Shown: one piece after another, positions 1 to 55,871 of the stretch
How the letters are laid out: each line of letters starts with the position of its first letter
Position numbering within the stretch: position 1 is the first letter of the stretch
NCBI RefSeq assembly: GCF_902859645.1
Contig: NZ_CADIJR010000045.1
Span: 1-55,871 of the forward strand
DNA length: 55,871 nucleotides
Direction: 5' to 3'
Origin: Achromobacter insuavis
GTDB lineage: Bacteria > Pseudomonadota > Gammaproteobacteria > Burkholderiales > Burkholderiaceae_B
Notes under the pieces: generated by a model
Told to the model about the DNA's origin: nothing
The model's database searches: none
The model's input: only the letters and a program-made list of their open reading frames with translations
Program-made: the position numbers and the translations under genes

Positions 1-334
1 CGCCGCCCAGGGGCGCGGCGGCCGAAGGCGCGGTCGGCACGGGCGGCTGCGCGCGCACGGGCGCCACCGGCATGCGCGGGGTGGTGCCTTGCGTGGGCAA
101 TTCGAACAGGACCTGTACCGGACGCTCGAACCACTCCGCGGCCAACGCTTCGATCTGGTGGGAGAAGTTCTTGCGCACCCAGTCCAGCTTGAACCGGTTG
201 GGGGCGGCAACGCGCAGCACCGCCTGCGTTTCGTCATACGCAAGCGGGACCAGCGGTCGTATCCACGCGCTGATTTGTTGGGGGGGGAGTTCCTGCTCAA
301 GACGACTGACGCAGGTCTGCCAGAATTCTTTCAT
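1..334 (-). CDS. dnaA: Chromosomal replication initiator DnaA, N-terminal part
   Basis: DnaA binds DnaA boxes at oriC and opens the duplex for DnaB loading. Only the first 111 codons are inside the window; the gene continues past the left edge. The protein begins MKEFWQTCVSRLEQELP and contains the domain I motif around FSHQIEALAAEWF, followed by the Pro/Ala-rich domain II linker. The ATG at 332-334 is the family's usual start. It is divergent from rpmH, the classical betaproteobacterial arrangement. A perfect DnaA box lies about 45 bp upstream in its promoter, which suggests autoregulation. Confidence 0.95.
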   Translation of the reverse strand, partial: MKEFWQTCVSRLEQELPPQQISAWIRPLVPLAYDETQAVLRVAAPNRFKLDWVRKNFSHQIEALAAEWFERPVQVLFELPTQGTTPRMPVAPVRAQPPVPTAPSAAAPLGG

Positions 335-355
335 GTCGCTCTTATTCAAACCTCG

Positions 356-387
356 ATTCTACCTTGCCTGGGCACGGGTTATCCACA
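356..387 (-). promoter_or_regulatory. Putative dnaA promoter overlapped by a DnaA box
   Basis: On the minus strand TAGAAT at 361-356 is a good -10 hexamer about 20 bp before the dnaA ATG. The perfect DnaA box TTATCCACA (plus strand, 379-387) falls where the -35 would be, 17 bp upstream. The sequence shows the overlap; autorepression by DnaA is inferred from known dnaA genes. Confidence 0.45.
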
Positions 388-427
388 GGGTAGGGCATGA
401 GCGTGCACAACCCGCCCCCTTAACTGT

Positions 428-456
428 TTGACAAGACAGGGAAAACTTGCTGAAAT
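428..456 (+). promoter_or_regulatory. Possible rpmH-rnpA promoter
   Basis: TTGACA at 428-433 is followed after 17 bp by TGAAAT at 451-456. This would give a leader of nearly 300 nt before rpmH, so a nearer promoter is possible. The remaining dnaA-rpmH gap (457-748) shows no other clear element; the GTTACAC-like words near 529-537 are not strong DnaA boxes. Confidence 0.3.
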
Positions 457-748
457 GGTGGGCTTTTCCGAATTCTGTCTGTCAGAAGGTTTCGCAGAAG
501 GCCCAGGTTCACACGGGTAATAGGGTAATGGTTACACTTACCCCGCCCCCGGAACTGTGCCTTGCTGAATAGGTCGCCCGGGTATTGCCCGGACCAGAGC
601 CCCGTCTACAAGCCTGTCTTTGCCAGTGAATCCGCATGTCATGTGCGAATTCGCAGCGAGGCGCTTACTAGATACCCGCTACCGGATTTGCGACCAGGAA
701 CCCTCCGGGCAGGTCCCTTCTGACTTTTGTTCTTTTTGTGGATCGTCC

Positions 749-883
749 ATGAAACGCACCTACCAACCTTCCGTTACCCGCCGCAAGCGCACCCATGGTT
801 TCCGCGTGCGCATGAAGACCCGCGCTGGCCGCGCCATCCTGAACGCTCGCCGCGCCAAGGGCCGCAAGCGTCTGGCTGTCTAA
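749..883 (+). CDS. rpmH: 50S ribosomal protein L34
   Basis: L34 is a small, very basic protein of the large ribosomal subunit. The 44-residue product begins [18 protein letters not shown] and ends [11 protein letters not shown], matching the family over its full length. A longer frame opens at 620, but the ATG at 749 gives the canonical N-terminus. It is the first gene of rpmH-rnpA-yidD-yidC, divergent from dnaA; rnpA begins 44 bp downstream. Confidence 0.97.
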
Positions 884-927
884 GTCTCGCTTCTTGCGCA
901 GACACCCGACCCGCTGACCCGCAGTCC

Positions 928-1299
928 ATGCCGCGCGCCACGCTTCCGCCGGAGGCGCGGCTGCATCGCCCCTCCGAGTTCGCCGCCGCCCTCAAAGGCC
1001 GGCGTCTGGCCCGAGGGGCGTTTTTCGTTGTGAGCGCCGCTTCCAACGATCTGCCTCCCGGTCAGGACGCCTGTGCCCGGCTGGGCCTGGTGATCGCCAA
1101 GCGCTTCGCCGCCCACGCCACCACGCGCAACGCCCTCAAGCGGGTCATCCGCGAAGCGTTCCGCCACCGGCGCCTGGGATTGCCGGCGAAAGACTACGTC
1201 GTGCGACTGCACAGCAAGGTCACGCCCGCCACGCTCACCGCGCTGAAACAGGCGGCCCGGGCCGAAGCGGACGCTCACTTCGAGCGGATCGCGCGATGA
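928..1299 (+). CDS. rnpA: Ribonuclease P protein component
   Basis: RnpA is the protein subunit of RNase P and helps the catalytic RNA process tRNA 5' ends. The 123-residue basic protein carries the RNR signature, visible as [16 protein letters not shown] in the middle. The frame is open further upstream through rpmH. The ATG at 928 gives [18 protein letters not shown], the usual start for the family in this group, and avoids overlap with rpmH. Its stop overlaps the yidD start by 4 bp (ATGA), implying translational coupling. Confidence 0.95.
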
Positions 1300-1619
1300 A
1301 CGGGCCATCCCCCCGGCAGGCAGGCCGTCCGCGACGCGGGCGTTCCGTGGGGGCCGCATTACTCATTGCCCCGATCCGGTTCTACAGGTTTTTCCTGAGT
1401 CCCTGGATCGGCCGGCAATGCCGCTTCACCCCGACCTGCTCGGCGTACGCGATCGAGGCGATCGAACGCCACGGTCCCTGGCGCGGCTTCTGGTTGATGC
1501 TGCGACGCATCGGCCGCTGCCACCCCTGGTCGCCCGGCGGCTGGGACCCGGTTCCGCCGTCCAAGGGAACCAACCGCGGGGCCTGCTGCTCCCATGGGCA
1601 CCGCACCGAGCATGATTGA
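1296..1619 (+). CDS. yidD: Membrane protein insertion efficiency factor YidD
   Basis: YidD is a small peripheral inner-membrane protein thought to assist YidC-dependent insertion. The 107-residue product has the diagnostic Cys-rich core: [18 protein letters not shown], then [11 protein letters not shown] and [17 protein letters not shown]. The N-terminus has an Arg-rich extension and the C-terminus a short Cys/His tail ([13 protein letters not shown]). The ATG overlaps the rnpA stop and yidC starts 48 bp after the stop, so it is embedded in the rnpA-yidC operon. Confidence 0.93.
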
Positions 1620-1667
1620 CGCTAAACTGGCGGGCTTTGCTGGCCCGTATTCACTTCAGTAGGCACC

Positions 1668-3344
1668 ATGGATATCCGACGAACCGTCCTCTGGATGATT
1701 TTCTCCTTCTCGCTGTTGCTCCTCTGGAACAACTGGCAGATCCATAACGGCAAACCGTCGCTGTTCGGGGCCCCCACGCCCACGGCCAGCACGCCCGCCA
1801 CCGACACGCCGGCCGCCGCGAACAACGCGACGCCCTCGGTGCCCAATGCGCCGCCCGCGACCGCCACCGCCACGCCTTCGGCCGTGCCTGGCGCCGCCAC
1901 GCCGGTGCCGACGCGCTCGGAAGAAGTGGTCATCACCACCGACGTGCTGCGCCTGACCTTCGACACGCTGGGCGCCCAACTGGTGCGCGCCGAGCTGCTG
2001 AAGTACCCGGCCACCGGCCAGCCCGACAAGCCCACCGTGCTGCTGGACCGCAGCGCGGGCCTGACCTACATCGCCCAGACCGGCGTGATCGGCGGCAGCT
2101 TCCCCACCCACCAGACCCCGTTCCGCGTGGTCTCGACCGAGCGCCAGCTGACCGGCGACAGCCTGGTGGTGGCGTTCGAAGCCGAATCCGGCGGCGTCAA
2201 GGTCACCAAGACCTTCACGCTGCATCGCGGCCGCTATGACATCGACGTGCGCCACGACCTGGCCAACGTCGGCGCCGCCCCCGTGACGCCGGCGCTGTAC
2301 CTGCAGCTCGAGCGCGACGGCAACGATCCGGCCGACACCTCCAGCTTCTATCACACGTTCACCGGCATGGCCGTCTACTCGGAACAGGACAAGTTCCAGA
2401 AGATGACCTTCGCCGACATCGAGAAGAAGAAGGCCAACTACATCAAGCAGGCCGACAACGGCTGGATCGCCGTGGTGCAGCACTACTTCGCCACCGCCTG
2501 GGTGCCGCCGCAAGGCAAGCCGCGCAACAACGAAGTGCTGGAAGTCCAGAAGAACGTCTACGCCGCCCGCACCATCGAAGCCGTCGGCGAGATCGCCCCG
2601 GGCGCCGCCGCCCGCGTCGATTCGCACCTGTGGGTCGGTCCGCAGGACCAGAAGGCCATGGCGGCGCTCGCCCCCGGCCTGGAACTGGTGGTCGACTACG
2701 GCTGGCTGACCATCATCGCCAAGCCGCTGTTCACGCTGATGACCTGGCTGCATTCCATCCTGGGCAACTGGGGCTGGACCATCGTCGCCCTGACCGTGCT
2801 GATCAAGGCGCTGTTCTACCCCCTGGCCGCCGCCAGCTACCGCTCCATGGCCCGCATGAAGCAGGTCGCCCCGCGCCTGCAGGCCCTGAAGGAAAAGTAC
2901 GGCGACGACAAGCAGAAGCTCAACGCGGCCATGATGGAGATGTACCGCACCGAGAAGATCAACCCGCTGGGCGGCTGCCTGCCGATGGTGGTGCAGATCC
3001 CGGTGTTCATCTCGCTGTACTGGGTGCTGCTGGCCAGCGTCGAAATGCGCGGCGCGCCGTGGATCCTGTGGGTGCACGACCTGTCGATCCGCGACCCGTT
3101 CTTCATTCTGCCCGCCATCATGATGGCCACCATGTTCCTGCAGATCAAACTGAACCCGACGCCCCCGGACCCCGTCCAGGCCAAGGTCATGATGATCATG
3201 CCGCTGGTGTTCGGCGGGATGATGTTCTTCTTCCCGGCCGGCCTGGTGCTCTACTGGTGCGTCAACAACACCTTGTCGATCGCCCAGCAGTGGTCCATCA
3301 CCCGCGCCATGCAGCGCAAGACGGAAGCCGCGGCCAACCGCTGA
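1668..3344 (+). CDS. yidC: Membrane protein insertase YidC
   Basis: YidC inserts and folds inner-membrane proteins, alone or with SecYEG. The 558-residue protein has the Gram-negative layout. There is an N-terminal anchor (about residues 6-20, VLWMIFSFSLLLLW), a Pro/Ala/Thr-rich linker, and a large periplasmic domain (about 80-350). The conserved C-terminal hydrophobic core begins near LTIIAKPLFTLMTWLHS and includes the YRTEKINPLGGCLPM segment, ending with basic residues. Length and order are normal. A strong hairpin terminator follows. Confidence 0.96.
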   Translation: MDIRRTVLWMIFSFSLLLLWNNWQIHNGKPSLFGAPTPTASTPATDTPAAANNATPSVPNAPPATATATPSAVPGAATPVPTRSEEVVITTDVLRLTFDTLGAQLVRAELLKYPATGQPDKPTVLLDRSAGLTYIAQTGVIGGSFPTHQTPFRVVSTERQLTGDSLVVAFEAESGGVKVTKTFTLHRGRYDIDVRHDLANVGAAPVTPALYLQLERDGNDPADTSSFYHTFTGMAVYSEQDKFQKMTFADIEKKKANYIKQADNGWIAVVQHYFATAWVPPQGKPRNNEVLEVQKNVYAARTIEAVGEIAPGAAARVDSHLWVGPQDQKAMAALAPGLELVVDYGWLTIIAKPLFTLMTWLHSILGNWGWTIVALTVLIKALFYPLAAASYRSMARMKQVAPRLQALKEKYGDDKQKLNAAMMEMYRTEKINPLGGCLPMVVQIPVFISLYWVLLASVEMRGAPWILWVHDLSIRDPFFILPAIMMATMFLQIKLNPTPPDPVQAKVMMIMPLVFGGMMFFFPAGLVLYWCVNNTLSIAQQWSITRAMQRKTEAAANR

Positions 3345-3365
3345 TTCCCGCTCGCGCCATGAAAA

Positions 3366-3392
3366 GCCGGCCCCCAGGGGCCGGTTTTTTTT
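3366..3392 (+). terminator. Rho-independent terminator after yidC
   Basis: The arms GCCGGCCC and GGGCCGG form a short-loop GC hairpin followed by eight consecutive Ts. It sits 20-48 bp after the yidC stop. Confidence 0.85.
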
Positions 3393-3443
3393 CGTCCAGG
3401 TTCCACGTTGGTTTGACGGCGATGCGCGTCAAGTCGCCCTGAC

Positions 3444-3482
3444 GATAGTTATTTTCAATCAAATTTGGTAGCTCAATCAACT
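3444..3482 (+). promoter_or_regulatory. Candidate OxyR-binding site upstream of katA
   Basis: GATAG at 3444-3448 and CAATC at 3456-3460 form an inverted pair separated by 7 bp, close to the OxyR dimer half of ATAG-N7-CTAT. A weaker second pair (GGTAG...AATCA) continues to about 3482. The site is in an AT-rich patch about 150 bp before katA, a gene commonly controlled by OxyR. Binding is inferred. Confidence 0.4.
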
Positions 3483-3611
3483 TCACAACGAAAAAATTGA
3501 CCCCTATGATGTGTCGGAGATATCCCCCGGCCGGCAATGTCCGGGACGGTGTCCGATCACGCAGCGTGGCCCAGGCGCCGCGCATTCCAGGAATTACGTA
3601 GGGAGTGAGCC

Positions 3612-5057
3612 ATGACCGACAAGAAGCATCTGACCACCGCCTCCGGGGCGCCGGTGGCCGACAACAACAACACCTTGACCGCCGGCCCGCGCGGTCCGGC
3701 GCTGTTGCAGGACTTCTGGCTGATAGAGAAACTCGCCCATTTCGACCGTGAACGCATCCCCGAACGCGTGGTGCATGCCAAGGGCTCGGGCGCCTATGGC
3801 ACCTTCACCGTCACCCACGACATCACCCAATACACCCGCGCCAGCATCTTCTCCAAGGTCGGCAAGCAGACCCCGCTGTTCCTGCGCTTTTCGACCGTGG
3901 CTGGCGAACGCGGCGCGGCCGACGCCGAACGCGACGTGCGCGGCTTCGCCATCAAGTTCTACACCGACGAAGGCAACTGGGACCTGGTCGGCAACAACAC
4001 CCCGGTGTTCTTCATCCGCGATCCGCTCAAGTTCCCCGACTTCATCCACACCCAGAAGCGCGATCCCAAGACCAACCTGCGCAGCGCCACCGCGGCCTGG
4101 GATTTCTGGTCGCTCAGCCCCGAATCGCTGCACCAGGTCACCATCCTGATGAGCGACCGCGGCATTCCGGCCAACCTGCGCCAGCAGCATGGCTTCGGCT
4201 CGCACACCTTCAGCTTCGTCAATGCCGGCGGTGAACGCTTCTATGTGAAGTTCCACTTCAAGTCGCAGCAGGGCATCGCCTGTCTGAGCGACGAGGAAGC
4301 GGCGCAGGTCGTGGCCCACGACCGCGAAAGCTCGCAGCGTGACCTGTTCGACAACATCGAGCAGGGCAACTTCCCGAAGTGGACGCTGAAGGTGCAGATC
4401 ATGCCCGCGGCCGACGCCGAGACCTATCACATCAACCCGTTCGACCTGACCAAGGTGTGGCCGCACGGCGACTACCCGCTGATCGAAGTAGGCGTGCTGG
4501 AACTGAACAAGAACCCGGAGAACTACTTCGCCGAGGTCGAGCAGGCCGCCTTCACGCCCGCCAACGTGGTGCCCGGCATCGACTTCTCGCCGGACAAGAT
4601 GCTGCAGGGCCGGCTGTTCTCGTACGGCGACACGCACCGCTACCGCCTGGGCATCAACCACCACCAGATCCCGGTGAACGCGCCGCGCTGCCCGTTCCAC
4701 AGCTATCACCGCGATGGCGCGGCGCGCGTGGACGGCAATGCCGGCGGCACGCTCAACTACGAGCCCAACAGCGCGGGTGAATGGAAGGAAACCCCGTCGG
4801 CCGGCGAACCGCCGCTGCCGCTGGACGGCCAGGCCGCCGCGCGCTGGAACCACCGCGTCGATGACGACTACTACTCGCAGCCGGGCGCCTTGTTCCGCCT
4901 GATGACGCCGGCGCAGCAGGAACTGCTGTTCGGCAACATCGGCCGCCACATGGCGAGCGTGCCCGAGGAAATCCAGCGCCGCCAGCTGGAACACTTCCGC
5001 AAGGCCGATCCGGCCTACGCGGCGGGCGTGGCCAAGGCGCTGGGCCTGAAGCTGTAG
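3612..5057 (+). CDS. katA: Monofunctional haem catalase (small-subunit type)
   Basis: It dismutates hydrogen peroxide to water and oxygen. The 481-residue length fits small-subunit catalases. The distal His is H55 in [13 protein letters not shown], the distal Asn is N128 in VGNNTPVFF, and the proximal haem-ligand Tyr is Y338 in [14 protein letters not shown]. No signal peptide is seen, so it is probably cytoplasmic. An RBS-like GGGAGTG lies upstream of the ATG. It is monocistronic, with its own promoter gap carrying an OxyR-like site and its own terminator. It resembles Bordetella KatA throughout. Confidence 0.95.
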
Positions 5058-5095
5058 GCGCGGCATTCGCGCGCGGCAGGCGCCGCGCGGCGCGT

Positions 5096-5127
5096 ATCGG
5101 GCGGCCCATGGGGCCGCCCGATTTCTT
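5096..5127 (+). terminator. Rho-independent terminator after katA
   Basis: Near-perfect 11-12 bp arms ATCGGGCGGCC and GGCCGCCCGAT, followed by TTTCTTT. It lies 39 bp after the katA stop. The structure is symmetrical but T-rich only on the plus strand. Confidence 0.8.
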
Positions 5128-5221
5128 TCCGCCGCTATTTTTTGGCTGTTTTTACGGCTGGTTTCGCGTCCACGCCTGCGCGTTCCGCCTGCGTTTTGCT
5201 CCGAAAACCACCGCAAGCGAC

Positions 5222-5337
5222 TTTTCCACAACAAGGCCGAAAAAAGTTATCCCCATTCGTCCACAGCCAATTCACAGGCAATCCACAGGAATTCCACAGG
5301 CGCTGTGGATAGTGTTATCCGCGGAAGCTGTGGAAAA
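5222..5337. repeat. Phased DnaA-box-like array in a convergent gap
   Basis: Four direct copies of (C/T)CACAG start at 5261, 5272, 5283 and 5294, exactly 11 bp apart. They are flanked by TTTTCCACA (5222), TTATCCCCA (5247), the inverted box TGTGGATAG (5304), a TTATCC word (5315) and inverted TGTGGAAAA (5329). The gap lies between the 3' ends of katA and the cysteine-synthase-like gene, so it is not an obvious promoter. DnaA binding is inferred from resemblance to DnaA boxes. Confidence 0.6.
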
Positions 5338-5345
5338 CCCGCTTG

Positions 5346-6272
5346 CTAGTATTTCAGGCCCGTATCGCACAGCACCGTGGCCACCGTCGCGTCCGCGGGC
5401 AGCCGGCCCGAGCGCAACAGCTTGGCGGCCGCGCACGCGTTGGCGGCGGCGGAATAGCCCACGTACAGCCCCTCCCGCACGGCCAGCAGGCGACGCCATT
5501 GCTGCGCCTCGTCGTCGGTGACCGCGATGCTCAGGTCCATCAGGGACGGATCCCAGTGCGGCGGCACCGCGCCGTAGCTGGTGCCCTGGATCAGGTGACG
5601 CGCCTTGGTCACCGGTTCCCCCGCCAGCACCTCGCAGCCCAGCGGCTCGACGGCCGCGCACAACGTCGCGGCGCTCGCCGCCTTGAGCGCGCGCGCCACG
5701 CCCATGAAGGTGCAGCCGGTGCCGACGGCCGCGACCCAGCCGTCCACGGGGGCGCCGACCTGTTCCAGGATTTCGCGGCCGGTGCCGGTTTCGTGCGCGG
5801 CGATGCATTCGACGGCATTGAACTGGTCGACGTAGAAACCGCCGCGTTCGCGCGCCAGCGCGGCCGCCACCCGGGCCGCCGCCTCGACGTCGGCGCCGGT
5901 GACCTGCCCGGGGGCGCCATCGACCTGCGGCACCAGCACCACCTCGGCGCCCAGGCCTTCCAGCATGCGGGCGCGGGCGGGGCTGTTGCCCGCGGACATG
6001 GTGACCACCAGCGGATGCCCCAGCGCGGCGCAGGCCACGGCCAGGCCCGCCCCCATGTTGCCGCTGGTCATCTCGATCACCGGCATGCCGGGCGCCAGGC
6101 GGCCGTCGGCGCGCGCGGCCAGCAGGATGGCCTTGGCGGCGCGATCCTTGACGCTGCCGCCCGGTTGCAGGAATTCGGCCTTGGCCACGATGCGGCCGGG
6201 GCCGTCGTGCACGCGGCTCAGCGCGATCAGGGGGGTGTTGCCGATGAGTTCGATCGAGGAAGCGGCCAGCAT
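5346..6272 (-). CDS. PLP-dependent cysteine synthase family protein
   Basis: This is a fold-type II PLP enzyme related to O-acetylserine sulfhydrylase CysK/CysM. The 308-residue product from ATG 6272 opens MLAASSIELIGNTPL, the family's N-terminal motif. The Schiff-base lysine is K42 in PGGSVKDRAAKA, the substrate loop is MTSGNMGAG, and the phosphate-binding loop appears as GTGCTFMG, where CysK/CysM usually have GTGGT. The frame is open to 6374, but the extra residues look unlike the family. The true substrate is uncertain; cystathionine-beta-synthase-like or other beta-replacement enzymes remain possible. Confidence 0.8.
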   Translation of the reverse strand: MLAASSIELIGNTPLIALSRVHDGPGRIVAKAEFLQPGGSVKDRAAKAILLAARADGRLAPGMPVIEMTSGNMGAGLAVACAALGHPLVVTMSAGNSPARARMLEGLGAEVVLVPQVDGAPGQVTGADVEAAARVAAALARERGGFYVDQFNAVECIAAHETGTGREILEQVGAPVDGWVAAVGTGCTFMGVARALKAASAATLCAAVEPLGCEVLAGEPVTKARHLIQGTSYGAVPPHWDPSLMDLSIAVTDDEAQQWRRLLAVREGLYVGYSAAANACAAAKLLRSGRLPADATVATVLCDTGLKY

Positions 6273-6413
6273 AAGGGTTCCGGAGGACACATCCGGGGCG
6301 CCGTGGACGGCCGGATGAAGAAGGGACGGGCGGTCCATTGTAGAGAGGAGGGCAGTGTGCCCGGCGCCGCACACCGCAGCGGCGCATCGACGAATTTCCT
6401 TTCATGCGATATC

Positions 6414-6432
6414 AATAATGATTACTATTTAT
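6414..6432. promoter_or_regulatory. Candidate Fur box upstream of the ECF sigma gene
   Basis: AATAATGATTACTATTTAT matches the 19-bp Fur consensus at about 12 positions, including the block ATAATGAT. It covers the in-frame ATG at 6418. That favours the GTG at 6490 as the sigma factor start and places the box in the promoter. Iron repression is inferred. Confidence 0.55.
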
Positions 6433-6489
6433 CGCCAATGCGCCCCCCTTGGGCGTCTGCCCCAGCCTCCACCGCCACCGAATCGAACC

Positions 6490-7044
6490 GTGAATCCGCA
6501 GGGATATCTTTCCACGCCCTCCATCGAGACCCTCTACCACGAGCATCACGGCTGGCTGCGCGGATGGTTGCAGCGGCGCCTGGGCAACGCGGCCGATGCC
6601 GCGGACCTGGCGCACGACGCCTTCCTGCGGCTTATCCACAAGCCGGCGCCGCGCGGCTTCGGCAGTCCGGGCGAGGCCCGCGCCTATCTGCGCAGCATGG
6701 CGCAGGGCATGTGCATCAACCTGTGGCATCGGCGCGAGATCGAGCAGGCCTGGCTCGACACGCTGGCGGCGCGGCCCGAGGCCTGCGCGCCGTCCACCGA
6801 GCGCCAGGCGATCGTGCTGGAGGCGCTGCAGGAGATCGGCGCGCTGTTGCGCGACCTGCCGCCCAAGGCTGCCCAGGCCTTCCTGATGGCCGCGGTGTGC
6901 GAGGTCCCGAGCGCCGACGTCGCCGCCGAACTCCACATCTCGCCGCGCATGGTGCGCAAGTACGTGGCCCAGGTCATGCTGCGCTGCATGCTGACCGAGG
7001 CGGCCGCCACCGCCAGCGCGCTGCGGGATCCGACCTTCGCCTGA
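6490..7044 (+). CDS. ECF sigma factor, FecI type
   Basis: FecI-type sigma factors direct transcription of a TonB-dependent receptor gene when a FecR partner signals that ligand is bound. From GTG 6490 the product is 184 residues, the normal size. Region 2 is visible as TLYHEHHGWLRGWLQRRLG and AADLAHDAFLRL. Region 4 is visible as LRDLPPKAAQAFLMA with the helix AAELHISPRMVRKYVAQ. The frame is open to 6355, but the earlier ATG lies within a Fur-like box. The fecR-like gene begins 5 bp after the stop. A perfect DnaA box lies within the gene at 6632. Confidence 0.88.
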   Translation: MNPQGYLSTPSIETLYHEHHGWLRGWLQRRLGNAADAADLAHDAFLRLIHKPAPRGFGSPGEARAYLRSMAQGMCINLWHRREIEQAWLDTLAARPEACAPSTERQAIVLEALQEIGALLRDLPPKAAQAFLMAAVCEVPSADVAAELHISPRMVRKYVAQVMLRCMLTEAAATASALRDPTFA

Positions 7045-7049
7045 CCCAT

Positions 7050-8093
7050 ATGGCCGCCATCCCCCTGATCCCCGCGCCAGGACCGGACGCGCGCCAGGCC
7101 CGCGCCAATCCGCCGCACCATGTCATGGAGCAGGCCGCCGAGTGGTATGCACTGCTGATCTCCGGCGACGCGGTCGCGGCCGACCGGCAACGCTGGCTGG
7201 CCTGGCTCGATGCCGATGCCAGTCACCGCCAGGCCTGGGCCTACGTCGAACAGGTCAGCCAGCGCATCCTCGCGCCCTTGCGCGACACGCCCGACCCGCG
7301 GCTGACCAGCGACAACCTGCACGCCGCCGGCCAGCGCGTCCTGCGGCGCCGGCGCGCCCTGGTCCGCATCGCCTCGCTGGCCGGCGTCGGCGTCTTCGGC
7401 TGGCTGGGCTGGCGCCAGACGCCGCTGGGCCCGCTAGCCGCGGCCTGGAGCGCCGACTACCGCGCGGCCACCGGCGAGATCCGCGCCACCGTGCTGCCCG
7501 ATGGCTCGCGCGTCTGGCTCAACACGGCCAGCGCCTTCAACCGGGACTTCCAGCCCGGGTTGCGCCGCCTGCACCTGGTGGCCGGTGAAATCCTGATCGA
7601 GACGGGGACGGACAAGGACCGCCCGTTCGTGGTCGACACCGCCGAAGGCCGGCTGCGGGCGCTCGGCACGCGCTTCACCGTGCGGCAAGAGGCGGGCGCG
7701 ACGCTGCTGGCGGTCTATCAGGGCGCGGTCGAGATCCGCACCGCGCGAAACGCGCCCCCGACCGTCATCGCGACGGGCCGGCAGGCGCGCTTTACCGCCG
7801 CCGAGGTCGGCTCCGCCACGCGCGCCGATCCGGCGCGCGAAGCCTGGATCCGGGGCGATCTGCTGGCCAACAACCTGACCCTGCGGGAAATCGCCGATGA
7901 ACTGGGCCGCTACACGCTCGGCCATATCGGCGTTGCGCCGCAAGTGGCGCAACGGCGCGTCTTCGGCACGTTCCCGCTGCGCGACGTCGACAGCGCCCTG
8001 GCCCTGCTGGCGCAAGCGGCGCAGGTAAAGGTGCAACGGCCGATGCCATGGTGGACCACGCTGGTGGCGGCCGACGACGCGGCCCCGCGCTGA
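7050..8093 (+). CDS. FecR family anti-sigma/signal transducer
   Basis: FecR spans the inner membrane, holds the ECF sigma factor, and relays contact with the N-terminal domain of the outer-membrane receptor. The 347-residue protein has the N-terminal DUF4880-like segment (EQAAEWYALLISGDAVAADR...WLAWLDADASHRQAW). An Arg-rich stretch and one membrane helix (near RIASLAGVGVFGWLGW) precede the periplasmic FecR domain with LPDGSRVWLNTASAF and LGTRFTVRQE. The ATG at 7050 lies just after the sigma factor stop. A 162-bp gap then separates it from the receptor gene. Confidence 0.9.
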   Translation: MAAIPLIPAPGPDARQARANPPHHVMEQAAEWYALLISGDAVAADRQRWLAWLDADASHRQAWAYVEQVSQRILAPLRDTPDPRLTSDNLHAAGQRVLRRRRALVRIASLAGVGVFGWLGWRQTPLGPLAAAWSADYRAATGEIRATVLPDGSRVWLNTASAFNRDFQPGLRRLHLVAGEILIETGTDKDRPFVVDTAEGRLRALGTRFTVRQEAGATLLAVYQGAVEIRTARNAPPTVIATGRQARFTAAEVGSATRADPAREAWIRGDLLANNLTLREIADELGRYTLGHIGVAPQVAQRRVFGTFPLRDVDSALALLAQAAQVKVQRPMPWWTTLVAADDAAPR

Positions 8094-8255
8094 CATGGGC
8101 GTTACAACTTTTTTGTCGCGTGCGCGGCGCGCCAGGTTCCGTTTGCGGCCGCTCGATTGATTCAGGAAGTGAAAGCGCCATTGCACGCCAGGGCCGGCGG
8201 CCCCGCGATGGCAACGCGCTGACGACACTCTCACTTCCAGCAAGGATCGAACGCC

Positions 8256-10742
8256 ATGTCCCGCCGCTTGTCCCCCGCCCGTCCCGCCATCGCCAGGCCG
8301 CGCCGCGCGCCTGCGTTGCGCAGCCCCCGGCGCGCCGCGCTGACCCTGCATCTGGCCGCCGCGTTCCTGGCGGCCGGGGCCTTGCCCGCCCACGCGCGAC
8401 AGATGGCCTCGGAACGCCCCGCGCAAGCGCCCGCCACGCGCAGCTACGACATCCCCGCCGGTCCGTTGCAGGCGGCCCTGGCGCGCTTCTCGGCCGAGGC
8501 GGGCGTCTATCTCGCCAGCGCCACCGAACTGGTCGACGGCAAGCACAGCCCCGGCCTGAAAGGCCGCTTCGGCGCCGCGGACGGCCTGGCCGCGCTGCTG
8601 GCCGGCACCGGCCTGCAAGCGGTTGCCAACAGCCAGGGACAATATGTGCTGAAGGCCGCGCCCGCCGCCAATGGCGTGGCCACGCTGCCGGCCATCGCCG
8701 TCAGCGGCGCGGCCATCGACCCGGTGGCCCAGCGCCTCAATCCGCCGACCACGGTCGCCTCGAAGATCCCGTTGTCGCAACGCGAGATTCCGCAGACCAT
8801 CAGCGTCATCACGCAGCAGCAGATCCAGGAACAGAACCTGCAATCGCTGGACGAGGCCATGAAGCGCACACCCGGCGTGATGGTGCTGCAAAGCGACGCC
8901 GACCGGGTCCAATACTATTCGCGCGGCTTCCCCATCAGCTCGATGGTGGTGGACGGACTGCCGGTGGTGATGAACTCGGACATGTCGTCCACCGCCGGCA
9001 CCAATGCGCCCAGCCTGGCCATGTACGAACGCGTCGAAGTGCTGGACGGTCCAGCCGGCCTGTACGGCGGATTCGGCAGCGTCGGCGGCGTCATCAGCCT
9101 GGTGCGCAAGCGCGCGCCATCGGAATTCACGGCCTCGGTCTCGACCACCGCCGGCACCCGGGACAACTTCGGCGGCCAGGTGGATATCGGCGGCCCGCTG
9201 AACGCATCCGGCACGGTGCGGGGGCGCTTCGTGGCCGCCGCGCAGCGCAAGGACCTGGAACTGGATTCGACCTGGCGCAAGGACCAGTCGTACTACGGCA
9301 CGCTGGAGGCCGACCTGTCCGCCGACACCTTGCTGCGCGCGGGCGTCAGCTACAGCCAGCGCGATTCCAACGTCGGCTGGGCCGACAAGGCGCCGCTGTA
9401 CGACGATTATTCGGTGGCCGGCAAGCGCAACGATTTCTTCGGGGCGTCGTGGAATCACGACCGCTACGCCAACACCAATGTGTTCGCCAGCCTCGAACAC
9501 AAGCTGGGCCAGGACTGGAAGCTCACCGCGACCGGCAGCTTCGACCACAACACGGCGCGGGTGCTGTCCGGCGAGCTGTTCGGCAACGTCGACAAGGCCA
9601 CCCACACGGCCACCTTCGGCACCACCAACACCGACTACTACGAGGACAACCAGAGCTACGACCTGAACGCCACCGGCAAGTACACGCTGCTGGGACGCCA
9701 GCACGACCTGGTGATCGGCGCGAACTACAGCCGCATGTACAACTACGGCACGAGCTACTACGGCACCGACAACCTGTTCAACTTCCAGACCATCGACATC
9801 TGGAACTATTCCTACGCCAAGCCGAGCTGGAGCGGCTTGCCGGAACATACCTCCAAGGGCGCGGTGGTGCAGCGCCAATACGGCATCTACGGCAACACGC
9901 GCTTTCACCTGACCGATGCGCTCACCGCCATCGTCGGCGCGCGGGTTTCGTGGTGGGATACGCGCTATCAGCAGGACCAGACCTACAACCCGTTCGGCAA
10001 CGCATCCAGCAGCGATGCCTACAAGAAAAAGGTCACGCCCTACGCCGGGCTGGTGGCCGACGTCGACGACGCGCATTCGGTCTATGCCAGTTACTCCACC
10101 ATCTTCCAGCCGCAGGCGCTGCGCACGCCATCCGGCGAGCTGCTCAAGCCGATGGAAGGCGAACAATTCGAAGTGGGGGTGAAGGGCAACTACCTGGACG
10201 GCAGGCTGCAGACATCGGCCGCGCTGTACCAGATCACGCAAAGCAATCGCGCCCTGCCGACCGATGACACCAGCCAGTTCTTCGCGGCCGCCGGCAAGGC
10301 GCGCTCGCGTGGCCTGGACCTGCGCGCCTCCGGCCAGATCACGCCGGGCTGGACCGTCATGGCCGGATATACCTACAACGACAGCAAGTACCTGGACGAG
10401 GCCAGCCTGGATACCAGCGCCTCGGCGTTCTCGCAGATCGCCCCCAAGCACCTGTTCCGGGTCTGGACCAACTACCGCCTGCCCGGCGACCTCAGCCGCT
10501 GGGAAGTGGGCGGCGGCATCAATGCCACCAGCAAGCTGTTCAGCGGCAGCGGAGCCACCACGGTCACGCAGAGCGGCTTCTACACCGCGGATGCGCGCAT
10601 CGCCTACAAGATCGATCCGCACATGACGGTGTCGCTGAACGCCACCAATCTGTTCGACAAGCACTACTACATGCCGCAGAGCCAGGGCGTGGTCTTCGGG
10701 GAAGGGCGGCGGGTCGCGCTGACGTTGCGCGCCGACTTCTGA
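8256..10742 (+). CDS. TonB-dependent siderophore receptor with STN signalling domain
   Basis: This is an outer-membrane ferric-siderophore receptor of the FpvA/FhuE kind. The 828-residue precursor has a basic N-terminus and signal peptide (to about residue 48, ALPAHARQ). An STN domain follows (about 62-135, SYDIPAGPLQAALARFSAEAG), which contacts FecR. The plug has PQTISVITQQQIQEQNLQSL and VEVLDGPAGLYGGFGSVGG, and a 22-strand barrel ends LRADF with terminal Phe. Being behind the sigma and FecR genes, it is probably their target. The siderophore cannot be told from sequence. Confidence 0.92.
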   Translation: MSRRLSPARPAIARPRRAPALRSPRRAALTLHLAAAFLAAGALPAHARQMASERPAQAPATRSYDIPAGPLQAALARFSAEAGVYLASATELVDGKHSPGLKGRFGAADGLAALLAGTGLQAVANSQGQYVLKAAPAANGVATLPAIAVSGAAIDPVAQRLNPPTTVASKIPLSQREIPQTISVITQQQIQEQNLQSLDEAMKRTPGVMVLQSDADRVQYYSRGFPISSMVVDGLPVVMNSDMSSTAGTNAPSLAMYERVEVLDGPAGLYGGFGSVGGVISLVRKRAPSEFTASVSTTAGTRDNFGGQVDIGGPLNASGTVRGRFVAAAQRKDLELDSTWRKDQSYYGTLEADLSADTLLRAGVSYSQRDSNVGWADKAPLYDDYSVAGKRNDFFGASWNHDRYANTNVFASLEHKLGQDWKLTATGSFDHNTARVLSGELFGNVDKATHTATFGTTNTDYYEDNQSYDLNATGKYTLLGRQHDLVIGANYSRMYNYGTSYYGTDNLFNFQTIDIWNYSYAKPSWSGLPEHTSKGAVVQRQYGIYGNTRFHLTDALTAIVGARVSWWDTRYQQDQTYNPFGNASSSDAYKKKVTPYAGLVADVDDAHSVYASYSTIFQPQALRTPSGELLKPMEGEQFEVGVKGNYLDGRLQTSAALYQITQSNRALPTDDTSQFFAAAGKARSRGLDLRASGQITPGWTVMAGYTYNDSKYLDEASLDTSASAFSQIAPKHLFRVWTNYRLPGDLSRWEVGGGINATSKLFSGSGATTVTQSGFYTADARIAYKIDPHMTVSLNATNLFDKHYYMPQSQGVVFGEGRRVALTLRADF

Positions 10743-10798
10743 CGCGGGCCCTGCGCCCGGGCCTGCGGGATATCCACAGGCCCGGCCGGGCCAACCGT

Positions 10799-10978
10799 TC
10801 AGCGCGGCAGGGACGAGGGCGCGTGTTGCGCGCTGGCGGCGCCGGGGGCGGGCAGGTCGGCTTGCCCCGCCACGGCTGGCGTGGGCGCGGCCAGCGCGAC
10901 GATGGCCAGCGCCAGCGCGACGCCCGCGGCGGTGGCGGTGCGGATCAATCGTTCGCGCAGATCGGGAGACAGACGCAT
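10799..10978 (-). CDS. Small single-pass membrane or secreted protein, unknown function
   Basis: A 59-residue frame not recognised as any family. It begins MRLSPDLRERLIRTATAAG, has a hydrophobic Ala/Leu/Val helix at about residues 14-36 ending APTPAVAG (anchor or signal peptide), then a short Pro/Ala/Ser/Gln tail. Support for its reality is a good ribosome-binding site (AAGGAA, about 5 nt before the ATG) and its place 31 bp after the dioxygenase gene on the same strand. A DnaA box lies in the short gap between them. Confidence 0.5.
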   Translation of the reverse strand: MRLSPDLRERLIRTATAAGVALALAIVALAAPTPAVAGQADLPAPGAASAQHAPSSLPR

Positions 10979-11009
10979 GGCGTTCCTTGTGGATAAGTCG
11001 CGGGCCGGC

Positions 11010-11924
11010 CTAGAACGGCGCGTCGCCTTCGATGGTGGTGCGGTACAGCTTGCGGCGCAGGTGGTCGGGCGTGCCGCCGGCCAGGTGGATCAGCGAGCGG
11101 TTGTCCCAGAACACCAGGTCGTGCGGCTGCCAGCGGTGGCGGTAGATGTGCTCGGGCCGCACGCTGTGCGCGAACAGCTCGTCCAGCAGCTGCCGGCTCT
11201 CGTCCTCCGGCAGGCCTTCGATATGGGTGGTGAAGCCTTCGCTCACGAACAGCGCGCGGCGGCCGTTCTCGGGATGAGTGCGCACCACCGGGTGCGACAC
11301 CGCCTGCACCTGCGCCACCTGTTGCGCGCTCAGGTTGGGGCGCCAGTTGCCTTCCTTCTGCAGCTGGCCGTACTTGGCCAGGTACGAATGCACCGCGCGC
11401 TTGCCCTCGACGGCGTTGCGCAATGCGGCGGGCAGGGTGTCATAGGCCAAGTGCATGTTGGCGAACAGCGTGTCGCCGCCTTGCGCCGGCAGTTCCTGCG
11501 CGTGCAGCAGCGAGCCCAGACTGGGCAATTCCTTGTACGAGATGTCCGAATGCCAGTACTTGCCGGCATCGCCCAGGCCGACCGGCTGGCCGTTCTCGAT
11601 GATGTTGGAGACGATCAGGATCTCGGGATAGTTGGCCAGGTGGAACTGGTGCAGCACGTGGATCATCAGGCGGCCGAAGCGGCGGCTGAAGTCGATGTGC
11701 TGCTGCGGCGTGATGCGCTGGTCGCGGAACACCAGCAGGTGGTGGTCCAGGTGCGCCTGGTGCACGCGCTTGAAATCGGCGGACGACAGTTCACGGCCCA
11801 GGTCCAGGCCGATGAGCTCGGCGCCCACGGGGCCCGCCAGCGGCCGCAGCTCGAACGCCTGCGCGGCCGGGGGCGGCGGGACGGGGGCGGCCTCTTCGCG
11901 CCGCACGGCGTTGCTCTGGGACAT
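11010..11924 (-). CDS. TauD/TfdA family Fe(II)/2-oxoglutarate dioxygenase
   Basis: It probably oxidises a small organic substrate using 2-oxoglutarate and oxygen; taurine dioxygenase and 2,4-D dioxygenase are family members. The 304-residue length is normal. The facial triad is visible: H125 and D127 in YWHSDISY, and H280 in RSLIHLAGG, followed by the 2-oxoglutarate-binding Arg (R295 in KLYRTTI). The first 20 residues are a Pro/Ala-rich extension. No sulfonate transporter is adjacent, so taurine should not be assumed. Confidence 0.88.
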   Translation of the reverse strand: MSQSNAVRREEAAPVPPPPAAQAFELRPLAGPVGAELIGLDLGRELSSADFKRVHQAHLDHHLLVFRDQRITPQQHIDFSRRFGRLMIHVLHQFHLANYPEILIVSNIIENGQPVGLGDAGKYWHSDISYKELPSLGSLLHAQELPAQGGDTLFANMHLAYDTLPAALRNAVEGKRAVHSYLAKYGQLQKEGNWRPNLSAQQVAQVQAVSHPVVRTHPENGRRALFVSEGFTTHIEGLPEDESRQLLDELFAHSVRPEHIYRHRWQPHDLVFWDNRSLIHLAGGTPDHLRRKLYRTTIEGDAPF

Positions 11925-12021
11925 CGGTCACTCCGGTTGGCGTCGCGGCGTTGGCGCCGGCGCTGCGGTCCATCCGCGGATGGATCAGGAATGACCGATT
12001 ATGGAAAGCGCGCCTTGTATC

Positions 12022-12045
12022 TCAAACGAAGTTATCGGCGTTTGA
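12022..12045. promoter_or_regulatory. Inverted repeat upstream of the dioxygenase gene
   Basis: TCAAACG (12022-12028) and CGTTTGA (12039-12045) form a perfect 7-bp inverted repeat with a 10-bp spacer, about 100 bp upstream of the dioxygenase start. It could be an operator; no regulator gene is adjacent. Confidence 0.3.
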
Positions 12046-12065
12046 ACAAAGCCTGGCGTCATATA

Positions 12066-12091
12066 GAAAAACCGCCCGGGAGACCGGGCGG
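12066..12091 (-). terminator. Terminator for the M20/peptide-transport operon
   Basis: Arms CCGCCCGG and CCGGGCGG (12072-12079 and 12084-12091) are followed, reading on the minus strand, by TTTTTC. It lies about 60 bp after the amidohydrolase stop. Confidence 0.8.
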
Positions 12092-12147
12092 CTGGCGTGG
12101 CATCGCGCATAAGCATATCGCCACAATGCATGAAGCGCGGTGGCGCG

Positions 12148-13350
12148 CTACTTGTGCCTGGGCAGATAGGCCTCGACCAGCTTGACCCAATACGTCGCGC
12201 CCACCGGCAGCAGCGCGTCGTTGAAATCGTAGTTCGGGTTGTGCAGCTGGCACGGCCCCATGCCGTGATAGCTCTCCATGCGGTGGTCGCCGTCGCCGTT
12301 GCCCAGGAACAGATAGGTGCCGGGCAGGGCCTCCAGGAAGAACGAGAAGTCCTCGGCGCCCATGAAAGGCGGCATGTCGCGCACCACGTTCTCGGCGCCG
12401 AAGGCGTCCTCGGCCACCTGCGCGGCAAACGCGGTTTCCTTGTCCCAGTTCACCAGCGGCGGATAGGCGCGCACGAAGTCCAGCGTGCCGCTGCCGCCGT
12501 ACACCTGCGGCAGCGTGGTGGCGATGCGGCGCATGTCTTCCTCGATCTTGTCGAGCACCTCGACCGAATAGGTGCGCACCGTGCCGCGCAGCACCGCTTC
12601 GCCGGGAATCACGTTGTAGGCGTCGCCAGCGTGGATCTGCGTGATCGACAGCACCGCCTGCTCCAGCGGGTTCTTGCTGCGCGAGATGACCGTCTGCAGC
12701 GCATGCACCATGTCGGCCGCGACGATGATCGGGTCGACCGATGCATGCGGCTGCGCGGCGTGGCCGCCCACGCCCTTGATGACGATGTCCCAGCGGTTGC
12801 TCGAGGCCATGGTGGGGCCGGCGCGGAAACCGAACTGATTGACCGGCATGCCGGGCATGTTGTGGATGCCGAACACCGCGTCACAGGGGAATTTGTCGAA
12901 CAGGCCGTCCTGCATCATGGCGCGCGCGCCGGCGTTGCCGCCCTCCTCGGCCGGCTGGAAGATGAACACCACGGTGCCGTCGAAATCGCGATGCGTGGAC
13001 AGGTATTGCGCCGCGCCCAGCAGCATCGTGGTGTGGCCATCGTGGCCGCAGCCGTGCATGCGGCCGCTGATGGTGGACTTGTGCGCGAAGCGGTTGTGCT
13101 CGGGCATGGGCAGCGCATCCATGTCGGCGCGCAGGCCGATGGTCTTGCCGCCGCTGCCGCCACGCAGCACGCCGACCACGCCGGTTTTCCCCAGCCCGGT
13201 GTGGACTTCCAGCCCCCATTGCCGCAGGCGCTCGGCCACCAGGTTGGAGGTGCGCGTTTCCTGGAAGGCCAGTTCGGGATGGGCGTGGATGTCACGGCGC
13301 AGTTCGGTCAGTTCACCGTGGGCGCGTTCGATTTCGGCGAGGGTTTTCAT
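12148..13350 (-). CDS. M20 family amidohydrolase (hippurate/amino-acyl amide hydrolase type)
   Basis: A two-metal hydrolase of the M20D group, which cleaves N-acyl amino acids and related amides. The 400-residue protein has RRDIHAHPELAFQE near the start, the metal motif MHGCGHDGHT (C101, H103), the catalytic pair E135-E136 in QPAEEGG, and GAEDFSFFLEALPG near the C-terminus. No signal peptide is seen, so it is cytoplasmic. It follows five genes for a peptide ABC importer on the same strand and probably processes the imported compound. The exact substrate is unknown. Confidence 0.88.
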   Translation of the reverse strand: MKTLAEIERAHGELTELRRDIHAHPELAFQETRTSNLVAERLRQWGLEVHTGLGKTGVVGVLRGGSGGKTIGLRADMDALPMPEHNRFAHKSTISGRMHGCGHDGHTTMLLGAAQYLSTHRDFDGTVVFIFQPAEEGGNAGARAMMQDGLFDKFPCDAVFGIHNMPGMPVNQFGFRAGPTMASSNRWDIVIKGVGGHAAQPHASVDPIIVAADMVHALQTVISRSKNPLEQAVLSITQIHAGDAYNVIPGEAVLRGTVRTYSVEVLDKIEEDMRRIATTLPQVYGGSGTLDFVRAYPPLVNWDKETAFAAQVAEDAFGAENVVRDMPPFMGAEDFSFFLEALPGTYLFLGNGDGDHRMESYHGMGPCQLHNPNYDFNDALLPVGATYWVKLVEAYLPRHK

Positions 13351-13458
13351 GGCGGAAGGTAGGCGGAAAGGAAAGAAGAGAACGGATGTCGTATGACAGG
13401 GTACCGGGAAATTCTCGCGTCCGTCGCCGGCCGCGTCCAGCGTTGTTACGGATTGGCG

Positions 13459-14471
<1,013 letters not shown>

Positions 14472-14475
<4 letters not shown>

Positions 14476-15467
14476 TGGACCTCCGGCGCGCCGGCATGCC
14501 AGCAGCGCACCCATTGCGACGGGCGCACTTCCACGGGCTGCGGCTCGGTCATACAGGCCTCGCTGGCGCGCGGGCAGCGCCCGCGGAACGCACAGCCCTG
14601 CGGCAGGTTGAGCAGCGACGGCGTCATGCCGGGAATCGGCACCAGCGGCCGGCCGCGCGATTCCGGCGTCGGAATCGAGGCGATCAGGCCGTGCGTGTAC
14701 GGATGCATCGGATGGCTGATGACGTCGCGCGTGCTGCCGGTCTCGACCACGCGGCCGGCGTACATCACCGACACGCGGTCGGCCAGGCCCGCCACCACCG
14801 CTAGGTCGTGCGTGATCCACACCAGGCCGGTGCCGGTCTCGCGGCACAGCTTCTGCACTTCGAACAGGATCTGCCCCTGGATGGTCACGTCCAGCGCCGT
14901 GGTGGGTTCGTCGGCGATGATGACGCGCGGTGAATTCAGCAGCGCGATCGCGATCGCCACGCGTTGCCGCATGCCGCCCGACAACTGGTGCGGATAGGTC
15001 CGCAGGCGTTCCTGCGGCGACGGGATGCCGACCATCGTCAGCGTCTGCAGGGCGCGTTCACGCGCCTGTTCGCGCGATACCTTGTGATGCGCCTGCACCG
15101 CTTCGATCATCTGCGTATCGACGCGCAGCACCGGGTTCAGCGTCATCATCGGGTCCTGGAAGATCATGGCGATCTCCTGCCCGCGCAACTGCCGCCAGCG
15201 CGCCGGCGACGCGCCGCGCAGGTCCTCGCCGTTCAGGCGCAGTTCGCCCTCGACGATGCGGCCCGGTTCATCCAGCAGGCCCATCAGCGAGAAACCGGTG
15301 ATGCTCTTGCCCGAACCCGATTCGCCCACCAGCCCCAGGATCTCGCCTTCGGCCACCGTCAGGTCGACGCCATCGACCGCCTTCACTACGCCATTGCGGG
15401 TGAAGAAATGCGTCTTAAGGCCCCGCACATCGAGCACCGGCGACTTGTCCACAGCTTGCGTCTGCAT
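14472..15467 (-). CDS. Dipeptide/oligopeptide ABC transporter ATPase (OppD/DppD type)
   Basis: The partner ATPase of the importer. From ATG 15467 the product is 331 residues. Walker A is GESGSGKS, the signature is LSGGMRQRVAIAIAL, Walker B is VIIADEPTTALD, and the C-terminal Cys motif is CAFRGRCPRASEAC. The frame is open far upstream but that part overlaps the permease gene. ATG 15467 gives MQTQAVDKSPVLDVRGLKTHF, the usual DppD beginning, 11 bp after the permease stop. Confidence 0.92.
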
Positions 15468-15478
15468 CGCGTCCACCC

Positions 15479-16399
15479 TCAATTCGCGTGGCGCGGGTTG
15501 AGCACATCGCGCAGGTGGTCGCCCACCAGGTTGATGGCGATGATGGCCAGCGCCAGCGCGATGCCGGGGAAGAACGAGATCCAGTACTGGCCCGACAGCA
15601 GGTACTCGAAGCCGTTGTAGATCAACATGCCCAGCGACGGCTCGGTCACCGGCACGCCCACGCCCAGGAACGACAGCGTGGCTTCCAGCGCGATGGCGTG
15701 CGCCAGGTCGATGGTGGCGATCACGATCAGCGGCGGCATGCAGTTGGGCAGCACGTGGCGGAACAGCACCCGCCCCCACGACAGCGACATGCAGCGCGCC
15801 GCCTCGACGTATTCCTTGCCGCGCTCGACCAATGCGGCGCCGCGCGCGGCGCGGGCGAAATAGGCCCACTGCACCACGATCAGCGCGATGATCACCTTAT
15901 CCACACCCTTGCCCAGGATCGCCAGCAGCATCAACGCCACCAGGATCGCCGGGAACGACAACTGGATATCCACAATGCGCATCAGCAGCGCGTCGATGCG
16001 CCCGCCGAAGTAGGCCGCGATCAGGCCCACCGTGGCGCCGATGCCGAACGCCGCCAGCACCGATACGGTGGCCACCAGCAGGCTGGTGCGCATGCCGTAC
16101 AGGATCGCCGACAGCAGGTCGCGCGCCTGGCCGTCGGTGCCGAGCCAGTAATGGATGCCGCCGTCGCCGCTTTCGCTGCCGGGCTTGAGCTTGGAATCCA
16201 TGATGTCCAGCGTCGCCAGGTCATACGGATTCTGCGGCGCGATCCACGGCGCCAGCAGCGCCGCGCCGACGATCAGCACCAGCATCACCAGGCCCAGCGT
16301 GGCCAGCTTGCTGGCGAAGAAATCGCCCAGGAAACGGCGCCAGGGCGTCTGTTCCTTGGCGGCGGCGGTCGGCACGGTGGTGGTCGCGGGGGCGGTCAT
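15479..16399 (-). CDS. Peptide ABC transporter permease (OppC/DppC type)
   Basis: An inner-membrane channel subunit of the importer. The 306-residue protein has an N-terminal OppC_N helix (LATLGLVMLVLIVGAALLAP) and the sequence GTDGQARDLLSAILYGMRTS typical of DppC. The permease EAA loop appears as EYVEAARCMSLSWGRVLFRH. Its start overlaps the OppB-type gene's stop by 4 bp. A perfect DnaA box lies inside at 15897. Confidence 0.92.
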   Translation of the reverse strand: MTAPATTTVPTAAAKEQTPWRRFLGDFFASKLATLGLVMLVLIVGAALLAPWIAPQNPYDLATLDIMDSKLKPGSESGDGGIHYWLGTDGQARDLLSAILYGMRTSLLVATVSVLAAFGIGATVGLIAAYFGGRIDALLMRIVDIQLSFPAILVALMLLAILGKGVDKVIIALIVVQWAYFARAARGAALVERGKEYVEAARCMSLSWGRVLFRHVLPNCMPPLIVIATIDLAHAIALEATLSFLGVGVPVTEPSLGMLIYNGFEYLLSGQYWISFFPGIALALAIIAINLVGDHLRDVLNPRHAN

Positions 16400-17370
16400 C
16401 GGCGGCTATCCAGGCGTACGCGGGGATCCAGCACCGTATAGATGATGTCCACCACGAGGTTCAGCATCACAAGGAAGAACACGATCAGCAGCAGGTACGC
16501 CACCACCACCGGCCGGTCCAGGTTGATGATGGAATCGATCAGCAGCTTGCCCATGCCGGGCCACGAGAACACCGTCTCGGTCACCACCGCGAAGGCCATC
16601 ACCTGGCCGAACTCCAGGCCCGCCACGGTGACCACGGGGATCAGGATGTTCTTGAGCAGGTGCACGCCCAGCACGCGCTTTTCCGACAGGCCCTTGGCGC
16701 GCGCGAACTTGATGTAGTCCATCGGCAGCGCCTCGCGCGTGGCGGCGCGGGTCACGCGGATGATCATGGCGCACTTGGCGAAGGCGATGGTGGCCGCGGG
16801 CAGGGCCAGGCTCAACCAGCCATCCAGCGTCAGCACGCTCAACTGCAGCGAACCGATGCTGACGGTCTGGCCGCGGCCGCCGGCCGGCACCCAGCCCAGC
16901 ATCACCGCGAACACCATGATGAGCATCAGGCCGACCCAGAAGTTGGGCAGCGAGAAGCCCAGCACCGATCCCGTCATGATGACGCGCGAGCCGGCCGCCT
17001 TCGGCTTGAGCCCGGCCAGGATGCCCAGCGGCACGCCGATCAGCACCGACATCAGCATGGCCACACAGGCCAGCTCGACTGTGGCCGGCATGCGCTCCAG
17101 GATCAGGTGCATGGCCGGCTCGCCGGTCAGGAAGCTGTTGCCGAAATCGCCGCGCACCGCCTGGCCCATGAAGATCAGGTACTGCCGCCACAGCGGCAGG
17201 TCCAGGCCGAGCGAGGCGCGGATGGCGGCGCGCTGCGCCTCGGTGGCCTCCGGACTGGCCAGCATCGAGACCGGATCGCCGACCATGTAGATGCCGGCGA
17301 AGACCAGCGCCGACATGACCAGCATGACGACGATGGTTTGCAGCAGTCTTCGTACGATTGTCGCTAGCAC
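16396..17370 (-). CDS. Peptide ABC transporter permease (OppB/DppB type)
   Basis: The second channel subunit. The 324-residue protein starts with GTG at 17370 (LATIVRRLLQTIVVMLVMS) and shows six membrane segments. It has GDPVSMLASPEATEAQRAAI, the FLTGEPAMHLILERMPATVEL segment of DppB, and the EAA loop near DYIKFARAKGLSEKRVLGVH. A nearby ATG is out of frame, so the GTG start appears real. It lies 22 bp after the binding-protein gene, within one operon. Confidence 0.92.
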   Translation of the reverse strand: MLATIVRRLLQTIVVMLVMSALVFAGIYMVGDPVSMLASPEATEAQRAAIRASLGLDLPLWRQYLIFMGQAVRGDFGNSFLTGEPAMHLILERMPATVELACVAMLMSVLIGVPLGILAGLKPKAAGSRVIMTGSVLGFSLPNFWVGLMLIMVFAVMLGWVPAGGRGQTVSIGSLQLSVLTLDGWLSLALPAATIAFAKCAMIIRVTRAATREALPMDYIKFARAKGLSEKRVLGVHLLKNILIPVVTVAGLEFGQVMAFAVVTETVFSWPGMGKLLIDSIINLDRPVVVAYLLLIVFFLVMLNLVVDIIYTVLDPRVRLDSRR

Positions 17371-17392
17371 GTCATACCGCCCGCTGCGCGCA

Positions 17393-18982
17393 TTACTTCT
17401 TCAGCGTTGCGAACTGCGCCAGCGTGACCTGGTCGGGACGGCCCTGGTAGCGGATGTCGTTCTTCATCGCCCACACCGACAGCTCGAAGTGCACCGGCAG
17501 CATCGCGAAGTCGTCCATGGCGATGTTGCTGGCCTTGGACAGCAGCTCGGCGCGCTTGGCGTCATCCATGGTGGACGAGGCTTCCTTCACCAGCTCGTCC
17601 ATCTTGGGATTCGAGTAGCGGCTGCGGTTGGTGGTGCCCAGGCCCGCCTCGGGATTGCGCGTCACCAGGAGCGAGGTCAGCGCGTTCGACATCTCGCCGC
17701 TGGTCACCGACCAGCCGGCCAGATAGGCCGAGAACGCGTAGCTGTCGCGGTTCTTGAAGAACACCGGCGGCGCCATGGCATCGACGCTGGTCTTGACGCC
17801 CACGCGCGTCCACATCGAGGCGATGGCCTGCGCCACCTTGGAGTCGTTGACGTAGCGGCCCGAGGGCGAGCCCAGCGTGATCGAGAAGCCGTTGGGATAG
17901 CCCGCTTCCTTCAACAGCGCCTTGGCCTTTTCCACGTCGGCCTTGGGCGCCTTGGAGTGTTCCTTGCTCGACCCGAACATGGGGTAAGGCAGCAGGTTGC
18001 CGGCGGGCAGCGCCACGCCGCCCATCACGCGCTCGACCAGCGCATCGCGGTTGATCGCCAGCGACAACGCCTCGCGCACGCGCTTGTCCTTCAGCGGGTT
18101 CTTGTCGGTGCCCTGGATGCCGGGTGAGGGCTCGGCGTACTGGTCCAGCGCCACGTACACCACGCGCACCGACGGCGTCTCTTCGACGTACAGCTTCTTG
18201 TCGCCCTTGAGTTTGGGCAGGTCATCGGTCGGGGGATCCTCGATCATGTCGACGTCGCCGGCCAGCAGGGCCGCCACGCGCGCCGCGGCGTTGCTGATAG
18301 GGCGATAGATCACCTTGTCCCAGGTAGGCTTCTTGCCCCAATAATTTTCATTGCGCGCCAGCACGAATTCGGCGCCGCGCTTCCACGACACGAACTTGTA
18401 CGGGCCGGTGCCGATGAGGCCGTCGCCGCTGTTCAATTCCGTGGTGGTCTTGCCTTCGGCCGCGGGGCCGGAGGCGGCCTTCTTCGACATGATGGGCAGC
18501 TGCGCCAGGTTCACCAGCAGGTTCGGCGCCACTTCCTTGGTGGTGATGCGCAGGGTCATCGGATCCACCGCTTCGGCCTTGGCCACCGAGCCCAGGTACA
18601 GCGTGAACGGCGACGGGCTGTTCGGCACCTTGGGCACGCGGTCATAGGTGAAGACCACGTCCTCGGCGGTGAACGGCGAGCCGTCGGAGAACTTGACGCC
18701 GGGCCGCAGCTTGAAGGTCCACACCTTGCCGTCAACGGTCCAGGATTCGGCCAGCGCCGGCACCGGCTTGAGCTGCGCGTCGGTGGCCACCAGCGTGTCG
18801 AAGATGGTCTGGGAGATCTGGGTGTTCGGCGTCAACGCGTGATACTGCGGATCCATCGACGATGGCTCGGTCTTCAGCCCGATCACCAGGTCGCGCGCCA
18901 GCGCCGAATTGAGGGTGCCGAAGGCCAGCAGGACCGCTACCGAACCACAGGCCAACACACGCGAAAACCGAGATGCCATCAT
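17393..18982 (-). CDS. Peptide ABC transporter substrate-binding protein (SBP_bac_5)
   Basis: The periplasmic receptor of the importer and first gene of the operon. The 529-residue precursor has a clear signal peptide (VLACGSVAVLLAFGTLNSALA, residues about 9-29). It has family motifs GLKTEPSSMDPQYHA, WTFKLRPGVKFSDGSPFTAEDV and RVREALSLAINRDALV. Two adjacent ATGs are possible; both follow a GGGAGA ribosome-binding site. The ligand may be a dipeptide, glutathione-like peptide or other acylated amino compound, given the amidohydrolase at the operon's end. Confidence 0.9.
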   Translation of the reverse strand: MMASRFSRVLACGSVAVLLAFGTLNSALARDLVIGLKTEPSSMDPQYHALTPNTQISQTIFDTLVATDAQLKPVPALAESWTVDGKVWTFKLRPGVKFSDGSPFTAEDVVFTYDRVPKVPNSPSPFTLYLGSVAKAEAVDPMTLRITTKEVAPNLLVNLAQLPIMSKKAASGPAAEGKTTTELNSGDGLIGTGPYKFVSWKRGAEFVLARNENYWGKKPTWDKVIYRPISNAAARVAALLAGDVDMIEDPPTDDLPKLKGDKKLYVEETPSVRVVYVALDQYAEPSPGIQGTDKNPLKDKRVREALSLAINRDALVERVMGGVALPAGNLLPYPMFGSSKEHSKAPKADVEKAKALLKEAGYPNGFSITLGSPSGRYVNDSKVAQAIASMWTRVGVKTSVDAMAPPVFFKNRDSYAFSAYLAGWSVTSGEMSNALTSLLVTRNPEAGLGTTNRSRYSNPKMDELVKEASSTMDDAKRAELLSKASNIAMDDFAMLPVHFELSVWAMKNDIRYQGRPDQVTLAQFATLKK

Positions 18983-19094
18983 GATCTCCCAGGGATGTTT
19001 CGGGTTTTAAACCTCTGGCGCACCTTAACCAGCAAACAAGGCCCCGCGCAACAGTTATATTCCCCTATTGTCCTTGCCTCGCGTTGTCCCCGAT

Positions 19095-20447
19095 ATGTCC
19101 GTTCATGCTCCCATCGCCGCCATTGCCACCGCCCCCGGAAGAGGCGGCATCGGCGTCGTGCGCGTTTCTGGTGCGGACCTGTCCGAATTGGTGCGCCGCC
19201 TGTTCCAGCGCGAACTCACGCCGCGCCACGCGCACTATCTGCCGTTCAAGGCGGTCGACGGCGAACTGCTCGATGAAGGCATCGCGCTGTACTTCAAGGG
19301 GCCGCATTCCTACACCGGCGAGGACGTGCTCGAACTGCAAGGCCACGGCGGCCCCGCGGTGCTGCGGCGCGTGCTCGACAGCTGCCTGGCGGCGGGCCGC
19401 GACCTCGGGCTGCGGCTGGCCGAACCGGGTGAGTTCACCCGCCGCGCCTTTCTCAACGACCGCATGGACCTGGCGCAGGCCGAGGCCGTCGCCGATTTGA
19501 TCGAGGCGTCCTCGGTGGCCGCCGCGCGCGGCGCGATGGCCTCGCTGTCGGGTGAATTCTCGGCGCGCGTCAACGACCTGTCCGACCGCATCATCCACCT
19601 GCGCATGCTGGTCGAGGCCACGCTCGATTTCCCCGAAGAGGAAATCGACTTCCTTGAAAAGTATCAGGCGCGGCCCACGCTGGAAAAGCTGGCCGGCGAC
19701 CTCGGCCATCTCATCGCCCAGGCGCGCCAGGGCGTGATCCTGCGCGAAGGCCTGCACGTGGTGCTGGCGGGGCAGCCCAACGTCGGCAAGTCCAGCCTGC
19801 TGAACGCGCTGGCCGGCGACGATGTCGCCATCGTCACGCCGATTGCGGGCACCACGCGCGACAAAGTGGTGCAGCAGATCCATATCGACGGCGTGCCGCT
19901 GCACATCGTCGACACCGCCGGCCTGCGCGAAACCGAAGACACCGTGGAAAGCATCGGCATCGCCCGCAGCTGGCAGGAAATCGAACGCGCCGACGTCATC
20001 CTGCACCTGCAGGACGCCACCCAGCCCGGGGATGAACTGGATGCGCAGATCACCGCACGCCTGCCGCCGCGCACGCCGGTGCTGAAGGTTTTCAACAAGG
20101 TGGACCTGTTATCCACAGCGTTTACGGCCGGCCCCGGCGAGCTCGGCATTTCCGCCAAGCGCGGCGCCGGCCTGGACGCGCTGCGCGCCGAGCTGCTGCA
20201 GATCGCCGGCTGGAATCCCGGCGCCGAATCGCCCTGGCTGGCGCGCGAGCGCCATCTGCATGCGCTGCAGGAGGCCGCCGAGCACCTGGCGCTGGCGGCC
20301 GAACACGCCGAACAGGACGACCGCGTGCTGGACCTGTTCGCCGAGGAACTGCGGCTGGCGCATGACAGCCTGTCGAGCATCACCGGGAAGTTCACCAGCG
20401 ACGACCTGCTGGGCGAGATCTTCTCGAGCTTCTGTATCGGGAAATAG
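19095..20447 (+). CDS. mnmE: tRNA modification GTPase MnmE
   Basis: With MnmG, MnmE installs the 5-carboxymethylaminomethyl group on wobble U34 of several tRNAs. The 450-residue protein begins DTIAA-like ([21 protein letters not shown]) with the folate-binding domain. The central G domain has Walker [10 protein letters not shown] (226-233), DTAGLRET and NKVD. It ends CIGK with catalytic C447. The ATG at 19095 is chosen over a TTG at 19068. It is separated from mnmG by 13 kb, unlike the compact mnmE-mnmG arrangement common in other bacteria. A perfect DnaA box is inside at 20109. Confidence 0.97.
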
Positions 20448-20454
20448 CGTTCCC

Positions 20455-20946
20455 ATGACCGCAACCGGCGCGCCCCACCGCATCCGTCCGGCTACGGCCG
20501 ACGACCTGGCCGAGGTGGAGCGCATCGTCCACGACGCCTATCGCCATTACGTGGCGCGCATCGGCGCCACGCCGGGACCGATGCGCGACGATTACCGCGC
20601 GCGCATCGCGCAGGGACAGGCGCAGGTGCTGGAGGACGAAGGCGGTATCCAGGCCGTACTGGTCCTGGTGCGCGAAGTGGATTGCCTGCTGCTCGACAAT
20701 GTGGCGGTGTCGCCCGGCGCGCAAGGGCGCGGCTATGGCCGCGAACTGATGCAATGGGCGGAAACCATCGCGCGGCAGGCGGGCTATCCGCGCATCCGGC
20801 TGTACACGCAGGAAGCGATGAGCGAGAACATCGCCATCTATCAGCGCTATGGCTATGTCGAGACGCATCGCGCCGAAGAGATCGGCCTGAAACGCGTATT
20901 CATGACGAAGCGCCTGGATTGCCCCCTCCAATTAAGTGAGCAATAG
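20455..20946 (+). CDS. GNAT family N-acetyltransferase
   Basis: It transfers an acetyl group from acetyl-CoA to an unknown amine. The 163-residue single-domain protein has acetyl-CoA motif A as LLDNVAVSPGAQGRGYGRELM and motif B near IRLYTQEAMSENIAIYQRYGY, followed by the R/K-rich end KRVFMTKRL. It begins 7 bp after mnmE and may be co-transcribed. Its last codons and stop lie in a long perfect inverted repeat (20930-20957). Confidence 0.88.
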   Translation: MTATGAPHRIRPATADDLAEVERIVHDAYRHYVARIGATPGPMRDDYRARIAQGQAQVLEDEGGIQAVLVLVREVDCLLLDNVAVSPGAQGRGYGRELMQWAETIARQAGYPRIRLYTQEAMSENIAIYQRYGYVETHRAEEIGLKRVFMTKRLDCPLQLSEQ

Positions 20947-20957
20947 CTCACTTAATT
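20930..20957. repeat. Perfect 12-bp inverted repeat at the 3' end of the acetyltransferase gene
   Basis: AATTAAGTGAGC and GCTCACTTAATT are separated by AATA and overlap the stop codon at 20944-20946. There is no T-tract, so a standard terminator is doubtful. The core TGAGC-N4-GCTCA recurs exactly 60 bp downstream. Confidence 0.6.
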
Positions 20958-20982
20958 GACGAAACCCGGCATCAATGATTTC

Positions 20983-21011
20983 CGTGGAAAAATATGTGAG
21001 CTTTTGCTCAC
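20983..21011 (-). terminator. Possible terminator of the chloride-channel gene
   Basis: GTGAGC (20996-21001) and GCTCAC (21006-21011) flank TTTT. Read on the minus strand the hairpin is followed by ATATTTTTCC, so it could terminate the gene ending at 21047. It shares its half-sites with the inverted repeat at 20930. Confidence 0.45.
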
Positions 21012-21046
21012 CCCTATTTTCAAGCAGTTTTTAGACAAAATTCTGA

Positions 21047-22438
21047 TCAGGAATCCCGCGACCTGTCCGCGGGAAGCGCCGGCGCCGACTTCAACGTCTC
21101 GCGCGCAATTCGATTGCTGGCCAGCGATTTCGCATACACCGAATCCGGCCGGATGCGTTGCGCGATCACGAAGCCGGTGATGCACGCCAGCATCAGCGGC
21201 AACATCACCTCATAGCTCAACGTCATCTCGAAAATCATCAAGATCGACATCAGCGGCGCATAGGTCGTGGCCGCCAGCAGCGCCCCCATGCCGACCACAG
21301 CATAACTCGACACCGCCGACAGGTCGCCAGCGGGAAACAACGCATGCAGGCCGGAGCCATACAGGGCCCCGACCGCCGCGCCCACGAACAGGGTCGGCGT
21401 GAACACGCCGCCGATCGCGCCGGAACCGACGCTGGCGCCGGTGGCCACGATCTTGAACAGCAGGATGGCCGCCACCGCCTGCCAGGCCCATTCCGTGTGC
21501 AACATGCTGTTGACCACGCTGTAGCCGTTGCCCCAGACCTCGGGCTTGAACACCGACAGGGCGCCGACCACCAGTCCGCCCAGCGCCATCTTGGCCCACA
21601 GCGGCAGGCTCAAGCGGCGGAACAGGGCCTTCGACCCATCGAGAAACCGAAGGAATTGCGGCGCCACCATCCCGGCGATCAGGCCCAGCCCCAGGTAATT
21701 GACCACTTCCCAGCCGGACACGAACTCGAACGGCGGCATATGGAAGACCGCATCGTAGTGCAGGATCTGGCGCGTCACGATGTTGGCGACCACCGACGAC
21801 ACCACCAGGGGCACCAGCGTCGCCGAGGAAATGGCGCCGTAGACGATCTCGGAAATGAACAGCGCGCCGGCGATCGGCGCGTTATAGGCGGCCGTGATCC
21901 CGGCGGTGGCGCCGCAGGCCACCAGCAGCCGCAGATGGCGGGGCGGCAGGACCAGGTAGCGGCCCGACAGCGACGAGAACATCGCCGCCAGCTGCACCAT
22001 CGGTCCTTCACGGCCGATCGAAGCGCCCGAACCGATTGAAAACAAAGAAGAAATGCTGCGCGCCACGGTCTGCCGAAAACCGATCACGCCGCGGCCGATG
22101 GCGATCGCCTCCATATAGTCGGCGGCGCCGCGCGGCGGCAGGCGCCGGGCGGCCGCCTGCAGGATCAATCCGGCAATCGCGCCCCCGGCCGCCGGCAGCA
22201 GAAAGCGTTCCCAAGGCGACAGCCCACGCGCCAGCGACACCATCCCGTGCGGCGAATCGACCCCGCCCAGCACCATCTGGATCCAGCCCAGCAGTTCCCG
22301 AAAAATCACCGTCGCCAGCGCGCCGGCCAGTCCCATCAAGGCGGCCGCGCACAAGGTCGCGGGCAAATTGTCGGCCAGCAAACGGCCCCTCAGCCAGGTC
22401 GCCCAGGCCGGTTTTTTGATTCTGAGTTGTCGTGCCAT
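21047..22438 (-). CDS. ClC-family chloride channel/transporter (ClcB-like)
   Basis: An inner-membrane ClC protein, either a Cl-/H+ exchanger or channel; bacterial members support acid resistance. The 463-residue protein has about ten hydrophobic segments. Selectivity-filter regions are GSGASIGREGPMVQL (helix N-cap and GREGP) and GSGAIGGVFTPTLFVGA. GASIG occurs where exchangers often have GSGIP, and no clear gating glutamate context beyond GREGP can be judged by eye. It has no CBS domains. It is divergent from the two-component genes and convergent with the acetyltransferase gene. Confidence 0.88.
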   Translation of the reverse strand: MARQLRIKKPAWATWLRGRLLADNLPATLCAAALMGLAGALATVIFRELLGWIQMVLGGVDSPHGMVSLARGLSPWERFLLPAAGGAIAGLILQAAARRLPPRGAADYMEAIAIGRGVIGFRQTVARSISSLFSIGSGASIGREGPMVQLAAMFSSLSGRYLVLPPRHLRLLVACGATAGITAAYNAPIAGALFISEIVYGAISSATLVPLVVSSVVANIVTRQILHYDAVFHMPPFEFVSGWEVVNYLGLGLIAGMVAPQFLRFLDGSKALFRRLSLPLWAKMALGGLVVGALSVFKPEVWGNGYSVVNSMLHTEWAWQAVAAILLFKIVATGASVGSGAIGGVFTPTLFVGAAVGALYGSGLHALFPAGDLSAVSSYAVVGMGALLAATTYAPLMSILMIFEMTLSYEVMLPLMLACITGFVIAQRIRPDSVYAKSLASNRIARETLKSAPALPADRSRDS

Positions 22439-22642
22439 GGGCGGGATTCTACGGCGGAAACCTGCTCACTTTTTGTTCAGCGCAACGTCAACCGCAGAGA
22501 GACGCCACCCCTCACATAGTCGGTTCCGGCAACGCCTCCAGGGGCCTTTACGGGCCTGGAAAGGGGCGAAAACCAGGGTAGGCAAGGGGCGTTTTTTCGG
22601 GGTAAAAGTGCCGCTTCCCGACCCGGTTCGGCAGAACAGGGC

Positions 22643-22832
22643 TGTGGATAACTCCTAAGGCGGCAGGTTGTGCACATTGTGTGGAGGCAAGTTGAACAAG
22701 CGGGGGTTTTCGGTGGGCTCCCAAATCTTGTCCAACTTCGACTCTTTTCCCACACAGAGTTCTTGCACAGCCAAAAACGCTCGCAACCTGATGAAAAAAA
22801 ACAGGTTTCCAAGGTTAAGGTAGTTATCCACA
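22643..22832. promoter_or_regulatory. Three DnaA boxes in the clcB-like/tctD divergent gap
   Basis: In the 492-bp gap 22439-22930 there are two perfect boxes, TGTGGATAA (22643-22651, minus) and TTATCCACA (22824-22832, plus), and one 8/9 match TTGTGCACA (22668-22676). An AT-rich patch with the palindrome CTTTATATAAAG (22852-22863) precedes the response-regulator gene and may contain its promoter. The rest of the gap shows nothing else recognisable. Confidence 0.5.
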
Positions 22833-22930
22833 GGCCTTATTAATCATTAGTCTTTATATAAAGAGAAATACAGGGAAAAGACAAACATGCTTTCTCCTAT
22901 CTCCCAGCCACGCCCCCCCGGACTCCGTCC

Positions 22931-23608
22931 ATGCGCATCCTTCTCATAGAAGACGAAGCCGAACTTGCTCGCTGGCTTGCAAGAAGCCTGGCCCGGCATG
23001 CGGGCTTCGTGGTCGACTGGGCCGATGACGGCCTGGTCGCCGAAAGAAGACTGGCGGTCGAAGAATTCGATGCGGTCATCCTTGACCTGGGACTGCCGGG
23101 CATGGATGGCCATACCTTGCTGGCGAAGATTCGCGCGCGAGACGACCGTACGCCGGTGCTGGTCCTGACCGCGCGCGATTCACTGGCCGAAAAAATCGGG
23201 ACGCTTCACGAAGGCGCGGACGATTTCCTGCCGAAACCGTTTGTTGTGGAAGAGTTGGAAGCGCGTTTGATCGCACTGGTACGCCGCAGCCGTGGCCGCG
23301 ACCATCCGCGACTCACCCTGGGAAACCTGGTTTTCGAGACTTCCGCGCAAAAATTCACGGTCTCCGGACAGGCTTTGCAGTTATCCCCACGTGAACACGC
23401 CGTCCTGCGGGTGTTGATCCAGAAAAGCGGCGAACCGATCAACAAGCAGCAGATCCTGGATCGGATCGTGACCGACGATGCCGACATCAACCTCGAGGCC
23501 ATCGAGGTGCTGGTGCACCGGTTGCGCAAAAAATTGGCGGAAACCGGCGTGCAGATCACCACCATGCGCGGCATGGGCTACTGCCTGGAGAACGCTGTTG
23601 ACAACTAG
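22931..23608 (+). CDS. tctD: OmpR-family response regulator (TctD-like)
   Basis: A two-component DNA-binding regulator. The 225-residue protein has a receiver domain with acidic pair E7/D8, phospho-acceptor D52 in VILDLGLPGMDG and K102 in FLPKPF. A winged-helix domain follows, ending HRLRKKLAETGVQITTMRGMGYCL. It overlaps the sensor kinase gene and precedes a complete tctCBA set, the arrangement of TctD/TctE in tricarboxylate uptake. The specific function name rests on that context. Confidence 0.8.
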   Translation: MRILLIEDEAELARWLARSLARHAGFVVDWADDGLVAERRLAVEEFDAVILDLGLPGMDGHTLLAKIRARDDRTPVLVLTARDSLAEKIGTLHEGADDFLPKPFVVEELEARLIALVRRSRGRDHPRLTLGNLVFETSAQKFTVSGQALQLSPREHAVLRVLIQKSGEPINKQQILDRIVTDDADINLEAIEVLVHRLRKKLAETGVQITTMRGMGYCLENAVDN

Positions 23609-25082
23609 TTTTCCGGAAAAAACCCCGGTTTCCAGGAAAAAAAGCCGCAACCGGACCCTGAAAACGCAGTTGCTCTGGTGGTTGATCCCGACCCTGGTGC
23701 TGGTGATGGTCGGCGCGCTCTGGCTGTCCAACCACCAGCTGCGAAACCAGGTCGATATCGCCTATGACCGGTCGCTCGCTGGCGCGCTGCGCGCGATCGA
23801 CCACAACATATCCACAGCCAGCGGTGGATTAGCCATGGAGCAGCCGTACCTGATGCTGGAATTTTTCGAGCTGACGGCCAATGGCAGCGTGTTCTACCGC
23901 GTGGCCACCGAGGACGGGCTGGCCGAAATCGGCCATCCCGGGCTGCCCATGCCGACCCAGCCGCTGGAATCCGGCGAGGCCCAGTTTTTCTATGCAACCT
24001 ACCTGGGCACCCCGGTACGGGTCGCCGCGCTGGCGCGGGCGATGGATCCGCCGCTCTATGCGAACAAAGGGGGACGGGTTATCGTGCAGGTCGCCGAAGG
24101 CCTGGAGAGCCGCCAGGCGTTCCTGCACCAGGTGCTGGTGCGCTCGGTGGAGCGCGACCTGGCCGTGATCCTGATCAGCGTCCTGGTGATCGTCCTGGGG
24201 GTTTTCATGGCCCTGCGCCCCCTGCAGCGCCTGAAGCAGGAAGTGGAAAGGCGTTCCGCGGACGATTTAAGCCCCGTCAGCGCGTCGGAGATGCCAGGTG
24301 AGGTCCTACCCCTGGTTGCGGCCGTAAACCTCCACATGGCCCGCTACGCGGCTCAGGCGAGGGTCCAGAGCCAGTTCCTGGACGACGCCTCGCACCAGTT
24401 GCGCACGCCTTTGTCGGTTTTGCGGACCCAGACGGCCTATGCCCTGCGCGAAACATGCCCCCAGGAGGTCCGTACAGCCCTTCTGGCGATGCAGGAGGGG
24501 TTGGACAGGGCCGTACGCACCACCAACCAGATGCTCGCCCTGGCGCGCGCTAAGGACGCTTCCCTGCCCGAAGCCGGTTTCGCGCCCGAACCGGTCGACC
24601 TGGCCGAGCTGGCCCACGGGGTGATCCGCGGCCTGCTGCCGACCGCCCGCGCCCGCCAGCTGGACATCGGCCTGGAGGCCGAGACCGGGCCGGTCCTGGT
24701 CAACGGCGCCGACTGGCTGTTGCGGGAAGCGGTCAGCAACCTGGTCGACAACGCCATCCGCTACACCACCCCCGGCGGCATGGTCACGGTGCTGGTCCGC
24801 CGCCAGGCCGACCAGGCCTGGCTCACGGTGGAAGACAGCGGTCCCGGCATGTCGGCCGAGGATATCGCCCGCGCCGGCGTGCGTTTCCGCCGCGGCGCGG
24901 CCGGCAAGAACAAGCCGGGCGCCGGACTGGGACTGGCCATCGTCGGCACCATCGCCGAGCTGCTGGGCGCCCGCCTGGCGCTGGAGAACCGGATTCCGGG
25001 GCCAGGCCTGCGCGCGTCGCTGGTGTTTTCCCTGAAAACGGCCGCGGATGTTGCGTCGCACCAGGAAAACGGCGTTTTTTGA
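23598..25082 (+). CDS. tctE: Sensor histidine kinase (TctE-like)
   Basis: An inner-membrane sensor that phosphorylates the overlapping regulator. No in-frame ATG precedes the first membrane helix, so TTG at 23598 (CTG at 23595 is an alternative) is taken as start, overlapping the regulator by 11 bp. The 494-residue product has TM1 at about 24-44, a roughly 140-residue periplasmic TctE_N-type domain, TM2 at about 187-205, phospho-acceptor H266 in DDASHQLRTPLSVLR, N-box NLVDNAIRYT and G-boxes EDSGPGM and GAGLGLAIV. Confidence 0.82.
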   Translation: MTTSFPEKTPVSRKKSRNRTLKTQLLWWLIPTLVLVMVGALWLSNHQLRNQVDIAYDRSLAGALRAIDHNISTASGGLAMEQPYLMLEFFELTANGSVFYRVATEDGLAEIGHPGLPMPTQPLESGEAQFFYATYLGTPVRVAALARAMDPPLYANKGGRVIVQVAEGLESRQAFLHQVLVRSVERDLAVILISVLVIVLGVFMALRPLQRLKQEVERRSADDLSPVSASEMPGEVLPLVAAVNLHMARYAAQARVQSQFLDDASHQLRTPLSVLRTQTAYALRETCPQEVRTALLAMQEGLDRAVRTTNQMLALARAKDASLPEAGFAPEPVDLAELAHGVIRGLLPTARARQLDIGLEAETGPVLVNGADWLLREAVSNLVDNAIRYTTPGGMVTVLVRRQADQAWLTVEDSGPGMSAEDIARAGVRFRRGAAGKNKPGAGLGLAIVGTIAELLGARLALENRIPGPGLRASLVFSLKTAADVASHQENGVF

Positions 25083-25194
25083 AAGCTTTTGGAAAGCTTC
25101 GATTTTGTACGGTGGCATCCGCTGGACCCGGACCGGCGTCACGCCGCCGGAATCGCCAGCCATGCCTAGACCTATAAATTCGGAGACGCAAGAA

Positions 25195-26193
25195 ATGCAG
25201 ACCAGCCTGAAGCTGCGCCTGGCCGCCGTCGCGGCCCTTGGCGCGATCACCCTGTCCCTGGGCGCCGCCCACGCCGCCGACGAGCCGCGCCGCCCCGAGT
25301 GCATCGCCCCCGCCCAGCCCGGCGGCGGTTTCGACCTGACCTGCCGCCTGGCCACCGAAGGCCTCAAGCAGAGCGGGGCGCTCAAGAGCGCCATGCGCAT
25401 CGTCTACATGCCGGGCGGCATCGGCGCCGTGGCCTACAACAACATCGTGGCCCAGCATCCCAACGAGCCCGGCACCATCGTCGCGTTCTCGGGCGGTTCG
25501 CTGCTCAACCTGGCGCAGGGCAAGTTCGGCAAGTACAACGTCGACGACGTGCGCTGGCTGGCGGCCATCGGCACCGACTACGGCGTGGCCGTGGTGCGCA
25601 ACGATTCGCCCTACACCGACCTCAAGGGCCTGATGGAGGCCTTCAAGCAGGACCCGACCAAGATCGTGCTGGGCGCCGGCGGCACCGTGGGCAGCCAGGA
25701 CTGGATGAAGGCCGCGCTGACCGCCAAGGCGGCCGGGGTCGATTTCAAGAAGATGCGCTTCGTGGCCTTTGAAGGCGGCGGCGAGGCTGTCACCGCCCTG
25801 CGTGGCGGCCACATCCAGGCCTACATGGGCGATGCCGCGGAAGCCTTCACCATGCTCGAGGGCGGCGCCCCCATCCGCGTGCTGGCCGTGTTCAACGACC
25901 AGCGCCTGCCGGGCAAGCTGGGCACCGTGCCGACCGCCAAGGAGCAGGGCTACGACATCGTCTGGCCCATCATCCGCGGCTTCTACGTCGGCCCCAAGGT
26001 GTCGGACGCCGACTACCAGTTCTGGGTCAACGCCTTCAACCGCGTCACCGAGGCGCCCGAGTTCGCCAAGCTGCGCGAACAGCAAGGCCTGTTCCCCTTC
26101 AACAAGACCGGCGCCGACCTGGACGCCTACGTGAAGCAGCAGGTCAAGCAGTACGCCGAACTGGCCGGCTCCTTCGGCCTGGTCAAGAAATAG
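25195..26193 (+). CDS. tctC: Tripartite tricarboxylate transporter substrate-binding protein
   Basis: The periplasmic receptor of a TTT-family carboxylate importer. The 332-residue precursor starts at ATG 25195, preceded by GGAGA, with signal peptide LRLAAVAALGAITLSLGAAHA. The Bug-family motif PAQPGGGFDLTCRLATEGL is near the mature N-terminus, and family sequences such as GSLLNLAQGKFGKY and AAGVDFKKMRFVAFEGGGEA follow. The open frame extends upstream into the kinase gene. It heads tctC-tctB-tctA directly after the two-component genes that probably regulate it. The ligand is a carboxylate; citrate is not proven. Confidence 0.9.
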   Translation: MQTSLKLRLAAVAALGAITLSLGAAHAADEPRRPECIAPAQPGGGFDLTCRLATEGLKQSGALKSAMRIVYMPGGIGAVAYNNIVAQHPNEPGTIVAFSGGSLLNLAQGKFGKYNVDDVRWLAAIGTDYGVAVVRNDSPYTDLKGLMEAFKQDPTKIVLGAGGTVGSQDWMKAALTAKAAGVDFKKMRFVAFEGGGEAVTALRGGHIQAYMGDAAEAFTMLEGGAPIRVLAVFNDQRLPGKLGTVPTAKEQGYDIVWPIIRGFYVGPKVSDADYQFWVNAFNRVTEAPEFAKLREQQGLFPFNKTGADLDAYVKQQVKQYAELAGSFGLVKK

Positions 26194-26203
26194 GCCGCTC
26201 ATC

Positions 26204-26641
26204 ATGAACGATCGAATCCTGGGCATCGCGGCGTTGCTGCTGGCGGCCTTCATGACCTGGGCGGGGTGGGGCATCGAAGCCCCGTTCGCCTACGAACCGG
26301 TGGGGCCGCGCGCCTTCCCGCTGCTGCTGGCGTTGATCATCGGCCTGTGCGGATTGCGGCTGGCCTACAAGGGCGGCAACCCGGTGGAGCCCAATCCCGC
26401 CGGCGCCAATGGCCGCATCGCGCTGATGGTGGCGTTCGCCGCCGGCTACGCCTTCCTGTTCCAGTGGCTCGGCTTCGTCATTGCGACCGCGCTGATGACG
26501 GTGTTCGTCGGCCGCCTGTTCGGCGGCGGCTGGGCCAAGTGCGCGCTGGGCGGCGTGGTCATGAGCGTCTTCTTCTTCGTGTTGTTCGACAAGGTGCTGG
26601 ACGTGGTCCTGCCCGGTGGCTTGCTGGAGAACCTGGTATGA
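26204..26641 (+). CDS. tctB: Tripartite tricarboxylate transporter small membrane subunit
   Basis: The small, four-helix subunit of the TTT importer. The 145-residue protein has ILGIAALLLAAFMTWAGWGI at the start, the conserved YEPVGPRAFPLLLALIIG segment, and two further hydrophobic stretches ending VLDVVLPGGLLENLV. It starts 10 bp after tctC and its stop overlaps the tctA start by 4 bp. Confidence 0.9.
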   Translation: MNDRILGIAALLLAAFMTWAGWGIEAPFAYEPVGPRAFPLLLALIIGLCGLRLAYKGGNPVEPNPAGANGRIALMVAFAAGYAFLFQWLGFVIATALMTVFVGRLFGGGWAKCALGGVVMSVFFFVLFDKVLDVVLPGGLLENLV

Positions 26642-28164
26642 GCGGAATCCTCGATCATCTGTCGATCGGCTTTGGCGTTGCGTTCTCGTGGACCAACATC
26701 CTGGTGGCCGCGATCGGCTCGTTCTTCGGCACCATGGTGGGCGTGCTGCCGGGCCTGGGGCCCATCAACGGCGTGGCGATGCTGATCCCGATCGCGTTCG
26801 CCATGAACCTGCCGCCCGAGACCGCGCTGATCCTGCTGGCGGCGGTGTACGTGGGAGCGGAATACGGCGGCCGCATCACCTCGATCCTGCTCAACGTGCC
26901 GGGCGAGGCCAGCGCCATCATGACCACGCTGGATGGCTATCCGCTGGCGCGCCAGGGCCTGGCCAACGTCGCGCTGTCGCTGTCGGCGTGGTCCGCGTTC
27001 TTCGGCGCCATCGTGTCGGTGGTGGGCATCATCCTGCTGGCGCCGCTGCTGGCCAAATGGGCGCTGGCGTTCGGTCCGGCCGAGTACTTCGTGCTGATGA
27101 TCTTCGCGTTCTGCTGCCTCACCAGCCTGCTTGGAAAGCAGCCCATCAAGGGCGTGCTGGCGGCCATGATCGGCCTGTCGATCTCGGTCATCGGCGTGGA
27201 CGCGAACTCAGGCGTATACCGCTATACCTTCGACTCCGTGCACCTGGCCGATGGCATCGATTTCGTGGTCGTCGTGATCGCGCTGTTCGCGGTCAGCGAG
27301 ATGCTGGAGATGCTTGAAAAAGTGATGGCGGGCCACAGCGTCGAGGTCAAGCCCAGCGGTCGCAAGCTGTTCAACCTGAAGGAGCTGGCGTTCACCTGGT
27401 GGAGCGTGGTGCGCAGCGCGCTGGTGGGTTTCGGCGTCGGCGTGCTGCCGGGCGCCGGCGCCAGCGTGGCCGCGGCCGTGGCCTACTCGCAGGAAAAGCG
27501 CATCATCGAAGCCAAGGATCCGAACGCCAAGTTCGGCAAGGGCGACATGCGCGGCCTGGTCGCGCCGGAAGCCGCCGCCACCTCGTCGGCGATCGGTTCG
27601 TTCGTGCCGATGCTGACGCTGGGCGTGCCGGGCTCGGGCACCACCGCGGTGATGATGGGGGCGCTGACGCTCTACAACATCACGCCCGGTCCGGTGCTGT
27701 TCGACACCAAGCCGGAACTGGTGTGGGGCCTGATCGCCTCGCTGTTCGTGGCCAACGTGCTGCTGTTCGTCATGAACGTGCCGATGGTGCGGCTGTTCTC
27801 GAAGGTGCTGTCGGTGCCTGGCTGGCTGATGGTGCCGGGCATCCTGTGCATCAGCTATATCGGCGTGTATGCCATCAACGCCGGCACGTTCGATCTGCTG
27901 CTGGTGACGGGCATTGGCGCGATCGGCTACTTCCTGCGCAAGTTCGGCGTGCCGATGGCGCCGCTGGTGCTGGGCGTGGTGCTGGGCAACATGATGGAAC
28001 AGAACCTGCGCCGTGCCCTGTCGATGACCGACGGCAACGTGTCGGTGCTGTTCGCCAGTCCCGTCGCCATCACGTTGTGGACCGCCGCGATCGCCGTGGT
28101 GGTGGTGCCGCAGATCCTGCGCCGCGTGCGCCGGGCCAGGAAGGTTGCCGCCGAACCGGTGTGA
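26638..28164 (+). CDS. tctA: Tripartite tricarboxylate transporter large membrane subunit
   Basis: The large channel-forming subunit. The 508-residue protein has the duplicated TctA motifs. The first is GTMVGVLPGLGPINGVAMLIP, the second GVGVLPGAGASVAAAVAYSQEK, with APEAAATSSAIGSFVPMLTLGVPGSGTTA between helices. About 11-12 membrane segments are seen. ATG 26638 overlaps the tctB stop (ATGA). A palindromic terminator follows. Confidence 0.93.
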   Translation: MSGILDHLSIGFGVAFSWTNILVAAIGSFFGTMVGVLPGLGPINGVAMLIPIAFAMNLPPETALILLAAVYVGAEYGGRITSILLNVPGEASAIMTTLDGYPLARQGLANVALSLSAWSAFFGAIVSVVGIILLAPLLAKWALAFGPAEYFVLMIFAFCCLTSLLGKQPIKGVLAAMIGLSISVIGVDANSGVYRYTFDSVHLADGIDFVVVVIALFAVSEMLEMLEKVMAGHSVEVKPSGRKLFNLKELAFTWWSVVRSALVGFGVGVLPGAGASVAAAVAYSQEKRIIEAKDPNAKFGKGDMRGLVAPEAAATSSAIGSFVPMLTLGVPGSGTTAVMMGALTLYNITPGPVLFDTKPELVWGLIASLFVANVLLFVMNVPMVRLFSKVLSVPGWLMVPGILCISYIGVYAINAGTFDLLLVTGIGAIGYFLRKFGVPMAPLVLGVVLGNMMEQNLRRALSMTDGNVSVLFASPVAITLWTAAIAVVVVPQILRRVRRARKVAAEPV

Positions 28165-28236
28165 CGGGTTCCGCGCCGCGGCCCCGCCGGCACGGGGCCG
28201 CGCGGCGTCGGAGCATGTCACGCCGGAGGTTGTTCA

Positions 28237-28262
28237 GGAGCGCCGCGGCGCTCCTTTTTTTC
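28237..28262 (+). terminator. Terminator after tctA
   Basis: GGAGCGC and GCGCTCC flank CGCG to form a GC hairpin (28237-28254), followed by a run of Ts. It lies about 75 bp after the tctA stop. Confidence 0.85.
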
Positions 28263-28283
28263 ATCTCTACATCCGTGGTCGAG

Positions 28284-28314
28284 ACAAAAGAAAAGCGCCC
28301 CGATGGGGCGCTTT
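28284..28314 (-). terminator. Terminator of the aminotransferase gene
   Basis: AAAGCGCCCC and GGGGCGCTTT (28292-28301, 28305-28314) with a 3-nt loop. On the minus strand it is followed by TTTTCTTTTG. It is 24 bp beyond the aminotransferase stop. Confidence 0.85.
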
Positions 28315-28337
28315 GTCGTGATGCGCGCGGCGCGTCG

Positions 28338-29504
28338 TCAGACCTGCGCCAGGCGCTCCAGCGCGGCATCGAGCGTGGCGTCTTTCTTGGCGAAGCAGAA
28401 GCGCACGATGCGATGGTTCGATTCGGCCGCGTCGGGCTTCTGGTAGAAGGCCGAAACGGGAATCACCGTAACGCCGTGGCGCACCGTCAGGTCGCGCGCG
28501 AAGTCCGCTTCGTTCTGCTTGGAGATCTCGCTGTAGTCGGCCAGCAGGAAGAACGTGCCGGGGCTGGGCAGCGGCTTGAAACGCGTCTTGGCCAGGCCTT
28601 GCGACAGGCGGTCGCGCTTGGCCTGGTAGAACGCCGGCAGCTCCAGGTAGGGCTTGGGATCGCGCATGAATTCGGCCAGCGCGAACTGCATCGGCGAGGG
28701 CACCGTGAACACCATGAACTGGTGCACTTTGCGCAGCTCGGCGCTGAGCTGGCGCGGCGCGCAGCAGTAGCCGATCTTCCAGCCGGTGGTGTGATAGGTC
28801 TTGCCGAACGACGAGATCACGAACGCATGTTCGGCCAGCAGCGGACGGCGCGCGATGCTGGCATGCGGCTTGCCGTCGAACACGATGTGTTCGTAGACCT
28901 CGTCCGACACCAGCAGCACGCCGGTGTCGCGCACGATGGCTTCGAGCGCGTCCAGGTCGCTGTCGTCCAGCACGGCCCCGGTGGGGTTGTGCGGGAAGTT
29001 CAGCATCAGCAGGCGGGTCTTGGATGTGATGGCGTCGCGCACGCGCTGCCAGTCGATGCGGTAGTAAGGATCCTCGGCGGTGGGCGCGCGCAGCGGCACC
29101 GGCACCGCGGTGCCGCCGGCCAGGCGGATGGCCGGCAGGTAGGAGTCGTAGCAGGGCTCGATGACGACGACTTCGTCGCCGCTGTTGACCGCGGCCAGCA
29201 CGGTGGCCATCAGCGCCTCGGTGGCGCCGCTGGTGACGGTGATCTCGGTTTCCGGGTCGTAGGCGCGGCCATACAGGGCCTGCGTCTTGGCGGCGATGGC
29301 TTCGCGCAGCGGCGCCACGCCGGGCATGTAGGGATATTGGTTATGGCCGTCGGCCATGGCCTTGCTGACCAGCGCGCACAGTGCGGGATCGGGATCGAAG
29401 TCCGGAAAGCCCTGGCCCAGGTTGATGGCCTTGTGCTCGATGGCCAGGCGGCTCATGACGGTGAAGATGGTGGTGCCGACGTCGGGAAGTTTGGATCGGA
29501 TCAT
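28338..29504 (-). CDS. PLP-dependent class I/II aminotransferase (methionine aminotransferase YbdL-like)
   Basis: It probably transaminates methionine or aromatic amino acids with 2-oxo acids. The 388-residue protein has the N-terminal signature INLGQGFPDFDP of the YbdL/kynurenine aminotransferase group, GATEAL near residue 95, the PLP-contact NFPHNPTG (Asn172-Pro-Thr), SDEVYEH with Asp201, and Schiff-base K235 in SSFGKTYHTTGWKIGY. It is divergent from the AbrB-family gene and has its own terminator. Which amino acid is preferred cannot be read from sequence. Confidence 0.87.
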   Translation of the reverse strand: MIRSKLPDVGTTIFTVMSRLAIEHKAINLGQGFPDFDPDPALCALVSKAMADGHNQYPYMPGVAPLREAIAAKTQALYGRAYDPETEITVTSGATEALMATVLAAVNSGDEVVVIEPCYDSYLPAIRLAGGTAVPVPLRAPTAEDPYYRIDWQRVRDAITSKTRLLMLNFPHNPTGAVLDDSDLDALEAIVRDTGVLLVSDEVYEHIVFDGKPHASIARRPLLAEHAFVISSFGKTYHTTGWKIGYCCAPRQLSAELRKVHQFMVFTVPSPMQFALAEFMRDPKPYLELPAFYQAKRDRLSQGLAKTRFKPLPSPGTFFLLADYSEISKQNEADFARDLTVRHGVTVIPVSAFYQKPDAAESNHRIVRFCFAKKDATLDAALERLAQV

Positions 29505-29595
29505 GGTGGACGCGAAGTGGAACGCTGGGTGTGCAAGAGAGTTTTCGTAAGTATCCCACTAACTCATAATTCGGTTTTCTCATGAGCTTATAGGC

Positions 29596-30654
29596 GTGGG
29601 CGGTATCGTGGTTCAAAACATGTTGTGGAGGGTCGTCGGCGGCCTGGCGATCGCGTTGACGGGCGCCTTGCTGGCGCTGTGGATGCATTTGCCGTTGCCG
29701 TGGATGCTGGGGGCGTTGCTGCTGACGGCGGCGGTGCGCATCGCGGGCGGCGGCACCGTATGCCCGCGGCCGGCGCGCAATGCCGGGCAGTGGGTCATCG
29801 GCACGTCGCTGGGCCTGTATTTCACGCCGCAGGTGATCGGGCACATCGGCAGCAATGCCGGTCCCATCATCGTCGGCATGCTGTTCGCGCTGGGGCTGGC
29901 GTTCATCGGCACCGCGATCCTGCGGCGCTATACCGATGCCGATTTCAAAACGGCCTGGTTTTCGTCGGCCATGGGCGGCGCCAGCGAGATGGCCAGCCTG
30001 GCGGAACGCCATGGCGCCCGCATCGATCGCGTGGCCACGGCGCACAGCGTGCGGGTGCTGATGGTGGTGATGACGGTGCCGTTCATTTTCCAATGGTGGG
30101 GCGTGGCGGGCATCGATCCCACGGTGCCCGGGCCCAGGACCGTGCATGGCGCCGGCCTGGCCGCGCTGGTGGCGCTGACCTGCGTCGGCGGCCTGTTCTT
30201 CATGAAGCTGCGGTTGCCCAATCCGTGGGTGCTGGGGCCGATGCTGATGGCGATGATCCTGACGGCCAGCAGCATCGAGTTGTCCGCGTTGCCGGACTTC
30301 GTGCCGAAGGTCGGCCAGCTCTTCATCGGCTGGTCGCTGGGCGACCGTTATCGGCCGGATTTCTTCCGCGCGGCGCCGCGCTTCATCGCGGCGGTGGCGG
30401 TGTTCACGGTGATCGCGCTGGCCTTGGCATTCGGCCTGGGCGCGCTGTTGTCATTGTGGTCCGCGGCGCCGGTGCCGACGCTGATCCTGGGCACCACGCC
30501 GGGCGGCATCGCGGAGATGGCGATCACGGCCAAGGTGCTGCAGCTGGGCGTGCCGGTGGTGACCGCATTCCACGTGTCGCGCATGGTGTTCGTGGTGATC
30601 GTGACCGGGCCGATGTACGCGTTCCTGGCGCGGCGGCAGGCAAATTCCGCGTAG
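29596..30654 (+). CDS. AbrB-family integral membrane protein (AbrB duplication family)
   Basis: A polytopic membrane protein of the Transport_AbrB family, unrelated to the DNA-binding AbrB; members are sometimes annotated as ammonia monooxygenase or regulators, with little direct evidence. The product shows two repeats of the family motif: LPLPWMLGALLLTA and LPNPWVLGPMLMAM, each followed by GQWVIGTSLGLYFTP or GQLFIGWSLGDRY. Start is uncertain: GTG at 29596 (352 aa), GTG 29608, or ATG 29620. It lies divergent from the aminotransferase gene. Confidence 0.8.
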   Translation: MGGIVVQNMLWRVVGGLAIALTGALLALWMHLPLPWMLGALLLTAAVRIAGGGTVCPRPARNAGQWVIGTSLGLYFTPQVIGHIGSNAGPIIVGMLFALGLAFIGTAILRRYTDADFKTAWFSSAMGGASEMASLAERHGARIDRVATAHSVRVLMVVMTVPFIFQWWGVAGIDPTVPGPRTVHGAGLAALVALTCVGGLFFMKLRLPNPWVLGPMLMAMILTASSIELSALPDFVPKVGQLFIGWSLGDRYRPDFFRAAPRFIAAVAVFTVIALALAFGLGALLSLWSAAPVPTLILGTTPGGIAEMAITAKVLQLGVPVVTAFHVSRMVFVVIVTGPMYAFLARRQANSA

Positions 30655-30773
30655 CGGTATTGAGCTTCCAGTCAGAAAAATACGACACATTGGGGAAAAC
30701 AACTATATGAGTCTGTAATGCGGGATGAGTATGCTGATTCCGCAGTTGATTCAAGCAGCGCGCGGACTTGTTC

Positions 30774-30789
30774 TGCCGCTTTTGCGGCA
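30774..30789 (+). other. Hairpin in the cspA 5' leader
   Basis: TGCCGC-TTTT-GCGGCA forms a stable small hairpin about 100 nt upstream of the cold-shock gene, in the 234-bp gap 30655-30888. A weak promoter (TTGGGG ... TGTAAT ending near 30719) would give a leader of about 170 nt. Long leaders are typical of cspA genes. No other feature was seen in the gap. Confidence 0.35.
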
Positions 30790-30888
30790 AGCGAGAACGC
30801 AGCACCAACGCAGGTATCCCTACCGGTCGTTCAGTTCTCACGGCGTCCTTGATTCATTGCATTTCGTTAATTACAGGACGCTAGGAAA

Positions 30889-31095
30889 ATGGCTCAGAAG
30901 GGCAAAGTCAAGTGGTTCAACGCTGACAAGGGTTACGGTTTCATTACGCCGGATGCTGGTGGCACCGACGTGTTCGCACACTTTTCCGCCATCCAGGGCC
31001 GCGGCTATCGCAGCCTGAACGAAGGCCAGGAAGTCGAATTCGAAGTCAAGGATGGTCCGAAAGGACCTCAAGCGGCCGAAATTCGCCCGCTCTAA
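30889..31095 (+). CDS. cspA: Cold-shock domain protein
   Basis: A small RNA/ssDNA-binding protein acting as RNA chaperone. The 68-residue OB-fold has RNP1 KGYGFITP and RNP2 VFAHFSAI, and begins [15 protein letters not shown]. It has its own leader and terminator and is the last gene before the oriC/parS region. Confidence 0.95.
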
Positions 31096-31140
31096 ATCGG
31101 GAAATCCCAATTTCCCGTCCGCCAGGCCTGGCCTGGCTAC

Positions 31141-31180
31141 AACGCCCCAGAACCTCGCGGTCTGGGGCGTTGTTTCATTT
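31141..31180 (+). terminator. Terminator after the cold-shock gene
   Basis: Perfect 11-bp arms AACGCCCCAGA and TCTGGGGCGTT with a 9-nt loop, followed by GTTTCATTT. It marks the left end of the gene-free region. Confidence 0.85.
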
Positions 31181-31214
31181 GCGGCGCGGGTTTTCTTGCC
31201 CGGCTATTTCCGTG

Positions 31215-31234
31215 ATGTTAGTGCTCACTAACAT
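31215..31234. promoter_or_regulatory. Perfect operator-like palindrome
   Basis: ATGTTAGTG and CACTAACAT are separated by 2 bp. It has the form of a TetR/GntR/MarR-type operator, but no gene starts near it in a way that explains control. The nearest DnaA box is 23 bp to the right. Confidence 0.5.
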
Positions 31235-31244
31235 ATCCTCGAGC

Positions 31245-32411
31245 GTTGGATAAGTTTGTGGATAATTATTTTCGGGCATGTGCATAGCGCTGCGCAGTAA
31301 TGAAGCACGCTGCGTTTGCGCCGGGGAGTTTTGCACAATTTTCGGAAAGATCCGCAGGCGGAACGCTGCGCTCGACTCGTCACCGGCGCCCGCATGCCGG
31401 CCAGGGCGCGTTTCATGGGAAACCGCGTGTTTCCCTAGGAAAACCGGGCGTTTACGGCATTTTTTCGTCTGCCTGGCCGGGCTGAATCTGGCGCTGGCGG
31501 AGCAGCATTGATGCTCGCCATGACGCATTTTTATCCATTCGCGTCGCGGTTGTTCACAAAGATATCCCCATCCCGGTTATGCACAGAATGACACCTTGGA
31601 TAGCCAAAAGGTGGGGGCTCAGCCTGTGGATAGAAATGGGGATAGCGAATCGGAAATGGGTTTACGAGGATCGCCCGACGGTGCACTGCCGTCGAGTTTG
31701 ACGCCGGGAACGCCATGTTGTGGATTTCATGTGAAAGCGGATTTGCTCCCGGATTATGTGCCGGCGAGTTTTCCACAGTCGGGTCGCCGCGTCCGCGGTT
31801 GGCGTAGAGGCGTGTCAGCCGAAAGGATGATGGCGCGAAACTTCCAGGACGGGCAAGATGATTCTCCGATCAAGCGTCGCGCCTGGACTTGTGTGTTGTG
31901 GCGCGATGCATCCGCCGGCGGCGAGGATAAATATGTGAATAAGTCGCCGATGCCTGCTTAAGGCGCGGTTGGACTTTTGCCCCGGTTTGAAGTTCCCCGT
32001 TAAGTTCAGGGGCAATGTCTCACTCGCGTGATCGGAATGTTCAGGAATATGGCTTTTCCGTGCTCGCGCCCGGCTCCGCGTTTTGGCCGCGCTTATCGAA
32101 CCGATAGCGGCAGCTTATCCACAATCTTTTCCACTGTTTTTCCCGCCTGCCACCGTATCGTCCCGGGTATACCTGCCGGGCGGATCGCAGACGTTGCAGG
32201 CATGGCGATTCAGTTCTCCGGCCCATGCTTTCCCAGGCAGCGCGTTGCGAATTTGTGTGGTTTCCGCAATCTGGGTAATTCCCTGTCGAGTCGGTTCAGA
32301 GCCACATTCGCAGCCTCCCCGTTGACGGCAGCGTCAAGTTATCCCCAGAGTTGTTCCACGTGAAACCGGGTCCGCGGAGGCGTTCGAGCTTGTGGATGCT
32401 TTTGTGCATAA
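31245..32411. other. Probable chromosomal replication origin (oriC) with DnaA boxes
   Basis: Five perfect TTATNCACA boxes occur here: 31257-31265 (minus), 31577-31585 (plus), 31934-31942 (minus), 32115-32123 (plus) and 32403-32411 (minus). Near-matches include 31531, TTGTTCACA at 31550, CTATCCACA at 31625 (minus), TTTTCCACA at 31769, TTTTCCACT at 32127 and TTATCCCCA at 32339. An AT-rich stretch directly beside the first box (31261-31274) is a possible unwinding element. No convincing gene lies between 31172 and 33657. Position next to mnmG, parAB and parS supports oriC. The dnaA-rpmH gap has only one perfect box, so it is the weaker candidate. Confidence 0.7.
32352..32367. promoter_or_regulatory. 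parS site 1 (one mismatch)
   Basis: TGTTCCACGTGAAACC matches the parS consensus TGTTNCACGTGNAACA except for the last base. It lies immediately beside a DnaA-box-like TTATCCCCA. Confidence 0.75.
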
Positions 32412-32725
32412 GGTGCTGGTGAGTCTGCCTTGTCTCGGCTTTGTGCCGGCGAGCCTGATTTCCATTCATGCCTTTGCCCTGGCTGTGCGCCGACAGGATT
32501 CTGCTTGCGGCCGATTGTTCCGGTGACGCGGGGAGGGAGGGTGGCGGCGGGAACCGACTGCTTCGGGCTTGCGACCTGGACGGTCTAAGCGGCAACGGCG
32601 CCGGATTCGGCATAGGCGTTTAGTGTTTCAGTTGAATGACGGGAGACATTCAAGATGAAGGGCTGCGATGGCGGTGGTGAAGATTGTGAGATTCGATGCG
32701 TGCAGACTGGCCCGGAGCGATATGC

Positions 32726-32741
32726 TGTTTCACGTGGAACA
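32726..32741. promoter_or_regulatory. parS site 2
   Basis: TGTTTCACGTGGAACA, full consensus match. The ParB encoded at 37936 should bind it. It is 20 bp left of the G-quadruplex motif. Confidence 0.92.
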
Positions 32742-32761
32742 GGAAAAATTCGGGATGTTTT

Positions 32762-32783
32762 GGGGGTAGGGGTAGGGTAGGGG
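32762..32783 (+). other. G-quadruplex-forming motif
   Basis: Four G-tracts of 5, 4, 3 and 4 Gs are separated by three identical TA loops. This is a very strong candidate for a parallel quadruplex on the plus strand. It lies between parS sites 2 and 3 and right of the DnaA-box region. Confidence 0.75.
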
Positions 32784-32950
32784 TGATAAAACCCAAATTT
32801 TCCCGCGTCGATGAACTATCCGAATGGCCGGGCGGCAGCACTTCTTTTCCTATGTTCTTGGAGTGACTCGGCCGAGATTCTGGAGCTGACGGGCTGGCAG
32901 GAACGGGTTTTCAAAGCGAGTAGGCTATAGAGGCGACGTATCTCACGTGA

Positions 32951-32966
32951 TGTTCCACGTGGAACA
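32951..32966. promoter_or_regulatory. parS site 3
   Basis: TGTTCCACGTGGAACA, a perfect palindrome and full consensus match. Confidence 0.95.
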
Positions 32967-33028
32967 TCAACTTGGACTTGGTGGCCCAGCTACTAATTGG
33001 CATCGGTTCAAAGGACTCTCACCCGGCA

Positions 33029-33044
33029 TGTTCCACGTGAAACA
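33029..33044. promoter_or_regulatory. parS site 4
   Basis: TGTTCCACGTGAAACA, full consensus match. Confidence 0.93.
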
Positions 33045-33137
33045 TCGGATCAGGACGTCGGCAGGGGGAGGGTATGACTATGTCTAGCTGGTGTGCAGGC
33101 TGACGTATTCCCCTGAGCAAGGTATTCAAGTGAGCGA

Positions 33138-33153
33138 TGTTTCACGTGAAACA
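33138..33153. promoter_or_regulatory. parS site 5
   Basis: TGTTTCACGTGAAACA, a perfect palindrome and full consensus match. Confidence 0.95.
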
Positions 33154-33277
33154 TTGGTCTCCAGCGGGAGGCACAGGGCGAATGAAGGGCTGCCGACCGT
33201 CGAGGCATCGATAGATATCCTGGCCCGAGTCTTCGATAGACCCAGATCAATTCCCTCCACAGACAGGCGCGCAGGCA

Positions 33278-33293
33278 TGTTTCACGTGAAACA
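33278..33293. promoter_or_regulatory. parS site 6
   Basis: TGTTTCACGTGAAACA, a perfect palindrome and full consensus match. Confidence 0.95.
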
Positions 33294-33421
33294 TAGGAGG
33301 AAGGCCAAGGTCGAACGAGGGAAGGGTAAAGACTCACGAAGCACCCAACCTGGGCCAACCCAAGACCTGAATGCACTTGATGAACGGTATTGGACAGTCA
33401 GTCCGACCGGGGCACACTGCA

Positions 33422-33437
33422 TGTTTCACGTGAAACA
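33422..33437. promoter_or_regulatory. parS site 7
   Basis: TGTTTCACGTGAAACA, a perfect palindrome and full consensus match. Only 43 bp (start to start) from site 8, the closest pair. Confidence 0.95.
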
Positions 33438-33464
33438 TCGCCAGGTCCGGGCGTAGCCACAGGA

Positions 33465-33480
33465 TGTTCCACGTGAAACA
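33465..33480. promoter_or_regulatory. parS site 8
   Basis: TGTTCCACGTGAAACA, full consensus match. Confidence 0.93.
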
Positions 33481-33590
33481 TCCCCCTAACAGCGGCAGAT
33501 GCCGACATATTCAAACGTCGATCGAGTCGCCCTCGTTGCCAATTTGCACACGAGGTCGAGTGTTACTACCTGCATTGCTGCACCGAACCA

Positions 33591-33606
33591 TGTTTCACGT
33601 GAAACA
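33591..33606. promoter_or_regulatory. parS site 9, at the mnmG promoter
   Basis: TGTTTCACGTGAAACA, a perfect palindrome. It ends 15 bp before a TATAAT hexamer, so it covers the -35 region of the presumed mnmG-parAB operon promoter. Confidence 0.95.
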
Positions 33607-33627
33607 TGCACCCCCTGCCTCTATAAT
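33598..33627 (+). promoter_or_regulatory. Probable mnmG operon promoter
   Basis: A perfect -10 TATAAT is at 33622-33627, 30 bp before the mnmG ATG. No good -35 hexamer is seen; that position is occupied by the right half of parS site 9. Confidence 0.5.
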
Positions 33628-33657
33628 GAGCACCGAACGCTCTCTTATCTCCCCATC

Positions 33658-35577
33658 ATGGATTATCCCCGCGAATTCGATGTCATCGTCGTCGGTGGCG
33701 GCCACGCCGGTACCGAAGCGGCGCTGGCTGCGGCACGCACTGGTGCCCAGACGCTGCTGCTGACTCACAACATCGAGACCCTAGGCCAAATGTCCTGCAA
33801 TCCCTCCATCGGCGGGATTGGCAAGGGCCATCTCGTCAAAGAAGTCGATGCCCTTGGCGGCGCCATGGCGCTGGCGACGGACGAGGCGGGGATTCAGTTT
33901 CGTATCCTGAACGGCTCCAAGGGCCCGGCCGTGCGCGCTACCCGCGCGCAGGCGGACCGGGTGCTGTACCGCAAGGCCATCCGTGGCCGCCTGGAGAACC
34001 AGCCCAACCTCTGGTTGTTCCAGCAGGCGGTGGAGGATCTGATGGTGGAGGGCGACCGCGTGGTCGGCGCCGTTACCCAGGTCGGCCTGAAGTTCCGGGC
34101 GAAGACGGTGGTCCTGACCGCCGGCACGTTCCTGAACGGCCTGATCCACGTGGGACTGCAGAACTATTCGGGCGGCCGCGCTGGCGACCCCCCGGCGATT
34201 TCCCTGGGGCAGCGCCTCAAGGAACTGCAGCTGCCGCAAGGCCGCCTGAAGACCGGCACGCCGCCGCGCATCGACGGCCGCAGCATCAACTACAGCATCC
34301 TGGAAGAGCAGCCGGGCGACCTGGACCCGATTCCGGTGTTCTCGTACATGGGCAACGTGGCCATGCACCCGCGGCAGCTGCCGTGCTGGATCACGCATAC
34401 CAACGCCCGCACCCACGACATCATCCGCGGCGGCCTGGACCGCTCGCCGATGTACAGCGGCGTCATCGAGGGTGTTGGCCCGCGCTACTGCCCGTCGATC
34501 GAAGACAAGATCCACCGCTTCGCCGACAAGGAATCGCACCAGGTCTTCCTGGAACCGGAAGGTCTGGACACGCACGAGGTCTATCCGAACGGCGTTTCCA
34601 CCAGCCTGCCTTTCGATGTGCAGCTGGACCTGATCCATTCCTTGCCCGGCCTGGAAAACGCGCACATCCTGCGCCCCGGCTACGCCATCGAATACGACTA
34701 CTTCGATCCACGTGGATTGAAGAGCACGCTGGAAACCAAGGCGATCTCCGGTCTGTACTTCGCCGGCCAGATCAACGGCACCACCGGCTACGAAGAAGCC
34801 GCGGCCCAAGGCCTGCTGGCCGGAGTCAACGCCGCCCTGTCGTCGCTCGGCCGCGACCCCTGGACGCCGCGGCGCGACGAGGCCTACCTCGGTGTGCTGG
34901 TGGACGACCTGGTCACCCGCGGCGTGACCGAGCCGTACCGCATGTTCACCTCGCGCGCCGAATACCGCCTGAGCCTGCGTGAAGACAATGCCGACCTGCG
35001 CCTGACCGAAATCGGCCGCCAGCTCGGCATCGTCGACGACGCCCGCTGGGACGCGTTCAACCGCAAGCGCGATGCTGTCGCCGCCGAAGTCGAGCGCCTG
35101 AAGTCGTCGTGGGTCAACCCGCGCGTGCTGCCGCTGGAAGTGGCCGAACCGCTGCTGGGCAAGGCGATTGAACGTGAGTACTCACTTGCAGACCTGCTTA
35201 AACGGCCCAATGTTTCCTATGAAGCGCTGATGGCCGCCCGCAACACCGACGGCACGCTGCTGGCCGGTCCGGGCGTGGTCGAGGACGAGGTCCTGGCCGA
35301 GCAGGTCGAGATCCAGGTCAAGTACGCCGGCTACATCGCCCGCCAGCAGGACGAAGTACAGAAACAGATCGCGCACGAACAACAGCCGATCCCGGCCGAC
35401 GTCGACTACGACGCCGTGACCAGCCTGTCGTTCGAAGTGCGCCAGAAACTCAAGACGCATCGGCCCGAAACCATCGGCCAGGCCGCCCGCATTTCGGGCG
35501 TGACGCCGGCGGCGATCTCGCTGCTGCTGATCCACCTGAAGCGCCTGCACTACGGCTCGCGCAAGCAAGCCGCATGA
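33658..35577 (+). CDS. mnmG: tRNA U34 carboxymethylaminomethyl-modifying enzyme MnmG (GidA)
   Basis: The FAD-dependent partner of MnmE in wobble-uridine modification. From ATG 33658 the product is 639 residues, the normal length. It begins [18 protein letters not shown] with the FAD dinucleotide-binding motif, followed by [30 protein letters not shown] and [11 protein letters not shown], and ends with the helical C-terminal domain. The frame is open to 33499, but that stretch encodes parS site 9 and lies before the TATAAT box. Its stop overlaps rsmG. Confidence 0.97.
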
Positions 35578-36263
35578 GCGCCCATCCCCAACCGGCCGGC
35601 GCGGACATGGCCGGCCGCCTTTCGCATGCCTTCGAGCAGCTCGGACTGCAGGCGGACGCCGCCGCGGCCGCCAAGCTGCTCGACTACCTGGCGCAGATGC
35701 AGCGCTGGAACCGGACCTACAACCTGACCGCGATCCGCGATCCGCAGCAGATGCTGGTGCAGCACCTGTTCGACAGCCTGGCCGCCGTGGGGCCGTTCAG
35801 CGAAGCGCTGGGCGCGCCCGGCACGCCAGCCAAGGTCTACGACGTCGGCTCCGGCGGCGGGTTGCCCGGCGTCGTCCTGGCGGTCATGCGGCCCGAATGG
35901 TCGGTGACCTGCATCGACGCCGTTGAAAAGAAAACCGCATTCGTCCGGCAGATGAGCGGCGCGCTGGCGCTGCCGAATCTGCAGGCGCGCCACGCGCGCA
36001 TCGAAACGCTGGAACCCGCCGGCTGCAACATTGTGACGTCGCGCGCATTCGCCTCCTTGGAGGATTTTGCGATGCTCGCGGGCAGACATGTGGACAACGG
36101 TGGTACCCTCGTCGCCATGAAGGGCAAGGTCCCGGATGATGAAATCCAGGCGCTGCACGCGCGTGGGGAATGGCAAGTCGACCATATTCAGCCGCTCCGG
36201 GTGCCGGAGCTGCAAGCAGAACGCTGCCTGATCTGGATGCGCCGCAGTCAAGGAACCCTATGA
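35574..36263 (+). CDS. rsmG: 16S rRNA (guanine527-N7)-methyltransferase RsmG (GidB)
   Basis: It uses S-adenosylmethionine to methylate G527 in 16S rRNA. The 229-residue protein has [19 protein letters not shown], the SAM motif [32 protein letters not shown] and [15 protein letters not shown] 10-residue extension precedes the usual start. ATGA overlaps join it to mnmG upstream and parA downstream, giving strict operon packing. Confidence 0.96.
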
Positions 36264-37060
36264 AGAACTTACCCCCCAGCTCGACCGCCCGCGTTTTCTG
36301 CATCGCCAACCAGAAGGGCGGTGTCGGCAAGACGACCACCGCCATCAACCTGGCGGCCGGGCTGGCCACGCACAAGCAACGCGTGCTGCTGGTGGACCTG
36401 GACCCGCAAGGCAACGCCACCATGGGCAGCGGCATCGACAAGAATTCGCTCGAGTCGAACCTGTACCAGGTGCTGATCGGCGAAGCCACCATCGAGCAGG
36501 CACGCGTGCGCTCCGAGTCGGGCGGCTATGACGTGCTGCCCGCCAACCGCGAACTGTCCGGCGCCGAGATCGACCTGGTGCAGATGGATGAACGCGAGCG
36601 CCAGCTCAAGGCCGCCATCGACACCGTCGGCAGCCAGTACGACTTCGTGCTCATCGATTGCCCGCCGACGCTGTCGCTGCTGACGCTGAACGGCCTGGCT
36701 GCAGCGCACGGCGTCATCATTCCGATGCAGTGCGAATACTTCGCGCTCGAAGGCCTGTCCGACCTGGTCAACACCATCAAGCGCGTGCATCGCAACATCA
36801 ACGATGACCTGCGCGTCATCGGCCTGCTGCGCGTGATGTTCGACCCGCGCATGACCCTGCAGCAGCAGGTGTCGGCGCAGCTCGAATCGCACTTCGGCGA
36901 CAAGGTCTTCAAGACCGTGGTGCCGCGCAACGTGCGGCTGGCCGAAGCGCCCAGCTATGGCATGCCCGGCGTGGTGTACGACCGCGCCTCGCGTGGCGCG
37001 CAGGCGTACATCTCCTTCGGCGCCGAAATGATCGAGCGCGTCCGCGAACTCAACAAGTAA
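36260..37060 (+). CDS. parA: Chromosome partitioning ATPase ParA (Soj)
   Basis: A Walker-type ATPase that moves ParB-parS complexes during segregation. The 266-residue protein has the deviant Walker A KGGVGKTT (residues 19-26) with signature Lys, the A' motif VDLDPQGNATMG, and Walker B VLIDCPPTLSLLTLN. It lacks the N-terminal HTH of plasmid ParA, as expected for chromosomal Soj types. ATG 36260 follows an AAGGAA ribosome-binding site and overlaps the rsmG stop. Confidence 0.96.
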   Translation: MKNLPPSSTARVFCIANQKGGVGKTTTAINLAAGLATHKQRVLLVDLDPQGNATMGSGIDKNSLESNLYQVLIGEATIEQARVRSESGGYDVLPANRELSGAEIDLVQMDERERQLKAAIDTVGSQYDFVLIDCPPTLSLLTLNGLAAAHGVIIPMQCEYFALEGLSDLVNTIKRVHRNINDDLRVIGLLRVMFDPRMTLQQQVSAQLESHFGDKVFKTVVPRNVRLAEAPSYGMPGVVYDRASRGAQAYISFGAEMIERVRELNK

Positions 37061-37069
37061 GCCGCCCGC

Positions 37070-37891
37070 ATGTCCGCCGTCACGCGCCTGTCCCCGGACT
37101 CCACCCATACCCGCACGCCGCCCGTCGACGTGCGCGACGCGTTGCGCGTGCGGCTGGAAGAGGCCGCGCTCAATGCCACGGCGGTGCGCGCGCAGGTGCT
37201 CTACGACGGCTGGCTGGTGCGTTTCGCGCCGTCGTCCGCCAAACGGGTACGCAGCATCAATGTGCTGGGGTTATCCACACGTCCGCTCGATGAGCGGCTG
37301 GCGTATTGTTCAACGTTGTACGCGCGCCATGGCCTGCCCATGGTGCTGCGCCTGACCTCCCTCGGCCCCGATTTCGCCCTGGATGCCGAACTGGCGTCGC
37401 GGGGCTACCTCCTTACCGAAGAGACCCGAGTCATGAGCATGCCGCTCGCCCCCAGGCTGGCCGCCCGGGGCGATCTGCTTTTCAGGACAGTGGACGCTGC
37501 CCGCTTCGCGGCGGCGGTCGGACGCATGCGCGATTCCCGGCCCGAGCACATCGCCGAGCATCAGGCGCGTCTGGAGGGGCTGGCTGTGGATATCTTGCCG
37601 GTGCTGGCGTTCGACGCCGCTGGCGAATGCGTGGCGGGCGGCATGGCCGTGCGGGATGGCGATCTCGCGGGGCTGTTCGACATCGTGACGGACCCCGCGC
37701 AGCGGCGCAAGGGGCACGCCGCGATGTTGGTCGAACATCTGCTGGCCGTGTGCGTCGAAGACGGCGCCACCACGGCCTATCTGCAGGTGGAGCCGCAAAA
37801 CACCGCCGCGCGCGCTTTGTATGGCCGCTACGGTTTCAAAGACTGTTATGCGTATTGGTACCGCCTGCCCGCCGAGCAGGCGGCCGCCTGA
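37070..37891 (+). CDS. GNAT family N-acetyltransferase between parA and parB
   Basis: A 273-residue acetyltransferase of unknown substrate. The C-terminal GNAT core has LAGLFDIVTDPAQRRKGHAAMLVEHLL (acetyl-CoA motif, reading QRRKGHA) and LQVEPQNTAARALYGRYGFKD. The N-terminal half (SARVRSINVLG, YARHGLPMVLRLT) resembles the degenerate GNAT-like half of two-domain members. It starts 10 bp after parA and ends 44 bp before parB, so it is co-transcribed with the partition genes. A perfect DnaA box lies inside at 37271. Confidence 0.85.
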   Translation: MSAVTRLSPDSTHTRTPPVDVRDALRVRLEEAALNATAVRAQVLYDGWLVRFAPSSAKRVRSINVLGLSTRPLDERLAYCSTLYARHGLPMVLRLTSLGPDFALDAELASRGYLLTEETRVMSMPLAPRLAARGDLLFRTVDAARFAAAVGRMRDSRPEHIAEHQARLEGLAVDILPVLAFDAAGECVAGGMAVRDGDLAGLFDIVTDPAQRRKGHAAMLVEHLLAVCVEDGATTAYLQVEPQNTAARALYGRYGFKDCYAYWYRLPAEQAAA

Positions 37892-37935
37892 GCTTCGCTC
37901 GGGATACCAAAAACAGAAGGAAAGAGGATTTAACT

Positions 37936-38853
37936 ATGGCCACCAAGAAACCCAAGGGATTGGGTCGCGGACTTGACGCTTTGCTGGGCGCCGACGCGCC
38001 CGCCATCGACAACATCGGCAAGGCCCCGGCCAAGCCCGAGGGTCTGCCGTCCACCCTGCCTGTTTCGAAGATGCGGGCCGGCAAGTATCAGCCGCGCACC
38101 CGCATGGACGAGGGCGCGTTGGGCGAGCTGGCCGAGTCGATTCGCACACAAGGCATCATGCAACCCATTCTTGTGCGCGCGCTGGGCGATGCGCCCGGCC
38201 ATTACGAAATCATCGCGGGCGAACGCCGTTTCCGCGCCGCGCAGCTGGCCGGCCTGAAGGAAGTGCCGGTGCTGGTGCGCGAAGTCGCCGACGAAAACGC
38301 GGCCGTCATGGCGCTGATCGAGAACATCCAGCGCGAAGACCTGAACCCGCTGGAAGAGGCGCATGGCGTGCGCCGCCTGCTGGACGAATTCGGCCTGACC
38401 CACGAGCAGGCCGCCCAGGCCATCGGCCGCTCGCGCTCGGCCACCAGCAACCTGCTGCGCCTGTTGAACCTGGCTGCCGCGGTGCAGACCATGCTGCTGG
38501 CCGGCGACGTCGACATGGGCCATGCGCGCGCGCTGCTGGCGGTGGACGCGGCCACGCAGATCCAGCTGGCCAACCAGATCATCGCGCGCCGCCTGTCGGT
38601 GCGCGAAGCCGAAAAGCTGGTCGCCAAGACCGCCAAGGAAGCCGAGAGCGCCGCCTCGCCCAAGAAGAAGGCCAACGGCGTGTCGCGCGACCTGACGCGC
38701 CTGGAAGAGGCGCTGTCCGACCATCTGGGCACGCGCGTGGCGCTGAAGGTCGGCGCCAAGGAAAAGGGCCAGATCGTCATCGACTTCCATGGCTGGGAAC
38801 ACCTGAATTCGCTGCTGGAACGGCAGGGCCTGTCGGGAGTCGTCGATGCCTGA
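37936..38853 (+). CDS. parB: Chromosome partitioning protein ParB
   Basis: ParB is a CTP-dependent clamp that loads at parS and spreads. The 305-residue protein has N-terminal GLGRGLDALLG (the ParA-stimulating motif). The nuclease/CTPase domain carries YQPRTRMDE and the GERRFRAAQLAG motif (residues 95-106). The parS-reading HTH is THEQAAQAIGRSRSATSNLLRLL, and a C-terminal dimerisation domain ends the protein. ATG 37936 is preceded by AAAGAGGA. Nine matching parS sites lie 4-6 kb upstream. Its last codons overlap the asparaginase gene. Confidence 0.96.
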   Translation: MATKKPKGLGRGLDALLGADAPAIDNIGKAPAKPEGLPSTLPVSKMRAGKYQPRTRMDEGALGELAESIRTQGIMQPILVRALGDAPGHYEIIAGERRFRAAQLAGLKEVPVLVREVADENAAVMALIENIQREDLNPLEEAHGVRRLLDEFGLTHEQAAQAIGRSRSATSNLLRLLNLAAAVQTMLLAGDVDMGHARALLAVDAATQIQLANQIIARRLSVREAEKLVAKTAKEAESAASPKKKANGVSRDLTRLEEALSDHLGTRVALKVGAKEKGQIVIDFHGWEHLNSLLERQGLSGVVDA

Positions 38854-39850
38854 GCAGGCATTGCCGGTCGTCGCGGTCCTGGCCACCGGCGGCACCATCG
38901 CCGGCGCGCAGGCCGACGCCACTTCCGCCGGCTACAAGTCGGGCTCCTTCTCGGTGGGCGACCTGCTGGCCGCCGTGCCGCAGCTGTCGACGCTGGCCGA
39001 CATCCGCGCCGAACAGGTCGCCAACGTCGGCAGCCAGAACATGACGCATGACGTCTGGCGCGCGTTGGCGCGCCGTGTCGATGCGCTGTGCGCCGATCCG
39101 TCGGTGGCCGGCATCGTCATCACGCATGGCACCGACACGCTTGAAGAGACCGCGTACTTTCTCAGCCTGGTGATCCAGCACGACAAGCCGGTGGTGCTGG
39201 TGGGCGCGATGCGCCCGGCCACCGCGCTGGGCGCCGAAGGCCCGGCGAACCTGTACAACGCCGTGGCGCTGGCGCGCCATCCCGACGCGCGCGGCCGCGG
39301 GCCGCTGGTCGTCATGAACGAAGACGTGCACTACGCCCGCGAACTGCAGAAGATCGCCAGCGCCGGCATCAACGCCTTCGCCTCGCCCAATCGCGGTCGC
39401 GCCGGCGTGATGCATGGCGGCACGCCGTGCTTCTATTCACGCAACACCACCACGCACACGACACAAAGCGAGTTTTCACTCGCATTGCTGGAAAAGGCCG
39501 GCTGGCCGCGCGTGGATATCGTTTATGCGCACGCCGACCTGCAAGGCGACGTCATCGATTTCATCGCGCGCCAGGCCGACGGCATCGTGCTGGCGGGCGT
39601 GGGTGACGGCAATGCCACCGACCTGGCCATCGATGCCCTGACCCGCGCCGCCGCCGACGGCGTCGCGGTGGCGCGGTCCAGCCGCACCGGCAGCGGTTTC
39701 GTCGCGCGCGACGTCGAGCTGGATGACGCGGCGCTGGGTTTCGTCGCCGCCGGCGACCTGAATCCGCAGAAGGCCCGCGTCCTGCTGATGCTGGCGCTGT
39801 GCGTCACGCGTGAACCCGCGGCGCTGCAGCGCTGCTTCGATCGCTACTGA
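38846..39850 (+). CDS. L-asparaginase (type II family)
   Basis: It hydrolyses asparagine, and possibly glutamine, to the acid and ammonia. The 334-residue protein has both catalytic Thr motifs: LATGGTIAGAQ (T17) and VITHGTDTLEET (T96, D97). No signal peptide is visible, although the family's bacterial type II members are usually periplasmic, so a cytoplasmic enzyme is suggested. Its ATG lies inside parB, overlapping by 8 bp, so it ends the parAB operon. Confidence 0.9.
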   Translation: MPEQALPVVAVLATGGTIAGAQADATSAGYKSGSFSVGDLLAAVPQLSTLADIRAEQVANVGSQNMTHDVWRALARRVDALCADPSVAGIVITHGTDTLEETAYFLSLVIQHDKPVVLVGAMRPATALGAEGPANLYNAVALARHPDARGRGPLVVMNEDVHYARELQKIASAGINAFASPNRGRAGVMHGGTPCFYSRNTTTHTTQSEFSLALLEKAGWPRVDIVYAHADLQGDVIDFIARQADGIVLAGVGDGNATDLAIDALTRAAADGVAVARSSRTGSGFVARDVELDDAALGFVAAGDLNPQKARVLLMLALCVTREPAALQRCFDRY

Positions 39851-39898
39851 GCGGGGCCCACGGCGGCATTCAACGGGGCTGTCCCCGCGATGCCGCCG

Positions 39899-40780
39899 CT
39901 ACGGATTGGGCGGCGCGTCCGCGCCGTGCGCCAATCCCAGGCTGGTGCGCAGCATGTCGTAGACCTGCCGCGTCAGCGGATTGATCAGATCCCGCCTTAT
40001 CCACAGGAAGTACGTCACGTCCGGCAAGGGCGGCAGGCCTTCCTTTTCCCCCAGCACCCGCATTTCCGGCGCCAGCAGTTCGACGCTGCGCGCCGTCACG
40101 CCCAGGCCCGCGCGCAGCGCGGCCTTGATGCCGACCAGGTTGGGCGCCACGTAGTTGGTGTGCCAGCGCACCTGCGCCTGTTCCAGCGCGGTCAGCGCCA
40201 GGCGGCGGAAGATGCTGGGCTCGTCGGCCAGCACCAGCGGCACCGGCGCGTTGATGTCGTGCACGTAGTCGGCCGAGGCCAGCCACACCGTGGGCGAGGT
40301 GCGCAGCGCCACGCCTTCGAATTCCTGGTCGAAGCGGGTCGAGATGGTCAGGTCCAGTTCGCCGGCCCGCAGCGCATCCATCAGGAACGGGCTGCGGTCG
40401 GTGCGGATCTCCAGTTTCACGCGCGGCGCCGAGCGCGCGATGTGGGTCAGCAGGGTCGGCAGGATGGTGTCGGCCACGTCCAGCGGCGCGCCCAGCCGCA
40501 GGTCGCCTTCCAGCGGCGCGTCCTGCAGCGCGCGCAGCGCTTCATCGTTGATGGCCAGCATGTGGCGCGCATATTCGACCAGGCGCCGTCCATGCGTGGA
40601 TAAGGCCTTGTTGCGCCCCTGTTTCTCGAACAGCGGCAGGCCGATGGCCGCTTCCAGCCGCTGCATCTGCTGCGTCACCGCCGACTGGGTCTTGTGCAGC
40701 CGATTGGCCGCTTCCGAAAACGTTTCATGGCGCGCGATCGCGGTCAGCGTGCGCAGCAGGTCCAGATCGAGATTGCGCAT
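39899..40780 (-). CDS. LysR-family transcriptional regulator
   Basis: A 293-residue regulator with an N-terminal winged HTH ([35 protein letters not shown], about residues 9-43) and a LysR substrate-binding domain. It is transcribed away from the cupin gene with a 122-bp gap containing a T-N11-A motif, and probably controls that cluster and itself. The effector is unknown; a sulfur amino acid or thiol is a guess from its neighbours. A DnaA box lies inside at 39997. Confidence 0.9.
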
Positions 40781-40800
40781 GGGAGCGGTGGGTCCAAAGT

Positions 40801-40815
40801 ATTAGCAATGCTTAT
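40801..40815. promoter_or_regulatory. Candidate LysR-type operator
   Basis: ATTAGCAATGCTTAT contains AGCA-A-TGCT and fits T-N11-A (T40802, A40814). It lies in the AT-rich gap between the divergent LysR gene and the cupin gene, where autoregulatory sites normally occur. Confidence 0.45.
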
Positions 40816-40902
40816 GGAATATTAAGGCAAATTAAATTGTTGGCGCCTCTTTGCGGCGATACAGTGACTGCAATAACTCATGAAACAAGAGGGAAAGTCA
40901 CT

Positions 40903-41490
40903 GTGAGCACCACGCACCCCCAGCAGCAGGGCATCGATAGCGCCATCGGAAATATTAAAAATACTTTAGGAAATAAGGGCCTGAACCGCGACAGCCTGAA
41001 GGCCGTGCTGGACGAGCTGATCGGCCTGGCCGGCCATACAGACTGGTGGGCCCAGGACCGCTACCCGGCGCCGGAAGAGGGCGAGCGCCAGGCGCGCTAC
41101 CTGATCGGCGAAGACGCCGACAAGAGCTACGCGCTCTACCTGAACGTGATGCGCCCCGGCAAGCAGATCGTGCCGCACAACCACACCACCTGGGCCTGTA
41201 TCGCCGCCGTGGAAGGCGTGGAATACAACTACGTCTACGACCGCACCGACGACGGCTCGGTGCCGGGCGTGGGCCACCTGGAAAAGACCGGCACCGTGGT
41301 GGTGGGGCCGGGCGCCGGCATCGCGCTGATGCCCGACGACATCCACGCCGTCGAGATCCAGGGCGACAGTGTCATCCGCCATTTGCACATGTATGGCCGC
41401 GCCCTCGAGACGCTGACCGAACGGCTCGCCTTCGACCTGGCGGCCGGCACCTGCAAAGTCATGCCGATCGGCGTGCAGACCCGCCGCTGA
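40903..41490 (+). CDS. Cysteine-dioxygenase-like cupin
   Basis: A mononuclear non-haem iron cupin of the cysteine dioxygenase superfamily, which oxidises a thiol such as cysteine or 3-mercaptopropionate to the sulfinate. GTG 40903 ([10 protein letters not shown]) is chosen because a GAGGG sequence lies 9-13 nt upstream; the frame is open to 40837. The 195-residue product has metal-ligand candidates H92 and H94 in [16 protein letters not shown] and H148 in [13 protein letters not shown]. It starts the LysR-linked sulfur-type cluster. The thiol substrate is not readable from sequence. Confidence 0.8.
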
Positions 41491-41495
41491 CCATC

Positions 41496-42707
41496 ATGAA
41501 CAAGCCCCTGCGGCCCGCGACGCGCCTGCTGCGCGCCGGGCGTCCCCATGCCGGCTGGGTCAACACCCCGGTCACGCGCGCCAGCACGTTTGTGTTCGAC
41601 AGCGTCGCGGCCTGGCGTGACACCCGCGCCCGCCGCGAACAGGAACGCCTGCCGTCGTACGGCGCGCGCGGCACCGACAGCACGCACGCGCTGGAAGACG
41701 CGCTGGTCGAGCTGGAGCAGGGCCATCGCGCGCAGCTGTATCCCACGGGGCAGGCCGCCATCGCCGTCGTGCTGCTGGCCTATCTGCGCGCCGGCGACCA
41801 CGTGCTGGTGACCGACGCGGTCTATGAACCGGTGCGCCGTTTCTGCGCCGAGCACCTGGCGCGGCTGGGCATCGAATTCACCTTCTATCCGCCGGACGGC
41901 GCCGGCCTGGCGCAGCTGCTGCGCCCCAACACGCGCATGATCTATGCCGAGTCGCCCGGCTCGCTGACCTACGAGATGCCGGACCTGCGGCAGCTGGCCG
42001 ACCTGGCGCGGCGCCACGATTGCTGGCTGGCTGTGGATAACACCTGGGCGTCGGGATTGCTGTGCCAGCCGCTGGCGCTGGGCGCGGATATCTCGATCCT
42101 CGCCGCCACCAAGTACCTGGGCGGCCACGCCGACGTGATGATGGGCGCGGTCGTGACCAATGCCCGCGCCTGGCGCGCGCTGGAACGCGCCAGCATCGAC
42201 TTCGGCCAGACCGTCGGCGCGGACGACGCCTACCTGGTGCTGCGCGGCATGCGTTCGCTGCCGCTGCGCATGGCGCAGCACGCTCGCAGCGCCCTGCGCG
42301 TGGCGCAGTGGCTGCAGGGCAGGGCGGAAGTGGCGCGCGTGTTGTGCCCGGCCTTGCCCGACGATCCCGCGCATGCGGTCTGGCGGCGTGAATGCTCGGG
42401 CGCCAATGGCCTGTTGACGCTGGAATTCGCCGCCGGCATCGCCGACGCCGACATGGAGCGCGCCATCGACGCGCTGCGCCTGTTCGGCATCGGCGCCTCC
42501 TGGGGCGGCTTCGAAAGCCTGGTGATTCCCGTCAATCTGGCCAAGGCGCGCGCCCTGCCCGTCACCGCGCACGGCGCCATGTTGCGCCTGCATATCGGCC
42601 TGGAGGATCCGGACGACCTGATCGCCGACCTCGAACAGGCATTCGACCAATTGCGGCCGAGCCTGAAGGCCCCGAACTCCCATTCTCCCGATTCCCTGCG
42701 GATTTAA
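41496..42707 (+). CDS. Cys/Met-metabolism PLP enzyme (cystathionine beta-lyase type)
   Basis: A fold-type I PLP enzyme of the MetB/MetC group, probably a beta-lyase or desulfhydrase releasing a thiol or sulfide. The 403-residue protein has YGARGTDSTHALEDALVELE, YPTGQAAIAVVLLAYL, the aspartate in LAVDNTWASG and Schiff-base K206 in ILAATKYLGGHADVMMG. It starts 5 bp after the cupin gene. MetC-like beta-lyase activity is likely; gamma-synthase activity is less so because the usual acyl-homoserine genes are absent. Confidence 0.85.
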   Translation: MNKPLRPATRLLRAGRPHAGWVNTPVTRASTFVFDSVAAWRDTRARREQERLPSYGARGTDSTHALEDALVELEQGHRAQLYPTGQAAIAVVLLAYLRAGDHVLVTDAVYEPVRRFCAEHLARLGIEFTFYPPDGAGLAQLLRPNTRMIYAESPGSLTYEMPDLRQLADLARRHDCWLAVDNTWASGLLCQPLALGADISILAATKYLGGHADVMMGAVVTNARAWRALERASIDFGQTVGADDAYLVLRGMRSLPLRMAQHARSALRVAQWLQGRAEVARVLCPALPDDPAHAVWRRECSGANGLLTLEFAAGIADADMERAIDALRLFGIGASWGGFESLVIPVNLAKARALPVTAHGAMLRLHIGLEDPDDLIADLEQAFDQLRPSLKAPNSHSPDSLRI

Positions 42708-42709
42708 CG

Positions 42710-44305
42710 ATGCATTCCCATTCCGACCTGAAACTGGCCGATATTGACTCGCACACCCTCAAGGGCTGGCTGCATGACGGCGGCGAGATTGCGCTGCTGG
42801 ACGTGCGCGAGCATGGCCAGTACGGTGAGTCCCATCTGTTCTACGCGGCCCCCGTGCCGTTCAGCCGGCTCGAGGCCGACATCGCGCGCCTGGCGCCGCG
42901 CCGCGACGTGCGCGTGGTGGTCTACGACGAAGGCGGCGATGACGACGTCGCCGCGCGCGCGGCGACGGCCCTGCGCGCCCTGGGCTACACGCGGGTCTAT
43001 TGCCTGGCCGGCGGCATCGCGCAATGGCAGCGCGATGGCTATGCCGCCTTCGCCGGCGTCAACGTGCCGAGCAAGACCTTCGGCGAACTGGCCGAAGAAG
43101 TTTTCCACACCCCGCGCATCAGCGCCGCCGAGCTGGCCGAGCGCCAGCGCCGCGGCGACGACCTGATCGTGCTGGATGGCCGGCCCTACACCGAATACCA
43201 GAAGATGAGCATTCCCGGCGGCATCTGCTGCCCGAATGGCGAGCTGGCGTTGCGCGCCCACACGCTGGCGCGCGACCCCAACACCACCATCGTGATCAAT
43301 TGCGCCGGCCGCACGCGCAGCATCATCGGCGCGCAGACGCTCATCAACCTGGGCGTGCCCAACCCCGTCTATGCGCTGGAGAACGGCACGCAGGGCTGGT
43401 ATCTGGCGGACTTCAAGCTGGACCACGGCGCCAGCCGCCGCTACGACGACGCCGTTGCCGCCGCGGACCTGCCCGACCTGGCGCAGCGCTCGGCCGGCCT
43501 GGCCCGCCGTCATGGCGTGCCCGAGGTGAACGCCGCGCAGGTGCGTGAATGGCTGAACGACGCCAGCCGCAGCACCTTCCTGTGCGACGTGCGCAGCGCC
43601 GAGGAATTCGCGCGCGGCTCGCTGCCTGGCGCCCAGCACACGCCCGGCGGCCAGCTGGTCCAGGCCACCGACCAATACCTGGCGGTGCGCGGCGCGCGCA
43701 TCGTGGTGTTCGATGGCGAAGGCGTGCGCGCGCCGGTGGTGGCCAGCTGGCTGCGCCAGATGGGCTGGGACGCCAGCGTGCTGCGTGAAGGCGTGGCCGC
43801 CGACCTGCAAGCGCCCGTCGCCCCGGCGGCGGAGCCGGCGTTGACGGTGCTCGACGACGCGGCGCTGGCCGCCGCGCTGGCGCAAGGCGCGCAGCTGGTC
43901 GACATCCGTTCCAGCATGCGCTATCGCGCGCAGCACATCGACGGCGCGCGCTGGTCGGTGCGGCCGCGTTTCGCCGACCTGGCGCTGGATCCCGCGCGTC
44001 CGCTGGTGCTGCTGGCCGACGAACGCGCGCTGGCCGCGTGGGCCGCGGCGGATCTGCGCGCGCTCGGCGTGCGTGACGTCAAGGCCAACCTGGGCACGCC
44101 CGCGGGCTGGGCGGCGGCGGGCCTGGCGCTGGCGGCCACGCCGGCCGAACCGGCCGATGCCGATTGCATCGACTACCTGTTCTTCGTGCATGACCGCCAC
44201 GACGGCAACAAGGCCGCGGCGCGTCAGTACCTTGCCTGGGAAACCAACCTGGTCAAGCAGATCGACGCGCGCGAGCGCGCCGCGTACCGCTTCCCGGCCG
44301 GGTGA
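42710..44305 (+). CDS. Four-domain rhodanese-like protein
   Basis: A 531-residue protein made of four tandem rhodanese modules: about residues 10-115, 135-235, 270-365 and 375-465. Only module 2 has a catalytic cysteine, C198 in VINCAGRTRS. At the matching positions the others have Asp or none (D73 in VVYDEGG, D335 in VVFDGEG, and LLADERA in module 4). A final segment has CIDYLFFVHDRHDGN. One active and three inactive modules suggest sulfur relay plus scaffolding or binding. It starts 3 bp after the PLP enzyme gene. Confidence 0.88.
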   Translation: MHSHSDLKLADIDSHTLKGWLHDGGEIALLDVREHGQYGESHLFYAAPVPFSRLEADIARLAPRRDVRVVVYDEGGDDDVAARAATALRALGYTRVYCLAGGIAQWQRDGYAAFAGVNVPSKTFGELAEEVFHTPRISAAELAERQRRGDDLIVLDGRPYTEYQKMSIPGGICCPNGELALRAHTLARDPNTTIVINCAGRTRSIIGAQTLINLGVPNPVYALENGTQGWYLADFKLDHGASRRYDDAVAAADLPDLAQRSAGLARRHGVPEVNAAQVREWLNDASRSTFLCDVRSAEEFARGSLPGAQHTPGGQLVQATDQYLAVRGARIVVFDGEGVRAPVVASWLRQMGWDASVLREGVAADLQAPVAPAAEPALTVLDDAALAAALAQGAQLVDIRSSMRYRAQHIDGARWSVRPRFADLALDPARPLVLLADERALAAWAAADLRALGVRDVKANLGTPAGWAAAGLALAATPAEPADADCIDYLFFVHDRHDGNKAAARQYLAWETNLVKQIDARERAAYRFPAG

Positions 44306-44471
44306 CCGCCGGGGCTGAATGACCCTCGCGGCCGCCACGGCGGCCGCGCCCAATGCTTCATCCGATCAGCACGCCCCGGCGCTTTCGCCGGCGGGGCGCG
44401 GACGGTTCATGGCGAACCGAAATGCAATGGACGGCCGAGCATCCGGCCGCCAACCACAAGGGGAAATACCG

Positions 44472-45473
44472 ATGAACAAGCTCAACCTGCAGCACGCCTG
44501 CAAGACCGCCGCGGCCCTGGCCTGCCTGGCGTGGGGGATGAATGCCCATGCCCAGGCGCCGGCGCCATTGGCCGACTATCCCAAGCAGGCGATCACCGTG
44601 GTGTCGCCGTTCCCGCCCGGGGGCGGCAATGATGGCGTGGCGCGTCTCATCGCGCAGGAACTGGGCGCCCTCATCGGCCAGAGCGTGGTGGTGGAAAACC
44701 GCTCCGGCGCGGGCGGCAACGTCGGCACTTCGCAGGTCTCGCGCGCCAAGCCCGATGGCTACACGCTGGTGATGTCGCAGACCAGCGTCATGGCGGTCAA
44801 TCCGCGCCTGTACAAGAACGTCGGCTTCGATCCGCTCAAGGATTTCGTGCCGATCTCGCAGATCACCTCGGCGCCGCTGGTGCTGGTGGCGCGCAGCGAA
44901 AGCGCCTACAAATCGCTGGGCGACTATCTGGATGCCGCGCGCAAGCAGCCGGGCGTCATCACCTACGCCACGCCCGGCAACGGCACCATGAGCCACCTGA
45001 TGGGGGCGCTGCTGTCGCAGAAGGCCAACGTGAAGCTGGTGCACGTGCCGTACCGCGGCGCCGCGCCCGCCATTACCGACCTGATGGGCGGCACGGTCGA
45101 CATGCTGATCACCTCGCCGGCCTCGGCCGAGCCGATGGTGGCGGCGGGCAAGCTGCGCATCCTGGCGCTCAGCCATGAAAACGGCATCGGCATCTTCAAG
45201 GGCGCGCCCACGCTCGGGCAGTCCGGCATGGACGGCATCACGGCCGACGACTGGTATGGCCTGTTCGCGCCGGCAGGCACGCCGCCCGAACGCGTCGCCT
45301 ATCTGGCGCAGGCCGTGGCGCAGGCGATGAAATCGCCCAACGTCATCGCCAAGATCCAGGCCGGCGGCAGCCAGCCCGTGGGCAGCGCGCCCGACGCCTT
45401 CGGCAAGCGCCTGCAGCAGGACACCGCCTACTGGGCCGACATGGTGAAGGTGGCCGGCGTCTCGGTGGATTGA
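44472..45473 (+). CDS. Bug/TctC-family periplasmic binding protein without its own transporter
   Basis: A 333-residue secreted receptor with signal peptide (AALACLAWGMNAHA) starting at ATG 44472 behind AAGGGGAAA. It carries Bug motifs ITVVSPFPPGGGNDGVARLIA and VVENRSGAGGNVGTSQVSRAKPDGYTL. No TctA/TctB genes adjoin it. Such orphan Bug proteins are very numerous in Alcaligenaceae and may share membrane subunits or act as sensors. The 166-bp gap after the rhodanese gene shows no terminator, so it may belong to the LysR-linked cluster. Confidence 0.88.
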   Translation: MNKLNLQHACKTAAALACLAWGMNAHAQAPAPLADYPKQAITVVSPFPPGGGNDGVARLIAQELGALIGQSVVVENRSGAGGNVGTSQVSRAKPDGYTLVMSQTSVMAVNPRLYKNVGFDPLKDFVPISQITSAPLVLVARSESAYKSLGDYLDAARKQPGVITYATPGNGTMSHLMGALLSQKANVKLVHVPYRGAAPAITDLMGGTVDMLITSPASAEPMVAAGKLRILALSHENGIGIFKGAPTLGQSGMDGITADDWYGLFAPAGTPPERVAYLAQAVAQAMKSPNVIAKIQAGGSQPVGSAPDAFGKRLQQDTAYWADMVKVAGVSVD

Positions 45474-45480
45474 GGCCCGG

Positions 45481-46242
45481 CTACACCGCCAGCAGCTTGC
45501 CCACGGCGGCCTTCAGGGCCGCGTAGGCGGGCTGCTTCTGCGCATTGGTGTTGGTGATCAGGTGATCGATGCGGTTCACTTCGCAGTACGACACCCGGCT
45601 GCACAGGCCGATCTTGCTGAAGTCGGCCAGCAGGATGCGCTGCTTGGCGTTGGCCGCCATGGCGCGCGCCACCTCGGCTTCGCGCAGGTCGTAGCTGGTG
45701 GCGCCGCATTCGGCGTCCACGCCCACCGGCGACAGCAGCGCCACGTCGGCGCGGTAGCGGTGGATCTCGGCGATGGTGATGTCGCCGGCGGTGGCGCACA
45801 CCGGCCCGCCGACCGAGCCGCCCAGCATGAGCAGTTCGTTGGCGCCGCTGCCCGCGGCGCCAACCTTGAGCGCCACGTCGAACGAATTGGTGATGATGGT
45901 CAGGCCGCTCAGCTTGGCCAGCTCGTCGGCCAGCATGCTGGTGGTGCTGCCGGCGTCCAGGAATAGCGTCTGGCCGCTCGTCACCAGGCCGGCGGCGGCG
46001 CGGGCGATGGCGCGCTTGTACTTGACGCGGGTGTGCACGCGCTCGGCGATCGGCGGTTCGCTGTGCACCGGCACCGCGCCGCCATGCACGCGGCGCAGCT
46101 CGCCCATCGCTTCCAGCTCCAGCAGATCGCGCCGCACGGTCTCCCGCGATACCCCCAGTTCGCCGACGATACGGTCGGTCGATACCTGCTGCAGGGAAGA
46201 CAGCAGGGCGCGGATTCTCTGATACCGCTCTTCTTGCCACAT
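45481..46242 (-). CDS. DeoR-family transcriptional regulator
   Basis: A 253-residue repressor-type protein. The N-terminal HTH is STDRIVGELGVSRETVRRDLLELE, followed by RRVHGGAV typical of DeoR proteins, and a DeoR_C sensor domain with LFLDAGSTTSMLADEL and LLADFSKIG. DeoR sensors usually bind phosphorylated small molecules, which fits the neighbouring phosphorylated-substrate genes. It is the last gene of the minus-strand transporter operon, 17 bp after the permease stop. Confidence 0.9.
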   Translation of the reverse strand: MWQEERYQRIRALLSSLQQVSTDRIVGELGVSRETVRRDLLELEAMGELRRVHGGAVPVHSEPPIAERVHTRVKYKRAIARAAAGLVTSGQTLFLDAGSTTSMLADELAKLSGLTIITNSFDVALKVGAAGSGANELLMLGGSVGGPVCATAGDITIAEIHRYRADVALLSPVGVDAECGATSYDLREAEVARAMAANAKQRILLADFSKIGLCSRVSYCEVNRIDHLITNTNAQKQPAYAALKAAVGKLLAV

Positions 46243-46259
46243 ATCGGATGCTTCCTAAT

Positions 46260-47942
46260 CTATTTGCGGCGGCGCGCCGGCAGCGCGATCAACGCGCGCA
46301 TCGCCAGCAGCGAACCGCCCACGACCAGCATGATAAGCGTCGAATAGGCCGCCGCCTGCGAGACGAACCCCGCTTCGTCCAGCCGCAGTACGGAAACCGG
46401 CGCGACGCTGACCGACGGCGTGACCAGGAAGATCACCGCCGACAGCGTCACCATGGAACGCATGAAGAGGAAAAAGAACACGCCCAGCACCGTCGCGGCG
46501 ATCTGCGGCAGCACCGCGTCGCGCAGCACCTGCAAGGTGCCGCCGCCCAGGCAGCTCACCGCTTCCTCCAGCGCCTGCGGCACCGCGCGCATGCCGGTCA
46601 TCATCGTCAGAAAGCCCTGCGTGTGATAGTGGTAGAAGTTGCACAGCGCGATCAGCGCGGCGCTGCCATACAGCGCGTAGAGCGGGTTGGCGGGCGAGTT
46701 GAAGGCGAAGATATACGACAGCCCCAGCACCAGCCCCGGCACGCCCACCGGCAGCACCGACACCAGGTAGACCAGCTTGGCCCAGGCGCGCGGAATGCGG
46801 CAGACGCCGAAGGTCAGGAAGAACAGCAGCAGCACGCCGCCGGCCGCGGCCGCCAGCGACAGGTACAGCGACGTCCACAGCGGCGCATAGCCGCCGCTGA
46901 CGGTGATGTCGTAATGCTTCAGGGTCCACTCCATCCGGTACGGCCACAGCCGCATGAAGCTGGCGAACACGACGGTGCCCACCGTCACCACGATGGTGCT
47001 GGCGCACAGCAGCACGCCCGCCGTGAACGCCAGGTCGCGGCCGCGCGCCGGCTGCGGCGTGACGCGCAGTCCGCTGGGCGAGGCGGCGCCGAACTGGCGT
47101 TGCGACGCCACCCGTTCGATCTGCACCGAGATCAACGAGGGCAGCAGCAGCAGGATGCCGACCACCGAGCCCATGCCGAAATTCATCTGGCCCGACACTT
47201 GGCTGTAGATCTCGGTGGCCAGCACGCGGTAGTTGCCGCCGATCACCGCGGCGTTGCCGAAGTCGGTGATGGTGATGACGAACACCACGAACGCCGCGCT
47301 CAGCAGGCCGAACTTGCAGTTGGGCAGGGTGATGTCGAAGAACTGCCGCAGGCTCGACGCGCCCATCACCTCGGCCGCGTCGTAATAGCGCGCATCGGTG
47401 TTGCGCAGCGCCGCCTGCAGGATCAGCACCGCCTGGGGCAGGGCATAGAACACGTTCGAGATCAGCAGGCCCCAGAAGCCGTAGATATCGAATTCCCACC
47501 CCGTCCAGCGATGCACCAGGCCGTTGCGGCCGAGCAGGAAGATCAGTCCCAACCCCTGCACCAGCGACGGCGCCAGCAGCGGCAGCACCAGCGCCAGCTT
47601 CACCAGCGCCTTGCCGCGCATGCGGCTGCGGTCCAGCCCGAAGGCGATGGCAAAGCCCAGCAACAGGCTGACGGCGGTGGTGGCCGCGCTCATCGTCAGG
47701 CTGTTGGCGGTGGCGGTCAGGATGCCGCGGGTGGCGAATACCTCGGCGTAGTTGCCCAGGCCGATGCCGCCGTCCTTTTCCACCAGGCTGCGCCAGCCGA
47801 CCGTGGCCAGCGGATACAGGAAGAACAGCGCCAGTCCCGCCATCGGAATGCCGACGCAGGTCCATAGCAGCAGGCGATCCAGGGAGGCCGGCGAGCGGTT
47901 GGCGCGAGACGACGTGGCGGCGCCGATACGAACCGTGTTCAT
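46260..47942 (-). CDS. ABC transporter permease, fused two-module type (2-aminoethylphosphonate-like)
   Basis: A 560-residue inner-membrane permease with two permease halves in one chain, as in iron(III) and putative 2-aminoethylphosphonate transporters. Each half has an EAA-like loop: YDAAEVMGASSLRQFFDITLP and EEAVSCLGGGTLQVLRDAVLP. About 12 membrane segments are seen. It lies between the ATPase and regulator genes. The phosphonate-type assignment comes mainly from the accompanying binding protein. Confidence 0.85.
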   Translation of the reverse strand: MNTVRIGAATSSRANRSPASLDRLLLWTCVGIPMAGLALFFLYPLATVGWRSLVEKDGGIGLGNYAEVFATRGILTATANSLTMSAATTAVSLLLGFAIAFGLDRSRMRGKALVKLALVLPLLAPSLVQGLGLIFLLGRNGLVHRWTGWEFDIYGFWGLLISNVFYALPQAVLILQAALRNTDARYYDAAEVMGASSLRQFFDITLPNCKFGLLSAAFVVFVITITDFGNAAVIGGNYRVLATEIYSQVSGQMNFGMGSVVGILLLLPSLISVQIERVASQRQFGAASPSGLRVTPQPARGRDLAFTAGVLLCASTIVVTVGTVVFASFMRLWPYRMEWTLKHYDITVSGGYAPLWTSLYLSLAAAAGGVLLLFFLTFGVCRIPRAWAKLVYLVSVLPVGVPGLVLGLSYIFAFNSPANPLYALYGSAALIALCNFYHYHTQGFLTMMTGMRAVPQALEEAVSCLGGGTLQVLRDAVLPQIAATVLGVFFFLFMRSMVTLSAVIFLVTPSVSVAPVSVLRLDEAGFVSQAAAYSTLIMLVVGGSLLAMRALIALPARRRK

Positions 47943-47979
47943 GCCTTGGCCTCCGCGCGTGCCGGCGTGGCGGACGCAG

Positions 47980-48987
47980 TCATACGCGGACCCAGGCGCA
48001 CTGTTCCGGCGCCATGTCCAGGCGCACCGGCGCGCCCTGCGACAAGCCCGCCGCGCCCTGCTGCTCGACCAGCAGCTCGCGGCCCTGCCACGCCACCCGC
48101 ACGCGTGTCAGGTTGCCCATGAAGGTCATCTCGCGCACCCGCCCCGGCCCGCGCGCATCGGCGGCGATGCGCAGGCTTTCCGGCCGCAGGCAGGCCTCGA
48201 AACGCTCGCTGGCGCCATCGGGCCGGGTCGCCAGCAGTGCCGGCATGGCCTCGCGCACCCAGTCGGTCGGCAGCAGGTTGCTCAGGCCGACGAAGTTGGC
48301 GACGAAGCGCGTGCGCGGCCGCAGATACAAGTCGGACGGCGAACCCACCTGCTCGACGCGGCCGTCGTTCATGCACACGATCTTGTCGGCCAGCGTCAGC
48401 GCCTCCTCCTGGTCGTGCGTCACCATGATGGTCGGGATCTGCAGGCGGCGCTGCACCTCGTGGATCTCGGCGCGCATGTCGGTGCGCACGCGCGCGTCCA
48501 GCGCCGACAGCGGTTCGTCCAGCAGGATCAGCGCCGGGTCCACCGCCAGCGCCCGCGCCAATGCCACGCGCTGTTGCTGGCCGCCGGACAGCTGGTGGGG
48601 ATAACGCTGTGCATAATCCGGCAGCTTGATCAGCGCCAGCAATTCACGCACCCGCGCCTCGATGCGCTCGCGGCTCTCGCCGCGGATGCGCAGGCCGTAG
48701 CCGACGTTTTCGGCCACGGTCATGTTGGGAAACAGCGAATACGACTGGAACACGATGCCGAAGCCGCGCTTGCGCGCAGGCAGCGCCGACAGGTCGCGTC
48801 CGCCCAGCGTGATGGTGCCGCTGTCGAATGGCAGCAGGCCGGCGACGATGCGCAGCAGGGTGGTCTTGCCGCAGCCGCTGGGTCCCAGCAGGCAGACGAA
48901 TTCGTGCTCGCCGACGGACAGGTCGATGCCTTCCAGCGCCACCGCGCCGTCGAAGGTCTTGCGGATCCCGCGCAATTCCAGGTACAT
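47980..48987 (-). CDS. ABC transporter ATPase (2-aminoethylphosphonate-like)
   Basis: The energising subunit of the adjoining permease. The 335-residue protein has Walker A GPSGCGKTTLLR, Q-loop VFQSYSLFPNMTV, signature LSGGQQQRVALARAL, Walker B LILLDEPLSALDA and switch VTHDQEEALTLAD, plus a C-terminal TOBE domain. ATG 48987 is preferred over GTG 48993 because GGAG lies 5 nt before the ATG. Gene order binding protein-ATPase-permease matches PhnS/PhnT-type operons. Confidence 0.88.
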   Translation of the reverse strand: MYLELRGIRKTFDGAVALEGIDLSVGEHEFVCLLGPSGCGKTTLLRIVAGLLPFDSGTITLGGRDLSALPARKRGFGIVFQSYSLFPNMTVAENVGYGLRIRGESRERIEARVRELLALIKLPDYAQRYPHQLSGGQQQRVALARALAVDPALILLDEPLSALDARVRTDMRAEIHEVQRRLQIPTIMVTHDQEEALTLADKIVCMNDGRVEQVGSPSDLYLRPRTRFVANFVGLSNLLPTDWVREAMPALLATRPDGASERFEACLRPESLRIAADARGPGRVREMTFMGNLTRVRVAWQGRELLVEQQGAAGLSQGAPVRLDMAPEQCAWVRV

Positions 48988-49038
48988 GGCCACTCCAGGC
49001 GGTGGCGTGGCGGCCGGCGGCGCCGGCCGCGCGCGCCG

Positions 49039-50049
49039 TCAGCGTTTGATGGTGTCCTGCCAGGTCTTGATGGTGGCGTCGCGTTCCGCCGCCGATTTCT
49101 GGAAGTCCACGGGGTACAGCACGGCGGTCAGGTCCTTGGGCAGCCCGGCGGCCTCGGCCGCCTTGTTGGGGGCGGCGCCTGGAATCGTCACCAGTTCCTT
49201 GTACTTGCTGTACAGCCCGCCGGCCTGCGCCGACAGCGTCCAGTCGAGGAAGCGCTTGGCGTCCGCGGGATTCTTGGCGGTCTTCATCAGGCCCGAGGCT
49301 TCCAGCTCGTAGCCCACCCATTTCGACGGGATCACCATCTTCACCGGAAAGCCTTCCTCGATCGATTGCATCGCCGGGAACGCGAACGACACGCCAATCG
49401 CATACTCGCCGGCGCGCGCCATCTTGCAGGGGCGGGAACCCGACGGCGTGTACTGCGCCACGTTCTTGTCCAGGTCCTTGAGCAGCGCCCAGCCCTTCTC
49501 GGCGCCCAGGCCCTGCAACAGCGCGACGATCTGCAGATAACCGGTGCCGGATGCGGCCGGGCTGGGGATGACGATCTCGCCCTTGTAGACCGGCTTGGTC
49601 AGGTCTTCCCACGAGGTCGGCATCGGCAGGTTCTTGGACTTGAGCCGGTCGGTGTTGACACAGAACGCGGCCACGTAGCCGGTGGCGGCGAACCACTTGT
49701 TGTCGGCGGCCTTGTATTGCGCCGGCAGTGCGTCGATGCCCTTGGCCGCATACGGCTCCAGCAGCTTCTGCAGGCGCGGGTCCAGCATGTTGCTGACGGC
49801 GAAGCCCCAGATCACGTCCTGCTGCGGATTGCCGGCCTCGGCGATCAGGCGCGCGCCCAGGTCGCCGGTGGACAGGCGCAGCACGTTCACCTTCACGTCC
49901 GGCAGGGCGGCGTTGGCGGCCTTCAGGTAGGCCGCGATCTCGTCTTCCTCCAGCGCCGTGTAGACGGTGATGGCGCCGGCGTGGACAGCCTGGGCAAAAC
50001 CTAGGGAAATTACTGCAACCACAAGACCAAGCTTCTTCTTACATTGCAT
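49039..50049 (-). CDS. Periplasmic binding protein, putative 2-aminoethylphosphonate type
   Basis: The receptor for the ABC importer. The 336-residue precursor from ATG 50049 (GGAG upstream) has signal peptide KKLGLVVAVISLGFAQAVHA. The mature start AITVYTALEEDEIAAYLKA, followed by LRLSTGDLGARLIAEAGNPQ and DVIWGFA, resembles the putative 2-aminoethylphosphonate-binding group. Iron(III)-binding FbpA-type proteins are more distant relatives. No phosphonatase, PhnW or C-P lyase gene is adjacent, so a related phosphorylated amine such as phosphoethanolamine is equally possible. Confidence 0.82.
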   Translation of the reverse strand: MQCKKKLGLVVAVISLGFAQAVHAGAITVYTALEEDEIAAYLKAANAALPDVKVNVLRLSTGDLGARLIAEAGNPQQDVIWGFAVSNMLDPRLQKLLEPYAAKGIDALPAQYKAADNKWFAATGYVAAFCVNTDRLKSKNLPMPTSWEDLTKPVYKGEIVIPSPAASGTGYLQIVALLQGLGAEKGWALLKDLDKNVAQYTPSGSRPCKMARAGEYAIGVSFAFPAMQSIEEGFPVKMVIPSKWVGYELEASGLMKTAKNPADAKRFLDWTLSAQAGGLYSKYKELVTIPGAAPNKAAEAAGLPKDLTAVLYPVDFQKSAAERDATIKTWQDTIKR

Positions 50050-50120
50050 GATGGGACTCCGGAAAGGAATACACGGCAACGGCGATGAGCTGCTTTTCTG
50101 CGGACGGCGGGGCGGTAAGG

Positions 50121-50155
50121 TTGCGCGAGGAAACGTTGCGTTTCCCGGGTTGCGT
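50121..50155. promoter_or_regulatory. Repeats in the divergent control region of the phosphoamine-type locus
   Basis: GGAAAC (50129-50134) and GTTTCC (50140-50145) form an inverted repeat around GTTGC. TTGCG occurs three times at 50121, 50136 and 50150, 14-15 bp apart. The gap 50050-50252 separates the binding-protein gene from the phosphatase gene, so this is a plausible DeoR operator. An AT-rich patch at 50156-50178 may contain a promoter. Confidence 0.4.
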
Positions 50156-50252
50156 TTTTAGGTATATTTGCAAATTTGTGGCAACGTGTCTAGACTGGAA
50201 AAACCCGAATCGCATGGGTATTTCCGCGCCGCGCCACGCCTCGGAGCTCGTC

Positions 50253-51059
50253 ATGCAAACTTCGCCGCCGCTTAATGCGCAGCAATTGGCCGCGTTTTCC
50301 TCGTTCGCCCAGACGCTGGCGGACCAGGTCCGGCCCTTGTCGCGCCAGTGGTTCCGCCACCCCCTGACGGTGGAGACCAAAGCGGATGAAAGTCCCGTCA
50401 CCCGTGCCGACCGCGAGGTCGAGGAAGCGCTGCGCGCGGCCATCGCCCGCGAGTATCCGGATCACGGCATCTTCGGCGAGGAATACGGCGCCAGCCATGC
50501 GGAGGCCGAGTGGGTGTGGTCGCTCGATCCCATCGACGGCACCCGCGCCTTCATCTCCGGCAATCCCCTGTGGGGCACGCTGCTGGGCCTGCTGCACCGC
50601 GGCCGCCCGGTGCTGGGCCTGATCGACATTCCCATGATGGCCGAACGCTGGCTGGGCGTTGTCGGTTCGCCCGCGCGCCTGAATGGCGAACCCTGCCGCG
50701 CGCGCCAGTGCACCGGACTGGACCAGGCGATTCTCTACGCCACCTCGCCCGACATCTTCCAAGGCGCCGACCTGGACGCGTTCGAGGCGCTGGCGCGCTC
50801 GGTGCGCATGCGCCGCTATGGCGGCGATTGCTACAGCTATGGCCTGCTGGCCAGCGGCCATGTCGACCTGGTGGTCGAGGCCGGCCTGCAGCCGTATGAC
50901 TATCTGGCGCTGATGCCCGTGATCGAAGGCGCGGGCGGCGTTATTACCGATTGGTCGGGGCAGCCGTTAGGCCTCGCGTCGCAGGGCCGCGTGATCGCGG
51001 CCGCCACGCCGCAGCTGCATCGCGAGGCGATGCGGATGCTGGGGGCGGCCGTGACCTGA
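50253..51059 (+). CDS. Inositol-monophosphatase-family phosphatase (HisN-like)
   Basis: A Mg2+-dependent phosphomonoesterase; relatives cleave inositol phosphate, PAP or histidinol phosphate. ATG 50253 follows GGAG by 5 nt; the frame is open to 50085. The 268-residue protein has KADESPVTRADREVE, GEEYG (75-79), metal motif LDPIDGTRAF (D92, D95) and D216 in LQPYDYLALMPVIEGAGG. Similarity to histidinol-phosphatase-type members suggests an amino-alcohol phosphate as substrate. It opens the plus-strand operon divergent from the phosphonate-type importer. Confidence 0.85.
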   Translation: MQTSPPLNAQQLAAFSSFAQTLADQVRPLSRQWFRHPLTVETKADESPVTRADREVEEALRAAIAREYPDHGIFGEEYGASHAEAEWVWSLDPIDGTRAFISGNPLWGTLLGLLHRGRPVLGLIDIPMMAERWLGVVGSPARLNGEPCRARQCTGLDQAILYATSPDIFQGADLDAFEALARSVRMRRYGGDCYSYGLLASGHVDLVVEAGLQPYDYLALMPVIEGAGGVITDWSGQPLGLASQGRVIAAATPQLHREAMRMLGAAVT

Positions 51060-51123
51060 AACACCGCGCCCCGCGACCCCGCACGTCAACGCAACGCTTC
51101 AGCCACGACAAGGTGAACGAGCC

Positions 51124-52509
<1,386 letters not shown>

Positions 52510-52552
52510 ACACCGCCGCTTCACTCATCCACCACGCAAGCACAGGGTCGCC

Positions 52553-53944
52553 ATGACGCAGGAACTCATCACCATCAGTCCCATCGACGGCCGCGAAGTC
52601 GTGCGCCGCCCCTACGCCAGCGAGGCGCAGGTCGCGCAGGCGCTGGCCGACGCGCAGGTCGCGCAGGGCGCGTGGCACGCGCTCGGCATCGAGCAGCGTG
52701 GCCGCATCCTGTCCGAGGCCGTGACGCGCTTTGTCGCGGGCAAGGCCGAGATCGCGCGCGCCATCACGATCCAGATGGGCCGTCCCCTGCGCTACACGCC
52801 GGGTGAAGTCGATGGCTTCGAAGCGCGCGCGCGCCACATGATCGGCATCGCCGCCGAAGCGCTGGCGCCGGTCCACGTGCCGGAGATCGCGGGCTTCACG
52901 CGCTTCATCAGCCGCGAGCCGATCGGCGTGGCGCTCACCATCGCGCCGTGGAACTATCCGCTGCTGACGGCGGTGAACAGCATCGTGCCGGCGCTGATGG
53001 CCGGCAACACCGTCATCCTCAAGCACTCCGACCAGACGCCGCTGTGCGCCGAGCTCATCGGCCGCGCCTTCAGCGAGGCCGGCGTGCCGCATGGCGTGTT
53101 CCAGTACCTGCATGCGAACCATGACATCGCGCAGCGGCTGATCCGCGCGCCTGAAATCGGCTACGTGTCCTTCACCGGGTCGGTGCGCGGCGGCCAGAGC
53201 GTGGAGCAGGCCGCGGCCGGCCGCTTCATCGGCGTGGGCCTGGAGCTGGGCGGCAACGATCCCGCCTATGTGCGCGCCGACGCCAACCTGGCGCACGTGG
53301 TCGATACGCTGGTCGACGGCGCCTTCTTCAACTCCGGCCAATCGTGCTGCGGCATCCAGCGCATCTACGTGGCGCGCGCACGCTACCAGGACTTCATCGA
53401 TCGCGCCGCGGCGCTGACCCGCGAGTACGTGCTGGGCGATCCGTTGCGGCAAGACACCACGCTGGGTCCGGTGGTGCGCACGCGCGCCGCCGACGAGGTG
53501 CGCGAGGTCATCGCCGAGGCGGAATCGCGCGGCGCCCGCAACCTGGTCGATGCCGCGCGTTTCGACGCCGCGCGCGCCGGCACGCCGTACGTGGCGCCCG
53601 CGCTGCTGACGCAGGTCGACCACCGCATGCGCGTGATGAATGATGAATGCTTCGGCCCCGTGGTTGGCGTGATGCCCGTCGACAGCGATGAAGAGGCCGT
53701 GGCCCTGATGAACGACAGCCCCTATGGCCTGACCGCCGCCGTCTTCACGCAGGACGAAGACGCCGCCCTGCATCTCGGCCGCCAGTTGCGCACCGGCACC
53801 GTCTTCATGAACCGCTGCGACTACCTCGATCCCGCGCTGGCGTGGACCGGCGTCAAGCAAACCGGCCGCGGCGTTTCGTTGTCGCGCGTCGGCTACGAAC
53901 AGCTCACCCAAGCCAAATCCTTCCATCTGCGCCGCACCGCCTGA
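52553..53944 (+). CDS. NAD(P)+-dependent aldehyde dehydrogenase
   Basis: It oxidises an aldehyde to the acid. The 463-residue protein has oxyanion Asn N134 in IAPWNYPLL, the cofactor motif FTGSVRGG, general base E231 in LELGGNDP and nucleophile C265 in NSGQSCCGIQR. It starts 43 bp after the ligase gene. By context the substrate could be a gamma-glutamylated amino-aldehyde, analogous to PuuC, but a free aldehyde is also possible. Confidence 0.9.
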   Translation: MTQELITISPIDGREVVRRPYASEAQVAQALADAQVAQGAWHALGIEQRGRILSEAVTRFVAGKAEIARAITIQMGRPLRYTPGEVDGFEARARHMIGIAAEALAPVHVPEIAGFTRFISREPIGVALTIAPWNYPLLTAVNSIVPALMAGNTVILKHSDQTPLCAELIGRAFSEAGVPHGVFQYLHANHDIAQRLIRAPEIGYVSFTGSVRGGQSVEQAAAGRFIGVGLELGGNDPAYVRADANLAHVVDTLVDGAFFNSGQSCCGIQRIYVARARYQDFIDRAAALTREYVLGDPLRQDTTLGPVVRTRAADEVREVIAEAESRGARNLVDAARFDAARAGTPYVAPALLTQVDHRMRVMNDECFGPVVGVMPVDSDEEAVALMNDSPYGLTAAVFTQDEDAALHLGRQLRTGTVFMNRCDYLDPALAWTGVKQTGRGVSLSRVGYEQLTQAKSFHLRRTA

Positions 53945-53964
53945 GCGCGCGACCAGGAGCCGAC

Positions 53965-55128
53965 ATGACTGTCCCCAGCGTCAACTGGAACTATCCCACC
54001 GCCATCAAGGCGGGCCCCGGCCGCATCAAGGAATTGCCCGACTGGTGCCGCGAACTCGGCATGGCGCGGCCCTTGCTGGTCACCGATCCCGGCCTGGCCG
54101 CGCTGCCCATGATCGCCGACGCGGTGCGCGGCTGCCGCCAGGCCGGGCTCGAATGCGGCCTGTTCCACGAAGTGAAGGGCAACCCCACCGGTCGGAACGT
54201 GGACGATGGCGTGGCGCGTTATCGCGAAGGCCGCCACGATGGCGTCATCGCGTTCGGCGGCGGCTCGGCGCTGGACGCGGCCAAGGCCATCGCGCTGATG
54301 GCCGGGCAGAAGCGTCCGCTGTGGGATTTCGAGGACGTGGGCGACAACTACCTGCGCGTGAACGTCGCCGGCATGGCGCCGGTGGTGGCGGTGCCGACCA
54401 CCGCGGGCACGGGCTCGGAAGTGGGACGCGCCTCCGTCATCACCGACGAGGCGGCGCAGGTCAAGCGCATCATCTTCCACGCGCGCATGCTGCCCGCCAT
54501 CGTGATTCTCGACCCCGAACTCACCGTCGGCCTGCCGCCGCGCATCACCGCGGCCACGGGCATGGATGCGCTGTCGCACAACCTCGAAGCCTACTGTTCG
54601 CCGTTCTTCCATCCGATGGCCGCCGGCATCGCGCTCGAAGGCATGCGCATCGTCAAGGAATACCTGCCGCAGGCGGTGGCCGATGGCGCGGACCTGCAGG
54701 CTCGCCAGCAGATGCTGGTGGCCTCCAGCATGGGCGCCACCGCGTTCCAGCGCGGGCTGGGCGCGATGCACGCGCTGGCGCATCCGCTGGGGGCGCTGTA
54801 CGACGCGCACCACGGCATGCTCAACGCCATCCTCATGCCCTATGTGCTCAAGGCCAACCAGCACGCGGTCGCGCCGCGGCTGCAGGCGCTGGCGCGCTAC
54901 CTGGCCTTGCCTGACGACAGCCCCGGCGCCGTGCTCGACTGGGTGCTGGCGCTGCGCGAGACCGTCGGCATCCCGCACACCCTGGCCGACATCGGTATCG
55001 ATGACGCCGAGGCCGAGCGGGTAGGGCGCATGGCGAGCGAGGATCCGTCGGGCGGCACCAACCCCGTCGCCTACACGCCGGACCAGTACGCTGAACTTTT
55101 TCGTGCAGCCGTTCGCGGAATCTTGTAA
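53965..55128 (+). CDS. Iron-containing (group III) alcohol dehydrogenase
   Basis: An NAD-linked alcohol dehydrogenase using a divalent metal. The 387-residue protein has the NAD-binding GGGSALDAAKAIALM, the PTTAGTGSEVGRASVI segment, TGMDALSHNLEAY, and the metal-binding run GAMHALAHPLGALYDAHHG. ATG 53965 follows AGGAG. It comes 20 bp after the aldehyde dehydrogenase gene, so the two can oxidise an alcohol to a carboxylate in sequence. No terminator is seen before the tRNA promoter. Confidence 0.92.
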   Translation: MTVPSVNWNYPTAIKAGPGRIKELPDWCRELGMARPLLVTDPGLAALPMIADAVRGCRQAGLECGLFHEVKGNPTGRNVDDGVARYREGRHDGVIAFGGGSALDAAKAIALMAGQKRPLWDFEDVGDNYLRVNVAGMAPVVAVPTTAGTGSEVGRASVITDEAAQVKRIIFHARMLPAIVILDPELTVGLPPRITAATGMDALSHNLEAYCSPFFHPMAAGIALEGMRIVKEYLPQAVADGADLQARQQMLVASSMGATAFQRGLGAMHALAHPLGALYDAHHGMLNAILMPYVLKANQHAVAPRLQALARYLALPDDSPGAVLDWVLALRETVGIPHTLADIGIDDAEAERVGRMASEDPSGGTNPVAYTPDQYAELFRAAVRGIL

Positions 55129-55197
55129 GCTTCGCCCCCTCTGCGCGGAAACGCGGCAGGAAGAGCAAAAGATTTGAATATTTTTCGTCCCAGGCGT

Positions 55198-55226
55198 TTG
55201 ACAGCGGATTTGAAAGTGTTCATAAT
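55198..55226 (+). promoter_or_regulatory. Strong promoter for the tRNA-tuf operon
   Basis: TTGACA at 55198-55203 and CATAAT at 55221-55226 are separated by 17 bp. The tRNA-Tyr gene starts 15 bp later. Confidence 0.85.
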
Positions 55227-55241
55227 CTCAAGTTCTCCGCT

Positions 55242-55328
55242 GGAGGGGTGCCCGAGTGGTTAAAGGGGGCAGACTGTAAATCTGTTGGCCTTGCGCCTAC
55301 GTTGGTTCGAATCCAACCTCCTCCACCA
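55242..55328 (+). tRNA. tRNA-Tyr (GTA)
   Basis: An 87-nt class II tRNA with 7-bp acceptor stem (GGAGGGG/CTCCTCC), anticodon GTA in CAGACTGTAAATCTG, a long variable arm, T-stem GTTGG/CCAAC and encoded CCA. It is the first gene of the Tyr-Gly-Thr-tuf transcript. Confidence 0.97.
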
Positions 55329-55342
55329 GAGACCCAAACCTG

Positions 55343-55370
55343 AATCCAGGCGATGTTTGCCTGGATTTTA
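55343..55370 (+). terminator. Terminator-like hairpin between tRNA-Tyr and tRNA-Gly
   Basis: AATCCAGGC and GCCTGGATT form a 9-bp stem with a 7-nt loop, followed by TTTAAAA. It could reduce read-through or act as a processing site. The rest of the 149-bp spacer has a second GC-rich hairpin (GCCTTCGCAACGAAGGC, about 55403) and no obvious promoter. Confidence 0.45.
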
Positions 55371-55477
55371 AAATGTAGGCCTAGGGAACTGGGCGGCCTT
55401 CGCAACGAAGGCGGTAAGTTCTCCGGGCCTTGATTTTGAAAGTCTGGGAAAAGTAGTGAGGTGGTGAAAGGACAGCC

Positions 55478-55551
55478 GCGGGTGTAGCTCAATGGTAGAG
55501 CAGAAGCCTTCCAAGCTTACGACGAGGGTTCGATTCCCTTCACCCGCTCCA
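55478..55551 (+). tRNA. tRNA-Gly (TCC)
   Basis: A 74-nt tRNA starting GCGGGTG and ending CACCCGCTCCA, anticodon TCC in GCCTTCCAAGC, with TTCGATT T-loop and encoded CCA. Confidence 0.96.
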
Positions 55552-55563
55552 AGCAGTACACAT

Positions 55564-55638
<75 letters not shown>

Positions 55639-55706
55639 CAAATTCCAAAGTCTTATCTTCAGTCAGCAGCTTCAGTCAAAAGCGCAATCCAGGTCAGGAG
55701 TCAGCC

Positions 55707-55871
55707 ATGGCAAAAGGCAAGTTTGAACGTACCAAGCCGCACGTGAACGTGGGTACGATTGGTCACGTTGACCACGGCAAAACGACGTTGACGGCGGCGA
55801 TCACGACCGTTCTGTCGAGCAAGTTCGGCGGCGAAGCCAAGGGCTACGACCAGATCGACGCGGCTCCTGAA
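55707..55871 (+). CDS. tuf: Elongation factor Tu, N-terminal part
   Basis: EF-Tu carries aminoacyl-tRNA to the ribosome. The first 55 codons are present and the gene runs past the right edge. It begins [19 protein letters not shown] with the P-loop GHVDHGKT (residues 19-26). AGGAG lies 8 nt before the ATG. It is the downstream member of the tRNA-tuf operon typical of betaproteobacteria. Confidence 0.97.

Follow-up and report, generated by a model that had tools for sequence, protein, structure and literature searches.

A probable phosphoethanolamine utilisation cluster in Achromobacter insuavis, joining a distinct transporter clade to a gamma-glutamylation core

The window, a stretch of 55,871 nucleotides from Achromobacter insuavis, most probably carries a phosphoethanolamine utilisation cluster that works by intact import, dephosphorylation, gamma-glutamylation and oxidation; we infer the ligand, substrates, effector and end product from its gene content, clade structure, residue conservation and recurring gene associations. 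In the proposed pathway, phosphoethanolamine, which is the headgroup of a phospholipid, would be bound by the periplasmic protein and taken up intact through the ABC transporter. A cytoplasmic HisN-type phosphatase would strip the phosphate to leave ethanolamine, and a glutamine-synthetase-like (GS-like) ligase would cap its amine with glutamate. An iron-type alcohol dehydrogenase (Fe-ADH) would convert the capped alcohol to the aldehyde and an aldehyde dehydrogenase (ALDH) would convert this to gamma-glutamylglycine, from which a hydrolase encoded elsewhere, with an M81 peptidase as the candidate, would free glycine and glutamate. An earlier note had proposed an undescribed import-dephosphorylate-glutamylate-oxidise pathway. 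That order of steps is the best-supported reading and is largely upheld; elsewhere, the transporter lies beside ethanolamine ammonia-lyase (EutBC) or a probable phospho-lyase. The word 'undescribed' is too strong: we found no report of the phosphorylated entry route, but for ethanolamine itself, gamma-glutamylation and what follows it are shown or proposed in the cited parts of two papers (PMC6529630, PMC10132767). The novelty lies in the clade of the transporter, the re-purposing of HisN and the modular way in which they are linked; the gamma-glutamylation core had been published before. The features are as follows.

45481..46242, minus strand: repressor of the DeoR family that may sense a phosphorylated effector (above cut-off for PF00455 and PF08220)
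46260..47942, minus strand: fused ABC permease (TIGR03262, PhnU2, 480 bits, below the cut-off of 593)
47980..48990, minus strand: ABC ATPase (TIGR03265, PhnT2, 411 bits, below the cut-off of 458)
49039..50049, minus strand: periplasmic binding protein of a new clade, proposed phosphoethanolamine receptor (TIGR03261, PhnS2, 347 bits, below the cut-off of 393)
50159..50205, no strand: conserved 47-base block, candidate operator and hisN promoter (near-invariance in Achromobacter gaps)
50253..51059, plus strand: HisN-type phosphatase, proposed phosphoethanolamine phosphatase (TIGR02067, 293 bits, above the cut-off of 275)
51124..52509, plus strand: GS-like ligase, proposed ethanolamine gamma-glutamylase (PF00120, 326 bits; relatives near ethanolamine transporters)
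52553..53944, plus strand: ALDH, proposed gamma-glutamylglycine maker (PF00171, 424 bits; kept in the core)
53965..55128, plus strand: Fe-ADH, proposed gamma-glutamylethanolamide dehydrogenase (PF00465, 171 bits, and PF25137, 145 bits; kept in the core)

A frame check and profile searches confirmed all eight claimed open frames in position, strand and family, and the two divergent units do meet at a gap of 203 bases (50050-50252). Small corrections concern two starts: the likeliest hisN start is the ATG at 50253, giving a product of 268 aa, and that of the Fe-ADH gene is the ATG at 53965 (counted by hand). The cluster is not a chance grouping, as relatives also have the GS-ALDH-ADH core and the set of all eight genes.

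All three core genes, encoded together at the window, were matched in 24 of 26 family loci. The GS-like protein did not reach the cut-off of any of three models (type I, type III and gamma-glutamylputrescine), and an ordinary glutamine synthetase was rejected for this gene (219 versus 429 bits). In relatives, ethanolamine transport genes are often close to the core: of 106 loci, 11 had EtoX-type proteins, which belong to ethanolamine TRAP transporters, and 20 had ethanolamine-permease homologs. EutR-like regulators were present in 6, although one of them, at L050, scored below the EutR cut-off (215 versus 319); three representatives of the ethanolamine-transport relatives near the core were checked by profile or solved structure. 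The missing final gamma-glutamyl hydrolase was correctly noted for the window locus, as none is encoded in the cluster. M81 peptidases occurred in 9 of the 106 loci (8 genomes), in relatives directly after the ADH gene, while class-I amidotransferase matches were present in 24 loci and PuuD-like matches in 4. The window's own genome has five M81 genes, all away from the cluster, and its class-I amidotransferase matches are weak (24-43 bits to PF07722; 27-39% over parts of the L106 protein).

The gap between the two units contains a 47-base block that is near-invariant across 12 Achromobacter gaps and holds a candidate hisN promoter (TTGCAA, 17 bases, TAGACT); a consensus promoter scan of 50000-50300 reported no promoter, the block included. 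Related blocks were recognised by eye in other genera, and no further copy of its 28-base core was found in the own genome with up to three mismatches allowed. Outside Achromobacter, 21 loci with the transporter were read, and most of them keep the DeoR gene as well; the protein would hold both units repressed in the absence of a phosphorylated effector, which is probably phosphoethanolamine.

In these 21 loci, the transporter had HisN beside it in 13; in 4 its neighbour was a probable ethanolamine-phosphate phospho-lyase and in 2 a HAD hydrolase, and the remaining 2 (G507 and G537) showed no recognised partner. HisN in turn adjoined the GS-like/ALDH/Fe-ADH core in five loci and EutBC in three (G135, G605 and Azospirillum brasilense). 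At L176 and L214, the phospho-lyase homologs best matched human ethanolamine-phosphate phospho-lyase (6tor; 348 and 345 bits), then 5g4i (326 and 319 bits), with the next match at 179 and 185 bits; the assignment at L220 comes only from 74% identity to L176. An identity as PbfA, which is a phosphonate enzyme from the same subgroup, was rejected for these homologs: L176, L211 and L214 reached 190-200 bits on the PbfA model, whose cut-off is 525. EutBC, the phospho-lyase and HisN plus the core are non-homologous yet have one compound in common, (phospho)ethanolamine. Failure of the two units to co-occur in related genomes, named earlier as evidence that would count against the pathway, was not seen: among 200 family genomes, the transporter clade was present in 11, a GS relative in 27 and both in 9 (Fisher p = 2e-7 over genomes, and 0.04 over genera, the fairer but weak count). 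The transporter was found in 11 of 19 Achromobacter genomes, a share biased upward because, of the 18 read besides the window's, 9 were chosen for HisN and 9 came from the GS search. In these counts, L049 and L097, which seem to be one genome (identical binding protein), enter once in the 21 loci and twice in the 106, L209 is left out because it overlaps L051, one set of relatives' loci comprises the best 80, and 8 plasmid records were opened out of 16 with identities of at least 51%.

The database names suggest that the transporter takes 2-aminoethylphosphonate and that the plus unit is an ethanolamine operon adjoining by accident. All three transporter parts do have 2-aminoethylphosphonate models as their best NCBIfam matches, and AepX of Stappia binds this compound at 23 nM (PMC8316502), but each part scores below the cut-off of its model. 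In a binding-protein tree of 50 rows (45 different sequences; L189 has no row, as its binding protein matches in two pieces), the window clade is separate from canonical AepX with a split support of 100/100, although a member of it may already sit in the AepX tree of PMC8316502. PhnX and the FAD oxidase, which were the two queries of the phosphonate-gene scan, were found in none of 26 new-clade loci but in all 5 canonical loci. A second AepX, of the canonical type, already exists in the own genome at G000:C30 with both genes beside it, so the earlier statement that the usual phosphonate-cleaving genes are absent applies to the window locus and not to the genome. C-P bond cleavage is, moreover, unexpected of a HisN-type phosphatase. 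Simple 2-aminoethylphosphonate breakdown was set aside on the scores, the separate clade and the scan, and we regard this transporter reading as unlikely. Uptake of ferric iron, with an unrelated plus unit, is hardly credible: the SBP_bac_6 family includes iron binders, many lower-scoring solved matches of the binding protein are iron proteins and one of its three best, 8x1a, is an iron protein as deposited, but the other two bind phosphomonoesters (AfuA, 4r72, same sequence as 4r73; P5PA, 6wce), and after the best matches the score falls from 138 to 53 bits. The phosphate-contact positions T61, S167, G168, T169 and S203 are kept in the window protein, and differences from AepX are found at the positions that face the remainder of the ligand.

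The HisN product has no evident signal peptide, and its best solved matches are 4n81 and 5eq7. It could be a plain histidinol-phosphatase of histidine biosynthesis, unconnected to its neighbours, given that it shares the TIGR02067 family with that enzyme, exceeds the cut-off and is the only gene of its genome to do so. However, 30 of 31 above-cut-off HisN genes in 41 genus genomes lie directly 5' of the GS gene, HisN accompanies the transporter at EutBC loci, and the above-cut-off gene is absent from 10 of the 41 genomes, 8 of which are listed as 99-100% complete, whereas a paralog of 174-182 bits is listed in 40 (the exception, G226, is 57% complete). A plain histidine enzyme with no tie to its neighbours is very improbable. 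Points against the proposed pathway are that HisN adjoins the GS gene also where the transporter is lacking (for example, L033, L036, L037, L041, L045 and L046), that the GS gene occurs without HisN in L032, L034, L035 and L038, and that four of the 21 transporter loci have a HAD hydrolase alone or no recognised partner. HisN-type enzymes use amino-alcohol phosphates and GS-like ligases can take other amines, so the same steps might instead serve serinol phosphate, 1-amino-2-propanol phosphate or some other phosphorylated amino alcohol; we consider this improbable, since EutBC, the EtoX-type proteins, the ethanolamine permeases and the phospho-lyase homologs of relatives all indicate ethanolamine. 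Phosphoethanolamine remains our preferred substrate.

On a broader reading, to which we give somewhat better than even chances, an overlooked and widespread branch of the so-called 2-aminoethylphosphonate transporters imports phosphoethanolamine and forms, with DeoR, a movable module in at least three non-homologous routes (HisN plus gamma-glutamylation, HisN plus EutBC, and a direct phospho-lyase), the linked M81 (MlrC-type) peptidases being natural gamma-glutamylglycine hydrolases. The transporter module was found in Beta- and Alphaproteobacteria and on Enterobacteriaceae plasmids, so intact headgroup import would, if this is true, be a common feeding mode. Phosphatidylethanolamine is a major bacterial lipid, and its headgroup can thus readily supply carbon, nitrogen and phosphorus. 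The cluster also cautions against extending the 2-aminoethylphosphonate label to all PhnS2-like proteins, which may bear on counts of phosphonate use. In the cited part of a 2023 Phaeobacter study, the headgroup is broken down outside the cell before ethanolamine uptake, and whether it is transported intact 'remains to be determined' (PMC10132767). The present cluster supplies a candidate importer, phosphatase and regulator, making that question directly testable.

Compared with known systems, the transporter belongs to the same family as the 2-aminoethylphosphonate transporter AepXVW and, by alignment, shares its phosphate-contact positions, but the two form separate clades, and at 27 positions the sets compared carry different fixed residues (PMC8316502, as far as cited). 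The AfuABC hexose-phosphate and P5PA pyridoxal-phosphate transporters have the same type of binding protein and import phosphomonoesters intact, although their ligands differ from the one proposed here (PMC4546632, PMC8427247, in the parts cited); the sugar-contacting His205 and Asp206 of AfuA correspond to F224 and P225 in the window protein (hand mapping on the alignment). Like the window, the GlnA4 pathway of Streptomyces coelicolor has a GS-like gamma-glutamylethanolamide synthetase with dehydrogenase genes nearby, but it starts from free ethanolamine and has a short-chain dehydrogenase in its cluster, and the cited sections of that report mention no phosphatase or transporter of the window kind (PMC6529630). 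The operon of Phaeobacter sp. MED193, described after that of Chromohalobacter salexigens, likewise joins an ethanolamine gamma-glutamylase to aldehyde and alcohol dehydrogenases. According to the sections cited, phosphate is removed there outside the cell, with a contribution from PhoX, free ethanolamine enters by a TRAP transporter, and EtoX does not bind phosphorylethanolamine (PMC10132767). The cluster in the window, by contrast, would rely on an ABC transporter and a phosphatase inside the cell, the two systems being compared by description.

The window corresponds to contig C45 in a genome of 6.8 Mb. Open frames and family profiles confirmed that all eight genes claimed for the cluster in an earlier note are real and correctly placed. 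The minus unit encodes a DeoR regulator, a fused permease, an ATPase and a binding protein; the plus unit, across a gap of 203 bases, encodes a HisN-type phosphatase, a glutamine synthetase (GS)-like ligase, an aldehyde dehydrogenase (ALDH) and an iron alcohol dehydrogenase (Fe-ADH). Among the best 80 loci of the named search, the named best matches of the GS gene came from two Achromobacter species (93 and 91% identity), which makes Achromobacter the probable genus. Because a signal-peptide-like N-terminal stretch was seen on the binding protein and none at the start of the phosphatase (both by eye), dephosphorylation would take place inside the cell. Genes for a multi-rhodanese protein and for a TctC-type receptor border the cluster (42392-45473), and these neighbours occur next to it in several Achromobacter loci. 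After it, close to the contig end, lie tRNA-Tyr, tRNA-Gly and tRNA-Thr genes (55242-55638), where relatives carry EF-Tu and ribosomal protein genes.

The binding protein had a match (1e-50 or better) in 51 of 200 family genomes, and the matches fell into two groups, 11 at 63-100% identity and the remainder at or below 46%. A tree of 50 rows separated the new clade, which contains the window's protein, from the canonical AepX set at 100/100. The window's own genome holds one copy of each branch. Its canonical copy, on contig C30 (L175:506-14440), is accompanied by an ATPase, a permease, PhnX, which scores 333 bits on TIGR01422 (cut-off 220), and an FAD oxidase, with a Na/Pi cotransporter homolog nearby. 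PhnX and the FAD oxidase were present in all five canonical loci read (L175, L179-L182), and neither was found in the 26 new-clade loci scanned for both. Judged from these sequence comparisons, the window transporter is a branch separate from canonical AepX. In one Achromobacter genome (L189:9073-10100) the binding protein matches in two pieces and is possibly broken.

Phosphomonoester binders made up two of the binding protein's three top matches among solved structures. The available text of PMC4546632 gives Ser37 and Thr150 as phosphate contacts of AfuA, and that of PMC8427247 gives Thr37, Ser147, Gly148, Thr149 and Ser183 for P5PA. Mapped by hand on the structure-match alignment, these contacts correspond to window T61, S167, G168, T169 and S203, each at least 95% conserved in both the new-clade and canonical sets. 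Twenty-seven positions are fixed differently between the two, including A223 and F224 of the new clade, which are D and Y in canonical AepX; window F224 aligns with AfuA His205.

A GS relative (E 1e-60 or better) was present in 27 of the 200 family genomes, and in 24 of the 26 loci outside the window's genome it was found together with ALDH and Fe-ADH matches, the exceptions being L055, without an ADH match, and L041, whose contig stops past ALDH. The best 80 loci of the named search came from Halomonas, Pseudomonas, Vibrio, Nitrosomonas, Microvirga, Sneathiella and others. Of these 106 loci (26 family and best 80 named), 11 carry an EtoX-type TRAP binding protein, 20 an ethanolamine-permease homolog and 6 a EutR-like regulator. 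For a single representative, the TRAP protein of L047, the best solved structure was 4uab (481 bits; next, 82), which we take to be the C. salexigens ethanolamine protein. Representative permeases (L186 and L170) exceeded the TIGR00908 cut-off (653 and 574 versus 382 bits), and the L050 regulator had EutR as its best model, its 215 bits falling short of that model's cut-off (319). Csal_0678 is named as a homolog in the accessible part of PMC10132767. The core is probably an ethanolamine module. In Sneathiella (L127:9090-17953), HisN, GS, DeoR, ALDH and Fe-ADH genes adjoin those for a Na/Pi cotransporter and for a glycerophosphodiester phosphodiesterase.

Outside Achromobacter, 21 new-clade loci were read, from 13 genomes and from eight plasmid records out of the 16 with at least 51% identity, and HisN adjoined the transporter in 13 of them:
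Genomes with HisN adjacent: G033, G080, G110, G102, G122, G013, G135, G605, G629
Plasmids with HisN adjacent: Azospirillum, Roseinatronobacter, Sagittula, Shinella
A phospho-lyase homolog occurred in four (genomes G008 and G977, Klebsiella michiganensis and Enterobacter hormaechei), and for those of L176 and L214 the best solved match was human ethanolamine-phosphate phospho-lyase (6tor; 348 and 345 bits). In K. michiganensis and E. hormaechei, the homolog, transporter and DeoR lie on conjugative plasmids (L214:7258-13441, L220:7258-13441). A HAD hydrolase adjoined the transporter in two, 3' of the permease (Sulfitobacter, L217:12796-13488; Martelella, L218:12935-13663), and is perhaps an alternative phosphatase replacing HisN; at G507 and G537, no recognised partner enzyme was found. 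Near HisN and the transporter, ethanolamine would be consumed by the GS core in five genomes (G033, G080, G110, G102, G122) and by EutBC in three (G135, G605, Azospirillum brasilense p3). EutB and EutC of G135 were both over cut-off (726 and 322 bits), those of G605 were 81 and 64% identical to them, and the p3 record annotates eutC, EutB and hisN. In G013, the GS core was ~550 kb from HisN and the transporter. Three of the 16 transporter genomes searched carried EutB (G135, G605, G977); no EutB turned up in the nine that have GS. HisN, EutBC, the GS-like ligase and the phospho-lyase are unrelated, and what is common to all is (phospho)ethanolamine; this is our strongest evidence. The G008 operon (L176:10398-14914) also contains a phospholipase C, between binding protein and ATPase (TIGR03396, 929 bits; cut-off 580), along with a protein of 689 aa that has a lectin-like domain.

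Within the genus, HisN was over cut-off in 31 of 41 genomes and the GS gene was present in 39. HisN lay directly 5' of GS in 30 of the 31, with ~75-83 bases between match ends (counted by hand from coordinates); in the exception, G204, HisN is with DeoR, and the GS core is elsewhere, together with genes for a EutR-like protein and an ethanolamine permease. This placement ties HisN to the cluster, and the substrate change would be small, because phosphoethanolamine is histidinol phosphate without its side chain. Co-occurrence of the two units, a check proposed in the earlier note, was observed: the transporter clade was found in 11, GS in 27 and both in 9 of 200 genomes (Fisher p = 2e-7, a figure inflated by shared ancestry), and over 43 genera in 6, 12 and 4 (p = 0.04). 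Counter-cases were also seen: some loci have HisN but lack the transporter, some have GS but lack HisN, and in others the transporter stands beside no recognised enzyme. Among 19 Achromobacter genomes read, 11 had transporter and HisN, 4 HisN without transporter and 4 neither, a pattern that fits stepwise loss but also a looser link.

The window's cluster encodes no gamma-glutamylglycine hydrolase. In relatives, an M81/MlrC-type gene followed the ADH in nine loci from eight genomes (L042, L045, L047-L052, L097; family checked for L042):
L042:3909-5363, M81 (MlrC-type) peptidase, directly after the Fe-ADH of the ethanolamine operon
This placement hints at a natural role for M81 peptidases as gamma-glutamylglycine hydrolases. 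Five M81 genes are present in the window's genome, and the closest of them shares 48% identity with the operon-linked type. In the 106 loci, a class-I amidotransferase occurred in 24 and a PuuD-like protein in 4.

Within the divergent gap, a 47-base block (including TTGCAA, 17 bases, TAGACT) is near-invariant across 12 Achromobacter gaps, with variable flanks. Similar blocks were seen by eye 5' of hisN or GS in L042, L048, L178, L049, L041, L045 and L039; no ABC genes accompany the block in L041, L045 or L039. DeoR may bind this block, with phosphoethanolamine as its putative effector.

The associations of the transporter clade with HisN and ethanolamine genes, drawn from genome sequences, support and sharpen the earlier proposal that import would be followed by dephosphorylation, gamma-glutamylation and oxidation. 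Its description as undescribed holds in part: the back half is known (PMC6529630, PMC10132767), whereas the entry module appears to be new. In the literature searched, which included few subscription journals, we recognised no assignment of a phosphoethanolamine ABC transporter or HisN-type phosphoethanolamine phosphatase. The available portion of PMC8316502 mentions AepX subclades and Betaproteobacteria and no other ligand; that of PMC10132767 leaves intact-headgroup import open, a question on which the entry module bears. The consulted parts of the sources describe gamma-glutamylethanolamide formation by GlnA4 (PMC6529630) and a Phaeobacter EtoX operon (PMC10132767) that encodes a gamma-glutamylglycine amidohydrolase along with a ligase and two dehydrogenases. 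By description, the window core resembles both.
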